Below are positions 1-64,000 of a stretch of 64,000 nucleotides of DNA, piece by piece. The notes below the pieces were generated by a model, which was given only the letters and a program-made list of their open reading frames with translations, was not told the DNA's origin and searched no databases. The position numbers and the translations under genes were made by a program. Each line of letters starts with the position of its first letter. The stretch's first letter is position 1. Location of the stretch: NCBI GenBank assembly GCA_002841355.1, contig PHFB01000012.1, positions 1 to 64,000 on the forward strand. The letters are read 5' to 3'. This DNA is from Actinobacteria bacterium HGW-Actinobacteria-1. Its GTDB lineage: Bacteria > Actinomycetota > Coriobacteriia > Anaerosomatales > Anaerosomataceae.

Positions 1-1
1 G

Positions 2-247
2 GGTCGCTCGGTGGTGACGCTTGCGGGCAACGCCGGCATGGCGACTGCCGGCAGCGGCGATGTGCTCTCCGGGATGACCGGGACGCTTCTCGCGCAGGGA
101 CTCGACCCGCTCGAGGCGGGCGCGCTCGGCGCGTTCGTGCACGCGCGGGCGGGCGACCTTGCCGCAGACGATCTCACGCAAGTCTGTCTCACCGCGAAGG
201 ATCTGCCCGCGTATGTGCCTGCAGCGGTCCGGGAGATTCTCGGCTAG
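2..247 (+). CDS. nnrD: ADP-dependent NAD(P)H-hydrate dehydratase, C-terminal part (partial)
   Basis: Only the last 81 codons lie in the window; the gene enters from the left edge and ends at the TAG at 245-247. The visible part carries the ribokinase-like signature GNAGMATAGSGDVLSG, the nucleotide/anion-hole loop of the YjeF C-terminal (NnrD) family, which dehydrates damaged NAD(P)HX back to NAD(P)H using ADP or ATP. The closing helix rich in Ala and Asp also fits that family. Whether an NnrE epimerase domain is fused at the N-terminus cannot be seen. It precedes a CBS protein and alr on the same strand, a placement common in bacteria where nnr and alr are neighbours. Confidence 0.85.
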   Translation, partial: GRSVVTLAGNAGMATAGSGDVLSGMTGTLLAQGLDPLEAGALGAFVHARAGDLAADDLTQVCLTAKDLPAYVPAAVREILG

Positions 248-326
248 CGCAGGTCGCGGCTTCCTCGGGTAGAATCCTCATATGAAGAAACTCCGGCCCC
301 GTGCCGGTCGATGCTTTGGAGGAACC

Positions 327-785
327 ATGGGACGCACCGCTCGCGACATCATGACCCCGAATCCGCTCACGGTCGCCCGCGACCTCACGGTGACCGACGC
401 TGCGAAGCTCATGGTCGAGCATCGCGTGGGCGCACTGCCCGTGCTCGATGGCGAGAAGCTTGTTGGGCTCGTCACCGAGGGCGATCTCATCATGCAGGAC
501 GTCCGCATCGAGTATCCCACCTACATCCACCTGCTTGACGGTTTCATCATGTATCCGCCGTCGACGGAGCGCTTCGAAAGTGAGCTCAAGAAGGCGGTCG
601 GGGCGACGGTCGAGGATGTCATGACCGTCGAGCCAGTGACCGTACAGGCCGACGCGACCGTCGAGGATCTTGCGACGCTCATGGTCGAGCGCGAAGTGAG
701 CCGCGTTCCGGTGCTTGAGGGCGAGAAGCTCGTGGGCATCGTGAGCAAGTCGGACATCGTTCGCTCGCTGGTCGCGGGAGAGTAG
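327..785 (+). CDS. CBS-pair domain protein
   Basis: A 152-residue protein made almost wholly of two CBS motifs (roughly residues 5-65 and 85-150), each starting with the typical DIMTPNPLTV / DVMTVEPVTV segment and ending in LVGLVTEGDL / LVGIVSKSDI. CBS pairs bind adenosine nucleotides and act as energy-sensing modules; no catalytic domain is attached. I chose the ATG at 327 because GGAGG (317-321) sits directly before it; an in-frame ATG at 282 has no ribosome site. A TAGAAT box at 270-275 could be a -10 element. Only 3 nt separate it from alr, so the two are probably cotranscribed. Target of regulation unknown. Confidence 0.85.
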   Translation: MGRTARDIMTPNPLTVARDLTVTDAAKLMVEHRVGALPVLDGEKLVGLVTEGDLIMQDVRIEYPTYIHLLDGFIMYPPSTERFESELKKAVGATVEDVMTVEPVTVQADATVEDLATLMVEREVSRVPVLEGEKLVGIVSKSDIVRSLVAGE

Positions 786-788
786 CAC

Positions 789-1907
789 ATGACGTATCGG
801 CGCTCCGCGTGGGTGGAGATCGACGCCGCCGCGATCACACGCAACGTCCGCGCGCTCAAGGCGCTGACGCGGCCGGGTACCCGGTTCATGGCGGTCGTGA
901 AGGCCGACGGCTACGGCCACGGCTCGCTCGTGGCGGCGCAGGCCGCGCTCACCGGCGGCGCGGATCGTCTCGGAGTTGCCACGCTCGAAGAAGCCGCCGC
1001 GTTGCGCGAGGGCGGCATCTCGGCGCCGCTCCATATCCTGAGCGAGCCGCCGGTCTCGGGCGTTGGGCTCGTCATCGAGCTCGGCGTCATCCCCGCGCTC
1101 TACTCCCGCGAGTTCGCCGTCGCGCTCAGCCGGGCGGCCGCGCTTGCCGACGTCACGGTGCGTTACCACCTCAAGGTCGACTCGGGCATGAACCGCATCG
1201 GCGTTCGCGCCGAGGAGGCCCACGACATGGTCGCGTGGCTGAAGGGCCTGCCAGGCATCGAGATGGAGGGCGTCTTCACGCACTTCGCCACCGCTGATGC
1301 GCCGGGTGACTGGGAGTTCGACGGTCAGGTCGACCGGTTCCGTCGCGCGATCGACCGGATGCGCTCCGAGAAGGTGCTGCCCTCGATCGTTCACGCGGCC
1401 AACAGCGCCGCGACGATCCTTCACCCCGAGACGCACTACGACATGGTGCGCTGCGGCATCGCTATCTACGGACTCCATCCTGCAGCATCCACGTACGGGA
1501 AGATCGAGCTTGCGCCAGCGATGTCGGTGAAAGCCCGCGTCAGCCTCGTGAAGCGCATCGGGTTTGGCGACGGCGTGTCGTACGGGTTCACGTACCATGC
1601 CGGCGGACCCACGACCATCGCTACCGTGCCTATGGGGTACGCCGACGGCGTCCACCGTGTCTTGTCGAACAACATGGAGGTCCTCATCCGCGGTGTCCGG
1701 TGCCGTCAAGTCGGGCGCGTGTGCATGGACCAGATGATGATCGAGGTCCCTGACCGGCTTGGCGTGACCGTTAGCGACGAGGTTGTCCTCGTGGGCGAAC
1801 AGGGTACCGAGCGCATCGTGATGGATGAGCTCGCGGAGCGCGCCGGGACCATCAACTACGAACTCGCGTGCGGGTTCGCGCTGCGGATGGGCCGCTTCCA
1901 GGTGTAG
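789..1907 (+). CDS. alr: Alanine racemase
   Basis: A 372-residue PLP-dependent, fold-type III racemase that interconverts L- and D-alanine for peptidoglycan synthesis in the cytoplasm. Visible family marks are the N-terminal PLP lysine motif VVKADGYGHG (Lys about residue 37), the KVDSGMNRIG segment of the barrel, the YGFTYHAG segment with the second catalytic Tyr, and the C-terminal RVCMDQMMIEV segment. Length is normal for Alr. It starts 3 nt after the CBS gene. In many actinobacteria alr is followed by tsaE-tsaB-rimI-tsaD; here those genes lie 10.7 kb downstream, beyond a V-ATPase operon. Confidence 0.96.
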   Translation: MTYRRSAWVEIDAAAITRNVRALKALTRPGTRFMAVVKADGYGHGSLVAAQAALTGGADRLGVATLEEAAALREGGISAPLHILSEPPVSGVGLVIELGVIPALYSREFAVALSRAAALADVTVRYHLKVDSGMNRIGVRAEEAHDMVAWLKGLPGIEMEGVFTHFATADAPGDWEFDGQVDRFRRAIDRMRSEKVLPSIVHAANSAATILHPETHYDMVRCGIAIYGLHPAASTYGKIELAPAMSVKARVSLVKRIGFGDGVSYGFTYHAGGPTTIATVPMGYADGVHRVLSNNMEVLIRGVRCRQVGRVCMDQMMIEVPDRLGVTVSDEVVLVGEQGTERIVMDELAERAGTINYELACGFALRMGRFQV

Positions 1908-1956
1908 GCCATCACGCCGCCTGAGCGCCGCCGCACACTCCTTCCACAAAATTCAG

Positions 1957-1973
1957 GTTTCCTTGCAGGAAAC
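1957..1973 (+). other. Short inverted repeat in the alr / V-ATPase gap
   Basis: The 239-nt gap 1908-2146 holds no gene. GTTTCCT-TGC-AGGAAAC forms a 7-bp perfect stem with a 3-nt loop just after alr; it has no T-run and may be a weak terminator or protein site. Further on, TCCGGA occurs twice 6 nt apart (around 2095-2110). The V-ATPase promoter should lie in this gap, but I could not pick convincing -35/-10 boxes. Confidence 0.35.
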
Positions 1974-2146
1974 ACCTTCGCCCACGGCGAAAACTCCCAC
2001 TGACACCGGCATGAAGTAGCCGAGCGTCGTTGGTTCGCGCAAACGGACCGGATCGGCACGCAGGTGTCGGTCGGCAGCGGTTCTGTATCCAGTCCGGAAC
2101 TGCGTCCGGATCGGACCTGCAAGAGCACCGGATGAAGGAGTGATCC

Positions 2147-2515
2147 ATGGACGAGAAGGTTCTGGAGGAGATTCGATTCCATCAGGACGTCGTCAACAAG
2201 GACGCCAACTCGCCTCTGTATCAGATTCGCGAGAAGGAGATGGAGATCTCCGGGCGTGTCCTTGCTGCTAAGACCCAGTCCGAGAAGATCGTCAGCGACG
2301 CCCGCAAAGCGGCGACCGACATCCTGCGTACCGCCGAGGCGGACGCGGACAAGGCCGCCAAGAAGCACGCCGAGGTCGCGATCACCAGTGCGGAGAGCGA
2401 GGCGACCACGCTGCGCGAGCAGATCACGGTCGACGCCGACGCTCTTAAGAGTCAGTTGGATAAGCGCCACTCCGAAGCCGTGGATGCCGTCGTATCCATG
2501 GTCACCTCGGTCTGA
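2147..2515 (+). CDS. ntpF: V/A-type ATPase subunit G/H (peripheral stalk)
   Basis: A 122-residue, highly charged protein with a long predicted coiled coil (about residues 20-110, rich in Ala, Glu, Lys, Asp) and no hydrophobic segment. This is the expected form of the stalk subunit called AhaH, G/H or NtpF, which pairs with subunit E to join the catalytic head to subunit I. Identification rests mainly on position: it is first in an operon whose order matches the Enterococcus hirae ntpFIKECGABD operon. The ATG at 2147 follows GAAGGAG at a normal distance. Sequence alone would only say coiled-coil protein. Confidence 0.8.
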   Translation: MDEKVLEEIRFHQDVVNKDANSPLYQIREKEMEISGRVLAAKTQSEKIVSDARKAATDILRTAEADADKAAKKHAEVAITSAESEATTLREQITVDADALKSQLDKRHSEAVDAVVSMVTSV

Positions 2516-2569
2516 CGCTCTTCCTGTACGTACGTACCGTTACCCGTACCAGGGGGGGAGGGTTCAGGC

Positions 2570-4537
2570 ATGTTGGTCCCAATGGCCAAGGTCGAACTGA
2601 TCGGGCCGAAGAACCGCTTCTATGATGTCGTGAGCTTGCTTCACGATATCGGGACGCTGCACATCGAAGACCTCTCGAAGAAGATCAACAAAGGCGAGAT
2701 CCCACTCGACCAGATGTCAGTCGTTGAGGGCCAGGCAGCCGAGAAGGAGCGTATGGAGGATCTTCTCCTGCGTCTCCGCTCGATCGTGAAGGCACTGAGC
2801 CTTCCTGCTGAGACCATCGATGAGGTCGAACGCGAGAAGCAGTACCTTCAGCTGTGGAGCATGGACGCCCGCGAGCTCGCGCAAGAGGTGACCGAGGTCA
2901 TCGAGCAGGTCGAGGATCGCACCTCGAGCCTGGCGCAGGCGCAGTCCACCATGGAAGCGGAACTCGCGCTTCTGGCTCGCTACGAGCCGATCCTCCACAA
3001 GATCCAGCCGCTTGCTAAGCAGATCGTCACGACCGGGACGTACGACTCGGTCGCATTGCTCGTCGAGCGCCGCTACAAGGGCGCGCTCGAGGAGCTCAAG
3101 AAGGAGCTCGACGAGATCACGAAGAGCCAGTGCGAGATCGTCTCCACAGACGTTGATGAAGAGACGACCGCCGTTATCGTGGTCTTCGCACGCAAGTACT
3201 CCGATGGCGTTCACAAGTTCCTCGCCATGGAGAACGTGAACCAGATCCGCCTTCCCTCCGAATTCCAGGATATGCCGTTCGACGTGGCATATGACCATAT
3301 CAAGGAGCGCCGCGCGAGCCTGCCGAAGCGCCTTGAGGAAGTCCGGACCGAACTGCACGACATGTCAGTCAAGTGGTACGTGAAGCTCTCCACGATTCGT
3401 GACGTCCTCTCGGACAAGGTCGAGGAGATCAGCGCGATTCCGAAGTTCGGTCAGACCGAGTATGCGTTCGTCATCACCGGCTGGCTCCCTGTGGAGCACG
3501 TGAAGCCGCTTCGCAGAGCTGTCGTCGAGCGCTTCGGCACCGACGTCATCATCAACCAGCTTGAGATCGATGAGCACGAGTTTGAAGAGACGCCGGTGGC
3601 GCTCAACAACCCCAAGTGGGTTCAGCCGTCCGAGTGGGTCATGGGCTTCCTGATGGGTGGCAAGCCGCAGTACGGCACCGTCGACCCGTCGCTCGTGTGG
3701 GCGCTCAGCTTCCCGCTCATCTTCGGTATGATCGTCGGCGATATCGGCTACGGCGCCATCATGCTCGGGATCATCCTGTGGATGCGCTTCAAGTTCAAGG
3801 ACAACAAGGGCGTTCAGATGGCCACCGGCCTCATGGGACCGGCCGCTACTGCAGCCATCATCTTCGGTTTCTTCTACGGTGAGTTCTTCGGCGGCATCCT
3901 GTGGGAGGCCGGCGTCATCCAGAAGATCCCGCTCTTCGGTGGATTTGCTCTCCCGTACAACAGAGAAGCGAGCGTCCTGCCGCTCATGGCGATGGCCCTC
4001 GGTCTCGGCGTGATCCAGATGATGTTCGGTCTGATCCTCGGTGTCGTGAACGCCGTCAGGACCAAGCATCTGAAGCACGCGTGGGTGAAGGGCGGTCTGG
4101 CCGGCCTGTTCCTCGGCGGCATCGTGTTCGCGGTCGCGGCGTACCTGCTGAGCGGCGCGGTGCAGCCGGTTGCGCAGATCCTTGGCGCGATCATCCTGGT
4201 CGTCTCGGTATACGCAGTGCTCCGCTACGGCGGTTTCATGGGTGTCATCGAGACGCTCGAGCTCGTATCCAACACCGCGAGCTACATTCGTATCATGGCC
4301 GTCGGTCTCTCAGACGCCATCTTCGCAAGCGCCATCAACAAGATGGCCGAGAGCATGCCGATGATCGTCGGCATCATCGTGGCGGTGCTGTTCCACGCGT
4401 TGCACCTAGCGCTGGCAGCGTTCACGCCCACCATTCATGCACTACGTCTCAACTTCTACGAACTCGGTCAGAAGTACTACGAGACGAGCAAGTCAGAGTA
4501 TGAGCCGTTCCACAAAACCGGAGGTGAAGAGAGCTAA
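2570..4537 (+). CDS. ntpI: V/A-type ATPase subunit I (membrane subunit a)
   Basis: A 655-residue subunit I/a. The N-terminal half (about 1-350) is cytoplasmic and coiled-coil rich, and starts with the family's MAKVELIGPK opening. The C-terminal half has a series of membrane segments beginning with SLVWALSFPLIFGMIVGDIGYG, a highly conserved stretch, and later the EFFGGILW and NTASYIRIMAVGLSDA segments that hold the ion-path arginine. It forms the half-channels through which ions reach the c-ring. GTG-free start: ATG at 2570 follows a GGGGGGAGGG tract by 7 nt; an ATG at 2585 is an alternative. Its stop overlaps the next start (TAATG). Confidence 0.95.
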   Translation: MLVPMAKVELIGPKNRFYDVVSLLHDIGTLHIEDLSKKINKGEIPLDQMSVVEGQAAEKERMEDLLLRLRSIVKALSLPAETIDEVEREKQYLQLWSMDARELAQEVTEVIEQVEDRTSSLAQAQSTMEAELALLARYEPILHKIQPLAKQIVTTGTYDSVALLVERRYKGALEELKKELDEITKSQCEIVSTDVDEETTAVIVVFARKYSDGVHKFLAMENVNQIRLPSEFQDMPFDVAYDHIKERRASLPKRLEEVRTELHDMSVKWYVKLSTIRDVLSDKVEEISAIPKFGQTEYAFVITGWLPVEHVKPLRRAVVERFGTDVIINQLEIDEHEFEETPVALNNPKWVQPSEWVMGFLMGGKPQYGTVDPSLVWALSFPLIFGMIVGDIGYGAIMLGIILWMRFKFKDNKGVQMATGLMGPAATAAIIFGFFYGEFFGGILWEAGVIQKIPLFGGFALPYNREASVLPLMAMALGLGVIQMMFGLILGVVNAVRTKHLKHAWVKGGLAGLFLGGIVFAVAAYLLSGAVQPVAQILGAIILVVSVYAVLRYGGFMGVIETLELVSNTASYIRIMAVGLSDAIFASAINKMAESMPMIVGIIVAVLFHALHLALAAFTPTIHALRLNFYELGQKYYETSKSEYEPFHKTGGEES

Positions 4538-4872
4538 TGATCGACAACAAGCTCGCAAGGAAGGTATTCGGTAGCGCTTTCGTAGCTACCATGGTCGTCC
4601 CGGCCATGGCATTCGCACAGGCCGCAGAGGCAGAGGGTGCCGCTGCAACGGTGGATTACCGCGTGGGCGTTGCGAAGGCAATCGCGGCTGGCGCGTCCAT
4701 GAGCGTTTCTGCTCTGGCTGCTGGTTATGCCCAGGCAAAGATCGGTTCGGCCGGTGCAGGCACGCTCGCAGAGCGCCCTGAAGTCGCGACGAACATCATC
4801 GTTCTGCAGGCACTTCCTGAGATCATCGCCCTTCTCGGCTTCGTTATCGCATTCATGATCGGTACCGCGTAG
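4537..4872 (+). CDS. ntpK: V/A-type ATPase subunit K (c-ring proteolipid)
   Basis: A 111-residue proteolipid with one two-helix hairpin: helix 1 around residues 43-70 and helix 2 around 86-109. Helix 2 carries the ion-binding glutamate in the LPE motif (Glu95). Before the hairpin lies a basic, hydrophobic stretch ending in AMAFAQA that looks like a cleavable signal peptide, giving a mature chain of about 80 residues. That is a single-hairpin form, shorter than the doubled proteolipid of E. hirae. The start overlaps the stop of ntpI (TAATG) after a GGAGGTGAAG site. Ion specificity (H+ or Na+) cannot be settled by eye. Confidence 0.92.
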   Translation: MIDNKLARKVFGSAFVATMVVPAMAFAQAAEAEGAAATVDYRVGVAKAIAAGASMSVSALAAGYAQAKIGSAGAGTLAERPEVATNIIVLQALPEIIALLGFVIAFMIGTA

Positions 4873-4925
4873 TTCTGACGACGGAAGCACGTCCGACGCG
4901 CAACACACGCGGGGAAGGATCGGTC

Positions 4926-5504
4926 ATGGCGATAGAGGACATCTTCCGAGCTTTGGAAGAGCAAGCTGACGCGGAGTGCAGCGAGATCCTCAGGGTTGCG
5001 GAGGCACAGGCTGCCTCCGTCAAGGAGGAGGCCCGCCGCGAGGCGGACCGCATCAAAGCACAGAAGCTCGCCGCCGTCGAGGAAATCGTGAGGGCGAAAG
5101 CGGGCAAGACGCTCAACGCCGCGAGGCTTGAGAACAAGAAGGCGCTTGCCGCCGTTCGCGACCGTGCTGTCGACGGTGTCTTCGACGATGCACTGGTCAA
5201 GCTCGGCAAGCTCCGGGGCACTGGGGAGTACGAGAAGGTCTTCGCGGCGCTTGCGGCTGAGGCCCTGACCGGCTTGTCCGGCGAGTGCGAGGTCCTTGTG
5301 GACCCCGCAGATGTCGCGCTGGCCGAGAAGGTCGTTTCATCCCTGAGCGTAGGCTGCACGGTGAAAGCGGGAGCGCCGCTTGCTGGCGGTCTTGTGGCGA
5401 CCATGCACGGCGGTAGGATCACTCGCCGCAACACGTTCGAGTCGAGACTTGCGAAGGTACGGACGCTCGCGCAGGCTCGCGTGGCGGAGATCCTGGGCCA
5501 ATGA
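4926..5504 (+). CDS. ntpE: V/A-type ATPase subunit E (peripheral stalk)
   Basis: A 192-residue protein with an N-terminal charged coiled coil (about residues 1-85) followed by a compact C-terminal domain ending in the GGLVATMHGGRITRRNTFESR segment region typical of subunit E. It forms the outer stalk with subunit G/H and caps the non-catalytic head interface. The ATG at 4926 is preceded by GGGGAAGGA. It lies 53 nt after ntpK and its last codons overlap the start of ntpC by 4 nt (ATGA), which supports translational coupling. Confidence 0.9.
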   Translation: MAIEDIFRALEEQADAECSEILRVAEAQAASVKEEARREADRIKAQKLAAVEEIVRAKAGKTLNAARLENKKALAAVRDRAVDGVFDDALVKLGKLRGTGEYEKVFAALAAEALTGLSGECEVLVDPADVALAEKVVSSLSVGCTVKAGAPLAGGLVATMHGGRITRRNTFESRLAKVRTLAQARVAEILGQ

Positions 5505-6592
5505 GTAGCACTACGACCATGAAGCGCGTGAGCCCGTCCAAGCGGGACTACGGGTACTGTAATGCCCGGGTTCGCGGCATGCGTTCACGACTGCTCAAGC
5601 AAGCGTTCATGGATGGCCTCATGCAGGCCAAGGACCTTGGCGGGATCATCACGAGTCTCATGGAGACCGAGTACGCTCCCGAGCTTGAGGAACGGTTGCT
5701 GCACGGTCGCTCGACCGGGCAGATCGACCTCGCACTCAAGGACAACATGGTCCGCACGTTCCGAAAGGTACTCTCGCTCGTGAACGACGAGTCGCTCGAG
5801 GTTCTCGGCGCGCTCCTTGGCAGATGGGATTTGTTCAACATCAAGACGGTCATCCGTGGCCGCCACATGAGCCTGTCTTCCGAGGAGATCACCGAAAGCA
5901 TGGTCGCGGTCGCTCAGCTCTCGCAGATCGACCTCGATGAGCTCTCGCGTCAGCAGAGCGTCAAGGGCGTGGTCGACACGCTCTCCACGTGGAAGCTGCC
6001 GTTCGCGGTGCCGCTCCGTGCGGCGATGCCGGAGTACGTTGAGAGCGGGAACCTCGCGGTTCTCGAACTCGCGCTCGACAAGTACTACACGGAATGGGCC
6101 GCGAAGCGTCTCAAGGGCCGCGGTGTGAACCAACGGCTTTCGCGTCGTTTCCTCGGCACGCAGATCGACACGATCAACCTGCTCACCTGCTTCCGGCTGC
6201 TCAACGCGGATTTGGGTGACCAGGATGCCCTCCGGTTCTTCTTGCCGGGAGGCACGTTCGTGACTGAGGCACTGTTCCGCGACCTGGCGAGCATGTCCGA
6301 TGTCGACGAAGTGTATGACCGACTCAAGCGGACGCCGTACGGTCGTCCGGTTGAGGAAGTCGCAGTGAAGTACATCGAATCGGGATCGGTCTCTGTCTTT
6401 GAGCGTGCGTTGGAGGACTACCTTATGCGCCGGGCATTCGCTGCCGGCCAGGGTGATCCGCTCGGCGTTGGCATCATCATCGCCTACCTGTGGATGAAGG
6501 CGAACGAAGTCACCAACCTGCGCATCATCGTCAAGGGTGTCTCGGTAGGAATGCCCACGGAGCGGATGAGGGAGGAGCTCATCGTTGTATAA
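5501..6592 (+). CDS. ntpC: V/A-type ATPase subunit C (central stalk socket)
   Basis: A 363-residue, mostly alpha-helical protein of the V-ATPase subunit C / AC39 family, the funnel that links the rotor shaft to the membrane c-ring. Family hallmarks include the early YGYCNARVRGMRS segment, the triplicated helical layout and the IIIAYLWMKANEVTNLRIIVKG segment near the C-terminus. The ATG at 5501 overlaps the ntpE stop (ATGA). A second ATG at 5519 is possible but lacks a better ribosome site. It overlaps the next gene by 8 nt. Confidence 0.93.
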   Translation: MSSTTTMKRVSPSKRDYGYCNARVRGMRSRLLKQAFMDGLMQAKDLGGIITSLMETEYAPELEERLLHGRSTGQIDLALKDNMVRTFRKVLSLVNDESLEVLGALLGRWDLFNIKTVIRGRHMSLSSEEITESMVAVAQLSQIDLDELSRQQSVKGVVDTLSTWKLPFAVPLRAAMPEYVESGNLAVLELALDKYYTEWAAKRLKGRGVNQRLSRRFLGTQIDTINLLTCFRLLNADLGDQDALRFFLPGGTFVTEALFRDLASMSDVDEVYDRLKRTPYGRPVEEVAVKYIESGSVSVFERALEDYLMRRAFAAGQGDPLGVGIIIAYLWMKANEVTNLRIIVKGVSVGMPTERMREELIVV

Positions 6593-6917
6593 GCTCGTCG
6601 TACTCACCGATACCGATACGGGCGACGGTTTCCGGCTCGCGGGCGTCGACGTCATCACCGTCGAATCCCCCGAAGAAGCACGGAAGCGCCTGAACGAACT
6701 GATCGACGACGACTCCAGTGGAATCGTCGCCGTCAATGAGGCTTTCATGGCCGACATTGACGAAAGAACGCAGCAGAAGATCAACTCGACGTACCGGCCG
6801 ATCGTAATCTCTCTTCCGATACGCGAGAAGCTGCATACGGATGAGGATCACAGGGCGTATTTGTCACGCCTGATCCGACGGGCAATCGGATTCGACATCA
6901 CACTGAGGCGAGGCTGA
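6585..6917 (+). CDS. ntpG: V/A-type ATPase subunit F (central shaft)
   Basis: A 110-residue CheY-like subunit F (NtpG in E. hirae). It begins [20 protein letters not shown], the usual strand and loop of the family, and has the [10 protein letters not shown] and RPIVISLPI segments. It binds the D shaft and can restrain rotation. The start is a TTG at 6585, chosen because GGGAGGAG lies 8-10 nt before it and no ATG or GTG is near; it overlaps the ntpC end by 8 nt. Its own stop overlaps the ntpA start (TGATG). Confidence 0.92.
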
Positions 6918-8671
6918 TGATTCTCGGAACGCTGTCCAAGATCACCGGTCCGGTCGTCGTCGCTGACGGCATGATCGGCATCAAGATGTATGACGTTGTC
7001 CGGGTCGGCGCAGCCGGCCTGATGGGCGAGGTCATTCGACTCGAAGGTACGCATGCGACGATTCAGGTATACGAGGACACCTCGGGTCTGAAGGTCGGCG
7101 AGCCTGTCGAGTCGACGGAGGGTCCGCTCAAACTTGAGCTGGGTCCTGGCCTGCTGTCTTCTATCTATGACGGCATCCAAAGACCGCTGCCGGTGATCGC
7201 GTCCCAAACGGGCAGTGACTTCATCGCACGCGGTACGACCGTCTCGGCACTCGACCATGAGAAGCTCTGGGAGTACACCCCGGTCATCGAGGTGGGCCAG
7301 GAGCTTGTCGAGGGCGACGTCGTCGGCACGGTCCCCGAGAGCCCGACGGTTCTGCACAAGGTCATGGTGCCTCCGGGCATCAAGGGCAAAGTGACGAACG
7401 TCATCGCTCCCGGGTCGTACACAGTGGACGCCGTTGTCGCCGTACTTGATGGCGACAAGGAGATCCGCATGAGCCAGTGGTGGCCGGTACGTCAGGGCCG
7501 CCCCTACGCTCGCAAGCTCGACCCGACTACCCCGTTCCTGACGGGTATGCGTATTCTCGACACGTTCTTCCCGATCGCCCTTGGTGGCAACGCCATCATC
7601 CCGGGCGGATTCGGAACGGGTAAGACGGTCACCCAGCAGTCGCTTGCCAAGTGGGCCGACGTCGACATCATCGTCTACGTTGGTTGCGGTGAGCGCGGTA
7701 ATGAGATGACCGAGGTTCTCAAGGAGTTCCCGGAGCTGGAGGATCCCCGCACGGGGTCCAAGCTCATGGACCGTACCGTTCTCGTGGCGAACACCTCGAA
7801 CATGCCGGTCGCCGCGCGTGAAGCCTCCATCTACACGGGCGTCACGCTGGCAGAGTTCTACCGTGACATGGGGTACAACGTCGCGATGATGGCCGACTCC
7901 ACGTCCCGCTGGGGTGAGGCGCTCCGCGAGGTTTCCGGTCGACTCGAAGAGATGCCTGGCGAGGAGGGGTACCCCGCGTACCTCGCAACCCGCCTTGCAG
8001 CGTTCTACGAGCGCTCGGGTCGCTGTGCATCGCTTGGCGCCGAGGAGCGTGTTGGATCGGTTACGATGGTCGGCGCCGTTTCACCTCCTGGCGGCGACAT
8101 GTCAGAGCCGATGACGCAGAACTCCCTGCGCGTTACCGGTGCGTTCTGGGCACTCGACACGTCACTTGCGCATCGCCGTCACTTCCCGGCTATCTCCTGG
8201 ACCAAGTCGTACACCCTGTTCCTGGGTCAAGTACGTCCGTGGTTCGAGGAAGAGGTCGCGCAGGACTGGGCAGATGTCCGCGAGCGCGCGATGTTCCTGC
8301 TCCAGAAAGAGACCGAGCTCCAGGAGATCGTGCAGCTGGTCGGACCGGACGCACTGCCTGAGACCGAGAAGATCATCCTCGAGGTCGCGCGCATGCTCCG
8401 TGAGGACTTCCTGCAGCAGTTCGCGTTCGACGCTGTCGATGCTTACTGCCCGCCGAAGAAGGCGTACTGGCTGCTCCGCTCCATCCTCGCGTTCTACGAT
8501 GCCGCCACGCAGGCGATGTCGCGCGGTGTCTCCCTCCGGCAGATCATGCAGTTGCCGATGCGGGAAGAGATCGCGACGCTCAAGACGACCGACCACGAAC
8601 GCGCCATTACCCGCATGCAGGAGATGGTCGCGCAGATCTCGGACGAGATCGCCGGAATCGAGGTGATGTAG
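6917..8671 (+). CDS. ntpA: V/A-type ATPase catalytic subunit A
   Basis: A 584-residue catalytic subunit. An N-terminal beta barrel is followed by the non-homologous bulge insertion seen only in A subunits (about residues 110-200), then the nucleotide-binding domain with Walker A GGFGTGKT, the conserved [11 protein letters not shown] segment, the Walker B region [12 protein letters not shown] and the [10 protein letters not shown] segment. The whole catalytic set is present, so the enzyme should be active. Whether it makes ATP or pumps ions depends on the cell; both are known for V/A enzymes. Overlaps ntpG by one base and meets ntpB without a gap. Confidence 0.97.
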
Positions 8672-10093
8672 ATGACCCCGGAAGCCACACTCGGCCAGTC
8701 GCTGCTTTCAGTCGAGTACCAGACGGTCTCATACGTCACGGGTCCGCTCGTCTTCGTAGAGAACGTGCATGACGTCTCGTACAACGAGATGGTTGCCATC
8801 ATCATGCCGGACGGCGGCGAGCGCAGCGGTCAGGTGCTTGAAGTCTCCGGTGACATGGCAGTCATCCAGGTGTTCGAAGGCACGCAGGGCATCGACATCG
8901 ACACCACGCGCATCCGCTTCCTTGAAGAGGTTGCGAAAGTCGACGTCTCGCCTGATCTGCTCGGCCGAATTCTGGCCGGCACCGGTAAGCCGATCGATGG
9001 TGGAGCGCCGATCATTCCCGAGAAGCGCCTCGACATCACCGGCTCGCCGATCAACCCATATTGCCGCGAACAACCGGCCGACTTCATCGAGACGGGCATC
9101 AGCGCTATCGACGGCCTGAACACGCTCGTCCGTGGACAGAAGCTGCCGATCTTCTCCGGCTCGGGTCTGCCGGCGAACGACCTTGCCGCCCAGATCATCC
9201 GGCAGGCACGCGTCAACTCCGGCGAAGAGTTCGCCATCGTCTTCGGCGCGATGGGAATCACCCACCGCGAGGCTGCCTACTTCATGCAGCAGTTCGAATC
9301 CACCGGTGCTCTGGAGCGAGTCGTGTTCTTCATGAACCTCGCCGACGACCCGACGGTCGAGCGTCTGCTGACGCCGAAGGTCGCCCTGACGGTCGCAGAG
9401 TACCTCGCGTTCGAGAAGGACATGCAGGTTCTCGTCGTCCTCTCGGACATGACGAACTACTGCGAGGCGCTGCGCGAAGTCTCCACCGCTCGTGAAGAAG
9501 TCCCTGGTCGCCGTGGCTATCCTGGCTACATGTACACCGACCTCTCGACCATCTACGAGCGCGCGGGCCGCATCAAGGGCCGCAAGGGCTCCGTCACGCA
9601 GCTCCCGATCCTCACCATGCCTGACGACGATATCACGCACCCCATCCCGGACCTGACCGGGTACATCACCGAAGGCCAGATCGTGCTCTCACGGCACCTG
9701 CACCGCCGTGGCGTTTACCCGCCCATCGACGTGCTGCCGTGCCTGTCGCGACTCATGAACCTCGGTATCGGCGAGGGCAAGACTCGCGAGGACCATCGCG
9801 CGGTCGCCAACCAGCTCTACGCCGCGTACGCTCAGGGCCGTGACCTCCGCAGGCTCGTCGCCATCGTCGGCGAAGAGGCCCTCTCGGATACCGACCGCCG
9901 TTACCTGCACTTCGCTGATGACTTCGAGAAGCACATCATCGGTCAGGGCAACGCCGGTCGCTCTATCGAGGACACCCTGCGTGTCGCATGGGAGCTCATG
10001 TCCGAGCTGCCGATGGGCGAGCTGAAGCGCGTGCGTGACTTCATCGACAAGTACCATCCGACTGCCGGCGAGAACGCCACGGCGAAAGCGTAG
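8672..10093 (+). CDS. ntpB: V/A-type ATPase regulatory subunit B
   Basis: A 473-residue non-catalytic head subunit. It has the B-subunit degenerate P-loop region [15 protein letters not shown] in place of a true Walker A, the FVFGAMGI-like [10 protein letters not shown] strand, and the [14 protein letters not shown] segment followed by [11 protein letters not shown], all diagnostic of subunit B. Three copies alternate with subunit A in the head. The start codon follows the ntpA stop directly (TAGATG). The next gene is 34 nt downstream. Confidence 0.97.
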
Positions 10094-10127
10094 GGCCGTG
10101 TCGGCCGCGAATCGGAGGAGGTGACGC

Positions 10128-10775
10128 GTGGAAGAAGTACGCCCGACTCGATCGGAACTGCTTGAGCGCAAGCAGCAGATCACGCTTGCCTCGCAGGGCA
10201 TGGACCTGCTCAAGCAGAAGCGCGACGCACTTCTCATCGAGTTCATGTCGGTCATGGATGAGACGCTCCGGCTTTCGAGCGACTTACAGCGCACCACGGC
10301 GGAGGCGCAATACAGCCTCGCCATAGCGAAGTCGGTCGACGGTGTCGTCTCGGTACGTTCGGCCGCCATGGCGACCAAAGGTGAGATCACGATCGACATG
10401 ACCGGTACCAAGATCATGGGTGTCTCGGTACCTGTTGTGACCAAAGGTGAGAGCCCGGTCCGCTCGTCGTTCTCGCGTGGATACGCCATTACCAGCGTTT
10501 CCTCACGAATCGATGAAACGGCCGACAAGTTCGAGCGGATCCTCGACGTCATCATCGAGTATGCGGACATCGAGACTCGACTCAAGCGGCTTGGCGAGGA
10601 GATCCAGAAGACGAACCGTCGCGTGAACGCTCTTGAGCAGATCACGGTACCGGCGCTTCGTGAGCAGGTCGCCTACATTCGCCAGGCGCTCGATGAGCGT
10701 GCCCGCGAGGACCTGTTCAGGCTCAAGAAGGTCAAGCGTAAGATCGAGAAGAGGAAGGCCGAGGCGCAGCAGTAG
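10128..10775 (+). CDS. ntpD: V/A-type ATPase subunit D (rotor shaft)
   Basis: A 215-residue subunit D, a long antiparallel coiled coil that is the central rotor shaft inside the A3B3 head. It starts with the RPTRSELLERKQQ segment typical of the family and ends in a lysine/arginine-rich helix with FRLKKVKRKIEKRK. The start is a GTG at 10128 preceded by GGAGGAGG. As the last gene of the operon it is followed by two stable hairpins at 10828-10865 and 10913-10946. No separate ntpH or ntpJ (potassium transporter) gene follows, unlike E. hirae. Confidence 0.95.
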   Translation: MEEVRPTRSELLERKQQITLASQGMDLLKQKRDALLIEFMSVMDETLRLSSDLQRTTAEAQYSLAIAKSVDGVVSVRSAAMATKGEITIDMTGTKIMGVSVPVVTKGESPVRSSFSRGYAITSVSSRIDETADKFERILDVIIEYADIETRLKRLGEEIQKTNRRVNALEQITVPALREQVAYIRQALDERAREDLFRLKKVKRKIEKRKAEAQQ

Positions 10776-10827
10776 GGCGCACGGCGGTCGTCGGAAACGG
10801 GCGACTACCTCATCTCGCAACAGTGTG

Positions 10828-10865
10828 GGGCGGTGCCGCCTACCGGGGGGTGTCTGGCACCGCCC
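10828..10865 (+). terminator. Hairpin after the V-ATPase operon
   Basis: GGGCGGTGCC (10828-10837) pairs perfectly with GGCACCGCCC (10856-10865) around an 18-nt loop that contains a GGGGGG run. It lies 52 nt after the ntpD stop, in the gap before a convergent gene. No U-tract follows, so Rho-independent termination is likely but unproven. Confidence 0.55.
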
Positions 10866-10912
10866 TACAATACTGTCTCGGGCCGGTTGCGTCCAGACTC
10901 ATCCGGACATGC

Positions 10913-10946
10913 GACCGCCCGCATCCCGGAGGAGACGCGGGCGGTC
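10913..10946. terminator. Second hairpin between convergent genes
   Basis: GACCGCCCGC (10913-10922) pairs perfectly with GCGGGCGGTC (10937-10946), 14-nt loop. It sits 30 nt beyond the end of the minus-strand gene at 10977 and could terminate transcription from that side. There is no T-run on either strand. Confidence 0.45.
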
Positions 10947-10976
10947 GGTAGAGCACGATTGGCTCGGGGGGTCCTG

Positions 10977-11321
10977 TCAGATGCTGCGGGCGCGGATGAT
11001 GTCGCCCACGCGCTCGAGCGTTTCCACGCTGTGCTGGCTGTTCTCTTGAAGTCCTCTGGCGAGTTCGATGATCGCCTGGACATCCTCGGTCGTGAGCTTG
11101 CTGAAGTGGAGTTCTTCCCAGTCAAGCCGCTTCTCGAATGCCCACAGCTCGCCGATGATCCACGCAAGATCTGCGAGATCATGCTGCGTCAGCACCGCCC
11201 AATTGGCTTTGAGTCCCTGGCGGAGCCGGTCGAGTGCGCGTTCGGTGGCCTTCTCCTTGCGGAGTTGGAAGGCCCTACGGCCGATGTCCTCGTCGGTGGT
11301 GTCGGGTCGATTGCCATTCAT
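10977..11321 (-). CDS. Hypothetical helical protein, 114 aa
   Basis: I do not recognise this 114-residue protein. It is charged and predicted mostly helical, with LDRLRQGLKANWAVL, DLADLAWIIGELWAFE and DVQAIIELARGLQEN stretches and no signal peptide or membrane segment. The last 30 residues look amphipathic. I place the start at the ATG at 11321 because GAGGAGGTGG lies upstream on that strand; the same frame stays open much further but without a start signal. It is convergent with the V-ATPase operon and divergent from the nitroreductase. No function can be assigned. Confidence 0.7.
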   Translation of the reverse strand: MNGNRPDTTDEDIGRRAFQLRKEKATERALDRLRQGLKANWAVLTQHDLADLAWIIGELWAFEKRLDWEELHFSKLTTEDVQAIIELARGLQENSQHSVETLERVGDIIRARSI

Positions 11322-11397
11322 CAGGTAGCCCACCTCCTCAGTTCGAATTTCGCCGCAGGTGTTCGGTTTCCTGCAAGCCTGCATGCACTTTGCCGAG

Positions 11398-11426
11398 TTG
11401 TGCAGCGCGAGTGCCCTCTCTAGAAT
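11398..11426 (+). promoter_or_regulatory. Sigma70-like promoter of the nitroreductase gene
   Basis: TTGTGC (11398-11403) and TAGAAT (11421-11426) are separated by 17 nt, 52 nt before the ATG at 11478. The same TAGAAT -10 form is used before groES, which supports the call. Confidence 0.55.
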
Positions 11427-11477
11427 GAACGAGGGCCCGACGGGTCCGATTCGCAACACCCGTTCCGAGAGGCAACC

Positions 11478-11993
11478 ATGGAGTTCAGCGACGTTATCGC
11501 AAAGCGGCGGAGTGTCCGGCATTTCAACAACAAGCTCGCGGTCTCCGATGCGGACGTGAACGCGCTCCTCGAGGTCGCCATCTCGGCTCCGACAGCGGGC
11601 AACATCCAGCCGTGGCGCTTCGTGGTCGTTCGCAGCGCCGAAGCACGCGAGCGCCTGGCTGCCGCGTTGCACCAGCGCTGGGCCGCCGCCGCTCCGGTCG
11701 TGATCGTGGTGTGTGTCGATCCGCGCCCGTGTGCCGCTCGCTACGGCGATCGTGGCGAGATGCTCTACGCCATCCAGGACACCGCAGCAGCCGCAACGAA
11801 CATCTTGCATGCCGCCGTCGATCGCGGGCTTGCGTCCTGCTGGATCGGCGCATTTGATGAGCGTGCCGTTGCCGAGGCGATCGGCGTCACGTCGCCCATC
11901 ACCCCCGTTGCCGTGCTGCCCGTAGGACACTCGGCGGAGTCCGCGGGCAAGCCCGCGCGACGGCCGCTCGAGGAAGTGACGACCTGGCTCTAG
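11478..11993 (+). CDS. Nitroreductase family FMN oxidoreductase
   Basis: A 171-residue flavoprotein of the nitroreductase superfamily. The N-terminal RRSVRHF motif and the SAPTAGNIQPWRFVVV segment bind FMN phosphate and ring; the C-terminal GLASCWIGAFDE and PVAVLPVG segments complete the fold. It is at the short end of the family. Members reduce nitro compounds, quinones or flavins with NAD(P)H; the real substrate cannot be told from sequence. It has its own promoter and lies 11 nt before the DNA glycosylase gene, so the two may be cotranscribed. Confidence 0.88.
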   Translation: MEFSDVIAKRRSVRHFNNKLAVSDADVNALLEVAISAPTAGNIQPWRFVVVRSAEARERLAAALHQRWAAAAPVVIVVCVDPRPCAARYGDRGEMLYAIQDTAAAATNILHAAVDRGLASCWIGAFDERAVAEAIGVTSPITPVAVLPVGHSAESAGKPARRPLEEVTTWL

Positions 11994-12004
11994 AGGTGGA
12001 TGCC

Positions 12005-12649
12005 ATGGCAGGGAGCGACCGGCACGGCGTGCTCGGGCCGGAGGATACAGGCGGTCTCGCTTCCGCCGACCTCGGCGCGCTCAAGGAGCATATCGGCGAC
12101 TGCCAGCGGTGTTCGCTCGGCGCCACACGGAACTGCCTTGTCTTCGGTGTGGGGAACCCGCACGCGAAGCTGCTCTTCATAGGCGAGGCGCCTGGCAAGA
12201 ACGAAGACCTCAAGGGCGAGCCGTTCGTTGGCGCCGCCGGCAAGCTGCTGGACGAGCTGCTCGCGAGCATCGGTCTCGAACGGTCGCAGGTGTACATCGC
12301 GAACGTGCTCAAGTGCCGTCCTCCGGGAAACCGCGACCCGCTGGCCGAGGAGATCGCGACCTGCACGCCGTTCCTGGCCGAGCAGGTGCGCCTCATCAAC
12401 CCGGATGTGATCGCGACGCTCGGCAACTTCGCCACGCGCTACATCCTCGCGACGGATGCAGGCATCACCCAGTTGCGCGGCAAGCTCTACCACGTAGATG
12501 GCCGCCAGGTTGTGCCGATCTTCCATCCCGCGGCGGCGCTCTACTCGCCCGACAAGAAGCAGTACCTCTTCGACGACTTCGCGCGGCTGCGCACCGTGCT
12601 CGACAGGAGCGCCGCGCTCGAGGCGCCGGGCGAGCAGGTGTCGCGCTGA
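12005..12649 (+). CDS. udg: Uracil-DNA glycosylase, family 4 (Fe-S)
   Basis: A 214-residue family 4 uracil-DNA glycosylase, which removes uracil from DNA at the start of base-excision repair. It has the catalytic GEAPGKNED motif, the C-terminal FHPAAAL motif that contacts DNA, and four cysteines in the family spacing (CQRC near residue 33, then one in LKCRPP and one in IATCTP) that hold a [4Fe-4S] cluster. The ATG at 12005 follows AGAGGTGG; a GTG at 11996 in frame has no ribosome site. Its stop overlaps the tsaE start (TGATG), linking it to the tRNA-modification genes. Confidence 0.93.
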   Translation: MAGSDRHGVLGPEDTGGLASADLGALKEHIGDCQRCSLGATRNCLVFGVGNPHAKLLFIGEAPGKNEDLKGEPFVGAAGKLLDELLASIGLERSQVYIANVLKCRPPGNRDPLAEEIATCTPFLAEQVRLINPDVIATLGNFATRYILATDAGITQLRGKLYHVDGRQVVPIFHPAAALYSPDKKQYLFDDFARLRTVLDRSAALEAPGEQVSR

Positions 12650-13146
12650 TGCCGGTCACGCTGCCTGACGCCATCACATCGCGCACGGAAGCCGAAACGA
12701 TCGCACTCGGCACGATGCTCGCCCCGCTGCTTGAGCCCGACGACGTAGTCGCGCTTTCGGGCGACCTCGGCGCGGGCAAGACGTGCCTCACCAAGGGCGT
12801 CGCGGCGGGTCTCGGCGTGGCGGAGCACGTCACGAGTCCCACGTTCAACATCATGCTGGAGCATCATGGACGGCTCGAGCTCTATCACTTCGACCTCTAC
12901 CGGCTGGAGCGCGCCGACCAGCTTGAGGACATCGACTTCTTCGCGACGCTCGAAGCGGGCGGCGCATGCATCATCGAGTGGGGAGAGCGATTCCCGGCAG
13001 CGATGCCCGAGGATTATCTCGCCGTCGAGATCTCGATCGCCGAGGACGACACGCGTCACTTCACGCTCGTGGCGTACGGGCCTCGCGGCGAGCGGCTTGC
13101 GAACGCGTGGCTTTCCGCCGTCGAGGCGGGGACGGTAGAGCCGTGA
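12649..13146 (+). CDS. tsaE: tRNA t6A37 threonylcarbamoyladenosine synthesis ATPase TsaE
   Basis: A 165-residue P-loop ATPase. Walker A is GDLGAGKT (about residue 40), followed by the VTSPTFNI switch segment, HFDLYRL and IIEWGERF, which are all standard for TsaE (YjeE). With TsaB and TsaD it recycles the complex that transfers threonylcarbamoyl to A37 of ANN-decoding tRNAs. The ATG at 12649 overlaps the glycosylase stop and the tsaE stop overlaps the tsaB GTG. The open frame extends far upstream to 12109, but that part lies inside the glycosylase gene. Confidence 0.96.
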   Translation: MPVTLPDAITSRTEAETIALGTMLAPLLEPDDVVALSGDLGAGKTCLTKGVAAGLGVAEHVTSPTFNIMLEHHGRLELYHFDLYRLERADQLEDIDFFATLEAGGACIIEWGERFPAAMPEDYLAVEISIAEDDTRHFTLVAYGPRGERLANAWLSAVEAGTVEP

Positions 13147-13931
13147 CGTATGTTCTGGCGTTCGACGCGGCCACCGAGCACGTTGCCATCGGCATCGCGC
13201 GAATCGACGGCGAGACGCGCACGACGATAGCCGCGACCGACTTCAGTGCGCCCCGGGCGGCGCTCGGGCGCCTGCTGCCCGCAACCCGCGTACTCCTCGA
13301 AGACGCCGGGCTGGCGCCTCGCGATATCTCGGTCGTTGCGGTCGGTCGCGGACCGGGCTCGTTCACAGGTGTGCGCATCGCGGTCGCGACCGCGAAGGGG
13401 CTCGCGCATGGGCTCGGGGTGCCGCTGGCGGGTCTCGGCACGCTCGACGCTGTGGCGTGGCGATTCCGGGATGTGACCGGTCTTGTCGGCGTGGTCGGTG
13501 ATGCGATGCGCGGCGAGGTGTACCCGTGCCTCTTCCGCTGCGCCGATGGTCGGTGCGAGCGGCTGGATGAGTACCACGTGGCCAAGCCGATCGTCGCCGC
13601 CGAGGCATGGGCGGCGACGCTCACGGAGCCGGTGCTGCTTGCCGGCAACGGCCTTGCCAAGTACGCCGAGGTGTTCGAGGGCACGCTGGGTGCCCGCGCG
13701 AGCATCGCTCCCGAAGAGCTGTGGACGCCGAGTGGTGAATCCGTCCTCGATGCCGCGTTCGCCGGACACCAGGAGCCGTCGCTTGCGCATGCGCTGGCCG
13801 ATCCCGCAAGCGCCGATCCGGGCCTATTGCTGCCGGTGTACACGCGCCTATCCGATGCCGAGGAAGACGAAGCGAAGCGCGCGGGTGCCGTTCCGCCCAC
13901 CGGCGTTGCCGGGCCGGACGGGGGTGTGTGA
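13143..13931 (+). CDS. tsaB: tRNA t6A37 synthesis protein TsaB
   Basis: A 262-residue TsaB (YeaZ), an inactive ASKHA-fold partner that holds TsaD and TsaE. It starts at a GTG (13143) overlapping the tsaE stop, and opens VTYVLAFDAATEHVAIG. The most conserved family segment, VGRGPGSFTGVRIAVATAKGLAHG-like, is at about residues 65-88. The C-terminal 40 residues are less conserved. Its stop overlaps the next start. The gene order tsaE-tsaB-rimI-tsaD is a classic actinobacterial arrangement. Confidence 0.94.
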   Translation: MTYVLAFDAATEHVAIGIARIDGETRTTIAATDFSAPRAALGRLLPATRVLLEDAGLAPRDISVVAVGRGPGSFTGVRIAVATAKGLAHGLGVPLAGLGTLDAVAWRFRDVTGLVGVVGDAMRGEVYPCLFRCADGRCERLDEYHVAKPIVAAEAWAATLTEPVLLAGNGLAKYAEVFEGTLGARASIAPEELWTPSGESVLDAAFAGHQEPSLAHALADPASADPGLLLPVYTRLSDAEEDEAKRAGAVPPTGVAGPDGGV

Positions 13932-15406
13932 TGGAGCTTCGGCCGATGGAGCTCGCGCACATGGCTGCCGCGCTCGAGATCGAGAACGCCTCGTTCACCA
14001 CGCCCTGGACGCCGGGCATGTTCGCCGACGAGCTCGCGCAGGACGACCGCGTCTGGCTTGTCGCGATTGAGGCCGAGGAGCTTCTCGGCTATGGCGGCAT
14101 CATGCTCGCGCCGGACGCCGTGCACGTGATGAACATCGCGGTCGCCGCGAGCGCGAGGGGTGAGGGCGTGGCGCGTGCGCTCATGCTGGCGCTCGCTCGC
14201 GAGGCGGCTGCCCGAGGCGCACGGCGAATGACGCTCGAGGTCCGCGCGACGAACGCGGCGGCGCTGGCACTCTACTCGGGACTCGGGTTCGATTCGCTCG
14301 GCGTGCGGCCGGGCTACTACGACGACACCGGTGAAGACGCCGTGATCATGTGGGCAGACATCGCGCGACTCACCGCGATTGCTGCCGCCCGCGAAGGTAG
14401 CGACATCATCCTGGCCATCGAGACCTCGTGCGACGAGACCGCGGCATCGGTGATGCGCGGCGGTTCCGAGACGCTTTCGAGCGTGGTCGCCACGCAGGTG
14501 GACTTCCACGCGCGCTTCGGCGGCGTGGTGCCCGAGATCGCATCCCGCAAGCACACCGAGGCAATCGTGGGCGTCGTGGACGAGGCGCTCGAGCAGGCGG
14601 GTCTCGGGTTCGGCGACCTGGATGCCGTGGCGGTCACGTATGGACCCGGGCTCATCGGCGCGCTCGTCGTGGGCGTGGCATACGCGAAGGGGCTCTCGCT
14701 TGCGACCGGTCTGCCGCTTGTAGGGGTGAACCACCTGGAGGGCCACATCTTCGCGAACCGCCTGGCGGACCCGGAGCTCACAACGCCGCTCATCGCACTT
14801 GTGGTCTCGGGCGGTCACACCTCGCTCATCCACGTGCCCGATTGGGGTGAGTACCACACGCTCGGCTCCACACTCGATGATGCGGCGGGGGAGGCGTTCG
14901 ACAAAGTGGCGAAGCTCCTCGGCCTGGGGTATCCCGGCGGCCCCGCCATCTCGCGCCTTGCCGAGCAGGGCGACCCCGCGGCGATTCCGTTCCCGCGCGC
15001 GATGCTGCACTCCGGCGACTACGACTTCTCGCTCTCGGGCCTCAAGACCGCGGTGCTCACATACGTGCGTCACGAGCAGGCGGCCGGTCGCGAGATCCAC
15101 ATCCCCAACCTTGCCGCGTCGTTCCAGGCCGCCGTCATCGACGTGCAGGTCGCCAAAGCGGTCCGTGCTGCCGAGGAGTACGGTGTGCGCGACTTCTGCC
15201 TGGGTGGGGGCGTTGCGGCCAACACCGCGCTGCGCGAGGCGCTGCGTGTCGCGCTCGCGGCACGGGGCGTGCGCCTCTCGGTGCCGCCGTTTGCGCTCTG
15301 CACCGACAACGCCGCGATGATCGCCTCGGCGGCACACTTCCGGTTGCGCAAGGGCGCTTTCCTCGGCCTGGAAGCCGAGGCCACGGCAAGCCTCCCGCTG
15401 AGATAG
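13931..15406 (+). CDS. tsaD: RimI acetyltransferase fused to TsaD threonylcarbamoyltransferase
   Basis: A 491-residue fusion. Residues 1 to about 150 form a GNAT domain: MNIAVAASARGEGVARALM is the acetyl-CoA loop and LEVRATNAAALALYSGLGF the C-terminal part, as in RimI, which N-acetylates ribosomal protein S18. From about residue 156 (ILAIETSCDETAASV) a complete TsaD follows, with the metal-binding KHTE and NHLEGHIFAN histidines, VVSGGHTSL and the GEAFDKVAKLLGLGYPGGP segment. TsaD transfers threonylcarbamoyl to tRNA A37. The ATG at 13931 overlaps the tsaB stop; a GTG at 13928 is equally near. No stop or ribosome site separates the two domains. Confidence 0.95.
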   Translation: MELRPMELAHMAAALEIENASFTTPWTPGMFADELAQDDRVWLVAIEAEELLGYGGIMLAPDAVHVMNIAVAASARGEGVARALMLALAREAAARGARRMTLEVRATNAAALALYSGLGFDSLGVRPGYYDDTGEDAVIMWADIARLTAIAAAREGSDIILAIETSCDETAASVMRGGSETLSSVVATQVDFHARFGGVVPEIASRKHTEAIVGVVDEALEQAGLGFGDLDAVAVTYGPGLIGALVVGVAYAKGLSLATGLPLVGVNHLEGHIFANRLADPELTTPLIALVVSGGHTSLIHVPDWGEYHTLGSTLDDAAGEAFDKVAKLLGLGYPGGPAISRLAEQGDPAAIPFPRAMLHSGDYDFSLSGLKTAVLTYVRHEQAAGREIHIPNLAASFQAAVIDVQVAKAVRAAEEYGVRDFCLGGGVAANTALREALRVALAARGVRLSVPPFALCTDNAAMIASAAHFRLRKGAFLGLEAEATASLPLR

Positions 15407-15508
15407 CAGGCCCGCGCCCGGCGCCATGTCAGTGTTTGGGAATATGCTGTGTGTTGGGGAATGCGGCGTACATCGCCGCCACGTGCCACATGAACGGGGG
15501 AATTCGTT

Positions 15509-17080
15509 ATGAATCGTAGTGTTCGCGCAAGGATATCGTTCGTCCTGGTGCTCGCCGTGCTCCTTGCGGTCACGCCAGTGGTGGCGATGGGCAGAGTGCT
15601 TCCCACAACCGTGAAGAGCGAGGGGGTCGTGGAGCCGATCGTACCGACCACTGTGTGGCAGCCGGACGAGTACGAGCCCGATGACACCACAGCCACGGCA
15701 CCGGTGCTTCCGGCGGCCAGCTATCACACCTGGCATGTGCCGACCGAGGAACCGGACCAGGACTGGTTCAAGATAACCATCGAGACGTCGGGCACGCCTC
15801 TGTACATCGAGACGATGAACGATCTTGCGCTCGGTCAGAACCATGATCCCGCGATCTACCTCTACGACTCAGAAGGCAGTGTCATTGCCTACAACGACGA
15901 TAAGGATTTCTGGTCCAACGACGCTGGAATCCAGACGGTCGTGGACGCAGGCACGTACTACGTACAGGTCCAGCCCGATGACTGGTACAGCACAGGATCC
16001 TACTGGTTGTATTGGGGAACCGGCATCGCTCGTCGCATTGGTGGAGCGAATCGGTATGAGACGGCGGTAGAGGTGTCGAGGCTGCTCTTCAGCAGTGCCG
16101 ACAACGCGAACCTGGATTCCAACGGCCCGCCGAATCCGACGTATGCAGTGATTGCAAGCGGACAGTCGTTCGCTGACGGGCTTGTCGGTGGCACCACCGC
16201 TTCCTTCTGCAATGCACCGTTGCTTCTGACCGAACCGAACGCCCTACCAATCGACACATACGATGAACTGACCAGACTCTTCCGCGGGTACTTCTACCGA
16301 GGCCTGCGCATCACTGACATGGCGCCCACGGCGGCTCCGTCTTCAGCTGGCGGCACCGTGTTCGTCATCGGCGGTTCGAACGTGGTAAGCGATGACGTCA
16401 TCAAGCAGATCGAGGCGAACCCGTTCGTAGGACGCGTCATCCGTGTAGGCGGACCGAATCGCTACGCCACCGCAGCGATGGCTATGTCGCATTCCGACCT
16501 ATGCTACGGCCTGAATGAGACCGCCTTCATCGTGAACGGTCTCTCATGGGCCGACACGCTCGCGGCGGGGCCGGTGGCAGCATGGAACGAATCGGCATTG
16601 CTTCTCACCGCCAAGTCATCGGTGCCGGCATCGACCACTGCAGCGCTTACAGACCTTGGCATCACCAATATCGTGGTCGTCGGCAGCGAGGCAGTCGTAG
16701 ATGCGGCCGCGTATGCTGAGCTTGAGGCGATCGTGGGCGCGGGCAATGTTGAGCGTGTTGCAGGAGACAACCGCTACCAGACCGCGTACGCCCTTGCCGA
16801 GTGGGGCGTCATGAATGCGGGTATGTCGCCGACAGGAATGACGCTCGTTTCGGGTCAGAACTTCCCAGACGGCATGTCGGCAGGTCCGATCTCGTGGTGG
16901 ACCGGCTATCCGCTCCTGCTTACGAAATCGGATTCGCTTGCGTTTGAGGTCGAGGACTACATGGATGAGTATGGTCCGTTCAGCAAGATCTCCTACCTCA
17001 TCGGTGGAACGTCCGCGGTCGGCGATTCCGTGTTCGAGGATTGGAATGCTTTCGGCACACCCTGGAATATGGATCGCTAG
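15509..17080 (+). CDS. Secreted PPC-domain protein with three CWB2 cell-wall-binding repeats
   Basis: A 523-residue exported protein. Residues 1-27 form a signal peptide. Residues about 50-165 contain YEPDDT, DQDWFKI and GTYYVQVQP, the pattern of a bacterial pre-peptidase C-terminal (PPC) beta-sandwich. Three CWB2 repeats follow, opening at RIGGANRYETAVEVSR, RVGGPNRYATAAMAMS and RVAGDNRYQTAYALAE, each with the F-A/P-D-A/G motif and a V.GG/GS..VV strand. CWB2 triplets anchor proteins non-covalently to cell-wall polymers in clostridia. It stands alone between tsaD and groES and ends at a strong terminator. The function of the PPC part is unknown. Confidence 0.9.
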   Translation: MNRSVRARISFVLVLAVLLAVTPVVAMGRVLPTTVKSEGVVEPIVPTTVWQPDEYEPDDTTATAPVLPAASYHTWHVPTEEPDQDWFKITIETSGTPLYIETMNDLALGQNHDPAIYLYDSEGSVIAYNDDKDFWSNDAGIQTVVDAGTYYVQVQPDDWYSTGSYWLYWGTGIARRIGGANRYETAVEVSRLLFSSADNANLDSNGPPNPTYAVIASGQSFADGLVGGTTASFCNAPLLLTEPNALPIDTYDELTRLFRGYFYRGLRITDMAPTAAPSSAGGTVFVIGGSNVVSDDVIKQIEANPFVGRVIRVGGPNRYATAAMAMSHSDLCYGLNETAFIVNGLSWADTLAAGPVAAWNESALLLTAKSSVPASTTAALTDLGITNIVVVGSEAVVDAAAYAELEAIVGAGNVERVAGDNRYQTAYALAEWGVMNAGMSPTGMTLVSGQNFPDGMSAGPISWWTGYPLLLTKSDSLAFEVEDYMDEYGPFSKISYLIGGTSAVGDSVFEDWNAFGTPWNMDR

Positions 17081-17100
17081 CCTGACGTACGCGTTGACGA

Positions 17101-17130
17101 GCAGGACCCGGCATCGCTGCCGGGTCCTGC
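17101..17130 (+). terminator. Rho-independent-type terminator after the CWB2/PPC gene
   Basis: GCAGGACCCGGCA (17101-17113) pairs perfectly over 13 bp with TGCCGGGTCCTGC (17118-17130) around a TCGC tetraloop, then TTCTGTG. It is 20 nt after the stop codon. Confidence 0.8.
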
Positions 17131-17135
17131 TTCTG

Positions 17136-17157
17136 TGATATGAGTCTGCTCATATCA
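17136..17157. repeat. Perfect inverted repeat upstream of the groESL promoter
   Basis: TGATATGAG-TCTG-CTCATATCA is a 9-bp perfect palindrome with a 4-nt centre, AT-rich against its surroundings. It lies between the terminator above and the -35 box of groES (17176). It could be an upstream operator or a continuation of the terminator structure. Confidence 0.5.
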
Positions 17158-17175
17158 GATTTCATCCAGGTACTC

Positions 17176-17204
17176 TTGCGTCTGGGCGGTCGCAGCACTA
17201 GAAT
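17176..17204 (+). promoter_or_regulatory. Sigma70-like promoter of groESL
   Basis: TTGCGT (17176-17181) and TAGAAT (17199-17204) with an exact 17-nt spacer. The transcription start predicted about 7 nt after the -10 box falls at the left edge of the CIRCE element, as in other HrcA-controlled groESL operons. Confidence 0.75.
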
Positions 17205-17213
17205 TCGATGCTG

Positions 17214-17240
17214 TTGGCACTCGGAGGGCGAGAGTGCCAA
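17214..17240. promoter_or_regulatory. CIRCE operator (HrcA site)
   Basis: TTGGCACTC (17214-17222), a 9-nt spacer, and GAGTGCCAA (17232-17240). The canonical CIRCE is TTAGCACTC-N9-GAGTGCTAA; the only difference is a symmetric A-to-G / T-to-C exchange that keeps the dyad. Heat-shock derepression of groESL by HrcA is therefore expected. No hrcA gene is in the window. Confidence 0.9.
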
Positions 17241-17332
17241 ACACCACCGGAGAATGGGTACAACCCACATGGCGCTCGCTCTAGAGAACCATGTGCGAGT
17301 GCCATGAGGATCGAGTCGTAGGAGGGTAGAGC

Positions 17333-17626
17333 ATGAACATGAAGCCGCTGTTCGACAACATCGTTGTCAAGCCTGCAAAGGCCGAGGAGCAGACCAAGTC
17401 CGGCCTGTTTATCCCGGATTCTGCTCAGGAGAAGCCGAAGAAGGGCGAGATCGTCGCCGTCGGCGATGGCAACTGGGACAAGAAGGGCGAGAAGCGCCTG
17501 CCGATGGACGTCAAAGTCGGCGACATCGTCATCTACAAGGAGTGGGGCAAGACCCCCATCAAGATCGACGGTGTGGAGTATTACCTCATGTCGCAGGGCG
17601 ACGTCCTCGCGATCGTGGCCGAGTAA
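17333..17626 (+). CDS. groES: Co-chaperonin GroES
   Basis: A 97-residue GroES (Hsp10), which forms the heptameric lid on GroEL. It opens MNMKPLFDNIVVKPAKAEEQTKSG, the mobile-loop region, and has the KKGEIVAVGDG and VGDIVIYKEWG segments of the family. The ATG at 17333 is preceded by GGAGGGTAGAGC. It is the first gene of a two-gene heat-shock operon with its own promoter and CIRCE element 100-150 nt upstream; groEL follows after 63 nt. Confidence 0.96.
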   Translation: MNMKPLFDNIVVKPAKAEEQTKSGLFIPDSAQEKPKKGEIVAVGDGNWDKKGEKRLPMDVKVGDIVIYKEWGKTPIKIDGVEYYLMSQGDVLAIVAE

Positions 17627-17668
17627 CAGAATCCATCCGGGCGGCATCGGCCGCTCGCTTCTAACTGA

Positions 17669-19321
<1,653 letters not shown>

Positions 19322-19348
19322 GCGCTCACGCAAGAGCAGCTCGCAACG

Positions 19349-19380
19349 GAAGGCCCCGGTCCTCGCGGATCGGGGCCTTC
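19349..19380. terminator. Terminator between groEL and the convergent LysE gene
   Basis: GAAGGCCCCG (19349-19358) pairs with CGGGGCCTTC (19371-19380); the stem extends inwards by three more pairs including one G-T wobble. It lies 28 nt after groEL and 8 nt beyond the end of the minus-strand gene at 19388, so it can serve both. Confidence 0.75.
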
Positions 19381-19387
19381 GTGTGTA

Positions 19388-20038
19388 TTACAGAATGACG
19401 CCGAGTACGAACTGCGCGCCGAGATAGAGCAAGAACAACGCGCATGCGCCGATGACCGAGCGGTAGACCACATCGGAGAGCAGCCGCTTCCCGGCCGAGA
19501 CGGCTGTGACGACTGCGCTGTACCACACCACGTCCGCCAACTGGTGGCCGATGAAGAACGCCGCCACCCCCAGCGGTCCGATCGCGAGCCCGTCGGCGGC
19601 AAGCTTCACGCCGATGGTCGCCCACCACAGCGTCCAGTACGGGTTGGAGGCGCTCACGACAGCGCCATGCATGATCGGGCCGAAGCGCTGTTCGCGGGGT
19701 GTCTCGGATAGGGTTGTATCCAGCTTGATCGTGCCGCTGATGGCGCCGCGAAGGAGGCCCTGGCCCATCCAGAGGAGCACGGCGCCGCCTGCGATGGCAA
19801 GGACCACGGCCACGTCGTCGCGCACGAGGAAGCGCTGCAGTCCGAACGCAAAGCCGATGAGCAGTGCACCTTCGAGTGCAGCGTGCCCCACAAGCATCAG
19901 CAGTGCCGAGAGCCGCCCTTGCCGCAGCGTACGCTCGATGGTGACCGTGAGGTACGGGCCCGGCGCCATCGCGCCCGAAAGGCCCACGAGGAACGCATTC
20001 GCGCCGAGCGCCAGTGCGCCGAGGACCGCTGTGCTCAC
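19388..20038 (-). CDS. LysE family amino-acid exporter
   Basis: A 216-residue integral membrane protein with about six hydrophobic helices. The GLSGAMAPGPYLTVTIERTLRQGR segment near the N-terminus is the conserved LysE/RhtB signature, and SNPYWTLWWATIG matches the second conserved block. The family exports amino acids or small metabolites; the substrate is unknown here. The start is a GTG at 20038 with GAAGGAG upstream; the ATG two bases earlier runs straight into a stop. It is divergent from ychF and convergent with groEL. Confidence 0.88.
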   Translation of the reverse strand: MSTAVLGALALGANAFLVGLSGAMAPGPYLTVTIERTLRQGRLSALLMLVGHAALEGALLIGFAFGLQRFLVRDDVAVVLAIAGGAVLLWMGQGLLRGAISGTIKLDTTLSETPREQRFGPIMHGAVVSASNPYWTLWWATIGVKLAADGLAIGPLGVAAFFIGHQLADVVWYSAVVTAVSAGKRLLSDVVYRSVIGACALFLLYLGAQFVLGVIL

Positions 20039-20126
20039 ATCGTCTCCTTCTCGTGCCGTGTGGTGGTACTATACTGCAAGCCTGGAGCCGGAAGACGGCT
20101 CTGACTGCTCGGAAGGAGCACCTCTC

Positions 20127-21191
20127 GTGGCACTTTCAATCGGAATCGTCGGCCTGCCGAACGTGGGTAAGTCCACGCTCTTCAACGCACTCACCCGCAA
20201 GCAGGTTGATGCGTCCAACTACCCGTTCGCCACCATCGAGCCGAACGTTGGCGTCGTGCCGGTTCCCGACGCGCGCATCGACCGGCTCGCCGAGCTTGTG
20301 AAGCCGAACAAGGTCGTGCCCGCCACGGTCGAGTTCGTGGACATCGCAGGCCTCGTGAAGGGCGCGAACGAAGGCGAGGGCCTGGGCAACCAGTTCCTTG
20401 CGAACATCCGCGAGACCGACGCCATCGCCGAAGTCGTGCGGTTCTTCTCGGACCCGAACGTGGTGCATGTTGACGGGAAGGTCGACCCGCTTTCGGACGT
20501 GGAGACTATCTGCACCGAGCTGGTGCTGGCGGACCTCGACACGATGGAGCGCGCGCTGCCGCGGCTTGAGAAGGAAGCGAAGCGCGACAAGGCGGTCGAA
20601 GCCAAGGTGGCGATCGCGAAGCGCGTGCAAGCGTGGATGGAGGAGGGTCACCGCGCGGCCAAGATGCCGATGACTCCCGAGGAGCGCGTGCTCCTGCGCG
20701 ATCTCCACCTGCTCACGATGAAGCCGATGCTCTACGTGGCGAACATCGACGAGAGCGCGATCGGTGCCGAGCTGCCCGAGATCGACGGCGTGAAGCCGAT
20801 CCCGATCTGCGCGAAGATCGAGTCCGAGATGGCCGATCTGGACGCTGCTGAGCTTGCCGAGTACCTGGAGATGGAAGGCCTCGAGGAGCCCGGCCTCAAC
20901 ACGCTCATCCGCGAGGCGTACCGCCTGCTCGGACTGCAGAGCTACTTCACGGCAGGCGTGCAGGAGGTTCGCGCGTGGACCGTGCGCGTGGGCGCGAAGG
21001 CGCCCGAGGCCGCCGGGGTCATCCACTCGGACTTCGAGCGTGGCTTCATCAAAGCCGAGGTTATCTCATACGCCGACTATGACGCGTTTGAGACTGAAGC
21101 CGCCGCGAAGGCCGCGGGCAAGCTGCGGATCGAGGGCAAGGAGTACGTCCTCGCCGACGGCGACGTGATGCACTTCAGGTTCAACGTCTAA
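20127..21191 (+). CDS. ychF: Obg-like ATPase YchF
   Basis: A 354-residue P-loop NTPase. Walker A is GLPNVGKST, followed by the YPFATIEPNVGVV switch and the DIAGLVKGANEGEGLGN segment, then the coiled-coil insert (about 130-190) and the C-terminal TGS domain ending in HFRFNV. YchF prefers ATP, lacks the usual NKXD specificity and binds ribosomes under oxidative stress. The start is a GTG at 20127 with GGAAGGAGCA upstream; the longer open frame back to 19506 overlaps the LysE gene and is not coding. A TATACT box at 20070-20075 may be its -10. It overlaps the convergent amidase gene by 4 nt. Confidence 0.96.
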   Translation: MALSIGIVGLPNVGKSTLFNALTRKQVDASNYPFATIEPNVGVVPVPDARIDRLAELVKPNKVVPATVEFVDIAGLVKGANEGEGLGNQFLANIRETDAIAEVVRFFSDPNVVHVDGKVDPLSDVETICTELVLADLDTMERALPRLEKEAKRDKAVEAKVAIAKRVQAWMEEGHRAAKMPMTPEERVLLRDLHLLTMKPMLYVANIDESAIGAELPEIDGVKPIPICAKIESEMADLDAAELAEYLEMEGLEEPGLNTLIREAYRLLGLQSYFTAGVQEVRAWTVRVGAKAPEAAGVIHSDFERGFIKAEVISYADYDAFETEAAAKAAGKLRIEGKEYVLADGDVMHFRFNV

Positions 21192-22891
21192 GGTGCGACC
21201 GGCGCGGGCACTCTGCGCGCCTTGGCAAGCTCCCATTCGAGCAGGTTCGAAAGCACGTTCGTGCTGCCGACCATCGTGAACTGCGGCACGCGCGCGGTGT
21301 TGTCCATCACCCAGCGGCGCGTGGCTGCCGGTAGATACGTGCGTCCGCACATGAGGAGCGGCTGACCGCTGTGCCCGGCGAGCGCGCCGGCGGTGAGGGC
21401 GTCCGGGAAGTTCTCGGATGTAGCCACATACGGAGAGATCGTGCCCGAGGGCCAGAACTGCTGCAGCGTTGCGAGGTTGGTGTCGTAGCGGTTCGGTCCC
21501 CACAGCCACGTCACTGCAAGCGTGCGCTTGAGCGTGTCGACGACCGGCTGCGACACGACCGCCGGGCCACCTACCACGATCGCGCTTGTCACCTCGGCGG
21601 AATGGCTGGCCAAATACGCCGCGGTGACTGGGGAGAGCACGTCCGTGCGCGTGAGCAGGATCGGCATGCCACGCATTCCCGAGAACGCCGAGGCGGACGC
21701 CGCATCCGGGAACGCAGTTCCCGCGACGAGCGATACTCCGGCACCGGGCGTGACGCCCATGCGCTCGGCGATGAGCACCGCGGTCTCGTAGCGGTCGACG
21801 CCCGCAAGCCGTTCGACCGCATCGGTCGTGAGCCCCGCGGCCGTACACGCTGCGTCCACGACGGAGGTCTCAACAGCCGAGGTGCTCCCGAGCACCACGA
21901 TCTGCTCGGGCGCGAGTGTTTGGATGGCGCTTGCGGTCGCTGCTGTGAGCGATGACTTCGGGGTGAGCAGCACCGGCGCGTCGAGGCGCGTCGAAAGCGG
22001 TGAGGCCGCGAGCGCATCTGCCCAGTCCTCGCCGGATGCGAGGATCACGGCGCTTGCACCGCTCGGCCATCCCGAGAGCGCGGCGTCGGCGGAGGTCGCG
22101 TAGCGGTCCGCGCCCTGCACGCGCGGGTTGATCGGCTTGAACGGATCAGAGGCGTAGAAGCGGTCGACCGCATCGGCGATGCCCACAGCCACGCTGTGCC
22201 GGAACGTTGCCGAGAGGAGCTTGGCGCGATCCGTGGAGTTCGAGAGGAACGCCACTTCCACGAGCGCCGCCGGCATGTTGGACCAACGGATCACGTAGTA
22301 GCCGACGTCGTCGACACCCCGGTTGGTCATACCGCCGTGTGCTGTGACCTCGCTCTGCAGCAGCCCAGCGAGGTTCTTGGAGAGCACGGTGTCCGCCGGT
22401 GTGTTCCAGCTGTTGTAGAAGGTCTCGGTGCCGGTTGCCGTGCCACCGGCATTGTTGTGGATCGAGATGAAGATGTCGGCGCCCGAGCGGTTCGCTTTGT
22501 CACACCGCGCCTGAAGGTCGTCGTAGGGCACCGGATACGCGCCGGTCTTGCCGTCGGCGAAGTAGCGGTACGTGTCCGTGATCTCCGAGTAATTCCACGT
22601 TGCGATGTCCGAGTTCTGGATGGTGTAGTCACCGGTACGGCTCATCGCAACGGTGTGACCTCGCGACTGGAGTACCTTGCGCGCCTCGAGCGCGATGAGC
22701 AGGTTGACGTACTGCTCCTCAACGCCTGCATAGACGGCGCCGGGATAGCGGCCGCCGTGGCCGGGGTCGAGGAAGACGGTGCCACCGAAGGCGGTCGCAG
22801 GGGAGAGCGCCACGGCGATCGCGATGGCGATCGTGAGCGCGGTTCGTGATGCGCCCCTGCGGGCGGCTGCGACTAGGTGCTGCGGGTGCAT
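21188..22891 (-). CDS. Secreted N-acetylmuramoyl-L-alanine amidase with three CWB2 repeats
   Basis: A 567-residue exported hydrolase. After a signal peptide ending near SPATAFG comes an amidase_3 domain (about 36-235): DPGHGG, EEQYVN and SIHNNAG supply the zinc ligands and LVEVAFLSN the catalytic glutamate. It cleaves the lactyl-amide bond of peptidoglycan. Three CWB2 repeats follow, opening RVQGADRYATS, RLAGVDRYETA and WLWGPNRYDTN, to hold it on the wall. I chose the ATG at 22891 because AAGGAGC lies upstream; the frame is open to 23002. The combination matches the CwlV/Cwp6-type clostridial amidases. Confidence 0.92.
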   Translation of the reverse strand: MHPQHLVAAARRGASRTALTIAIAIAVALSPATAFGGTVFLDPGHGGRYPGAVYAGVEEQYVNLLIALEARKVLQSRGHTVAMSRTGDYTIQNSDIATWNYSEITDTYRYFADGKTGAYPVPYDDLQARCDKANRSGADIFISIHNNAGGTATGTETFYNSWNTPADTVLSKNLAGLLQSEVTAHGGMTNRGVDDVGYYVIRWSNMPAALVEVAFLSNSTDRAKLLSATFRHSVAVGIADAVDRFYASDPFKPINPRVQGADRYATSADAALSGWPSGASAVILASGEDWADALAASPLSTRLDAPVLLTPKSSLTAATASAIQTLAPEQIVVLGSTSAVETSVVDAACTAAGLTTDAVERLAGVDRYETAVLIAERMGVTPGAGVSLVAGTAFPDAASASAFSGMRGMPILLTRTDVLSPVTAAYLASHSAEVTSAIVVGGPAVVSQPVVDTLKRTLAVTWLWGPNRYDTNLATLQQFWPSGTISPYVATSENFPDALTAGALAGHSGQPLLMCGRTYLPAATRRWVMDNTARVPQFTMVGSTNVLSNLLEWELAKARRVPAPVAP

Positions 22892-23184
22892 CTCGGGCTC
22901 CTTCCGGAGCGTCGGTACGCTCCTATTTAAGCACAGGGGCCCAAACCGCCTCGTGAGCGCGGACACACTATGGGTGCTCTTCGATTCAGATTGACACTCC
23001 ATACCTTGGGGGCTAGCATATATGCACCTTACCAGCGTCGCGGAGCAGCATCTTTCGTCGCAGCACCGTTGGACCAGGACGCGCCGCCCGGAAGCGGGCG
23101 ACCCCTGGTCCTTTGCATATCAGCTGCTTCGCTCAGGCAGGTTTTTCACATCCGCATCGGGGCATCCAGGAGGCGCATCACAGC
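22892..23184 (+). other. Divergent intergenic region with a stable leader hairpin
   Basis: This 293-nt gap separates the amidase (minus) and guaB3 (plus). It holds no gene I can support. The main feature is a nested hairpin: GGACCAGG (23071-23078) with CCTGGTCC (23104-23111), enclosing CGCCCG-GAAG-CGGGCG (23085-23100), followed by TTTGCAT. It lies about 75 nt before the guaB3 start and could be an attenuator or leader structure. It matches no riboswitch I know. Confidence 0.5.
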
Positions 23185-24360
23185 ATGGAGATCGAAATCG
23201 GGCGCGGCAAGACGGCACGGCAGGCGTACGGCTTCGACGACATCGCGATCGTCCCCTCGAGAAGGACCCGCGACCCGCGGGACGTGGATATCCACTGGGA
23301 GTTCGCGTACAAGGGCAAGACATACAGCTTCCCGCTCCCGGTGCTTGCCTCGGCAATGGACGGTGTCGTCGATCCGTCGTTCGCCGGTGTCATGGGCAAG
23401 CTCGGTGGACTCGCAGTCCTCAACCTCGAAGGCATCCAGACCCGCTACGAGGATCCCGCGCCGCAGCTTGATCTTATCGCCAGCTTCTCCAAGGAAGAGG
23501 CGACCGCCAAGATGCAGCAGATCTACGCTGCCGAGGACGTGAAGCCCGAGCTCATCACGCAGCGCGTGAAGGAGATCAAGGACCAGGGCGTTCTCGCTGC
23601 CGCGTCACTCACCCCCCAGAACGTTGAGCGCTACATCGATGCCGCCATGGCCGGTGGGCTCGACATCCTCGTCATCCAGGGCACGGTCGTCTCGGCAGAG
23701 CACGTGTCGAGCTACGACAAGCCGCTCGATCTCAACGCGTTCGTCCGCGACCTGCCGATCCCGACCATCATCGGCGGCTGCTGCAGCTACCAGGGTGCGC
23801 TCCACCTCATGCGCGCCGGCGCTGTCGGCGTGCTTGTGGGCGTGGGCCCCGGCCACGCCTGCACCTCCCGGCGCGTGCTCGGCATCGGCGTCCCGCAGGC
23901 CACGGCCATCGCTGACGCCGCGGCTGCCCGCCTGCGCCACATCGATGAGACCGGCACCTACTGCCACGTCATCGCTGACGGCGGCATGCGCACCGGCGGC
24001 GACCTGGCCAAGGCCATCGCCTGCGGTGCCGACTCCGTCATGATCGGCTCGCCGCTTGCATCCGCCGCCGAGGCCCCCGGCCGCGGCTACCACTGGGGCA
24101 TGGCGACCTTCCATGCGGACCTGCCTCGCGGCACGCGTGTCCAGGCCGGCATCCGCGGCACGCTCGAGGAGATCCTGCTTGGCCCGGCGCACCAGAACGA
24201 CGGTACGCTCAATCTGCTCGGTGGCGTCCGCACCTCCATGGCCACCTGCGGCTACGAGAATCTCAAGACCTTCCAGAAGGCCGAAGTCATGGTCGCCCCC
24301 GCGCTGCAGACCGAGGGCAAGACCCTCCAGCAGTCGCAGGGCGTAGGAATGGGTCGCTAG
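23185..24360 (+). CDS. guaB3: GuaB3 family IMP dehydrogenase
   Basis: A 391-residue TIM-barrel enzyme of the IMP dehydrogenase/GMP reductase superfamily that lacks the CBS pair. The active-site loop is [13 protein letters not shown] with the catalytic cysteine, preceded by [16 protein letters not shown] and followed by [16 protein letters not shown]. This is the GuaB3 form frequent in actinobacteria and cyanobacteria. The ATG at 23185 follows AGGAGG; the open frame back to 23113 lies in the leader. The stop overlaps the guaA GTG (TAGTG), so IMP to XMP to GMP is one unit. Whether it is the cell's main IMP dehydrogenase is not shown; a separate guaB may exist elsewhere. Confidence 0.92.
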
Positions 24361-25910
24361 TGACCGACTTCCACGATCAGCAGCCGACCGTCTTCGTTCT
24401 CGACTTCGGCGCGCAGTACGCGCAGCTGATCGCGCGCCGCGTGCGTGAGGCGCGTGTGTACTCGGAAATCGTGCCGTACTCCATCTCCGCCGAGGAGGTC
24501 GCGCGCCGCAAACCGGCCGCGATCATCCTCTCCGGCGGCCCGGCGAGCGTCTACGCCGAGGGCGCTCCGCACATGGATCCGGCCGTCCTTGAGATGGGCA
24601 TCCCGATCCTGGGCTTCTGCTACGGCATCCAGGAGATGGCGCTCCATCTTGGCGGCGAGATCCCCAAGACCGACATCGGCGAGTACGGGTTCGCCGAGCT
24701 TGAGGTCACCGACGCCGCAAGCGTGCTGCTTGCCGGCGTGCCGGCGACCTCGCAGTGCTGGATGAGCCACCGCGACTCAGTGGGCACCGCGCCTGCGGGC
24801 TTCTCGGTCACGGCGCGCACGGCGACCACCGCGGTCGCCGCGATGGAGGACCCGTCACGCAAGCTCTTCGCGACGCAGTTTCACCCCGAGGTGGCGCACA
24901 CCGAGTTCGGTCAGCAGATCATCCGGACGTTCCTGCACGATATCGCGAAGATCCCGCCGGTCTGGACGATGGTGAACATCATCGACGAGACCGTCGCGCG
25001 TGTCCGCGAGCAAGTGGGCGACGCCCGCGTCATCTGCGCGCTCTCCGGCGGCGTGGACTCAAGCGTGGTGGCGGCGCTTCTGCACCGTGCCATCGGCGAC
25101 CAGCTCACGTGCGTGTTCGTCGATCATGGCATGCTGCGCCTCGATGAGGCCGAGCAAGTCGTGGCCACGTTCCGCGACCAGTTCCACATCGACCTCATCC
25201 ATGTGGATGCCGAGGAGCGCTATCTCGGTCTGCTGGCGGGCGTGAGCGATCCCGAGCGCAAGCGCCACATCATCGGCGAGGAGTTCTGGCAGGTCTTCTT
25301 CGAGGAGGCTACCAAGCTCGAGGGTGTGAAATTCCTGGCGCAGGGCACGCTTTACCCCGACGTCATCGAGAGCGGCAACAAGACCGCCGCCAAGATCAAG
25401 AGCCACCACAACCTCATCCCGTTCCCGGAGGGCGTGCACTTCGACCTCATCGAGCCGCTCAAGGCGCTCTTCAAGGACGAGGTCCGTGCCGTCGGTTCCG
25501 AGCTTGGCCTGCCTGATGAGATCGTCCAGCGCCAGCCGTTCCCGGGTCCAGGGCTTGCGGTGCGCATCATCGGCGACATCAACCGCGAGAAGCTCGAGAT
25601 CCTGCGCAACGCAGACGCGATCGTTCGCGAGGAGATTAGCCGCTGGGACACCGATCGCGAGGTTTGGCAGTACTTCGCGGTGCTGCCGGATATCCGCTCG
25701 GTGGGTGTGATGGGGGACGAGCGCACCTACGCGCGACCGATCATCATCCGCGCGGTCTCCTCGGCAGACGCGATGACAGCCGACTGGGCGCGCCTGCCGC
25801 ACGAGCTCCTGGCCAAGATGAGCAACCGCATCATCAACGAGGTCGACGGTGTGAACCGCGTGGCCTACGACATAACGAGCAAGCCGCCGGGTACCATCGA
25901 ATGGGAATGA
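24360..25910 (+). CDS. guaA: GMP synthase (glutamine-hydrolysing)
   Basis: A 516-residue two-domain amidotransferase that makes GMP from XMP, glutamine and ATP. The class I glutaminase domain (about 1-195) has the nucleophile in [11 protein letters not shown] and the His-Glu pair in FHPEVAHTE. The synthetase domain starts with the PP-loop [10 protein letters not shown] and ends with the conserved dimerisation tail KPPGTIEWE. Start is a GTG at 24360 overlapping the guaB3 stop. All catalytic residues that I can check are present. Confidence 0.97.
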
Positions 25911-25988
25911 CCGCGTGACCCACAGGCGCCGGCGCTCATTGCAGCCCGGCGTTTGTCGTCAGACGGGGCTAACGAGGAGCTGAGGCAC

Positions 25989-26270
25989 ATGGACGACATG
26001 AACAGAGATGCCGCCGAGCAGATCGCCGCGCACCGCACGCGCATCGATGAGATCGACTGCCAGCTTGTGCAGTTGCTCAACGAGCGCGCCGTGGAGTCGC
26101 TCGCGATCCGTGGACTCAAGCCGCAGGTGCACTGGGGCCTGTACGATCCCAAGCGCGAGGAGGAGATCTTCGCGAACCTCACCCGCTGCAACAAAGGTCC
26201 GCTCTTCGGCGAGAACCTCAAGGAGATCTACGAGGCGATCCTGCACGTGATGAAGGAGCTGAGGGGCTGA
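25989..26270 (+). CDS. aroH: Chorismate mutase, AroQ type
   Basis: A 93-residue, all-helical protein with the AroQ pattern: [18 protein letters not shown] in helix 1, a conserved lysine in RGLKPQ, and [13 protein letters not shown] in helix 2, which hold the active-site Arg, Lys and Glu. It would convert chorismate to prephenate for Phe and Tyr. The ATG at 25989 follows GAGGAGCTGAGG; an ATG-type start at 25953 lacks a ribosome site. The stop overlaps the DAHP synthase start (TGATG). In Bacillus the same two domains are fused and the mutase part confers feedback control, so it may regulate its neighbour. The symbol is tentative. Confidence 0.78.
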
Positions 26271-27067
26271 TGGCCGCCGGCGAAGCCCGCGCTATCGGTG
26301 CTGTCGAGCGCGACGGCGCATGCACGATCATTGCCGGGCCCTGCTCGGTAGAAAGCCGCGAGCAGATGCGTGAGGTCGCGGGCACGCTCAAGGAGCTCGG
26401 CATCAAGGTCATGCGCGGCGGTGCCTACAAGCCGAGGACCTCGCCGTTCTCGTTCCAGGGCCTGGAGGAAGAGGGCCTCATCATGCTTCGCGAGGCGGCC
26501 GACGAGTTCGGCTTGCTCGTGGTGACCGAGGTGACCGACTCGGCGCACGTGGAGAAGGTGGACGCGTATACCGACATCCTCCAGGTGGGCACGCGCAACA
26601 TGGCGAACTACAGCCTGCTCAAGAAGATCGGTGAGGTGACCGCCGAGTCACGCAAGCCGGTCGTCTTCAAACGCGGCATGGCCGCCACCATCGAAGAGTG
26701 GCTGCAGGCGAGCAACTACATCACGATGCTTGGCAACGACAACGTTATCCTGTGCGAGCGCGGCATCCGGACCTTCGAGACGGCCACGCGCTTCACGCTC
26801 GATATCTCGGCCGTGCCGGTGGTCAAGAAGCTGTCGCTTCTGCCGATCATCATCGACGTTTCGCACCCGACGGGCTCCTCGGATCTGGTTCCTGCCGTCT
26901 CGCGGGCGGCGGTCGCGGTGGGCGCCGACGGCATCATGGTCGAGGTGCACCCGAACCCGCGCGAAGCGCTTTGCGACGGGCCCCAGTCGCTCGACCTGGA
27001 CCAGCTGCGGCTCCTTGTGAAGGACCTTGCGCCCGTGGCACAATCGGTTGGGCGGACACTCGGCTAG
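26270..27067 (+). CDS. aroF: 3-deoxy-7-phosphoheptulonate synthase (DAHP synthase), type I-beta
   Basis: A 265-residue KDO8P-like DAHP synthase that starts the shikimate pathway from PEP and erythrose 4-phosphate. It has [10 protein letters not shown], the [16 protein letters not shown] phosphate/PEP segment, the metal His in [13 protein letters not shown] and the EVHPNP segment. No regulatory N-terminal domain is present, so feedback control, if any, may come from the separate mutase encoded just upstream with overlapping start and stop. Length fits the unregulated core enzyme. Confidence 0.95.
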
Positions 27068-27120
27068 GAAATTGCTGCAAACACTACCGCCAGTGATCGC
27101 TTCTCTCGGAGGAGACACTC

Positions 27121-27327
27121 GTGGCCGAGCCCGTTCTGCATCGGTACTGCGCCCACTGCGGTGCGCAGGGTGAACCGCGTCTCGGTTTCTGCGCGGAGTG
27201 TGGGGGACCTGTGTGCGCCAAGTGCGGGAACACTCAGCACGTCAAAGGCGAGCACAAGGTCATGCACGACATCTGTCTCAAGCACGGCGAGAGCAGCAAC
27301 TTCTCGATGATCAAGTTCGTGAAGTAG
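27121..27327 (+). CDS. Small zinc-ribbon/B-box-like protein, 68 aa
   Basis: A 68-residue protein dominated by metal-binding motifs: YCAHCG, FCAECG, VCAKCG, then two histidines and a late Cys-x2-His (ICLKH), spaced like a double zinc ribbon or B-box. Start is a GTG at 27121 with GGAGGAG before it. It lies 53 nt after aroF and 52 nt before the pcrA gene on the same strand. Such small zinc proteins usually bind nucleic acid or protein; no specific role can be named. Confidence 0.72.
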   Translation: MAEPVLHRYCAHCGAQGEPRLGFCAECGGPVCAKCGNTQHVKGEHKVMHDICLKHGESSNFSMIKFVK

Positions 27328-27379
27328 AGGCTCACTCCGCCTATCCTGCGTCCGTCTCGTACGTTAGACTTGTCACCCT

Positions 27380-29617
27380 ATGACGACCTTCCTCGACGAC
27401 CTCAATCCCGCGCAGCGCGACGCCGTTACCACGACCGAGGGACCACTCCTCGTGCTCGCCGGAGCGGGTTCGGGCAAGACGCGCGTACTCACCTACCGCA
27501 TCGCGCACATCATCGATGAGCGACGCATCTCGCCCGCGCACATCCTGGCGATCACCTTCACCAACAAGGCGGCTCAGGAGATGCGTGGCCGGCTCGAGAA
27601 CATCATCGGCCCGTCAGCGCGCTCGATGTGGGTGCTCACGTTCCACGCCTTCTGCGTGCGCGTCCTGCGTGCCGAGGGCCACCACCTGGGCTACACCAGC
27701 AACTTCACCATCTACGATGAGGACGACTCCCGGCGCACGCTTGCTGCCGTGATGGTGGAGCTCGACCTCGACCCGAAGCGATATCCGCCGAAGATGATCA
27801 GCGGGCGTATCTCGGCGGCGAAGAACGACCTCGTGCTGCCGGAGCGGTTCGCGGAGCTTGCGGTGATCCCGCCCGACAAGGCTGCCGCGAAGGTGTACCC
27901 GCTTTACCAGCAGCGCCTGCGCGACGCGAACGCGATGGACTTCGACGACCTGCTTGTAAACGCATGGCGCGTGCTGAGCGCGCACCCCGAGGTGCTCGGC
28001 TTCTATCAGGACCGGTTCCGCTACATCCACGTGGACGAGTACCAGGACACGAACCACGCGCAGTACGAGATCGTGAACATGCTCGCCGCCAAGAACCGCA
28101 ACCTCATGGTCGTCGGCGACGACGACCAGTCGATCTACTCGTGGCGTGGCGCCGACATCCGCAACATCCTCGAGTTCGAGCAGGACTATCCCGAGGCGAC
28201 CGTCATCAAGCTCGAGGAGAACTACCGCTCCACCAAGACGATCCTGGCCGCCGCCAACGCGGTCGTGGCGAACAACAGCGGCCGCAAGCCCAAGACGCTC
28301 TTCACCGCGAACGCCGGCGGCGAGGCGATCACGCGCTACTTCGCTTCCGACGAGCGCGATGAGGCGCGTTTTGCCGCCGAGGAAGTGGAGCGGCTGCTTC
28401 GCTCGGAGCATCGCTCGTACTCGGATTTCGCGATCTTCTACCGCACCAACGCGCAATCGCGCGTCGTTGAGGACATCTTCCTGCGTACCGGCGTGCCGTA
28501 CCGTCTCGTTGGCGGGACGCGATTCTTCGAGCGCGCCGAGATCCGCGACGCGATGGCGTGGCTGCGCGCGACCGTGAACCCTGCCGACGTCCAGTCGCTG
28601 CGCCGCGTGATGGAGAAGCGGCCGGGCATCGGCAAGACCACGATCGAGACGTTGACTGCGCACGCCTACGAGGAAGCGATCACGCTTTCCGAGGCGATCG
28701 CACGTGCCGAAGCCGAGGAGTGGCTCGGCGCTGCGGCGCGCAAGAAAGTCGCGGACCTCGCGGCGGCGCTCGAGGCCGCTCGTACGCTTGAAGCGCCCAC
28801 GTTGCGCGAGCGCGTGGAAGGCATCATCGGCCGTTCCGGTTTGCTGTCGCTGCTTGCGGCTGAGGGCACCGATGAGGCGCGTGGCCGAGGCGAGAACATG
28901 CACGAGTTCTTCGGCGTGGTGGGCGAGTACGACCAGACGCACGAGGATCCCGCAGAGCGGACGCTCGAGGCGTTCCTGGAGTGGATCGCGCTGCGCACGG
29001 ACCTCGACCAGATCGATGAGGACGACCGCGCCGTCACGCTCATGACGCTTCACACCGCCAAGGGTCTCGAGTTCCCGGTCGTCTTCCTGGTGGGTATGGA
29101 GGACGGCATCTTCCCGCACGCGAACAGCATGTACGAGCCGCAGAAGCTGGAGGAGGAGCGGCGGCTGTGCTACGTGGGCATCACCCGCGCACGCGAGCGC
29201 CTCTACATCACGCACGCCAACTCGCGCCAGCTCTACGGCGAGACGCAGTGCAATGCCCCCAGCACATTCATCTCCGAGATCCCCGACGAGCATCTGCGCA
29301 CCGAGGGCGTCGGTTCCTCCGGCTTCGGGACCTCCGCGCCCGGCCGTGGCCGAGGCGACCGCGGCGGCTCGATGCGCTGGGGTGCCGACCGCGTGCCTGC
29401 GGCCGAGGGTCGCGTGTTCGGCTCGGGCGCGCCGGCCGCCAAGAAGCCGCAGCAGGAGCGCCTGGAGCTTTCGCCCGGCGACGTCGTGGAGCACAAGACA
29501 TTCGGTCGCGGTATCGTGCGCGAGATCTCGGGCGAAAAGGTAACGATCGCATTCAAGGGACTTGGGACGAAAAGCCTGCTGATGGGGTACGCTCCGATAC
29601 GAAAAGTCGAAGGCTGA
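27380..29617 (+). CDS. pcrA: UvrD/PcrA-type superfamily 1 DNA helicase
   Basis: A 745-residue 3'-5' helicase. Helicase motifs in order are AGAGSGKT (I), TFTNKAAQEMRGR (Ia), DEYQDTN (II), GDDDQSIYSWRGA (III), NYRSTKTIL (IV), VTLMTLHTAKGLEFPVVF (V) and YVGITRARERL (VI). The C-terminal region, after a glycine/arginine-rich linker, ends in HKTFGRGIVREISGEKVTIAF, the Tudor-like module of PcrA that contacts RNA polymerase. It works in nucleotide-excision repair and in removing proteins from DNA. The ATG at 27380 has only a weak ribosome site. Confidence 0.96.
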   Translation: MTTFLDDLNPAQRDAVTTTEGPLLVLAGAGSGKTRVLTYRIAHIIDERRISPAHILAITFTNKAAQEMRGRLENIIGPSARSMWVLTFHAFCVRVLRAEGHHLGYTSNFTIYDEDDSRRTLAAVMVELDLDPKRYPPKMISGRISAAKNDLVLPERFAELAVIPPDKAAAKVYPLYQQRLRDANAMDFDDLLVNAWRVLSAHPEVLGFYQDRFRYIHVDEYQDTNHAQYEIVNMLAAKNRNLMVVGDDDQSIYSWRGADIRNILEFEQDYPEATVIKLEENYRSTKTILAAANAVVANNSGRKPKTLFTANAGGEAITRYFASDERDEARFAAEEVERLLRSEHRSYSDFAIFYRTNAQSRVVEDIFLRTGVPYRLVGGTRFFERAEIRDAMAWLRATVNPADVQSLRRVMEKRPGIGKTTIETLTAHAYEEAITLSEAIARAEAEEWLGAAARKKVADLAAALEAARTLEAPTLRERVEGIIGRSGLLSLLAAEGTDEARGRGENMHEFFGVVGEYDQTHEDPAERTLEAFLEWIALRTDLDQIDEDDRAVTLMTLHTAKGLEFPVVFLVGMEDGIFPHANSMYEPQKLEEERRLCYVGITRARERLYITHANSRQLYGETQCNAPSTFISEIPDEHLRTEGVGSSGFGTSAPGRGRGDRGGSMRWGADRVPAAEGRVFGSGAPAAKKPQQERLELSPGDVVEHKTFGRGIVREISGEKVTIAFKGLGTKSLLMGYAPIRKVEG

Positions 29618-29644
29618 CGTTCCGACACTCCAGAGGGGAGAGGG

Positions 29645-31270
29645 ATGGGACCCGTCCTCGTCTTCGGGCACAAGAACCCGGACAACGACTCGATCTGCTC
29701 GGCCGTTGCATACGCACACCTCAAGAACCTCACCGAGCCCGGCGACGTGTTCCTTCCGGCGCGCCTCGGGCCTGTTCCCGCCGAGACCCGCTGGGTCTTC
29801 GAGCGCTTCGGCGTAGACCTTCCCGAAGAGGTGTCGCACGTCTTCACGCGCGTTCGCGACGTCATGACCGAGGGCGCCGTCTCCATCGGACCCGACGCCA
29901 CGATGCTTGACGCTGGCAGGCTCATGCGCGAGCACGCGGTGCGCGCACTGCCGGTCGTCGAAGACGGCGGCGTTCGCGGCCTCATCAACGTGACGACGCT
30001 CGCCGAGCTCTACATCGAAGAGACCGACGTCCGCGGCTTCGAGGCGCATCCGGTCACGGTGGCGCATCTCGTCTCGGCATTGAGCGCTACGGTGCTTGTG
30101 GGCGATCCAGGTCAGGTCCTTTCGGGCGGCGTGCTCATCGGCGCGATGGAGCCCGAATCGATGCGCGCCTACATCAAACCCGGCGACACGCTCATCCTCG
30201 GCGACAGGCGTCGCACGCAGCCGCTCGCCCTGGAGGCCGGCGTCGCCTGCCTCGTTGTAACGGGCGGCTCCACGCCCGACCAAGAAGTCCTCACCCTCGC
30301 TGCCGAGCGGGGCGCAGCGGTCATCTCAACGCGTCACGACACGTATGCCGCGGCCCGGTTGGTGAACCTTTCGCACCCTGTGGGCGGATTGATGGATTCG
30401 GGCATGCTCATCACGGGCCCGGACATGCTGCTCTCGGAACTTGCCGAGGACCTCGTGGAGTCGTCGCACCGTGAAGCGGTCGTTGTGGGCGCCGACGGCT
30501 CGCTGGCGGGCATGGTTACCCGCACGAACCTTGCTCGCAACCTCAGACGGCGCGTGATCCTCGTCGACCACAACGAGCTCGCGCAGTCCGCGCCTGGCGT
30601 TGCCGAGGCCTCCGTGCTCGAGATCATCGACCATCACCGTGTCGGCGACGTGCAGACAGCCGCGCCGATCATGTTCCTCAACATGCCGGTCGGTTCCACC
30701 GCGACGATCGTGGCCGAGCGGTACCGCGAGCTTGGCGTGGAGCCGCCGGCGGCGATGGCCGCGCTGCTGCTCTCGGCACTACTGACCGACACCGTGCTGC
30801 TCAAGTCGCCGACCGCGACGGCCACCGACCGCGAGGTCGCGGCCCGGCTGGCGGTGCGCGTCGGCGTGGATGCGGTCGAATTCGGGATGGAGATGTTCCG
30901 CGCCCGCTCGCACGGCCGGGTCTTCTCGGCCGAGGAGGCGGTCCGCACCGACCTCAAGGAGTACCGCTCCGGTGACGCCGTCATCGCGATCGGGCAGCTC
31001 GAGACCGTGGACGTAACCGAGGTGCTGGAGCACCGCGACGAGATCATCTCGGTCATGCAGACGCTGCGCGAGGCGCGTGGCTACGACCTGGCGATGCTGA
31101 TGGTCACGGACGTCGTTCGCGAGGGCAGCGAGATCCTTGCCGTGGGACGCACACGGCTTGCCGAGCGAGCGCTTGGGATAGACCTCTCGTCAGGTTCCGC
31201 GTGGATGGACGGAGTTCTCTCTCGCAAGAAGCAGGTCGCGGCGGGTATGCTTGATGCCGCCGGCGGATAA
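29645..31270 (+). CDS. ppaC: Manganese-dependent inorganic pyrophosphatase with CBS-DRTGG regulatory insert
   Basis: A 541-residue family II pyrophosphatase. The DHH part is split: GHKNPDNDSICSA at the N-terminus and IIDHHRVGDVQT near residue 325 provide the metal sites, followed by a DHHA2 domain. Between them (about 70-310) lie two CBS motifs around a DRTGG-like domain, as in clostridial CBS-PPases where AMP/ADP inhibit and ATP or diadenosine polyphosphates activate. Roughly 230 residues longer than plain PpaC. GAGGGGAGAGGG precedes the ATG. It is followed 10 nt later by a PAP2 phosphatase gene. Confidence 0.93.
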   Translation: MGPVLVFGHKNPDNDSICSAVAYAHLKNLTEPGDVFLPARLGPVPAETRWVFERFGVDLPEEVSHVFTRVRDVMTEGAVSIGPDATMLDAGRLMREHAVRALPVVEDGGVRGLINVTTLAELYIEETDVRGFEAHPVTVAHLVSALSATVLVGDPGQVLSGGVLIGAMEPESMRAYIKPGDTLILGDRRRTQPLALEAGVACLVVTGGSTPDQEVLTLAAERGAAVISTRHDTYAAARLVNLSHPVGGLMDSGMLITGPDMLLSELAEDLVESSHREAVVVGADGSLAGMVTRTNLARNLRRRVILVDHNELAQSAPGVAEASVLEIIDHHRVGDVQTAAPIMFLNMPVGSTATIVAERYRELGVEPPAAMAALLLSALLTDTVLLKSPTATATDREVAARLAVRVGVDAVEFGMEMFRARSHGRVFSAEEAVRTDLKEYRSGDAVIAIGQLETVDVTEVLEHRDEIISVMQTLREARGYDLAMLMVTDVVREGSEILAVGRTRLAERALGIDLSSGSAWMDGVLSRKKQVAAGMLDAAGG

Positions 31271-31280
31271 GGAGCGAACG

Positions 31281-31964
31281 ATGGCGTGGGGAACAGGCGC
31301 TTCGTGGCGTCGCGACACGCGTCCCGGTGTGCTCGTGATCATGTTCGGACTCGCGGTCGTCGGCTTCGGGGCGCTGTGGGCGATGATCTTGCTGCTGCCG
31401 TCGCTTATCTCGCTCGACCACACGCTCTCGTCCGCAATCCGTTCGCTCGCTCAGCCGACGCTCGACTCCATCGCTGTCGCGTTCACGACGTTCGGAGGCT
31501 TCGCGATCATGGCGAGTCTCACGGTAGGCGTGTGTGCCTGGTTGCTGTGGCGCGGGCTGCGTCCCGAGGCCGCGCTCTTCGCGGGGACGATGACGCTCGG
31601 TCCGGCGCTCGGCGAGCTCGTGAAGGCGCTTGCTGGTCGCGAACGTCCGCCCATCGAATTCGCGCGTATCGTGCCGCCGACGAACCTGAGCTTCCCCTCC
31701 GGCCACGCGCTGGCGGCGTTCCTGTTCTTCGGGACGCTGGTGTTCCTGCTCTTCACCGTCGATGAGACGCTCTCGCTGCGCAAGAAGGCCTTTGTTTCGG
31801 CCGTCTGTGTGCTCATCGCGGTCGCCATCTCGATGTCCCGGGTATACCTGGGCGTCCACTACCTGGCCGACGTGGTCGGCGGGTGGCTGCTTGGTGGCGC
31901 GGTCATGACGTTCACGGTGGGTCTGTACGTGAGCGTGACGAGCGGTCGGACGTCCGGGCGCTAG
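31281..31964 (+). CDS. PAP2 family membrane phosphatase
   Basis: A 227-residue membrane protein with about six helices. The PAP2 triad is complete: KALAGRERP (motif 1), FPSGHALA (motif 2) and SRVYLGVHYLADVVGG (motif 3). Members dephosphorylate undecaprenyl pyrophosphate, phosphatidate or phosphatidylglycerophosphate on the outer face of the membrane. The ATG at 31281 has AAGGAGC upstream; an earlier ATG at 31251 lies inside the pyrophosphatase gene. It overlaps the end of the convergent phoR-like gene by 4 nt. Confidence 0.9.
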   Translation: MAWGTGASWRRDTRPGVLVIMFGLAVVGFGALWAMILLLPSLISLDHTLSSAIRSLAQPTLDSIAVAFTTFGGFAIMASLTVGVCAWLLWRGLRPEAALFAGTMTLGPALGELVKALAGRERPPIEFARIVPPTNLSFPSGHALAAFLFFGTLVFLLFTVDETLSLRKKAFVSAVCVLIAVAISMSRVYLGVHYLADVVGGWLLGGAVMTFTVGLYVSVTSGRTSGR

Positions 31965-33721
31965 GTCGCGCGCGGGAGCGTGACGGTGACCGTCGTGCCG
32001 GAACCTGATGGCGATGTGATCTCCACGGTGCCGTCCGCGCGTTCCACCACATGTCGCACGAGTGCAAGCCCCAAGCCGGTGCCGCCGCTGTCGCGCGTGC
32101 GAGAGCGGTCGACGCGGTAGAAGCGCTCGAAGACCCGCGGGAGATCCTCGGCGGGTATGCCGATGCCGGTGTCGCTCACCGAGAACGTCACGGTCGTGTC
32201 GTCCGCAGCAAGCGACACGCTCACGGAGCCGGTCTCGGTGTATGCGATTGCGTTGGCGAGCAGGTTGTCGAGCGCCACGGCCAAGTCGGTGGCATCGGCC
32301 CTGGCGTACACATCAACGCCCTCCACTGCCGAGAAGTCGGCCGTGAGTTCGAGGTTCTTCGCGCTTGCCGCCCGGCGATGCGCGGCAAGTGAGAGGTCGA
32401 TGGCGTGCCGCAGGTCGGTGACGCTTGAGGGGTCGGGAGCGCGCTCGAGGCGCGAGAGGTCGAGCAAGTCGAGCACCAGCTGGCGCAGGCGTGCGGCCTC
32501 AGCTTCGATCTGCCCGAGGAATGCGAGGGCCTGGTCGGTGTCGCCGTCAGAGGCCGCATTTGCGGCGCCTTCCGAGAGCAGCAGGATCGCGGAGGTCGGC
32601 GTCTTGAGCTCGTGCGAGGCGTTCGCGACGAAGTCACGTCGCACGCTCTCGAGCCGCATGCGGTCGGTGATGTCAGCGACGACGATGAGGTGCTGCGCGG
32701 CATCATCGGCGGGGGCAAGCGGCACGACGGTCACACGCATGTACCGCTGCAAGGGGTCGGGGCCAGCCTCCCTCACGGTCACGACGCCCGTAGCGAGCGC
32801 GTCGGTGATTGCGGAGGTGAGCGAGGCGGGGAGGCCTGTCTCGGTGATGTCGCGACCGCGCATCTCGGCTACCGGCGAGCGGAACATCGTTGTGGCCGCG
32901 CGGTTCACGAGTCGCACCTGACGACCGTCGAGCAGGAAGACGGCGTCGGAGAGCCCGTCGATGACTGCGCGAAGATTGTGTTGCTCCGCTTCCAGGTCGC
33001 CGATGCGCGCGCGCATCTGGGTCCGCAGTTCTGTAAGCGCCGCCGAGAGCGGTTCGAGCGCGCCGGTCTCGGCGGGTACGCCCGAGCTGAGGTCGCCAGC
33101 GGCCATCGCGCATGCGGCGTCGGCGAGGCGCTCGACCGGTCGCGCGGTGCTGGTGGCCGTTCGTGCGCCGAGGATCAGTGCGAGCAATACCGACAGGGCG
33201 AGCAGGATGAGCCCCGTTCGCCTCGCACCGGCCGAGATCTCACCGATCCTCGCAAGGGATTCGGAGACTCTGAGTGCCGCACGCTGTCCCTCGTACGTCG
33301 CCGGCACCGCGACGTACATCTGCTCGACGCCTTGCGTCGCCGAGCGACGAACATCGCGGCCCACGTCTCCTGTGAGCGCCGCGATGATCTCCGGACGATC
33401 GCCGTGATTCCCCATCGAGGAGGGGTCCTCCGCGCTGTCGGCAAGCACGGTCCCGTCGGCGGCCACAAGCGTCATGCGCAGATCGGTGCTGGCGACAAGC
33501 TCGCGGATGGTCTGCTCGGGCGCCTCGGACGTGCGGGCCACCACAAGCGCGCCGGCCTGCGCAACGCTCTGCAGGTGCGCTTGCTGCTGCTCGACGACCG
33601 CGGTAGTGAGCGGTCCGTACAGGCTCCACGCCCATGCGCCGGCGAGCACGCTCACGACAAGCACATAGCCCAGGATCAAACGGAGGCGATAGGAGTCCGC
33701 CCATGGAGTGCGTGGCGTCAT
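31961..33721 (-). CDS. phoR: PhoR-type sensor histidine kinase
   Basis: A 586-residue membrane kinase. Two membrane helices (about 11-33 and 165-187) enclose an extracytoplasmic region of about 130 residues; then a HAMP-like segment, a PAS domain (about 240-330), the HisKA helix with NASHELKTP (phosphorylated His) and a HATPase domain with DNLLANAIAY (N box), DTGIGIP and GTGLGLALV (G boxes). It overlaps the response regulator by 4 nt (ATGA). The position next to pstSCAB supports a phosphate role. Confidence 0.9.
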   Translation of the reverse strand: MTPRTPWADSYRLRLILGYVLVVSVLAGAWAWSLYGPLTTAVVEQQQAHLQSVAQAGALVVARTSEAPEQTIRELVASTDLRMTLVAADGTVLADSAEDPSSMGNHGDRPEIIAALTGDVGRDVRRSATQGVEQMYVAVPATYEGQRAALRVSESLARIGEISAGARRTGLILLALSVLLALILGARTATSTARPVERLADAACAMAAGDLSSGVPAETGALEPLSAALTELRTQMRARIGDLEAEQHNLRAVIDGLSDAVFLLDGRQVRLVNRAATTMFRSPVAEMRGRDITETGLPASLTSAITDALATGVVTVREAGPDPLQRYMRVTVVPLAPADDAAQHLIVVADITDRMRLESVRRDFVANASHELKTPTSAILLLSEGAANAASDGDTDQALAFLGQIEAEAARLRQLVLDLLDLSRLERAPDPSSVTDLRHAIDLSLAAHRRAASAKNLELTADFSAVEGVDVYARADATDLAVALDNLLANAIAYTETGSVSVSLAADDTTVTFSVSDTGIGIPAEDLPRVFERFYRVDRSRTRDSGGTGLGLALVRHVVERADGTVEITSPSGSGTTVTVTLPRAT

Positions 33722-34419
33722 GGGCGTGCCTTCGGCGTCGGCTCGAAGCGATATCCCACGCCGTGCACGGTATGGATGTACTCGAATGCCGAGGGTTCCT
33801 CCACCGCCTGGCGCAGGCGGCGGATGTGGACGTCGATCGTGCGCGAGGAGGGGAGGAAGTCATACCCCCACACTTCGCTCGCGAGCCGCTGGCGCGACAT
33901 AAGGAGCCCGGGGTGGGACGCGAGGGCGACGAGGAGCTGGAACTCCTTGAGGCGCAGCCGCGCAGGCTCGCCCGCCACGCTCACGCGCACCTGAGCGGGC
34001 TCGATCACGAGGTCACCGGTCTCGATGACCTTCTCCTCGGCCAGGACCTTGCGCTCGCGGACCCGTCGAAGGTTCGCTCGAACGCGGGCGAGGAGTTCTT
34101 CCATCGAGAATGGTTTGGTGATGTAGTCGTCGGCGCCGGAGTCGAGACCGCGGACCTTGTCGCGTTCCTGGTCGAGCGCGGTGACCATGATGATGGCCAC
34201 GTCTTTGTCTCTGCGGCGCAGTTGCTCGGCGAAGGCGTAGCCGTCGATGCCCGGCAGCATGAGGTCGAGCAGGATGAGGTCCGGAAGCTGCTCGATGGCG
34301 ATGGTGAGGCCTTCTACGCCGTCGGCGGCGGTGAGCGTCTCGAATCCGGCCCTGCGTAGGGCGTAATCGACCGTCTGACGGATGATGGGGTCGTCTTCCA
34401 CGACGAGGACTTTGGCCAC
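33718..34419 (-). CDS. phoP: PhoP/PhoB-type response regulator
   Basis: A 233-residue OmpR/PhoB family regulator. The receiver domain (about 1-120) has acidic EDD, phospho-acceptor Asp in LILLDLMLPG, and Lys in TKPFS. The C-terminal winged helix ends RTIDVHIRRLRQAVE and VHGVGYRF. The start is a GTG at 34419 after CCGGAGGAACC; the frame stays open to 34581 across the promoter region but without signals. It is divergent from pstS, with a Pho-box-like tandem repeat between them that it likely binds. Confidence 0.92.
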   Translation of the reverse strand: MAKVLVVEDDPIIRQTVDYALRRAGFETLTAADGVEGLTIAIEQLPDLILLDLMLPGIDGYAFAEQLRRRDKDVAIIMVTALDQERDKVRGLDSGADDYITKPFSMEELLARVRANLRRVRERKVLAEEKVIETGDLVIEPAQVRVSVAGEPARLRLKEFQLLVALASHPGLLMSRQRLASEVWGYDFLPSSRTIDVHIRRLRQAVEEPSAFEYIHTVHGVGYRFEPTPKARP

Positions 34420-34487
34420 GGTTCCTCCGGTCACCTGCGTTGCCGACGTGCACAGCATGACGTGGTGATGCCCGAATTCAAATGGAT

Positions 34488-34504
34488 TTAACAAGAGCTT
34501 TACA
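34488..34504. promoter_or_regulatory. Tandem PhoP/PhoB-box-like repeat
   Basis: TTAACA (34488-34493), 5 nt, TTTACA (34499-34504): an exact 11-bp period matching the TT(A/T)ACA-N5 repeats bound by Gram-positive PhoP. Another TTTACA is at 34519-34524, one turn out of phase. The site lies 69 nt from the phoP start and 119 nt from the pstS start, so it can act on either or both. Confidence 0.6.
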
Positions 34505-34622
34505 GAACTGCCTGTTGTTTTACACGCGTGCAACCACTGAGCGCGCCCTCCTCCGTACGATGATCGTGTCCGGCAACCCATGCCGGAACAACGTGTCTAC
34601 AACGAGGAGAGGGATCACCAAC

Positions 34623-35498
34623 GTGAAGAAGCTTGTTGCGTTCGGTCTGATTGCGGCTCTTGCACTGGGTGCGCTCGGCCTTTCGGGTTGCGGCAGGACA
34701 GCGGACAACGGCTCCGGTACCACCGGAACCGATGCAGGTGGAGAGCTCACCGGCGTCATCAACGTCGAAGGCTCCGACACGCTCGTGAATGTCGCGACCG
34801 CGTGGTCGCAGGCGTTCATGACGACGAACCCCGGCGTGATGATCTCGGTCAAAGGCGGCGGCTCGGGCACGGGTATCGCCTCGCTCATCAACAAGACGAT
34901 CGATTTCGCCGATGCCTCGCGTGAGATGAAGGCCGAAGAGATCGACCAGGCTAAGGCGAACGGCGTGAACCCGGTCGAGTACACGGTCGCCCGTGACGGT
35001 ATCGCGGTCGTCGTGAACCCTGCCAACGGCGTAGAGGACCTCACCGTGGAGCAGATCGGCAAGATCTACCGTGGCGAGATCACGAACTGGAAAGAGGTCG
35101 GCGGTGCCGACAAGGCGATCGTCATCCTCTCCCGCGACTCCTCCTCGGGTACGTACGAGTACTTCAAAGAGGCCGTGGTAGGCAAGGACAAGAACTACGC
35201 GTCCTCGGCCAAGCTCCTCCCTTCGAACCAGGCGATCGTCGATGAGACCGCCGCCAACGATGCCGCCATCGGCTACGTGGGCGTGGGCTACGTCGATGCC
35301 AAGGTGAAGGTGCTCAAGGTCGAAGGCGTGGCAGCATCCGTCGAGACGGTTCTCGACGACACCTACAAGATCAGCCGCGGCCTGTACATGTACAGCGACG
35401 GCGAGGCGACCGGTGTGATGAAGGCGTACCTCGACTGGATCCTCTCGGCAGAGGGTCAGAAGATCGTGCAGGACGAGGGCTTTGTCCCGGTCCAGTAG
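34623..35498 (+). CDS. pstS: Phosphate ABC transporter substrate-binding lipoprotein PstS
   Basis: A 291-residue binding protein. The N-terminus is a lipoprotein signal peptide with lipobox LSGC (Cys about 23), followed by a Gly/Thr/Ser linker. The phosphate-binding EGSDTLVNV, GGGSGTG and FADASREM loops are all present, and RDSSSGTYEYF later in the chain contacts phosphate. It captures phosphate outside the membrane for PstCAB. The start is a GTG at 34623 after GAGGAGAGGG. Frame upstream to 34482 covers the Pho box and is non-coding. It is first in pstSCAB. Confidence 0.94.
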   Translation: MKKLVAFGLIAALALGALGLSGCGRTADNGSGTTGTDAGGELTGVINVEGSDTLVNVATAWSQAFMTTNPGVMISVKGGGSGTGIASLINKTIDFADASREMKAEEIDQAKANGVNPVEYTVARDGIAVVVNPANGVEDLTVEQIGKIYRGEITNWKEVGGADKAIVILSRDSSSGTYEYFKEAVVGKDKNYASSAKLLPSNQAIVDETAANDAAIGYVGVGYVDAKVKVLKVEGVAASVETVLDDTYKISRGLYMYSDGEATGVMKAYLDWILSAEGQKIVQDEGFVPVQ

Positions 35499-35513
35499 GC
35501 GGGCCTGCATACG

Positions 35514-36443
35514 ATGACGGTGACTCCCACCGAGAAGGCGGGACGGCTTACGGGCCGCACGACGCGACGTCGTGCGGCCGAGGCCGTTATCCGGACCCTC
35601 ATATACACAGCAGGTCTGCTGTCGATCGTGATCCTGCTTGCGATCGCGGTTTTCCTGTTCGTTGAAGCGCGCAAGTCTATCGCCGAGGTGGGCCTCGGCA
35701 CGATGCTCTCGGGCACGCAGTGGTTCCCGACCGGCACGCCCAGGATCTTCGGATTCCTCCCGCTCATCATCGGCTCTCTCATGGTCACGGGCGTCGCGCT
35801 CGTGGTCTTCGTTCCGGTCGGCATCGGTGCCGCGGTGTTCATCTCGGAGTTCTCAGCGGGATGGTTCAAGGAGGTCATGAAGTCGGTCATCGAGTTCATG
35901 GCGGCCGTTCCCTCGGTGGTGTACGGCTTCCTGGGCGTCGCCGTGCTCATTCCCTGGGTGAAGGCCACGTTCGGACTGACGTCGGGCATGACCGCGCTCA
36001 CCGGCGGGCTTGTGCTTGGCGTGATGAGCCTTCCCACGGTGATCTCCATCTCCGAGGACGCGCTGCACGCGGTTCCCGACGCGCTGCGACAGGGCTCGCT
36101 CGCGCTTGGAAACACGCGCTGGCAGACCATCTACAAGGTGGTCGTGCCCTCCGCGAGCTCGGGTATCTTCGCCGGCGTCATGCTCGGCCTCGGGCGCGCG
36201 ATCGGCGAGACGATGGCCGTGCTCATGCTTACCGGCAACGCTGCGGTCATCCCGACGAACGTCTTCGAGTCGGTCCGCACGATGACCGGCACGATCGCTG
36301 CCGAGATGGGCGAGGTCGTCTTCGGTGGCCTCCACTACTCGGTGCTCTTCAGCGTCGGGCTCGTGCTCTTCGGCATCACCTTCACCATCAACCTGGCCGC
36401 GGACCTCGTGCTCGAGCGACAGCGGAAGCGGTGGCGCCGATGA
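35514..36443 (+). CDS. pstC: Phosphate ABC transporter permease PstC
   Basis: A 309-residue permease with six predicted membrane helices and the coupling-loop segment DALRQGSLALGNTRWQTIYKVVVPSA, followed by GLGRAIGETMAVLMLTGN, both typical of PstC. The first 25 residues are basic and cytoplasmic. It sits 15 nt after pstS and overlaps pstA by 4 nt (ATGA). It forms the phosphate channel with PstA. Confidence 0.94.
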   Translation: MTVTPTEKAGRLTGRTTRRRAAEAVIRTLIYTAGLLSIVILLAIAVFLFVEARKSIAEVGLGTMLSGTQWFPTGTPRIFGFLPLIIGSLMVTGVALVVFVPVGIGAAVFISEFSAGWFKEVMKSVIEFMAAVPSVVYGFLGVAVLIPWVKATFGLTSGMTALTGGLVLGVMSLPTVISISEDALHAVPDALRQGSLALGNTRWQTIYKVVVPSASSGIFAGVMLGLGRAIGETMAVLMLTGNAAVIPTNVFESVRTMTGTIAAEMGEVVFGGLHYSVLFSVGLVLFGITFTINLAADLVLERQRKRWRR

Positions 36444-37309
36444 GCGATCGCAACCGCCGCGCCCGCAACGCGCGCACCGTCGAGGCCGTCATGAAGGTCG
36501 TGACCGGCGCCTGCGTGGCGCTCGTCGTCGGTGCAGCAGTGCTCATCCTCGGGAAGATCGTCATCTCGGGCATACCCGGCATCAGCCTGGAGTTCCTGTT
36601 CTCGAAGCCGGGCATGGGCATGCGCGCGGGCGGCATCTTCCCGATCATCGTCGGAACCCTCATGCTCGTGACGCTCACGGCAGTGCTCGTGCTGCCGCTT
36701 GGCATCATGGCCGGTATCTACCTGGCCGAGTACGCCCCCAAGAACATCGTGACGCGCATCGTGCGTCTCTCGATCGCGAACATGGCCGGCGTGCCGTCGA
36801 TCGTCTATGGCCTGTTCGGCCTCGCGGTCTTCGTGTTGCTCATGCAGTTCGGCAAGTCGCTGCTTGCCTCGGCGCTCACGCTCACGTGTCTCACGCTGCC
36901 GGTCATCATCACCTCCACCGAGGAGGCGCTCCGGCAGATTCCGTCGGACCTGCGTCAGGCGGCGCTCGCGCTCGGCGCGACCCGCTGGCGCGCGATCTAC
37001 AAGGTGATCTTGCCGGCTGCAGCGCCGGGCATCGTGACCGGCTCGATCCTCGGCCTGTCGCGCGCTGCGGGAGAGACCGCACCGATCCTGGTTACCGGTG
37101 CCGCGTTCTTCCTGCCGCGACTGCCTGACTCGGTGTTCTCGCAGTACATGTCGCTCCCGTACCACCTGTACGTGCTCGCAACGCAAGTCCCGAACGTGCC
37201 GCCCGAGATCACCTGGGGCACGGCATTCGTACTCGTCGCCGGCGTGAGCATCGTGAGCATGATCGCCGGAGCATGGCGCTCGGTCCAAAGGAGGAAGGTC
37301 AAGTGGTGA
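36440..37309 (+). CDS. pstA: Phosphate ABC transporter permease PstA
   Basis: A 289-residue permease with six helices. The EAA-loop is [31 protein letters not shown], followed by [22 protein letters not shown], the PstA form. The ATG at 36440 overlaps the pstC stop; the longer frame from 35720 runs through pstC in another frame and is a shadow. Its end overlaps the pstB start region. Confidence 0.94.
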
Positions 37310-38169
37310 TGTCAGCCGCTCTCGAAGAAGTCACGATGGAAGCGCCGCTCAGGCTTGTGGAGCCGGTGCGCATCGGCGCCGCTTCCGCCGAGAAGGTCTC
37401 GGGCAGCTTCGCGCTCAAAGATGTCTCGGTGGCGTACGGCAACGAGACCGTGATCGCAGGCGTGAACATGCTCGTCCCGTCACGCGCAGTGACGGCGCTT
37501 ATCGGCCCATCAGGCTGCGGCAAATCGACGCTTCTGCGGTGCCTCAACCGCATGAACGATGAGATCGGCAACGTCCGCGTCGGTGGCGCGGTGACACTGG
37601 ACGGTCTCGACATCTACCAGAAGAGCGTTGACCCGGTCGATCTGCGGATGCGCGTGGGCCAGGTGTTCCAGCGGCCCAACCCATTCCCGATGTCGATCTA
37701 CGACAACGTCGCGTTCGGACCGCGGACGCAAGGCGTGCGCAAGCGCGAGGAGCTCGACGCGATCATCGAAGCCGCGCTTCGGGACGCTGCGCTCTGGGAC
37801 GAGGTGAAGAACCACCTCAAGAAGCACGCGTTCGAGCTCTCCGGCGGCCAGCAGCAGCGCCTGTGCATCGCTCGCGCGCTCGCGACCAAGCCGGAGGTGC
37901 TGCTGATGGACGAGCCCGCCTCGGCGCTCGATCCGATCTCCACGCAGCAGATCGAGGACACCATCGCGGAGCTCAAAGATATGGTCACCATCGTGATCGT
38001 CACGCACAACATGCAGCAGGCAGCGCGTATCTCGGACCAGACCGCGTTCATGCTGCGCGAATCGATGGATCAGCCCGCGCATCTTGTTGAAGTTGGCGAG
38101 ACGAAGCGGCTGTTCACCAACCCCGACGACAAGCGTACCGAGTCGTACATCACGGGCCGTTTCGGCTAG
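37303..38169 (+). CDS. pstB: Phosphate ABC transporter ATPase PstB
   Basis: A 288-residue ATPase. Walker A is [10 protein letters not shown]-loop in [11 protein letters not shown], signature LSGGQQQR, Walker [14 protein letters not shown] and the H-loop THNMQQA; all are PstB-specific forms. The first about 40 residues are an extra N-terminal extension. GTG at 37303 has the best-spaced GGAGG; GTG 37306 and ATG 37309 are alternatives. Last in pstSCAB; no phoU follows, which is unusual because phoU commonly ends this operon and restrains PhoR signalling. Confidence 0.95.
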
Positions 38170-38193
38170 GCGCATCGCGTTTCCCGAAAAGTG

Positions 38194-38223
38194 AACGGCC
38201 CGCCTGGGGGGAGGCGGGCCGTT
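38194..38223 (+). terminator. Terminator hairpin 1 after pstB
   Basis: AACGGCCCGCCT (38194-38205) pairs perfectly over 12 bp with AGGCGGGCCGTT (38212-38223) around a GGGGGG loop, then CTGATTTTCC. It is 24 nt after the pstB stop. The preceding TCCCGAAAAGTG is nearly repeated before hairpin 2. Confidence 0.8.
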
Positions 38224-38252
38224 CTGATTTTCCAGGATAGTCCCGGAAAGCA

Positions 38253-38282
38253 AACGAGGCGCGTGGGGGGACGCGCCCCGTT
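38253..38282 (+). terminator. Covarying terminator-like hairpin 2 after pstB
   Basis: AACGAGGCGCGT (38253-38264) pairs with ACGCGCCCCGTT (38271-38282), 11 of 12 positions, with the same GGGGGG loop. It is preceded by TCCCGGAAAGCA and followed by CTG, as in hairpin 1, exactly 59 nt away. Three base pairs are exchanged in compensating fashion between the two copies. Confidence 0.7.
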
Positions 38283-38408
38283 CTGTCGAGCGGCGTCCCC
38301 GATCCGAGGGGGGAGGGATGGACCAGGTCGCACTACTCGGGAAAGCAGAAAGCAACGAGCGTGCCAAAGTGGGTAGAATTCTAGGCATCCGGATGAGAGG
38401 AAATCTTC

Positions 38409-39356
38409 GTGGAACGAGTCTGGTTGCCTGCCCTGAGCAGAGACGTGTCGCGCGTTGCACTCGGCACCTGGTCGATGGGCGGTTGGATGTGGGGCGGCGC
38501 CGACAAAGACGCCGCGCGCGCCACGATCGAGCGCGCGCTTGACGCAGGCATCGACATCATCGACACGGCTCCAGCGTACGGCTTCGGGCTCTCGGAGGAG
38601 TTGCTTGGCGAGGTGCTCGACAAGCGCGGTACCAGGGGCGAGGTCGTTATCGCGACGAAGCTTGGACTCTCCTGGGACTCCCGTCACGAACCGTGGCGCG
38701 ACTCCTCGCCGGGGCGCATCCGGGAGGAGGTCGTGGCGTCGCTCTCGCGGCTGCGCACCGACTACATCGACCTGTATCAGGTGCATTGGCCCGACCCGAA
38801 GGTGGAGCTTGACCAGACGGCGGCCGAACTTCGCATGCTAGTGGAGGAGGGTCTCGTCCGTGCGGTCGGCGTCTGCAACTACTCGGCCGACCAGATGCAG
38901 GAGTTCTGCGCAGGCGGCCGTCTCGACGCATCGCAGTTCCGCTACAACCTATTCGAGCGTGTGGTTGAGGAGGACGTTCTGCCGTTCTGCCGCGCTCGCG
39001 GGCTCATAACGCTCGCCTATAGCCCGCTCGCGCGCGGTCTCCTCTCGGGGAAGATGACGCGAAGCCACGAAGCGACCGATCAGGCGCGACGGGGCGACAT
39101 GTTCCACGGCGAAGCGTACGCGCGGCATCTCTCGGCAGTGAAGCGGCTCGATGCGTTCGCGCAGGAGCAGTACGGGCGACGCGTCGTCCACCTGGCGATT
39201 CGCTGGCTGCTCGATCAGCCCGGGCTCACCATCGCGCTTTGGGGCGCGCGAAAGCCGGAGCAGATCGACGCCGCCGAGGGAGTTGACGGGTTCACGCTCG
39301 ATGCGTCCGCGATGGTCGAGATCGACCGGATCCTTGCCGAGGAGCTCGGCGCCTGA
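38409..39356 (+). CDS. Aldo/keto reductase
   Basis: A 315-residue NADPH-dependent aldo/keto reductase with a TIM-barrel fold. The catalytic tetrad is visible: Asp and Tyr in IIDTAPAYG, Lys in VIATKLGL, and His in YQVHWPDP. It ends with an ALWGARKPEQ segment, as in the Tas/YajO-like branch. Start is a GTG at 38409 with GAGAGGA upstream. A TAGAAT box at 38374-38379 may be its -10. Its substrate is unknown. It ends 1 nt from the convergent MFS gene. Confidence 0.9.
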   Translation: MERVWLPALSRDVSRVALGTWSMGGWMWGGADKDAARATIERALDAGIDIIDTAPAYGFGLSEELLGEVLDKRGTRGEVVIATKLGLSWDSRHEPWRDSSPGRIREEVVASLSRLRTDYIDLYQVHWPDPKVELDQTAAELRMLVEEGLVRAVGVCNYSADQMQEFCAGGRLDASQFRYNLFERVVEEDVLPFCRARGLITLAYSPLARGLLSGKMTRSHEATDQARRGDMFHGEAYARHLSAVKRLDAFAQEQYGRRVVHLAIRWLLDQPGLTIALWGARKPEQIDAAEGVDGFTLDASAMVEIDRILAEELGA

Positions 39357-39357
39357 C

Positions 39358-40701
39358 TCAGCAGTGCGCACCCTTCTCGCACAGCAGTGCAGGACGCATC
39401 AGGAGGAGTGCGGCGTAGGCGAGCAAGACGGTCGCTCCAGCGAAGATCGACCACGGCACTGTGATCAGGTCGCCCAGGGCGCCGAACGCGAGCGACCCGA
39501 ACGGCATCATGCCCATGAACGCGATGACGAAGAGCGCCATGATGCGGCCCCGGAGGTTGTTGGGTGCCGCCGTCTGCAGGTTCGAGTTGATGCTCGACAC
39601 GCACGCCAGGAACGCCGCGCCGAGGACCAGCAGCAGCGCGCAGGAGAGCACGAACGAGCGTGAGAACGAGAGCGCTATCGCGCCAAGCGCCATGACGGTG
39701 AGCGCGTAGCGGATGATGCGCTCGCGCCGAACGCTGCGCGGCAGCGAGGCCACCGTGAGCGCACCGATGAGCGCGCCCGCGCCGTTGAAGACCATCAGCG
39801 TCGAGTAACCGGTGCTTCCGAGACCGAGGATGCTCTTCGCGAACGCCGGTAGCAGCGTCATGAACGGCATCCCGAAGATCGTCAGCATAGCGACTGTGAG
39901 CAGGTGCATCGCGACGTGCCGGTGCTGGCGCGCGTACAGTACACCCGCGCCGAGCGTTCTGGCGGTCGACTGGCCGTCACGCTTCTGGACCTCTTGCGCG
40001 GGCTTGATGACTGCGAGCGCCCAGATGACGAAGAGGAAACTCACTGCGTTCACCAGGAACACCATGGTGATGCCGAGGTTCTCGTTCTTCGCGAAGCCGA
40101 GCATGATCGACGCGGTCACCACCGGCCCGAGCAGACGGGCCGCATTGAACTGAGCAGAGCTCAGTGCGATCGCGTTCAGGAGCGAGGATCGCGGCACAAG
40201 GTCGGGCACCATCGTCTGCCATGCGGGGAACATGAATGCGGAAACGACACCGCCGGCAAGCGTGAGGCCGTAGATCCAGTGCATGGTGATGTGTCCGGTG
40301 TAGTTGAGGTACGCGAACGCGCCTGCCTGGCCCATCAGGATGACCTGCGCCCAGATGAGCAGCTTGCGGCGATCCACGTAGTCCACGAGCGACCCGGCGA
40401 AGAGCGTGAGGAACAGAATCGGGATTCCCGAGAGGAAGTTCACGATGCCGAGCGATGAGGAGGAGTTCGTGAGGGCGTAGATGACCCATGAAAGCGCCAC
40501 GGTCTGTGTCCACGTGCCCACATTCGAGAGCAGCGCCCCGAAGAAGAAGTACGTGTAGTCACGGTGGCGGAACGACTCGAACGTGGAGAGGCCGCGCAGG
40601 ATCCGCCGGGGCGGTACCGAGGCATCGGCCTGGTACGTCGGGGTGTCCTCGGGCAACGGCGCCTGTGGTTCGTCCATCTTGGTGAGTGGGTGGTGCGTCA
40701 T
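39358..40701 (-). CDS. MFS transporter, MFS_3/enterobactin-exporter type
   Basis: A 447-residue transporter with 12 predicted helices. The first helices carry FGALLSNVGTWTQTVALSWV, typical of the MFS_3 (EntS-like) family, and VDRRKLLIWAQ is the loop 2-3 motif. Members export siderophores or drugs; the substrate here is unknown. The start is the ATG at 40701, after CAGGAGAG on the minus strand; an ATG at 40725 in the same frame lies in the promoter. It follows the glutamate-synthase-like gene but is separated from it by a strong hairpin. Confidence 0.86.
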   Translation of the reverse strand: MTHHPLTKMDEPQAPLPEDTPTYQADASVPPRRILRGLSTFESFRHRDYTYFFFGALLSNVGTWTQTVALSWVIYALTNSSSSLGIVNFLSGIPILFLTLFAGSLVDYVDRRKLLIWAQVILMGQAGAFAYLNYTGHITMHWIYGLTLAGGVVSAFMFPAWQTMVPDLVPRSSLLNAIALSSAQFNAARLLGPVVTASIMLGFAKNENLGITMVFLVNAVSFLFVIWALAVIKPAQEVQKRDGQSTARTLGAGVLYARQHRHVAMHLLTVAMLTIFGMPFMTLLPAFAKSILGLGSTGYSTLMVFNGAGALIGALTVASLPRSVRRERIIRYALTVMALGAIALSFSRSFVLSCALLLVLGAAFLACVSSINSNLQTAAPNNLRGRIMALFVIAFMGMMPFGSLAFGALGDLITVPWSIFAGATVLLAYAALLLMRPALLCEKGAHC

Positions 40702-40725
40702 GTGTCTGGCTCTCCTGTAACTCAA

Positions 40726-40758
40726 AGCGCCGCCCCCGGAAGTCCCGGGGGCGGCGCT
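40726..40758 (-). terminator. Terminator after the glutamate-synthase-like gene
   Basis: A 14-bp perfect stem: AGCGCCGCCCCCGG (40726-40739) with CCGGGGGCGGCGCT (40745-40758), 5-nt loop. It lies 27 nt past the stop of the minus-strand gene at 40786, followed on that strand by TTGAGTT, and just before the MFS gene start. Confidence 0.7.
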
Positions 40759-40785
40759 GGTGTGCGCCGGTATGTCAGTCTACAC

Positions 40786-42381
40786 CTACTCGCTGACGAT
40801 TCGCATGGCCTCGTCGCGCTGCACGTCCATCACGTATGTGAGTCCCGATACGCGCGCGGCCTCCTCGGTAAGCGCGAAGACGTCGCCGCGCGAGATCGAG
40901 GGGATGTCGAACTTGCGGCTGCCGCTCATGAACTGCTGCAGTCCCACCTTGATCTTGTCGCTGAAGGTATAGAGCGCGATCGCACCCAGCGGGAGCGCGT
41001 CGACCTCAGCGCCGTACTTGGCCTTGAGCGTCTCGTAGCTCACGAAGATCTCCTCTTTGCTGCCGCCGAACTCGGAGACGGCCTTGGGGAGGTTCTCCTC
41101 CTTCATCCACAGGTCGATGTTCTTGCCGACGAAGCCCGGGATCATGAGCGCACGGCCCATGCACACGGCCTTCGTGTGCGGCGAGCCCATGGCGAGGACT
41201 TTGTAGATGTGATCCTCGCTTGAGAACCCTCCGGCGATGGCAATGTCGGGAACGTACGCTGTCGGGCAGCATTCGCGCAGTTTGTTGATGAGGTCGTTCG
41301 TCATGCACTGCAGGTAGAAGGTCGGGATGCCCCACTCTTCCATCATGCGCCACGGGCTCATGCCGGTGCCGCCGGGCGCACCGTCGATCGTGAGCAGGTC
41401 GATGCGGGCGTTGCTCGACCACTTGATGGCCATCGCGAGTTCGCGCATGCCGTAGGCGCCCGTCTTGAGCGTGACGCGCTTCGCGCCGAGCGCGCGCAGT
41501 CGTGCGACCTCGGCATAGAAGCCTTCCTCATCGATGAAGCCGAGGCGAGAGTGGCGCTCGAACTGACGGATGGCGCCCTCCTTGAACGCGGCCTGGATTG
41601 CCGGGTCGCTCGGATCGGGGGTGACGAGGTAGCCGCGGCTCTGAAGCTCCAGCGCGCGCTCGAGCGAGTTCACCTTGATCTCGCCGCCGATGCACTTTGC
41701 GCCCTGGCCCCACTTGAGCTCCATCGTCTCGACGCCGAGCTTCTCGACGACGTACTCGGCAACGCCGAGGCGCGTGTCCTCGACATTCATCTGCACGAGG
41801 ATGTCGCCGTACCCCTCGTGGTAGCGGCGGTAGTTCTCCACGCGGCGCTCCATGTCGGGCGCCTTGGTGACCTTGCCGTTGGCATCGCGCTCGAGTAGCG
41901 GGTCAATGCCGCAGACATTCTCGCCGCACACGAGCGAGATGCCGCTGATGGCGGCGCCCACCGCGAAGTGCTCCCAGTTCTTGCGGGCGATCTCGGTGGA
42001 GCCGAGCGCGCCCGTGAAGATCGGTACGCGCATCTTGACCTTGTTTACATCGCCGAAGACGGTCTCGGTATTCGCGTTCGGGAAGAGCGTGTTATCCGGG
42101 TTACCGACCACTCCTCCGGGCAGGCCGTCTGCGCCCATCGCGTAGCCCATGATGTTGAGGTGCGAGTAATCGATCGGGTAATCCTTGTCGCCGCCAGCCG
42201 TGACCTCACCGAACGGACCGGGGTAGATCACCTCTCGGCCGCGGAAGGACGCCTTGAAAACCTCGCAGTTGCCGCGGCAGCCGTCGACGCACCTCGTGCA
42301 GATCCCAGAAGCCGGTGAGACGTCGCGTGATCGGTTCGACGTCTGGGTCGCCTCGTTCGCGTTCGGGCGTTGCAGAGTCAT
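40786..42381 (-). CDS. FMN-binding glutamate synthase-like protein
   Basis: A 531-residue protein of the glutamate synthase FMN-domain family (GltS central-domain type). The N-terminus has a CTRCVDGCRGNC cluster (four Cys) that could hold an Fe-S centre. The TIM-barrel part has ALGSTEIARKNWEHFAVGAA, the ELKWGQGAKCIGGEIK segment and LLTIDGAPGGTGMSPWRMMEEWG, the FMN phosphate and substrate site. There is no glutaminase domain, so it must receive ammonia or another donor, as in archaeal-type and clostridial stand-alone forms. It is divergent from glnA, which supports a role in nitrogen assimilation. It could also be a related aminoacid/2-oxoacid oxidoreductase. Confidence 0.87.
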   Translation of the reverse strand: MTLQRPNANEATQTSNRSRDVSPASGICTRCVDGCRGNCEVFKASFRGREVIYPGPFGEVTAGGDKDYPIDYSHLNIMGYAMGADGLPGGVVGNPDNTLFPNANTETVFGDVNKVKMRVPIFTGALGSTEIARKNWEHFAVGAAISGISLVCGENVCGIDPLLERDANGKVTKAPDMERRVENYRRYHEGYGDILVQMNVEDTRLGVAEYVVEKLGVETMELKWGQGAKCIGGEIKVNSLERALELQSRGYLVTPDPSDPAIQAAFKEGAIRQFERHSRLGFIDEEGFYAEVARLRALGAKRVTLKTGAYGMRELAMAIKWSSNARIDLLTIDGAPGGTGMSPWRMMEEWGIPTFYLQCMTNDLINKLRECCPTAYVPDIAIAGGFSSEDHIYKVLAMGSPHTKAVCMGRALMIPGFVGKNIDLWMKEENLPKAVSEFGGSKEEIFVSYETLKAKYGAEVDALPLGAIALYTFSDKIKVGLQQFMSGSRKFDIPSISRGDVFALTEEAARVSGLTYVMDVQRDEAMRIVSE

Positions 42382-42445
42382 GCCTTCCCCTTCCCCAATT
42401 TAGCGCTCCGGACCCCCATGCCCGGCTGCTTTCGGCTATCGTAGC

Positions 42446-42483
42446 GTAACGTGATGGAAACACAGCAGAAAACGCGCGGAAAT
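42446..42483 (+). promoter_or_regulatory. GlnR-box-like operator upstream of glnA
   Basis: Four pentamers at an exact 11-nt period: GTAAC (42446-42450), GAAAC (42457-42461), GAAAA (42468-42472), GAAAT (42479-42483). This matches the actinobacterial GlnR box a-n6-b pattern (GTnAC-n6-GAAAC, twice), with the third unit degenerate. It lies 27-64 nt before the glnA GTG, between glnA and the divergent glutamate-synthase-like gene. Confidence 0.6.
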
Positions 42484-42509
42484 CTGCTACGAATCCGAGG
42501 AGGGGGAGC

Positions 42510-43838
42510 GTGCCCGATCAGCTGAAGCACGACGTGATCAAGACGATCAAGGACCAGAAGATCGAGTTCATCCATCTGTGGTTCACCGACGTACTCGGGT
42601 TCCTGAAGAGCTTCACGATCGATGTGGAGGAACTCGAACTCGCGATGACCGAGGGGATGGGGTTCGACGGGAGCTCGATCCAGGGGTTCGCGCGCATCCA
42701 GGAGTCCGACATGATCGCACTGCCGGACCCGACGACGCTGCAGATCCTTCCGTGGCGGCAGAAGGGCGCGCTTGTGGCGACGATGTTCTGCGACATCGTG
42801 CGTCCTGAAGGCGGCTACTACGACGCCGACCCGCGCTACGTCCTTCGTCGGAACCTCGAACGGGCCAGGGCCTTGGGCTTTGACTTCTTCATCGGACCGG
42901 AGCTTGAGTACTACTACCTCAAGAGCGATACCGAGCCGGAGGTGCTCGACCACGCCACGTACTTCGATCAGACGACTCGCGACCTTGCCGTGGACCTTCG
43001 CAAGGACACCGTGCGCGCGCTGAAGCGCTTCGGCATCCAGGTCGAGTACAGCCACCATGAGGTCGGTCCCAGCCAGCACGAGATCGACCTGCGCTACTGC
43101 GAGGCTCTCAAGATGGCCGACAACGTGATGACGTATCGCGTCGTCGTGAAGGAGATCGCGCAGGAGAACGGCGTCTACGCGACGTTCATGCCGAAGCCGC
43201 TTTACGGCGAGGCCGGCAGTGGCATGCATGTGCACCAGTCGCTGTTCAAGGACGGCCGAAACGCATTCCACGACGCTGACGATCCGCATCACCTCTCGGC
43301 AACCGCCAAGTCCTACATCGCCGGCATCCTCGCGCACGCCCGCGAGATCTGCGCGGTGACGAACCAGTGGGTGAACTCATACAAGCGGCTTGTCTCGGGC
43401 TACGAGGCACCGGTGTACATCTGCTGGGCGCACCGCAACCGCTCCGCTTTGGTGCGGGTGCCGATGTACAAGCCGGGCAAAGAGAACGCGACGCGTATCG
43501 AACTCCGCTCGCCGGATCCGGCCTGCAATCCGTATCTCGCATTCTCGGTCATGCTGGCCGCGGGCCTCGACGGCATCGAGAAGGGGCTTACGCTGCCCGC
43601 CGATGTTGTCGACGACGTATACGAGATGTCCGAGGAGCGCCGAGCCGAGCTTGGCATCGGTCAGCTGCCGGAGGACCTCTACGAGGCGATCAGGGAGATG
43701 GAGAAGAGCGATCTGGTGCGCCAGGCGCTTGGCGACCAGGTCTTCGAGTGGTTCCTACGCAACAAGAAGGCCGAGTGGAACAGCTACCGCACACGGGTTA
43801 CGCCGTTCGAGCTGGATGAGTATCTGCCGCTGCTCTAA
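42510..43838 (+). CDS. glnA: Glutamine synthetase, type I
   Basis: A 442-residue type I glutamine synthetase, making glutamine from glutamate, ammonia and ATP. It has DGSSIQGFARIQESD, the metal/glutamate site EVGPSQHEIDL, GSGMHVHQSLFKDG and NRSALVRVP. It is shorter than the 470-residue beta form and lacks the adenylylated tyrosine context, so it is the alpha form, expected to be feedback-inhibited by glutamine rather than adenylylated. GTG at 42510 follows GAGGAGGGGGAGC. It has a GlnR-like operator upstream and a 17-bp terminator downstream. Confidence 0.96.
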   Translation: MPDQLKHDVIKTIKDQKIEFIHLWFTDVLGFLKSFTIDVEELELAMTEGMGFDGSSIQGFARIQESDMIALPDPTTLQILPWRQKGALVATMFCDIVRPEGGYYDADPRYVLRRNLERARALGFDFFIGPELEYYYLKSDTEPEVLDHATYFDQTTRDLAVDLRKDTVRALKRFGIQVEYSHHEVGPSQHEIDLRYCEALKMADNVMTYRVVVKEIAQENGVYATFMPKPLYGEAGSGMHVHQSLFKDGRNAFHDADDPHHLSATAKSYIAGILAHAREICAVTNQWVNSYKRLVSGYEAPVYICWAHRNRSALVRVPMYKPGKENATRIELRSPDPACNPYLAFSVMLAAGLDGIEKGLTLPADVVDDVYEMSEERRAELGIGQLPEDLYEAIREMEKSDLVRQALGDQVFEWFLRNKKAEWNSYRTRVTPFELDEYLPLL

Positions 43839-43859
43839 GGGAGCGGTCTGGCAGTGTAT

Positions 43860-43897
43860 GAAGAAGGGCCGCCGGGATGACCCGGCGGCCCTTCTTC
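43860..43897. terminator. Bidirectional terminator after glnA
   Basis: GAAGAAGGGCCGCCGGG (43860-43876) pairs perfectly over 17 bp with its complement at 43881-43897 around an ATGA loop. Each strand's descending arm ends in CTTCTTC. It lies between glnA and the convergent CWB2 gene ending at 43919. Confidence 0.85.
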
Positions 43898-43918
43898 ATC
43901 GTGGCGCAGGGCGAGAGT

Positions 43919-45475
43919 CTACTCTGCGCTCCACTTCTCGGTTGCAAGTGAGCGGAGGTCGATCCTCTCGGACGAACGCTCCTCGCTTGTGGGCCGTGCG
44001 CCAGTTGGCGCGACCCCGATGGATTGGTTGAGGAACAGGGAAAGCGGAGAGGTGCTCGAGAGCATTACCCAGCCGGTCGGGTTGTCGATGTCGTAGACGC
44101 GCTCGGAGATATTGAGCATTCGGACTGCATTGTCAAACGTAGCCGCAGTGAGCGCCTTGGTGCTGCCGTATACCTCAAGGTCGTTCACGTAGGGGCCGTT
44201 GTGTTCGAGCGTGTTCTCCGAGTAGGTGAGGTAGTCGGGCATCGAGAGCGCGAGACATCCGCCCCAATGCCCCAGAGCCGCACCACCGGAGAGTGCGTCG
44301 GGGAAGTCGGCGCCGCTCGCGAGGCCCATGATGTCCCAGGGACCGAACGAGGTCGCGAGGGAGTAGGCGGTCGCGTAGCGGTCCGGCCCGGCGAATCGCG
44401 CGAAGTAGAGGCCGCTCGGTACGTAGCTGTCGAGCACTCCGAGTATGTTGTCGCTCACGGCCTGCTCGCTACCGACGACGAAGACAAGATCGGAGCCTCG
44501 ATCGACCATGTACTTCCAGGCGCGAGCTGTCTCTACCGGCACCTTGGTCGTCGTGGTGAGCAGGATCGGCAGACCGTAATGAGCCGAGATGGGTGACGCC
44601 GCGAGAGCATCAGCGAAGCTGTCGCCACGGCACACGAACGGGATCGTGCCGCCTTCGAAGTACTCCGCCGGAAGCGCGTAGATGACCTGCTCGGCGGTTG
44701 CGTAGCGATTCGCGCCGCCAAGGCGCGTTATGCTCGTGATGCCGCGTGCGGTCAGTTGAGCCTTCACGACATCTGACACGGCGACGGTGCTGCCGATGAT
44801 GTATGCGTGAGTCGCGCCCAGCCGCTCGATCTCGTCACCGATGACGTCAGGCAGTGCGGTGGGCTTCGTGAGCAGGATCGGTGCGTCATTGACACCAGCG
44901 AGCGGTGCCGCCGAGAGCGCGTCGGCAAAGCCAAGCCCGCTCGCGATGACGACGGTGTCCGCGGACGCGAAGTATGACTTCGATATCGCGGCGGAGGTGC
45001 CGTACCGGTCTGGCCCTGCGACCCGATAGACCCGGTTGGCGATGAGGTCCGCGATGGGGCGGAGCCATACGTCCACGCCAGTCAGCGCATCATCAACCGG
45101 CGTCAGATAGGCATGCGACTCCTCGAGGGGCAGGCCGCTGAACCAGTAGACCTGGTCCCGGTAGACGCCGGTCAGGTCCTCGAATGCGATGATGACCGGG
45201 GTTGCATTCGGCAGGTCCGTTACAGTGTAGTTGCCGCTGGCGTCGACGATCGCGCTGCCAAGCACGGTTCTGACGGGAGTGTCTGCCCAGAGGTCCTCGG
45301 CGTCGAACACTTCGACGCGCACCCCAGGAAGTGCGGTTCCGGGGGAGCCCCACAACTCCACGCGTCCACTGATGCTCGAGAGCGCAAATGCAGATCCTGC
45401 AGAGCCGAAGACTGCGATTGCGGCCATGAGTGTGGCGATGAACGTGATCCGTAGAACGAGCGGTAGACGTTTCAC
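43919..45475 (-). CDS. Secreted CWB2 protein with an N-terminal carboxypeptidase-regulatory-like domain
   Basis: A 518-residue exported protein. After a signal peptide ending near GSAFA, residues about 33-135 contain ISGRVELWG, VRVEVFDAED and DASGNYTVTDLP, the pattern of a CarboxypepD_reg/SdrD-B-like beta-sandwich. Three CWB2 repeats follow, opening RVAGPDRYGTSAAISK, RLGGANRYATAEQVIY and RFAGPDRYATAYSLAT. The last about 45 residues form a low-complexity tail with no membrane helix or sortase motif. Expected to sit on the cell wall. Role unknown. Confidence 0.87.
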   Translation of the reverse strand: MKRLPLVLRITFIATLMAAIAVFGSAGSAFALSSISGRVELWGSPGTALPGVRVEVFDAEDLWADTPVRTVLGSAIVDASGNYTVTDLPNATPVIIAFEDLTGVYRDQVYWFSGLPLEESHAYLTPVDDALTGVDVWLRPIADLIANRVYRVAGPDRYGTSAAISKSYFASADTVVIASGLGFADALSAAPLAGVNDAPILLTKPTALPDVIGDEIERLGATHAYIIGSTVAVSDVVKAQLTARGITSITRLGGANRYATAEQVIYALPAEYFEGGTIPFVCRGDSFADALAASPISAHYGLPILLTTTTKVPVETARAWKYMVDRGSDLVFVVGSEQAVSDNILGVLDSYVPSGLYFARFAGPDRYATAYSLATSFGPWDIMGLASGADFPDALSGGAALGHWGGCLALSMPDYLTYSENTLEHNGPYVNDLEVYGSTKALTAATFDNAVRMLNISERVYDIDNPTGWVMLSSTSPLSLFLNQSIGVAPTGARPTSEERSSERIDLRSLATEKWSAE

Positions 45476-45531
45476 GGTTGCCCCAGACTGTCCGTGTGTG
45501 CGGCTTCACAACGGTGTGCGCACGATGTCAG

Positions 45532-45600
45532 ATACCGCGGTATTCGCTTCTGTTGCCTCGGCTCCTGTATTCGGTCACCTGCACAGTGAAGGAGAAGCGA
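45532..45600. other. Structured divergent region with a 12-bp palindrome
   Basis: The 217-nt gap 45476-45692 holds the perfect palindrome ATACCGCGGTAT (45532-45543) and, next to it, TCGCTTCT (45544-45551) that pairs with AGAAGCGA (45593-45600) around 41 nt. It may hold a regulator site or an RNA leader for the divergent genes; it does not match riboswitch classes that I know. Confidence 0.35.
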
Positions 45601-45692
45601 CCGTTCGTCAGCTGAATATCCAGTCGCTGGTAGCCAATGCCGAGACAAACGGTAGCAATATGGTACTAGGCGGTGCAAATGGAGGGTCTCCG

Positions 45693-45914
45693 ATGCCGAG
45701 CTTGTGCAAATACGCTGCGAACTGTCCGGTCTTCACCGCCGCGCTAGGGCCCCTTCCGCACATCGGTCTGCGATATCGCAAGGCGTACTGTCGCGGCGGG
45801 TGGGATGAATGTGCGCGATTCGCCGTCGCTGAAGCAGTCGGACGGGCAGGCGTGCCGGCGGGACTGCTTCCGAACGAGTCGCAGGCCGCGCGCGAACTCG
45901 TGGCCGCCAACTGA
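45693..45914 (+). CDS. Small four-cysteine protein, 73 aa
   Basis: A 73-residue protein with LCKYAANCPVF at the start, YCRGGWDECARF in the middle and GRAGVPAGLLPNESQAA near the end. The pattern Cys-x5-Cys-Pro, then YC-x5-Cys-A-R, then V-P-x-x-L-x-P-N is one I recall from short uncharacterised proteins and C-terminal modules in anaerobes; it may bind a metal or cluster. The ATG at 45693 follows GGAGGG by 6 nt; the frame stays open back to 45231 but without a better start. Divergent from the CWB2 gene. No function known to me. Confidence 0.72.
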   Translation: MPSLCKYAANCPVFTAALGPLPHIGLRYRKAYCRGGWDECARFAVAEAVGRAGVPAGLLPNESQAARELVAAN

Positions 45915-46013
45915 CTCCTTGGTCCGCACGGCGGACGAGTACCTCGGCCCCGCGCTAAGCAGCCGGCGCGGGGCCGCATTGTGTCGTCCGCGCGGTCTTG
46001 AGCGAGTGAATCG

Positions 46014-46274
46014 CTACGATGATTGCTTCACGACAGGGATGCCCTCGATCACATCCGGGATCAGTGCGTCCGCATCTGACGAGTCTGACGCGAGTCCGAC
46101 TATGATCGCGGGACGACCTGCGGAGTCTTTGCCAATGCCCATGGACATGACGCCGCGCACCCGCAGTAGGCGGCTAGCGTGTTTGGTAAGCACGTGTTCG
46201 GGACTCTGTCGGTCGGCATCGCGAGGCGCGTCACTTGCAAGCAGCTTGCTGAACCATTCTTGGAGGGCTGACAC
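46014..46274 (-). CDS. Hypothetical protein with a V-x-G-V-x-x-x-G-I-G motif, 86 aa
   Basis: An 86-residue protein. The first half is charged and helical; the second half reads RVRGVMSMGIGKDSAGRPAI, then ALIPDVIEGIPVV. That pair (V.GV...GIG..., IP..IEGIPV) recurs in small uncharacterised proteins and in domains before trypsin-like folds, where it forms a beta-hairpin sheet. The start is a GTG at 46274 with AGAGGAA upstream. It lies 86 nt after the multihaem cytochrome on the same strand and may be cotranscribed. Function unknown. Confidence 0.62.
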   Translation of the reverse strand: MSALQEWFSKLLASDAPRDADRQSPEHVLTKHASRLLRVRGVMSMGIGKDSAGRPAIIVGLASDSSDADALIPDVIEGIPVVKQSS

Positions 46275-46360
46275 GCGAGGGTTCCTCTCAAGCGACGCGA
46301 CAGTCGGTGGCGCTCATGCGACCGTAGCGTAACGGGAGGGAATCGTCTACAGAACGCGCG

Positions 46361-47176
46361 TTAATCGTCTTGCGGAGCGCCGCCTTTATGACATTTCTCG
46401 CACGACGCGCTGGCGAACCCGTTCGGGTGGCAGTCCCCGCACGGGAAACTGCGGTAGCTGTGTTCCTCCAGCCGAGGATGATCGAAGACGGCATCCTTGA
46501 ACGCCACCGACGGCTTGTGGCAGGACTTGCAGTCCGCGCCGAAGTGGTTCGCGGGGGGCTTATGGCAGGTTGAGCATGGCGCCTGCGCCATATCGTGACA
46601 GTTCGAACACGTGACGATCTTGTGCCCGGCCAGCGCGGAGTGTGCGCCCTTGACGGAGAGCGACTCACCGACCACAAGTGCTCCGCCCTGCTGGGATCCT
46701 GACCTGAGTATGCCTGCCGCGTCCAGCGCCGCAAACGTGATGGTATGACCGGCACTGGCATGGCACTGCTGACAGGCGAGCTTCTTGGCGTGTTCCGCGT
46801 GCGTGAGTCCGTTGCCGATGTCTGCTTCGACTGTCTCGTGGCAGGTTATGCACCTGGCATCGGGAACCTCGACCGACAGCGAGGGGAAGGTCGGCTTCGT
46901 CGTGAAGTGGTCCCACACCTCTTTGAGCGCGACGAACTTGTGCAGGAACTGGGCGGTCAGGCCCGGGTCGACGTGGCAGTCGACACATGATACGTCCGTG
47001 TGGGTGCCGGTGGCCCATGCATCGTAGTACGGCTGCATCTCATGGCATACCTTGCAGAACGCCGGTCGCTCGGTGTAGACGAACGTACCTGCCACGAGCC
47101 CGATGCCGATGAGTCCTACGACCAGCCAGATCATCAAACGTGCGGACAGGGTTCTACGCGGCTTCTCGGACATCAT
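46361..47176 (-). CDS. Membrane-anchored nine-haem c-type cytochrome (NapC/NirT-like)
   Basis: A 271-residue protein with one N-terminal membrane helix (about 14-33) and nine CXXCH haem motifs: CKVCH, CVDCH, CITCH, CQQCH, CSNCH, CSTCH, CKSCH, CGDCH and CEKCH. The first haem block, CKVCHEMQPYYDAW followed by CVDCH, is the NapC/NirT/NrfH quinol-oxidising pattern; the later haems resemble a small cytochrome c3-like or NrfB-like relay. It probably takes electrons from the quinone pool to an outer partner. No reductase is encoded nearby. Start ATG at 47176; a second ATG follows directly. Confidence 0.9.
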   Translation of the reverse strand: MMSEKPRRTLSARLMIWLVVGLIGIGLVAGTFVYTERPAFCKVCHEMQPYYDAWATGTHTDVSCVDCHVDPGLTAQFLHKFVALKEVWDHFTTKPTFPSLSVEVPDARCITCHETVEADIGNGLTHAEHAKKLACQQCHASAGHTITFAALDAAGILRSGSQQGGALVVGESLSVKGAHSALAGHKIVTCSNCHDMAQAPCSTCHKPPANHFGADCKSCHKPSVAFKDAVFDHPRLEEHSYRSFPCGDCHPNGFASASCEKCHKGGAPQDD

Positions 47177-47236
47177 GCCCCCAGGTCGACGGGTGTGCTT
47201 TCCATTTCATACCACTTCAGGGGCGAAATCTGCGTG

Positions 47237-47491
47237 CTAGTGGACGGTTCCAAGGCTGCGGCCCCAGCCGTGTGCGGTGATGGCCGAATTTAGTTGGTCG
47301 CACAGCCGATCTCGGGAATACGTCCCGGGCGGCAGAAGCGTCACCACATCCAGGACGTCGCCCGCGATATCGGCAAGCTCCGCGCGCACGATGAACTCGA
47401 GCCGCGGCACGCGACGCCGTTCGGCGAAGAGCGTGTCGATGAGTCTCTGAAGTGCGGCGTGGTCTTCGGTGGAATGCATGCGCGACATCAT
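47237..47491 (-). CDS. Hypothetical protein, up to 84 aa
   Basis: A short acidic-basic protein with no signal or membrane segment. The C-terminal half (LLPPGTYSRDRLCDQLNSAITAHGWG) looks ordered and conserved in type, the first half is helical. Several start codons (47491, 47488, 47479) are possible and none has a strong ribosome site, so the true start is uncertain. It lies between the beta-propeller CWB2 gene and the cytochrome gene, all on the minus strand. I do not recognise a family. Confidence 0.5.
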   Translation of the reverse strand: MMSRMHSTEDHAALQRLIDTLFAERRRVPRLEFIVRAELADIAGDVLDVVTLLPPGTYSRDRLCDQLNSAITAHGWGRSLGTVH

Positions 47492-47547
47492 AGCGGAAGC
47501 GCGACCCGACGCCGAGCCGCGCTTCCGTGCTACTACGATCGCTTCGG

Positions 47548-49449
47548 CTACGGTAGAGCAGAGGTAAGGGCGCTCTTGACGCCCTCGCTCACGACGCTCG
47601 TGCTACCGAAGATGTCGATGCGTCCCACTTTGTGCTTGATCCCCGTCATGTAGCCGCTCACTCCGGCGGGAACCGCGGTCGGCTTCACGAGCAAGATCGG
47701 GCTTCCGTAGTGGCCCATCGCGGCGCCACCGCCGAGCGCATCCGGGAAGTTCGTGCCGGTTGCAATGCCCAGCGTATCGAGGTCGATCCAGTGGTGGTCC
47801 AATCCGCCCTGCACGACTTCGACGGCCGTGCTGTAGCGATCGATGCCGTCCCACCGCTCGACGTTCGGTGCCTGCAGCATCTCGGTGATGATGCGATTGC
47901 GGACATACTCGGAGACCACGTTCGTGCCGCCGGCTACCGCTCCGCCGTCGTCCATGTTGAAGTCGTCTATGACTTGGCTGACCGACGCGGGGATCGAGTC
48001 CTGTCGGACCAGCAGGATCGGCCACATGGCACCTGCGGCGACCGGCCCGAGCGCGAGCGCGTCGGGGAAGTTGCCGCCGTTGGCGAAGAAGGCTCCGGTG
48101 ATCTTGTGGCCTGGCTGCAGGTAGTCGTTCATTGCCCGTGCGATTGCCGCCGACGTCTCGTACCTGTCATCGCCCCAGTCTCGGTAGACCGAGTAACCCG
48201 CGGTCGACAGCTGCTGCGATACCGCCCAGTCGACGGCGGCCGGTCCGCCTACGATGTGCACGTTGTGAGCTCCGAGGCGCTCGATCTCTGCCAGCGTCTC
48301 AGCCGAGATGGACGTTCGACGGCAGAGTAGCAGGGGTCCACCGAGGACGCGCGCAAAGGGCACCGCTGCGAGCGCGTCAGGGAAGTTCTCGCCCGTGCAC
48401 AGCACCACATCGTTAGCGGAATCGAAGTACGCCTTGCTGACCTCGACCGCGGTCTTGTAGCGGTCCGTGCCGTACGTCCGGTCGACGTTCGGGGTGCTCG
48501 TGGCGATGTAGATGTCGTTGTTCAGTATCGAGACGGTACGCGTGTATACCACCGAGTTGCCGAAGATGGATGGTGCCATCTCATCATCCGTGGACGTTCC
48601 GACACCCATGCTGCCCATATAGTCCGTCGCACCCCACCTCACGTCGTACGTGGCAGTCTGATAGGCGCGGGACTCATGGAACAGCGACGGCGCGCTCGCG
48701 TTCGATTGCGCCCAGGAGCTGGCGCTCTCGGTTCCAAATCGCTCCGCATACAACGTGCCGGTATGATCGCGGGTTATTGCCCCGTAGTCGCCGTAGGCTT
48801 TGAGCGACTCGATGTCGTCGCCGCTCGGTGCCGTATAGACCGTGCGAGAGGAGGTGTCGATGCCCGGCTCGAAGACATACACGTTCTGGGTGATGAGCGC
48901 ATCACTCCAGAAGATTCGGCCGCGATCCACATCCAGATAGGTGACGTTGGAGGAGTCCGGCACGGTTCCGGAGGTGTGCGAGTCGGTGTAGTGGACCCGA
49001 CCGTCGGTCGCGTTGTACCAGGCGATGAGGTTGCCGGATATCCTCGGCATGGTCTCCTCGGCGGTCGTCGCTGCGATGGTCGTGCTCCGGCTCGCCACCG
49101 CGTCGTACTTGATGATGTCGCTGTCGCCGGTCGGGTAGTCCTCGTAGACGACGACACCTCCGGACACGTCCGGGTTGAGTTGGTTGTAGTCGTCGCCCGT
49201 ACCGATCGTGACGGACGTGTTGTTGTGGAGGTTCTTCAGGCTGAGCGAGGTGTGGGATCCCGGGACGAGCGGTGTGCTCACCTGGTAGACGACCCAGTCA
49301 CCATCGATCTCGGCGTTGTATTGCGAGGCCGATCCTGTCGCCAAGCCGACCCCTGTGAACGAGGTGGGGTAGGCGAACGCCACCCCGGATACAAGCATCG
49401 TTGCGACAACTGCCAGTGCGATGATCGAACGTCCCCGAAACGCGCTCAT
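47548..49449 (-). CDS. Secreted beta-propeller protein with three CWB2 repeats (paralogue A)
   Basis: A 633-residue exported protein. A signal peptide ends near GVAFAYP. Residues about 35-330 contain repeated blades of the type ...LNPDVSGGVVVYED..., ...MPRISGNLIAWYN..., ...DVDRGRIFWSD..., ...APSIFGNSVVYT..., a TolB-like beta-propeller pattern. Three CWB2 repeats follow, opening RTYGTDRYKTAVEVSK, RDWGDDRYETSAAIAR and RWDGIDRYSTAVEVVQ. The ATG at 49449 begins a normal signal peptide; the frame is open to 49968 without signals. It is a paralogue of the protein at 57084-59045. Confidence 0.87.
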   Translation of the reverse strand: MSAFRGRSIIALAVVATMLVSGVAFAYPTSFTGVGLATGSASQYNAEIDGDWVVYQVSTPLVPGSHTSLSLKNLHNNTSVTIGTGDDYNQLNPDVSGGVVVYEDYPTGDSDIIKYDAVASRSTTIAATTAEETMPRISGNLIAWYNATDGRVHYTDSHTSGTVPDSSNVTYLDVDRGRIFWSDALITQNVYVFEPGIDTSSRTVYTAPSGDDIESLKAYGDYGAITRDHTGTLYAERFGTESASSWAQSNASAPSLFHESRAYQTATYDVRWGATDYMGSMGVGTSTDDEMAPSIFGNSVVYTRTVSILNNDIYIATSTPNVDRTYGTDRYKTAVEVSKAYFDSANDVVLCTGENFPDALAAVPFARVLGGPLLLCRRTSISAETLAEIERLGAHNVHIVGGPAAVDWAVSQQLSTAGYSVYRDWGDDRYETSAAIARAMNDYLQPGHKITGAFFANGGNFPDALALGPVAAGAMWPILLVRQDSIPASVSQVIDDFNMDDGGAVAGGTNVVSEYVRNRIITEMLQAPNVERWDGIDRYSTAVEVVQGGLDHHWIDLDTLGIATGTNFPDALGGGAAMGHYGSPILLVKPTAVPAGVSGYMTGIKHKVGRIDIFGSTSVVSEGVKSALTSALP

Positions 49450-49621
49450 GCCAGGCCCCTTCCCTCGCGGCGCACACCCGTCCCCCGGGGTTGCGATGCG
49501 TGTGCGAGAAAGAAGTCGGGCCATCGTGCGTGTGTTGGAGCGCTTCGTTGGGCGGCTCGGCCGGGTGACTCGCACCCGCGCAGAACATGTGTGAACTATA
49601 CCCAACGACCGTCGATGGCTG

Positions 49622-51042
49622 CTAGCCGAGCCACCCGCGGACTGCGTTTTCGACGCCGTCTCTACCCGCATCGACCACACCGGTGAAGCGCTCCTCGGCG
49701 GAACCGAGCTCTGCGAGTGCGTGAGGCACGCGTGCGTTCTCGGCGAGCTCCTGCACTTTGCCGAGAAGCTCCACGCCGGAAAGCGTGGCGGCGTCTTCGG
49801 GTAGCGGGTCGTCGTAGAGCAGTCCGGTGAGCGCCTTGTAGACATCGCCGCCGAACTTCGCCCAGTGCGCGGTGGAGACAACGAGCACGGGGTTCGCGTC
49901 GCGCAGGCGCTCGGCCACTTCCCACGCGACCGCGGTGTGCGGGTCCATGAGGTAGCCGGTCTCGTCATAGACGCGAGCGATGACGCCGAGCGACTCGTCG
50001 TTGCTCACCCAGTCGCCGATGAAGTGCTCGCGCATGAGACGGAACGTCTCGCGGTCCACCTGGAAGCGACCCTCGGCGGAAAGCGACGCCATCCACTCGC
50101 GAACGCGCTCGGCACCGGCGAGTTCGAAGAGCAGGCGCTCCAGGTTAGAGCTTATGAGGATGTCCATGCTCGGGCTCGGTGTGGTCACGAACTGCCGGGC
50201 CGAGATGTCGTAGGTTCCCGTCGCGATGAAGTCAGCGAGCACGTTGTTCTCGTTGCTCGCACACAGGAGCTTGCCGAGCGGCACGCCCATGCGCTTCGCG
50301 TAGTACGCGCCGAGGATGTTGCCGAAGTTGCCGGTAGGCACGCACACGTCGATCTCGTCGCCGGCGGTCACGCCGCCGCTTGCGACCATGTCCGCGTACG
50401 CGCTTACGTAGTACGCGATCTGCGGCAGCAGCCGTCCCCAGTTGATGGAGTTCGCCGAGGAGAGCTTGAGGCCGTGCTTCTCGTGCAGCTCGGCGTTGAA
50501 CGCCTCGTCGTTGAAGGCGGCCTTCACCGCGTTCTGACAGTCGTCGAAGTTGCCACGCACGCCGAAAACGCCCACGTTGTCGCCGCGCTGCGTCACCATC
50601 TGCTTGCGCTGGATGTCCGAGACCCCCTCGGCGGGGTAGAAGACGACGATGCGCGTGTGGTCGCGGTCGGCGAAGCCCTCAAGCGCGCCATGTCTTTGAA
50701 CGCCGAGGTGGGCCCGTGCCAGAGTTCAAGCACGTGCATTCCCGCAACGACTTCTTCGATGGGCGCGACGCGCGGGTCGTCGAAGTTCTCACCATACGCG
50801 GTCCGCATAAGCTCGGCGATCCGCTCGGCGGGAAGATCGACGCCGAAGCGCTCGAAGATGGCCGTCGCGCGTTTCCAGTACGGCATGTCCGCAAGCGAAA
50901 GGATCTCGTCGATCGTGAAGGTCGGCAGGTCCTCGGGCACGTACAGGCCGCCGCCGAGCGCGATCCCCTTCACGACCGCGTCGGTGAACGCTGGTCGCGT
51001 GGTGTCGAGCCTTCTGGTGTCCCGATAGCGTCTGGTTTCCAT
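49622..51042 (-). pseudogene. thrC: Threonine synthase gene with internal deletion and frameshift
   Basis: Two frames together make one threonine synthase. The N-terminal frame (start ATG 51042) runs METRRYRDTRR to ELWHGPTSAFKDMA, including the PLP lysine. At about 50690 it is cut: the next recognisable residues, ALEGFADRDHTRIVVFYPAEG, are in another frame, which continues MVTQRGDNVGVFGVRGNFDDCQ to the normal end at 49622. About 34 residues that normally lie between, including the SGDTG PLP-phosphate loop, are missing. The lost length must be 3n+1 nt, near 100-103. Unless the sequence is wrong, no active ThrC is made from this locus. Confidence 0.85.
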
Positions 51043-51108
51043 GCGTGCATGGTAGCAGAGGAGCGGCGATATGGGAGAATCTGAGGCACCTGAAACGAGA
51101 GGATCCCG

Positions 51109-51882
51109 ATGCGGCAGTTCGCGACGTTCACGACCGGCGATGGCCCACTTGTCGCCGTCGCGCTGCACGGCGGGCACGACCTTCGCCCAGAGCTTGCCGC
51201 ACGCTCGTCGCTGACCGATCTCGATCGCCTTCGCGAGGAGGATCCGCATACTGCCGAGTGGACCACGTGCGCGCCCACGCGTGTGGTCGTGAACCGCTCG
51301 CGCTTCGAGGTGGACTGCAACCGACCGCGGGAGCGCGCGGTCTACAGGGTTCCCGAGGATGCCTGGGACCTACCGCTTTGGCGTGAGCCGCTCACCGAGG
51401 CAGCGGTCGATGAGTCACTCGCCGAGTACGACGCGTTCTACGCGCGCATGCGGGAGCTTCTCTCGGGCATCATCGCCGAACACGGCGCCGCGCTCGTTCT
51501 CGACCTTCACTCGTACAACCATCGCCGCGATGGCGCGGATGCGCCGCCTGCATCGCAGACGGAGAACCCGGACATCAATCTGGGCACGGGACACCTCGAC
51601 CGCACACGATGGGGGAGCGTGGCCGATACATTCGTCGCCGGGATCACCGACGCGATGCCGGATGTCGACGTGCGGGAGAACGTGAAGTTCCGAGGCGGCC
51701 ATCTCGCGCACTGGTGCTCTCTCACGTTCGGGGGCGCCGTCTGCATCCTGGCCGTCGAGTTCAAGAAGACGTACATGGACGAATGGTCCGGGGCGCTCGA
51801 TCCGACGGCGTGCGAGCGCATCGGCGGCGCGCTTGAGCGTGTCGTCCCGCAGCTCGAAGCACGGTTCCTCGGCACGCTCTGA
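51109..51882 (+). CDS. N-formylglutamate amidohydrolase family protein
   Basis: A 257-residue zinc hydrolase of the N-formylglutamate amidohydrolase family. Early ALHGGHDL, the central LVLDLHSYNHRRDG and late NVKFRGGHLAHWCS and VEFKKTYMDEWSG segments give the family's His/Asp/Glu metal and substrate residues. No histidine-utilisation genes are nearby, so formylglutamate from histidine breakdown is not the obvious substrate. The ATP-grasp gene follows on the same strand, which suggests a joint peptide or gamma-glutamyl role. ATG at 51109 follows GAGAGGA. Confidence 0.82.
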   Translation: MRQFATFTTGDGPLVAVALHGGHDLRPELAARSSLTDLDRLREEDPHTAEWTTCAPTRVVVNRSRFEVDCNRPRERAVYRVPEDAWDLPLWREPLTEAAVDESLAEYDAFYARMRELLSGIIAEHGAALVLDLHSYNHRRDGADAPPASQTENPDINLGTGHLDRTRWGSVADTFVAGITDAMPDVDVRENVKFRGGHLAHWCSLTFGGAVCILAVEFKKTYMDEWSGALDPTACERIGGALERVVPQLEARFLGTL

Positions 51883-51933
51883 CCCTGCGAACGCGGGCGC
51901 GGTCGGTACTTTGTGTCCTTGCCGTGAAATGCC

Positions 51934-51962
51934 TTGTCAGCGCCGGTTTCGGTGGCTAGTCT
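51934..51962 (+). promoter_or_regulatory. Sigma70-like promoter of the ATP-grasp gene
   Basis: TTGTCA (51934-51939) and TAGTCT (51957-51962) with a 17-nt spacer. The predicted start near 51969 leaves a leader of about 34 nt before the GTG at 52003, which rules out longer start choices. Confidence 0.6.
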
Positions 51963-52002
51963 TGAGCGGCTGCAAATCCACTGTAGAAACGTGAGGATGC
52001 CC

Positions 52003-53049
52003 GTGCGCATCGGCTTCATGGTCAACGACATCGCGACGGAAGAGGTCGGGTACACGACGACCCGCCTGGCCGTCGCTGCTATCAATCGCGGTCACGAGGC
52101 GTGGGTCATGTCCGCCGGCGACTTCGCGTACGATCCGGACGAGAAGATCAAGGCGCGCGCCCGTCACGCGCCCGGCAAGAAGTACACCTCGGGCGCCGCG
52201 TACCTCACCGGCCTGCGTGGCCCGAAGGCGCGAGTGGAGCGCATCACCGTCGACGACCTCGATGTCTTGATGCTCCGCAGCAATCCCGCCGAGGAGGTCG
52301 GCGCCCGTCCGTGGGCGCAGAGCGCCGGTATCGAGTTCGGACGCATCGCGATGCGCAACGGCGTCATCGTGCTGAACGATCCGAACGGCCTCGCCAAGGC
52401 CATGAACAAGATGTACTTCCAGCTCTTCCCGGAAGAGGTCCGCCCCCGCACGCTTATCACGCGCGACCGCGACGAGATTAAGTCGTTCGTGAAGGAGCAG
52501 GACGGCCGAGCGGTGCTCAAGCCTCTCCAGGGCTCCGGCGGCAGCGGCGTGTTCATGGTCGATCACGCGTCCAACAAGAACCTCAACCAGATGGTGGAGG
52601 CGCTCACGCGTGATGGCTACGTCATCTGCCAGGAGTACCTCGAAGCCGCCGAGGAAGGCGATACCCGCCTGTTCATGATGAACGGGCAGCCGCTGCGCTA
52701 CAAAGGGAAGTACGCGGCGTTCCGGCGCGTGCGCCAGGGCGACGACATCCGCAGTAACGTGCACGCTGGCGGCACGATCGCGCAGGCGCACATCTCGGAC
52801 GCGCATCTGCGAATCGCGGAGATCGTGCGGCCGAAGATCGTCGCTGACGGCATGTTCCTCGTGGGACTCGATATCGTCGGCGACAAGCTCATGGAGATCA
52901 ACGTCTTCTCGCCGGGCGGACTGGGTAGCGCGCAGAAGTTCGAGAAGGTCAACTTCGCGAACGGCGTTCTGGATGCGCTTGAGCGCAAGGTCGAGTACGC
53001 GGTGCACTACCGCCGCAACTTCAGCAACATCCAGATGGCGACGCTGTAG
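52003..53049 (+). CDS. Glutathione-synthetase-like ATP-grasp ligase
   Basis: A 348-residue ATP-grasp enzyme. Residues 1-110 form the N-terminal substrate domain (VRIGFMVNDIATEEVGYTT), and the ATP-grasp core has LNDPNGLAKAMNKMY, AVLKPLQGSGGSGVFMV (glycine-rich loop), GDTRLFMMNGQPL, FRRV and the Mg site LMEINVFSPGG, which resembles EINVTSP of GshB. It should join a carboxylate to an amine. A glutamate-cysteine ligase gene is absent here, so glutathione is not assured. GTG at 52003 has GTGAGG 6 nt before it. It lies 120 nt after the amidohydrolase with its own promoter. Confidence 0.85.
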   Translation: MRIGFMVNDIATEEVGYTTTRLAVAAINRGHEAWVMSAGDFAYDPDEKIKARARHAPGKKYTSGAAYLTGLRGPKARVERITVDDLDVLMLRSNPAEEVGARPWAQSAGIEFGRIAMRNGVIVLNDPNGLAKAMNKMYFQLFPEEVRPRTLITRDRDEIKSFVKEQDGRAVLKPLQGSGGSGVFMVDHASNKNLNQMVEALTRDGYVICQEYLEAAEEGDTRLFMMNGQPLRYKGKYAAFRRVRQGDDIRSNVHAGGTIAQAHISDAHLRIAEIVRPKIVADGMFLVGLDIVGDKLMEINVFSPGGLGSAQKFEKVNFANGVLDALERKVEYAVHYRRNFSNIQMATL

Positions 53050-53052
53050 GAG

Positions 53053-55050
53053 CTACCCCTCGCCCTGATTGCCCTTCACCGGAATGCGGATGAGCAGCGC
53101 CGCGCCCTGCTCGGCGGGCTCCACCGTGAACGACCCGCCGTGCCGCTCCGCGCGGTTGCGCATGCCACGCAGGCCGAGATGCTCCTCCGAAAGCGAGTCC
53201 ACGTCGGTCTCGGTCATGCCGGTCCCGTCGTCCTCGACGCGCATCACGAGCGCATCGGCCTCGACGGTGACCGAGGCGGTCACGCGCGTGGCACCGCCGT
53301 GCTCGACCGAGTTGTTGATTGCTTCCTCGAGCACGCACTGCAGGTCCCATCCCGTTTGTGCCGAGAGAACCGGCATCGAGTCGGCTACCACGAGGTCGAC
53401 CGTCACGCCCAGACGCGCTGCTTGCTCGCGGGCTACGGACTCAAGCTGTGACCGCAGCGGATCGGTGCCCGTGAGCGAGGCCGTCCGCTGGCGCGCGTCA
53501 CCGAGGATCTCCTGCAGGTCGGTCACGGTGTCGCGTATGTCATCGGCGACTTGCTCGAGCGATCTGCCCACCTCCGAGGAGAGCGCTTCGCCCGTGATCT
53601 CCACGCGCTTGGAGAGCGCCGAGAGGCGGTTGTACACCTTGTCGTGCGCGTCTTGTTGCACGCGCTCCATCTCCTCCAGCACGAGCAGCTGCGTGATGCG
53701 TCGGCGCTCCATGAGGAACGCTGCCGGAGATGCTACGAGCGCCATCGCGAGCAGCACTGCCGCACCGCCGAGGAACTGCGCCTGCCGGAGCGCGAGGAAG
53801 ACCTGGACCTGTTGCCAGAACCGGCCCGTGGGCGTGAGATCCTCTTCGCTATACGCGGTCGGGGAGTCGTGCATCGTTGCAAGGACCACGATGCTCTGGG
53901 GCGGCGTCACCGGGGAGTTCATGAAGTCGACGGCACCCATCGCGGCATGAGCACCGTTGCCGCTCATGAGCGACGTCATCATCCAATTCGCGCCGTCTTC
54001 GTACTGCCACGCGTCGGCCGGAAGCTTCTCGGGCGAACCGTAATACGTGCTCCCGCGGGTCGCAGGCGGTGGCCAGACCGCGTTCCCCAGGCCGAGGGTC
54101 TTCTCGGCAGTGGATCCGGTCGGGATGCGAAGTGGGATCAGACGCATCTCCAGCGGACCCGCCACGAAGACGTTGCAGTTGTACTTGCGCGCGACTTCGT
54201 TCAGGCGCTCCTGGTACGTCGGAGACTGCGGATCGATCGTGAAGAACGTGCGGTCCGTGTCGATGTCGGTGCCCGGCATTGGCGCCGCATCGGCCATGAT
54301 GTCGGGTGTCGTGACCCACACGTAGAAGTAGGGGATTCGAGCCGGCGTGCGGACGCCCTCGAAGATCGCGCGTGACTCGCCACCGGTTCCGGTCGTCTGG
54401 TCGAAGTTGCCCGGGAACGGCGCATGCACCGCGTATGACTGACGATTCTGCATCCACGGAATCAGCCACGGATCGACGACCAGGTGCTCCACGTCGAACT
54501 GCAGACTGCCTTCGATCGGCGGATACTGCGAGCGGATTTCGCTCGGCGTAGGGAGAAGGTCGGGTCGCGGGACGCTGCTGGCGACGAGCGACGGCACGGG
54601 CGGGTCGGGAACGAAGTAGACGTACACCCGCGCATCAAAGCGCTTCTCGAACTCCTTCGCCGCTACGAAGACCGGGTCATCTGTCGTCCAGCCCGGATCG
54701 ACCGGCTCGCCGCTTGCCGAGAAGAGCTCGGACGCTTTGGAGCCGGCTGCCTCTAGGAGCTCCTGCGACATCGTCTGGAAGCTGTCGCTCAGAGACGCCT
54801 CCGTCTGGCCGTACTTCGCATACGCGCGGTCGGCTGCAAGCCACTGCTCGGCTGCCGTCCTCTCGTCGTACGCTTCGATGGGCGCCTCTCCGCTGGCCTG
54901 TGCGATTGCGCGGTATTCACGGACGGTATCGATCTGTGCGCGAAGTCCGGTCGGCACCGCCAGCCAGACGAACGAGAGCAGCAGGCCGGCAACGAGCGGT
55001 GAGAATTGGAGCACGCGGATATACCAGCGGGTCTTGACCGCGACCTTCAT
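53053..55050 (-). CDS. Sensor histidine kinase with a large extracytoplasmic domain
   Basis: A 665-residue kinase. Two membrane helices (about 15-36 and 425-445) enclose some 390 extracytoplasmic residues with no family I recognise. The cytoplasmic part has the HisKA_3 helix with DAHDKVYNRL (phosphorylated His), a dimerisation coil, and a HATPase domain with EEAINNSVEHGG and LGLRGMRNRAERHGG. This is the NarX/DesK architecture used with LuxR-type regulators, and such a regulator is encoded just upstream with a 4-nt overlap. The stimulus is unknown; the external size suggests binding of a protein or ligand. Confidence 0.88.
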   Translation of the reverse strand: MKVAVKTRWYIRVLQFSPLVAGLLLSFVWLAVPTGLRAQIDTVREYRAIAQASGEAPIEAYDERTAAEQWLAADRAYAKYGQTEASLSDSFQTMSQELLEAAGSKASELFSASGEPVDPGWTTDDPVFVAAKEFEKRFDARVYVYFVPDPPVPSLVASSVPRPDLLPTPSEIRSQYPPIEGSLQFDVEHLVVDPWLIPWMQNRQSYAVHAPFPGNFDQTTGTGGESRAIFEGVRTPARIPYFYVWVTTPDIMADAAPMPGTDIDTDRTFFTIDPQSPTYQERLNEVARKYNCNVFVAGPLEMRLIPLRIPTGSTAEKTLGLGNAVWPPPATRGSTYYGSPEKLPADAWQYEDGANWMMTSLMSGNGAHAAMGAVDFMNSPVTPPQSIVVLATMHDSPTAYSEEDLTPTGRFWQQVQVFLALRQAQFLGGAAVLLAMALVASPAAFLMERRRITQLLVLEEMERVQQDAHDKVYNRLSALSKRVEITGEALSSEVGRSLEQVADDIRDTVTDLQEILGDARQRTASLTGTDPLRSQLESVAREQAARLGVTVDLVVADSMPVLSAQTGWDLQCVLEEAINNSVEHGGATRVTASVTVEADALVMRVEDDGTGMTETDVDSLSEEHLGLRGMRNRAERHGGSFTVEPAEQGAALLIRIPVKGNQGEG

Positions 55051-55748
55051 CGGGCGCTCCTCGTCCGGGCCACGAGACGCTTGTACGCTTCCTGCCGCGT
55101 GCCGGCGCCAAGCACCTGATATGCGGTCTTTATGCGCGAGTTCACGGTGTTGACGCTGAGCATCAGCTCGTCGGCTATCTCCTTGGCCGACATGCCGCAG
55201 AAGCAGTAGAGGTAGAGCGTCTTGCGGATCGACTCGGTGAGGTCCCTGAACTCAGGTTCCGCGGGAAGCACTTCTGTGACGTAGTCGCCCAGGTCCGTGA
55301 GCGTGCCGAGCAGCTCGTCGGCGATCGAGCGGGTGAGGACGAAACGACCGTCGGCAGCTCGCGCGATAGCGTCGGCGATGCCCGCGGTAGACTCATTCTT
55401 CCAAACGTAGCCGTCCGCGCCCGCTCTCACGGCGGCGATGACGGTGGCCGGCTCGTCGGACACCGAGGTCATCAGGATGCGGCAGGCGGGGCACGCGAGC
55501 TTGAGGGCGGGGATAGCCTCGATGCCGCCGGTGGCGTCCTTGCCGAGGCGAACGTCGAGGAGGATCACCTCGGGCAGCGGCTCGTGCTGCTTCGCGGCGG
55601 CTTCGAGGAAGGCACTCGCCTCGTCGGCACTGCCGACGGCTTCGAGTACGCGCGTACGCACATCGCGCGCGACGAGCGCGCGGAGTGCTTCCCGGGCGTA
55701 GTAGTCATCGTCGACGATCAGCACTCGTACCGGAGCGATGCTCGGCAT
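55047..55748 (-). CDS. NarL/LuxR-family response regulator
   Basis: A 233-residue regulator. The receiver domain (about 1-125) has VDDDYYAR, phospho-acceptor Asp in VILLDVRLG, TSVSDEP and the Lys in VWKNES. The C-terminal helix-turn-helix is GMSAKEIADELMLSVNTVNSRI, typical of LuxR/NarL. Start ATG at 55748 has GAGGGGGAA upstream; the frame extends back to 56075 into the divergent phosphoglycerate mutase gene and is not coding there. Stop overlaps the kinase start (ATGA). Targets unknown. Confidence 0.9.
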   Translation of the reverse strand: MPSIAPVRVLIVDDDYYAREALRALVARDVRTRVLEAVGSADEASAFLEAAAKQHEPLPEVILLDVRLGKDATGGIEAIPALKLACPACRILMTSVSDEPATVIAAVRAGADGYVWKNESTAGIADAIARAADGRFVLTRSIADELLGTLTDLGDYVTEVLPAEPEFRDLTESIRKTLYLYCFCGMSAKEIADELMLSVNTVNSRIKTAYQVLGAGTRQEAYKRLVARTRSAR

Positions 55749-55893
55749 GGTTCCCCCTCGAAGAACGTACGACCTGTGGGAATCTTTACACGTCGAGCAG
55801 GCGAGTGCACCACCAGAAGTTGGTGAGTGCGCCGCAGAGCCCCTGCGTCTGCTACCCTTCGTGCTACGGAGACGCGGGTCAGGGAGGTTCTGG

Positions 55894-57075
55894 ATGAAGC
55901 ACGTGGTTGTGATCCTCGATGGTGCTGCCGGCTGGCCGCTTCCCGAGCTTGGCGGGCGCACGACGCTTGCCGCCGCGAACACTCCGAATCTGGACGCGCT
56001 TGCGTACGGGGGTCGCATCGGGCTCGCGCAGACGGTACCGGCGGGCGCGGAGCCGTCCTCCTCGGCGGCATGCACGGCGATCCTCGGCTATGACCCGGTC
56101 GCGAACTACGTTGGCCGAGGCGCCATCGAAGCTGCCAGCATGGGCATCACCCTTGCGCCCGACGAAGTCGCTTTGCGGATGAACCTGGTGAACGTCGCCG
56201 ACGGCTGCATGGCCTCATACGCATGCGGGCACATCACGACGCCCGAATCGCGCGCGATCGTCACGGAACTAGGCGAAGCGCTTGGCGACGAGACGTTCCG
56301 CTTCTACCCGGGCGTGGCATACCGCCACATCCTGGTCGTCAAGGGCCACAACGAACTTGTGGACCTTGGCTTCACGCCGCCACACGACATCTCGGACAAG
56401 TCCATCGAGGGCCAACTGCCGAGAGGCACCGGTAGCGAGCTGCTGCTCGACCTCATGGCGCGCGCCCGCGAGGTGCTGACAACATCACCGGCGAACCTGG
56501 CGCGCGCAGCCGCTGGCGGGTTGCCCGCAACCGATATCTGGCCGTTCTGGCCGGGCGTTGCACCGGCGGGCCTGCGTTCGTTCTCGGAGGTCTACGGCGT
56601 GAGCGCTGCCATGACGTCGGGCGTGGACCTGCTCAACGGACTCTCGGTGCTGCTCGGCATCGACCGGTTGGACATCCCGGGCGTGTCCGACGGCGCCGAC
56701 AACGACTACGTCGCCCAAGCCGAGGGCGGACTCGCCGCGCTCGAGGATCACGATCTTGTAGTCATCCATGTGGAATCGCCCGATGAAGAGGGACACGCCG
56801 GAAGCATCGAGGGGAAGATCGCGGCGATCGAAGATATCGACCGCATGGTCATATCCCGTGTTCGCGATTACCCCGGCCAGCTCCGTATCCTCTGCATGCC
56901 GGATCACCCCACGCCCATCGCCATCAAGACGCACGTGGGCGAGCCCGTCCCCTTCGTCCTCATGGGCCCGGGCATCGAGCGCTCGGGTGCGACCGGCTTC
57001 GACGAGCAGGCAGCAGCAGCCACAGGGCTGCGGGTCGACCCGGGCTACGGCGTGATGCGGTTGCTTCTCGGCTAG
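55894..57075 (+). CDS. apgM: Cofactor-independent phosphoglycerate mutase, archaeal type (ApgM)
   Basis: A 393-residue alkaline-phosphatase-fold mutase that interconverts 3- and 2-phosphoglycerate. It opens VVVILDGAAGWPLPELGGRTTL, followed by AANTPNLDALA and GAEPSSSAACTAILGYDP, with the serine that is phosphorylated in SSSAA. The metal residues are in HVESPDEEGHAG and MPDHPTP. This is the ApgM form found in archaea and many anaerobes. ATG at 55894 follows AGGGAGG. It is divergent from the two-component system and ends 9 nt before the convergent CWB2 gene. Confidence 0.94.
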   Translation: MKHVVVILDGAAGWPLPELGGRTTLAAANTPNLDALAYGGRIGLAQTVPAGAEPSSSAACTAILGYDPVANYVGRGAIEAASMGITLAPDEVALRMNLVNVADGCMASYACGHITTPESRAIVTELGEALGDETFRFYPGVAYRHILVVKGHNELVDLGFTPPHDISDKSIEGQLPRGTGSELLLDLMARAREVLTTSPANLARAAAGGLPATDIWPFWPGVAPAGLRSFSEVYGVSAAMTSGVDLLNGLSVLLGIDRLDIPGVSDGADNDYVAQAEGGLAALEDHDLVVIHVESPDEEGHAGSIEGKIAAIEDIDRMVISRVRDYPGQLRILCMPDHPTPIAIKTHVGEPVPFVLMGPGIERSGATGFDEQAAAATGLRVDPGYGVMRLLLG

Positions 57076-57083
57076 CGGGCTCG

Positions 57084-59045
57084 CTACTTGATCTTCGCCG
57101 CGATGGCGTCGTTGACGGCGCTCGACACAACGTTTGATCCGCCGAATACCTCCACGCGACCGATTTCGTATTCGTGCGCGACGAGGAAGTTGTTCGTTGC
57201 GGCGGAGAGCGACGTTCCGCTCGTCAGCAGGAGAGGACTCCCGTAGTACCCGAGCGCGGCGCCCCCGGCGAGTGCGTCCGGGAAGGACGCGCCGGTGGCT
57301 ATGCCGAGGGTATCAAGGTCGACCCAGCGACTCGACAGTCCGACGTTGACCACGGCCGCGGCTGTCTCGTAGCGGTTGGCGCCTGCCACTCGCAGACACG
57401 GTCCGAGCGCACCGTTCGTCGCGATGAGTGTATTCAGAGCGGATGCGGTGCTCGCGCTCACGGCCGTGGTGTCGCCCGCGATGTACCCGTACGTGATGTC
57501 GAGGGTGTTCACGGCGCTCGCAATCGGTGCGGGCACGGAATCGGTCTTCACGAGCAGGATCGGGCCCTGTGCCGCCGCGGCGACGGGTCCCAGTGCGAGC
57601 GCGTCGGGGAAGGTATCGCCTCTGGCAAAGAACCCGCGGTAGACGCCGTCCTCGCCGACGATCTCCTCCATGCGCAGCGCGATCTTCGCGGATGTGTCGT
57701 AGCGGTCAACGCCCGCGATTCGCTCGGTCGTGTACGTTGCTTTGAGCTGGTTCTCGACCGCTGTGGAGATGGCGGCCGTCCCCCCGATGATGTAGATCTT
57801 CGTCGGCGCGAGCCGGGTGATCTCGGCGAGGGTCTCGGCCGGAATCGAATCCCGGCGCGTTAGCAGGAGCGGCGACTGCACCGCGCGCGCGAACGGTGCT
57901 GCGGAGAGCGCGTCCGGGAAGTTCTCGCCCGTGCACAAGACCACGTTGTCGAGTTGCGCGAACACCGAACTCCCTGCTCCGAAGTACGCCACACTCGCGG
58001 CCGCCGCCGTTGCGTACCGGTTGGCGCCGTACGTCCGGGCTTGCAGCGTGCTCGCTCCGGTGCCGAGCACGACGTCCCAGTCGGCGCCGGTATTGCGGTC
58101 CCACGCGATCCGGTGACCGTAGACGGATGGGCGTTGGTCCTGCTCGGTGTTGCCGAGCGTGCTGTTCAGGTGCCCTGGTCTGATGTACGTGATGTCCTCA
58201 CCGACAGTCCCGGGTGCGACATACGCGAACGTGTTGTGGAACACGCTGGGGTAGTACTCATTTCCGGTAGTGTTCGCCAACGTTGAGAGCGCTCGTGATC
58301 TGAAATCGAAGAGCATGACGTTGTCGTTTGTCGTGACGAAAAACGAAGAGACGATGCGATCGCCGTGTACTTCTATGTCGTTGGGTTGCGGGCCGAAGGA
58401 CGCCATCTGACCGGTGATGAGCGGCGGATATACCATGGCGACCCTGAGATCCCTGAAGTCCGGGTTCGTCCAGATGATGCGACCGTTGTCGACATCGTGC
58501 CCGTGGGAGTTGTCGAGGGCCGAGTTGATGAGCGTGGATGCCACCATCGGCTGGTTGTAGTCGCGGTACCACAGGTAGCCGGTTGTGGAGTCCTTCCACA
58601 TGATGATGTTGCCGTCGACACGTGGATCGATCTCATCGTTGATGGTGGCCGAGACGTTCATCGAGTTATCGGTGGCCCAGTTGTACACCTTGACGTTCCA
58701 ATTACCGGTCGAGTTGTCCTGGTAGACCACGAGGTCGCCGGAAACGTCGGGGTTGGACTGTTGGAATCCGTCCCCTGCGCCGATCGAGCGGGTGACGCCG
58801 GTATCGAGATTCTTCACGTAGATGGCGTAGTCCGTATGGCCTGGTCCGATCCAGCGCTCCCAAACCAGCAGCTTGCCGTCCAGCTTCGCATTCCAGTCCC
58901 AGTCGGTGGCGCTCGCGGCCACGTCGGAGGTCGAGAAGACGACCGCCGGCAGGGATGGCGTGAGCGCCGCGCCGGGGGTGCTTCCAAGCAGCACCACAAT
59001 AGTCGTCGCGACTGCAAGCGTCTGCAGCGCAGAGCGTCTCTTCAT
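57084..59045 (-). CDS. Secreted beta-propeller protein with three CWB2 repeats (paralogue B)
   Basis: A 653-residue exported protein and close relative of the one at 47548-49449. A signal peptide ends near PGAALT. Propeller blades read ...AKLDGKLLVWERW..., ...SNPDVSGDLVVYQD..., ...IDPRVDGNIIMWKD..., ...DVDNGRIIWTN..., ...RPSVYGHRIAWDR.... CWB2 repeats open RTYGANRYATAAAASV, RIAGVDRYDTSAKIAL and RVAGANRYETAAAVVN. The first repeat shares ...VVLCTGENFPDAL... almost word for word with paralogue A. ATG at 59045 has GAGGGGGAC upstream. Ligand and partner unknown. Confidence 0.87.
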   Translation of the reverse strand: MKRRSALQTLAVATTIVVLLGSTPGAALTPSLPAVVFSTSDVAASATDWDWNAKLDGKLLVWERWIGPGHTDYAIYVKNLDTGVTRSIGAGDGFQQSNPDVSGDLVVYQDNSTGNWNVKVYNWATDNSMNVSATINDEIDPRVDGNIIMWKDSTTGYLWYRDYNQPMVASTLINSALDNSHGHDVDNGRIIWTNPDFRDLRVAMVYPPLITGQMASFGPQPNDIEVHGDRIVSSFFVTTNDNVMLFDFRSRALSTLANTTGNEYYPSVFHNTFAYVAPGTVGEDITYIRPGHLNSTLGNTEQDQRPSVYGHRIAWDRNTGADWDVVLGTGASTLQARTYGANRYATAAAASVAYFGAGSSVFAQLDNVVLCTGENFPDALSAAPFARAVQSPLLLTRRDSIPAETLAEITRLAPTKIYIIGGTAAISTAVENQLKATYTTERIAGVDRYDTSAKIALRMEEIVGEDGVYRGFFARGDTFPDALALGPVAAAAQGPILLVKTDSVPAPIASAVNTLDITYGYIAGDTTAVSASTASALNTLIATNGALGPCLRVAGANRYETAAAVVNVGLSSRWVDLDTLGIATGASFPDALAGGAALGYYGSPLLLTSGTSLSAATNNFLVAHEYEIGRVEVFGGSNVVSSAVNDAIAAKIK

Positions 59046-59221
59046 GGCGTCCCCCTCGTCTCCCGCAGCCCTTGCACACGGCAAGAGCCGACTCCTTCTC
59101 GGGATTCTCTGTAGCAATGCGTACCCGCAGCCGCCCGCAATCTCACGCCGGCATCCGCGCTTGTCGGCAGCAGCGGTCGGGTATCTCCTTTTGCGAAAGG
59201 CAACCGACGCAAGGAGCGCGC

Positions 59222-60031
59222 ATGTCACGCAGCATCTGGAAGGGCGACATCAGCTTCGGGCTGGTCACCATACCCGTCTCGCTTCATCCCGCCGAGGAGC
59301 GCAACGAGCTCGCATTCCACTTGCTCGACGGTCGTGACATGGCCCCCATCAAGCAGGAGCGCGTGAACAGCGTCACGGGCGAGACGGTGCCGTGGGAGGA
59401 CATCGTCAAGGGGTACGAGTACGAGGCCGGGCGCTACGTCGTCGTGACCGACGAGGACTTCCGCGCCGCCGACGTCGAGGCCACGCGCACCGTCGACGTG
59501 CTTGCCATGGTCCGCGCCGAGGAGATATCGACGCTCTACTACGATCACCCCTACTACCTCGCGCCTGCGAGCAAAGCAGCGCGAAAGCCGTACGCGATTC
59601 TTCGCGACACGCTCGCGAAGACCGGGTATGTGGGCGTGGCGAGCATCGTCATCCGTACGCGGCAGCACCTTGCGGCGCTCATGCCGCTCGGTGATGCGCT
59701 CGTGCTCGACATCCTGCGCTATCCCTACGAGATCCGCTCGGCGGAGGATCTGGAGCTTCCGGGAAGCGACCCGGCCGAACTTGGCGTGTCCGATGCCGAG
59801 ATGAACCTGGCCTCGCAGCTCGTGGAGGCGATGGTCGGACCGTGGAATCCCTCTGCATATCGCGACACCTACCGGGAGTCGCTGCTCGCGCTCATCAAGC
59901 GCAAAGTCGAGACCGGCGAGGTGCTTGCCCCGCCAGTTGCCGAGGAACGACCCGCGGCCGGGGAAGTCATCGACATCATGTCGCTCCTGAAGCGGAGCCT
60001 GGACGAGCGTCGCGCGGCCGGGGGAGCGTAG
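59222..60031 (+). CDS. ku: Non-homologous end-joining protein Ku
   Basis: A 269-residue bacterial Ku. It opens SIWKGDISFGLVTIPVSL, the standard start, and has the KGYEYEAGRYVVVTDEDF and LYYDHPYYLAP segments of the Ku core, then a C-terminal basic/acidic tail (about 225-269) that recruits LigD. It forms a homodimeric ring on DNA ends. ATG at 59222 follows AAGGAG. LigD starts 3 nt after the stop, so the two form an operon. Confidence 0.96.
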   Translation: MSRSIWKGDISFGLVTIPVSLHPAEERNELAFHLLDGRDMAPIKQERVNSVTGETVPWEDIVKGYEYEAGRYVVVTDEDFRAADVEATRTVDVLAMVRAEEISTLYYDHPYYLAPASKAARKPYAILRDTLAKTGYVGVASIVIRTRQHLAALMPLGDALVLDILRYPYEIRSAEDLELPGSDPAELGVSDAEMNLASQLVEAMVGPWNPSAYRDTYRESLLALIKRKVETGEVLAPPVAEERPAAGEVIDIMSLLKRSLDERRAAGGA

Positions 60032-60034
60032 CCG

Positions 60035-62500
60035 ATGCCGCTTGAGGAGTATCGAGCGAAGCGGCACTTCGACCGAACGCCGGAGCCTGCGGGCGGAGCC
60101 GAGCCGGACGCGCCGCTGCCGCGCTTCGTCGTGCAGAAGCATGCGGCATCGCGGCTGCACTACGACTTCCGGCTTGAGATGGACGGCGTTCTGCGCTCGT
60201 GGGCGATTCCGAAAGGGCCGAGCCTGGATACCTCGCAGAAGCGTCTTGCAGTGCAGGTCGAGGATCACCCGCTCGAATACGGCGATTTCGAGGGAACGAT
60301 ACCGGCGGGCGAATACGGCGGCGGTACCGTGATGGTGTGGGACCACGGCACGTGGGAGCCCATCAACGACCCTGTCGAAGGGTACGCGCGCGGCGACTTC
60401 AAGGTGCGGCTCTCGGGAGAGAAACTCAAAGGCGGCTTCGTGCTCGTGCGCCTGAAGCCGCGCGCCGGAGAGAAGCAGGTGAGCTGGCTGCTCATCAAGG
60501 AGCGCGACGGGTACATGCGGCCGCTCGCCGAAGGCGACGTGCTCGATCTTGATCGCTCCGTGGCGACCGGACGCACGATGGACGAGATCGCAGCCGGCGC
60601 GCCTGCGGCACGCGTCTCTGGTGGCGGTGACGACCCGGCAGCGTTATCGGGGGCGGTTGCCGCCCCCTCGCCCGAGCGTATCGAGCCGATGCTGGCTACC
60701 GCCGTCGAGACGCCGCCGGACGGCGCGGACTGGCTGCACGAGATCAAGCTGGATGGCTACCGCGCGCTCTGCCGTGTCCGTGGCGAGGACGTGCGGTTCT
60801 TCACCCGTAGCGGTGCGGACTGGACCGCGCGTTTCTCGGCCCTGGTGCCGGCGGTGCGCGAGCTCGCTCTTGGCGACGCCTGGCTCGACGGCGAGGTGGT
60901 CGCGCTTCTGCCGGACGGCCGCTCGGGATTCGGAGCGCTGCAGGCCGAGCTCAAGCGCGGCGACGCTGCGGATCTCACGTACTTCGCCTTCGACCTGCCG
61001 TACCTGCGCGGTTTCGATCTGCGCGCGGTGGCGCTTGAAGACCGCAAGGCGCTGCTCGGCACGCTTGTGGGGACGGCTGCCGGGCGCGTGCGGTATCTCG
61101 ATCATGTGTGGGGTGGGGGAGCCGAGTTCCATCGGCAGACATGCGCATTCGCGCTCGAGGGCGCGGTGAGCAAGCGTGCCCCGGCACCGTACCGTTCGGG
61201 TCGTGGACGTGATTGGCGAAAGCACAAGTGCAGACTTCGCCAGGAGTTCGTGGTGGTGGGCTACACGCTGCCCGCGTCCGGCGGTGCCGGCATCGGCGCG
61301 CTCGTGCTTGCGGCGAAGGGGCCGAGCGGGGCGCTTGCGTACTCCGGCAGGGCCGGGACGGGGTTCTCGGCCAAGGAGGCGGGGTTGTTGCGCCGCCGTC
61401 TCGACCGGCTCGCTACCGATGAACCGCCGGTGACCGACATCCCGACCAAGGAGGCCACGGGCGTTCGGTGGGCGCGCCCCGAGGTGGTCGTGGAAGTCGA
61501 GTTCGCCGAGTGGACCGAGGGCGGGTTGCTTCGCCAGGCATCGTTTGTAGGCGTACGCGAAGACAAACCTGCGACCGAAGTGCACAGGGAGCGTCCCGTT
61601 GACTCGAAGCTCGCGGTGCTCGGCGTGAACCTCACGCACCCCGACAAAGTGCTCTTCCACGAGGTGGGCGTCACGAAGCGGGAGCTCGCCACGTACTACG
61701 AGCGCGTAGCGGAACACCTGCTCCCGGAGCTCCGCAACCGGCCGCTCGTGCTCGTTCGTTGTCCGCACGGCACCGAGCAGGCGTGCTTCTACCAGAAGGA
61801 GGCCTCGGTCGGCTTTCCGGAGGGCATGCGAACCGTGCCGGTCCAGCACGAGGACGGCATCGTGAACTACGCGCTTGCCGATGATATCGAAGACGTGATC
61901 GGCCTCGTGCAGCTCGGCGTGCTCGAGATCCACACGTGGGGCTCGCTCGCCGACGATGTCGAGCGTCCCGACCGCATCGTGATCGACCTCGACCCGGGTC
62001 CCGGTGTGCCGTGGAGCGCCGTGAGCGACGCCGCACTGCTCATCAGAGACGGCCTTGTGGGCATCGGACTCGGCGCGTTCGCGAAGACGACCGGCAGCAA
62101 GGGGCTGCATATCGTCACGCCGATCACGCGGGAGGGCGACTGGGGTGCGGTGAAGGAGGTGGCCCGCACGTTCTGCGAGGCGGTTGCACTTGCCGATCCG
62201 ACCCGGTTCACGACGAACCCTCGCAAGGCAGAGCGGGTCGGTCGCGTCTTCATCGACTACGTCCGCAACTCGCGCGGCGCTACGGCAGTTGCAGCGTATT
62301 CGTCGCGCGCCCGACCCGGAGCCACAGTCTCGGTACCCGTTCGGTGGGACGAGATCGAGGCAGGTGTGCGGTCCGACGCCTACACCATCAGAAGCGTGCC
62401 GAGGAGAGTGGCGGCACTACGCGAGGATCCGTGGGCGAATTACGAGGATGCGCGACGGCCGCTCGACACCAGCGTCCGCAACGCTCTCGGGCTCATGTGA
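60035..62500 (+). CDS. ligD: Multifunctional DNA ligase D (PE-Lig-Pol order)
   Basis: An 821-residue LigD. Order: 3'-phosphoesterase (about 1-180, RLHYDFRLEMDGVLRSWAIPKGPS), ATP-dependent ligase (about 210-520, motif I EIKLDGYRAL with the AMP-lysine, motif III DGEVVAL, motif IV EGAVSKRAPAPYRSGRG, motif V RKHKCRLRQEF), and polymerase/primase (about 530-821, THPDKVLF, VIDLDPGPGVPW with the metal aspartates, TGSKGLHIVTPI). This is the Pseudomonas-type order, unlike the Pol-PE-Lig order of mycobacteria. With Ku it carries out two-protein end joining. Convergent small gene starts 2 nt after its stop. Confidence 0.96.
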   Translation: MPLEEYRAKRHFDRTPEPAGGAEPDAPLPRFVVQKHAASRLHYDFRLEMDGVLRSWAIPKGPSLDTSQKRLAVQVEDHPLEYGDFEGTIPAGEYGGGTVMVWDHGTWEPINDPVEGYARGDFKVRLSGEKLKGGFVLVRLKPRAGEKQVSWLLIKERDGYMRPLAEGDVLDLDRSVATGRTMDEIAAGAPAARVSGGGDDPAALSGAVAAPSPERIEPMLATAVETPPDGADWLHEIKLDGYRALCRVRGEDVRFFTRSGADWTARFSALVPAVRELALGDAWLDGEVVALLPDGRSGFGALQAELKRGDAADLTYFAFDLPYLRGFDLRAVALEDRKALLGTLVGTAAGRVRYLDHVWGGGAEFHRQTCAFALEGAVSKRAPAPYRSGRGRDWRKHKCRLRQEFVVVGYTLPASGGAGIGALVLAAKGPSGALAYSGRAGTGFSAKEAGLLRRRLDRLATDEPPVTDIPTKEATGVRWARPEVVVEVEFAEWTEGGLLRQASFVGVREDKPATEVHRERPVDSKLAVLGVNLTHPDKVLFHEVGVTKRELATYYERVAEHLLPELRNRPLVLVRCPHGTEQACFYQKEASVGFPEGMRTVPVQHEDGIVNYALADDIEDVIGLVQLGVLEIHTWGSLADDVERPDRIVIDLDPGPGVPWSAVSDAALLIRDGLVGIGLGAFAKTTGSKGLHIVTPITREGDWGAVKEVARTFCEAVALADPTRFTTNPRKAERVGRVFIDYVRNSRGATAVAAYSSRARPGATVSVPVRWDEIEAGVRSDAYTIRSVPRRVAALREDPWANYEDARRPLDTSVRNALGLM

Positions 62501-62502
62501 CC

Positions 62503-62766
62503 CTAAGACACGTCCCGGTTCTTCGAGAACACGAAAACCACGAATGCACACCCGACGGCCGTAGCGATCACGGCGAGCGCCAGCTCATCGGCGATCGTGC
62601 CATCACGCTGCTCGGTGGTTGCGAACGGTGAGCGGGTCTTGTCAGTCACGGGCGGTACGCTCTTCTGCGTCAGGTTGTCCTGAGCGAAGGAGCACACGGG
62701 CAGCGCGAGAACGAGTGTCAGCGCGATGATCGTGACAAGCGCGATTCCTGTGCGTGCTCGTGGCAT
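62503..62766 (-). CDS. Small exported membrane protein, 87 aa
   Basis: An 87-residue protein with an N-terminal signal-like helix (about 8-28, ending SFAQD), about 30 polar residues and a second hydrophobic helix (LALAVIATAVGCAFVVFVF) followed by a short basic tail. It could be a one- or two-helix membrane protein. GCGGAGAACC lies 5-8 nt before the ATG at 62766. It lies just after the ABC exporter on the minus strand (65 nt gap), perhaps cotranscribed. No family recognised. Confidence 0.6.
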   Translation of the reverse strand: MPRARTGIALVTIIALTLVLALPVCSFAQDNLTQKSVPPVTDKTRSPFATTEQRDGTIADELALAVIATAVGCAFVVFVFSKNRDVS

Positions 62767-62831
62767 GTAGGGTTCTCCGCGGTCCTGAGTGTTGCGGGCG
62801 TCTGCTCTTGAGCGAATCTCGTACCGTGTGC

Positions 62832-63998
62832 CTAGTCCACAGAGAATTGCGCGGCATGAAGGCGTGCGAAGAGGCCGTCCCGTACGAGGAGTTCGGCGTA
62901 GGTGCCGTCCTCGACGATGGCTCCGTGGTCGACCACGACGATGCGGTCGGCATCGCGGATGGTGGAGAGCCGATGCGCGATCACGAACGCGGTCCGACCA
63001 TGCAGGATATCGGCGAGCGCCTCCTGGATGAGGATCTCGGTACGGGTGTCGACTGACGAGGTCGCCTCGTCGAGTACGAGGATCGCCGGATTCGAAAGGA
63101 CCGCACGGGCGAACGCGATGAGCTGTCGCTGTCCGGTCGATAGCAGCACGCCGCGCTCGCCGACGGGTGTGTCGTAGCCGTCAGCCAGACGATCGATGAA
63201 CGTGCTCGCCCGCGATGCTTCCGCAGCGGCGCGAACGTCATCATCCGAGGCGTCCAGGCGGCCGTAGCGGATGTTCTCGGCGATCGTGCCCGAGAAGAGG
63301 AACGGGTCTTGCAGCACGACGCCCAGGTTCGAGCGCAGCGACGACAAGGTAATCGCGCGGAGGTCGGTGCCGTCTACGAGCACGCGACCGCCGGTGGGAT
63401 CGTAGAAGCGGGCCAGCAGATTGATCATGGTGCTCTTGCCGGCACCGGTCGGACCGACGATGGCGAGCGTCGTCCCCGCCTCGACGTGCAGATCGATGTC
63501 GTCGAGCACCACGCCGCCTGTCCCGTACGAGAAGCGCACGTGCTCGAAGCAAACCTCGCCGCGCACCGCGCCGAGATCGATCGCGTCGGGTGCGTCGGTG
63601 ACCTCCGGCGGTGTGTCCAGCAGATCGAAGACGCGCTCACCACCCGCGAGCGCCGATTGCGTCTCGGCCCAGAGGCTTGAGAGCTGACTCACGGCGTTGA
63701 AGAAGGAGCGCGAGTAGCCGAAGAACGCGACGACCACGCCCACGGTCACCATGCCGCCCGCAGCCAGGAACCCGCCGTATCCCGCAACCAGCGCGGTCGA
63801 TGCGGCCGAGATGACCGCCAGCACCGGCGGGAACGCTGCCGAGACGGCCGAGGCTGCGATGTTGGCGTCGCGGTTCGTGGCGTTGCGCTCGGCGAACTCG
63901 CCACGGTTGCGCTCGGTGCGAACGAATGCCTGCGCCACCCGGATGCCCGCGAGGTCCTCGGCAAGGCTCGCCGAGACGTCGCCGATCGTCTCCTGGCG
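62832..63998 (-). CDS. ABC exporter, fused permease-ATPase (partial)
   Basis: The C-terminal 388 residues of an ABC half-exporter; the gene runs off the right edge of the window. The visible end of the membrane domain has several helices (LVAGYGGFLAAGGMVTVGVVVAFF), then a complete ATPase: Walker A GPTGAGKST, Q-loop VLQDPFLFSGT, signature LSTGQRQLI (Thr in place of the usual Gly/Gln form), Walker B ILVLDEATSSVD and H-loop IAHRLSTI. It resembles the MsbA/LmrA-like multidrug group. Substrate unknown. An upstream partner half-exporter may lie outside the window. Confidence 0.92.
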   Translation of the reverse strand, partial: RQETIGDVSASLAEDLAGIRVAQAFVRTERNRGEFAERNATNRDANIAASAVSAAFPPVLAVISAASTALVAGYGGFLAAGGMVTVGVVVAFFGYSRSFFNAVSQLSSLWAETQSALAGGERVFDLLDTPPEVTDAPDAIDLGAVRGEVCFEHVRFSYGTGGVVLDDIDLHVEAGTTLAIVGPTGAGKSTMINLLARFYDPTGGRVLVDGTDLRAITLSSLRSNLGVVLQDPFLFSGTIAENIRYGRLDASDDDVRAAAEASRASTFIDRLADGYDTPVGERGVLLSTGQRQLIAFARAVLSNPAILVLDEATSSVDTRTEILIQEALADILHGRTAFVIAHRLSTIRDADRIVVVDHGAIVEDGTYAELLVRDGLFARLHAAQFSVD

Positions 63999-64000
63999 AC

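Follow-up and report, generated by a model that had tools for sequence, protein, structure and literature searches.

Results and Discussion

The 64,000-nucleotide stretch of DNA analysed here (the window), from genome G000, was found to encode a nine-haem membrane cytochrome, P0001, which is among the shortest members of a family in which between zero and ten two-haem units link an NrfH-like tetrahaem head to a C-terminal cap. At the level of sequence, this one family forms a ladder of lengths, with P0001 and seven other rows at its lowest rung (n = 0). The exit of electrons from the quinone pool across the thick Gram-positive envelope is poorly known, and the best reading of P0001, which we regard as probable if some way from secure, is as a general conduit from menaquinol to exocytoplasmic cytochromes, plausibly one feeding extracellular electron transfer. 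In such a conduit menaquinol would be oxidised by the NrfH-like head on the outside of the membrane, and a chain of nine haems set close together would lead the electrons to the C-terminal cap. From there they would go to a multihaem cytochrome, whether soluble, bound to the wall or secreted, and not to one dedicated enzyme. Outward transfer of this kind would fit the putative signal anchor of P0001 and the many secreted-looking multihaem cytochromes of the genome.

P0001 combines an NrfH-like head with a five-haem tail

The first-pass annotation of this DNA had described a nine-haem protein of 271 residues, and nine CXXCH motifs were indeed counted in P0001, at residues 41, 64, 109, 135, 190, 201, 216, 246 and 259. 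Among the window ORFs it is called with an ATG start codon, and no other ORF in the whole window held at least three CXXCH motifs. P0001 was 87% and 76-77% identical to its orthologues in two congeners, and the dN/dS of its gene was about 0.05-0.11 (with dS near saturation); because of this conservation and this ratio, it was taken to be a selected gene and not a chance reading frame. The features of the locus are collected in Table 1.

Table 1. Features of the P0001 locus, in window coordinates.
Feature	Position	Strand	Description	Basis
Nine-haem membrane cytochrome P0001, 271 aa	46361..47176	-	Putative signal anchor, NrfH-like tetrahaem head and five-haem tail with family cap	
Predicted membrane helix	47078..47143	-	About residues 12-33, basic residues ahead (putative signal anchor)	AlphaFold2 and sequence reading
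NrfH-like head	46745..47056	-	Residues 41-144, haems 1-4	Alignment to NrfH; invariant columns in 26 rows
Five-haem tail	46364..46609	-	Residues 190-271, zero two-haem inserts, ends in cap HPRLEEHSYRSFPCGDCHPNGFASASCEKCH	
84-aa ORF	47237..47491	-	No Pfam or NCBIfam match; neighbours the cytochrome gene in both congeners (95% and 85%)	
86-aa ORF	46014..46274	-	No Pfam or NCBIfam match; neighbours the cytochrome gene in both congeners (70% and 57%)	
Upstream block GAAGTGGTATGAAATGG	47202..47218	-	Mostly kept in three species	Alignment

The N terminus of P0001 matched PF03264 (NapC/NirT) with 53.2 bits (E 3.9e-14), above the Pfam curated cut-off of 24.1. The best NCBIfam model was TIGR03153 (NrfH), over residues 15-144, although the score of 70.6 bits lay below the NCBI cut-off of 134.2 for this equivalog; scores for TIGR02161 (NapC/NirT; 28.7 against 310.6) and TIGR02162 (TorC; 26.9 against 478.2) also fell below the NCBI cut-offs. 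The NapC/NirT-type front that had been proposed was therefore upheld by PF03264, whereas its division into a front and seven further haems was not: because the NrfH-like match reaches residue 144 and includes four haems, the layout is four plus five. NrfH of D. vulgaris (2j7a) aligned with residues 2-144 of P0001 (profile comparison E 1e-17), its M49, K82 and D89 falling opposite M47, K80 and E86, and these three columns were invariant across 26 family rows. We take M47, at the CXXCHxM position used in NrfH, to be the haem-1 methionine, and K80 and E86 to be the Lys/acidic pair of the quinone site, the ligand and residue roles being presumed. The earlier proposal of quinol oxidation thus gains support from homology, the NrfH-like head carrying the putative haem-1 methionine and quinone-site residues in invariant columns.

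The AlphaFold2 models were poor overall (mean pLDDT 56.5 and 53.7), so haem spacing was not measurable from them. A helix was nevertheless placed at residues 10-35 (pLDDT 94 and 92 in the blocks spanning residues 11-30), and the anchor topology proposed for P0001 rests on reading of the sequence. The top three Foldseek matches of the model, itself weak, were all NrfH. Eleven histidines lie outside the CXXCH motifs, which suffices for eight distal ligands. The tail gave profile matches to class III cytochromes, namely HmcA and nine-haem cytochrome c of Desulfovibrio (1h29, 1ofw), with which it would share class III haem packing; those proteins, however, are soluble and have no quinol dehydrogenase head, and a match between haem-dense sequences is weak evidence.

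The cytochrome gene lies beside threonine genes

Both small genes without known function that had been noted beside the cytochrome gene were present and were kept there in both congeners. The order in G018 and G019 was thrC, 84-aa ORF, cytochrome and 86-aa ORF, followed in G018 by glnA (thrC and glnA are names that we assigned by reading). The cytochrome gene is separated from its neighbours by gaps of 60 and 86 bases, and since these are so short, cotranscription with the small ORFs is possible. The block GAAGTGGTATGAAATGG sits 26 to 42 bases 5' of the cytochrome start and was matched once in the window against 0.03 matches expected by chance; it could be the gene's own candidate promoter element. 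A scan for promoter and terminator consensus sequences gave no excess over chance, and no RNA families were found in the window.

The link to surface-protein genes that had been drawn at first did not survive comparison, as both CWB2 genes flanking P0001 were specific to G000 and absent at the corresponding position of G018 and G019. A conserved CWB2 link was rejected on this ground and on the abundance of the domain; with 135 domain matches in the genome and five CWB2 proteins in the window, such neighbours are common. A CWB2 propeller protein had also been named as a neighbour, of which the CWB2 part stands and the propeller does not, none being found by Pfam at E 0.1 in either flanking protein. 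The 135 matches in the 2.44 Mb genome usually fall three to a protein and make up a large wall-binding set.

Fifty-six ORFs were picked in the window, of which 14 were scanned with Pfam and the other 42 judged by eye; on this basis no respiratory reductase or cytochrome besides P0001 was found in it, in agreement with the earlier remark that no terminal reductase lies nearby. In G031 (L054), from another family of the order, a relative with eight CXXCH motifs (nine sites) also lies near thrC, and in G034 and G036 relatives with 11 sites adjoin homoserine kinase and dehydrogenase genes (named by reading). Because it recurs in the congeners, G031, G034 and G036, the place beside threonine genes looks old, and it does not look like a respiratory operon. 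The threonine synthase gene of the window itself is in two frames (49622-51249) and is either a pseudogene or an assembly error; at the point where it is broken, G018, G019 and G031 have some 112 additional bases.

A ladder of lengths within one family

A search of 69 genomes of the order at E 1e-30 gave a family match in 29, and 47 rows from stretches of these 29 genomes were analysed. The spacing of the haem sites followed the pattern 23, 45, 26, ~53, 11, 15, (~21 + 15) x n, ~31, 13, in which the repeat unit of 36 to 39 residues carries two CXXCH motifs, an invariant Pro-x-x-His and mostly His-Pro (consensus of 23 units of exact 15/21 spacing). When non-canonical sites were counted, 40 of the 41 rows that were complete and anchored had an odd total of 9+2n sites (n = 0-10), the remaining row having 18; this count leaves out six of the 47 rows (two containing X, three truncated at contig ends and one lacking an anchor) and includes G035_L072, whose tail looks truncated, stops being present in its extended match. 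P0001 has the features by which the family was recognised, namely an NrfH-like head, 9+2n sites with n = 0 and the conserved cap.

The tree separated a long-form clade (support 97/88) from a short-form clade (99/93) and grouped P0001 with its two orthologues inside the short form (100/98), leaving a few many-haem rows outside both; a headless row (G050, 22 haems) had a very long branch, and its position is unreliable. At locus L080 (5088-6428), a 22-haem protein with a signal-like N-terminus consists of wire repeats and cap only, with no quinol dehydrogenase head, and adjoins an anchored member.

A stand-alone n = 0 gene occurs in six genomes (G000, G018, G019, G030, G031 and G052), each of which has a longer member as well. 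Among species of the genus, the long form counts 23 sites in both G000 and G018, 15 in G019 and 19 in G017; a block of two units separates the long forms of G000 and G017, and the G000 gene has a 117-base tandem repeat inside it. An apparent four-haem difference between G013 and G014 is partly due to a run of N in G013, the clear difference being one 39-residue unit.

The longer members share this head and this cap and have from one to ten two-haem units inserted between them, and it may be hypothesised that the wire is as long as the stretch of envelope to be crossed. In G000, the 23-haem and 13-site members would probably serve long reach and P0001 a short hop near the membrane. Passage of electrons across the wall, as first suggested for P0001, is accordingly less likely for this shortest member, the 13- and 23-site relatives in the genome being better suited to it. 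A broader proposal, which we put forward tentatively and as possible at most, is that bacteria of this Gram-positive order make one-piece wires with a quinol dehydrogenase base and a fixed docking-cap tip, whose two-haem length steps (n = 0 to 10) are set to the envelope layer and many of which end in a CX1CH last haem. The family offers a natural length series with identical ends, a stepwise middle and 9 to 29 haem sites, along which reach, potential and location can be compared; as one of the smallest members, P0001 should be the easiest to express.

Near the long form, sensor-kinase-like genes were found in 22 of 37 stretches and regulator-like genes in 19, along with selB-like genes in 20 and selA-like genes in 15 (sel names by reading); the L009 pair, the sole one checked with Pfam, comprised a HAMP/HisKA/HATPase kinase and a regulator of OmpR type. 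Beside P0001, unlike these stretches, no two-component or sel-like genes were found. The lone position between thrC and glnA (as read) and the lack of an adjoining two-component system, a feature of the long forms, would suit a non-respiratory protein of the membrane, one that buffers redox state, stores haem or acts in oxidative stress, with low constant expression near housekeeping genes. This explanation is nonetheless very improbable in our judgement, given that the quinone-site residues are invariant and that head and cap are conserved around a variable middle, which suggests two fixed docking ends.

Electron partners and direction of transfer

A search of the genome for further multihaem cytochromes and for cytochrome maturation genes, recommended in the first-pass annotation, yielded both. 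The CXXCH pattern occurred 586 times in G000 against 177 in a reversed control, and 38 ORFs with at least three CXXCH motifs (395 motifs altogether) were counted in the window and the retrieved stretches of the genome. Many of these 38 have signal-like N-termini by eye, some are large and secreted-looking, and one multihaem protein has MtrC/MtrF-like domains. Cytochrome c assembly proteins gave six matches, and there was one match to an MqnA/MqnD-type menaquinone gene.

As its head is nearest to NrfH and reductase genes were sought only in part, P0001 might be supposed to serve a single terminal reductase, with its gene elsewhere in the genome, as a dedicated small subunit, in the way that NrfH serves NrfA. 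However, NrfA (PF02335, E 1e-10) gave no match in G000 and was absent also from G017, G018 and G019; of the 69 genomes, 18 have it, 2 among the 29 family genomes and 16 among the 40 others, the genomes being related and the counts not independent. NrfA was therefore rejected as the partner. Two candidates for a single secreted partner were likewise tried and neither was fixed: a 385-aa secreted cytochrome family with seven copies in G000, present in 54 of the 69 genomes, was missing from 9 of the 29 family genomes, and a 1084-aa cytochrome, present in 41 of the 69, was missing from 13 of the 29. Homologues always coupled to one known reductase had been named at the outset as the finding that would count against a general role, and no such coupling was seen for NrfA or for these two families. 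With the P0001 gene also solitary beside biosynthetic genes, a dedicated subunit seems unlikely.

The same haem chain could in principle run in the opposite direction, with an external source (Fe(II), a partner cell or an electrode) supplying electrons to the quinone pool through surface cytochromes. Close relatives of the NrfH type are known as quinol oxidisers, which argues against inward transfer, as does ImdcA, a proposed menaquinol oxidiser (PMC7911101), and nothing at the locus suggests oxidation of an external donor. In favour of it, the otherwise anaerobe-like genome encodes a FixO domain fused with several cbb3-type cytochrome c domains (L100, 10634-12571), which points to a cbb3-type oxidase, and electron uptake through multihaem cytochromes has been proposed from transcriptomes for Coriobacteriaceae strain EMTCatB1 (PMC7943316). 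Inward transfer by P0001 we consider doubtful, and the outward conduit from menaquinol remains our preferred reading.

Several multihaem genes of the genome were also recorded. A secreted family of seven to eight haems (L014, L095, L100, L101 and L102), most members of which end in CLNCHP..LP, has seven copies in G000 and occurs in 54 of the 69 genomes. Four membrane-anchored multihaem genes with 9, 9, 9 and 12 CXXCH motifs stand in a row at L010 (6425-10116), the last matching NrfH below the cut-off, and similar pairs of 12-haem and 11-haem membrane cytochrome genes lie on different contigs (L011, 16967-19125; L012, 7434-9658).

Relation to known quinol dehydrogenases

The quinol dehydrogenases CymA, NapC and NirT are tetrahaem proteins that partner with porin-cytochrome or periplasmic enzymes. 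P0001 shares with them the PF03264 domain and, by the reading preferred here, a role as hub; it is unlike them in its haem number and presumed partners, and it scored below the NCBI NapC/NirT cut-off. NrfH of D. vulgaris (2j7a, 2vr0) resembles P0001 in its four haems, CXXCHxM first haem and quinone-site lysine and acidic residue, and also in its signal anchor, which in P0001 is putative, whereas P0001 has five more haems and a cap, lies below the NrfH cut-off (70.6 against 134.2 bits) and comes from a genome without NrfA. ImdcA, a membrane decahaem cytochrome of Thermincola (T. ferriacetica), is likewise a Gram-positive membrane multihaem protein, proposed to pass electrons from menaquinol to a periplasmic cytochrome; it has ten haems, the available part of the source mentions no length ladder, and the likeness is drawn from its description (PMC7911101). 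Two isolates of Anaerosomatales, a coriobacterial order, one of them an obligate Fe(III) reducer, have 17-18 multihaem cytochromes, and putative quinol-oxidising multihaems are described as well (PMC9686372); a putative 20-haem quinol oxidase has been described in Carboxydothermus (C. ferrireducens; PMC7829351). These many-haem proteins of Gram-positive bacteria are also compared by description, and the accessible portions of both papers describe no repeat architecture. Proteins of the P0001 kind (CymA/ImdcA-like) are thus already known, and what is unusual is the stepwise wire length and the recurrent CX1CH site; neither a stepwise quinol-dehydrogenase wire nor a CX1CH haem site was found described in a literature search of mainly open-access texts.

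Spread of the family and non-canonical haem sites

Two wider samples, each an even and non-exhaustive selection from a larger group, comprised 296 genomes of the class (E 1e-30) and 396 of the phylum (E 1e-25). In the class sample 29 genomes matched, all from the order of G000; in the phylum sample 30 matched, 28 of them outside the class, where the listed matches cover mostly the head. Confinement of the architecture to the order was rejected, as two of the three outside-class loci read (L119 and L120) carry a family-like cap with a three-haem spacing of ~25/14/29, the third (L118) having a different tail. Among the sampled genomes, by sequence comparison, close relatives are confined to the order and the architecture is not.

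A CX1CH motif was found at the last site in 18 of the 47 rows, CX3CH at the first site in four and CX4CH in one. Counting these non-canonical sites restores odd totals, and each may therefore still mark the place of a haem site. The conserved CX1CH reads CTCH or CSCH in place of the last CXXCH (L009, 9492-10688, and 17 other rows), the 13-site paralogue of P0001 being one such member. It is shorter by one residue than any c-type motif met with in the literature searched, and if haem is covalently bound there, a wider definition of the c-type attachment motif will be needed. CX1CH also occurs outside the order, in L120, which ends in CSCH.
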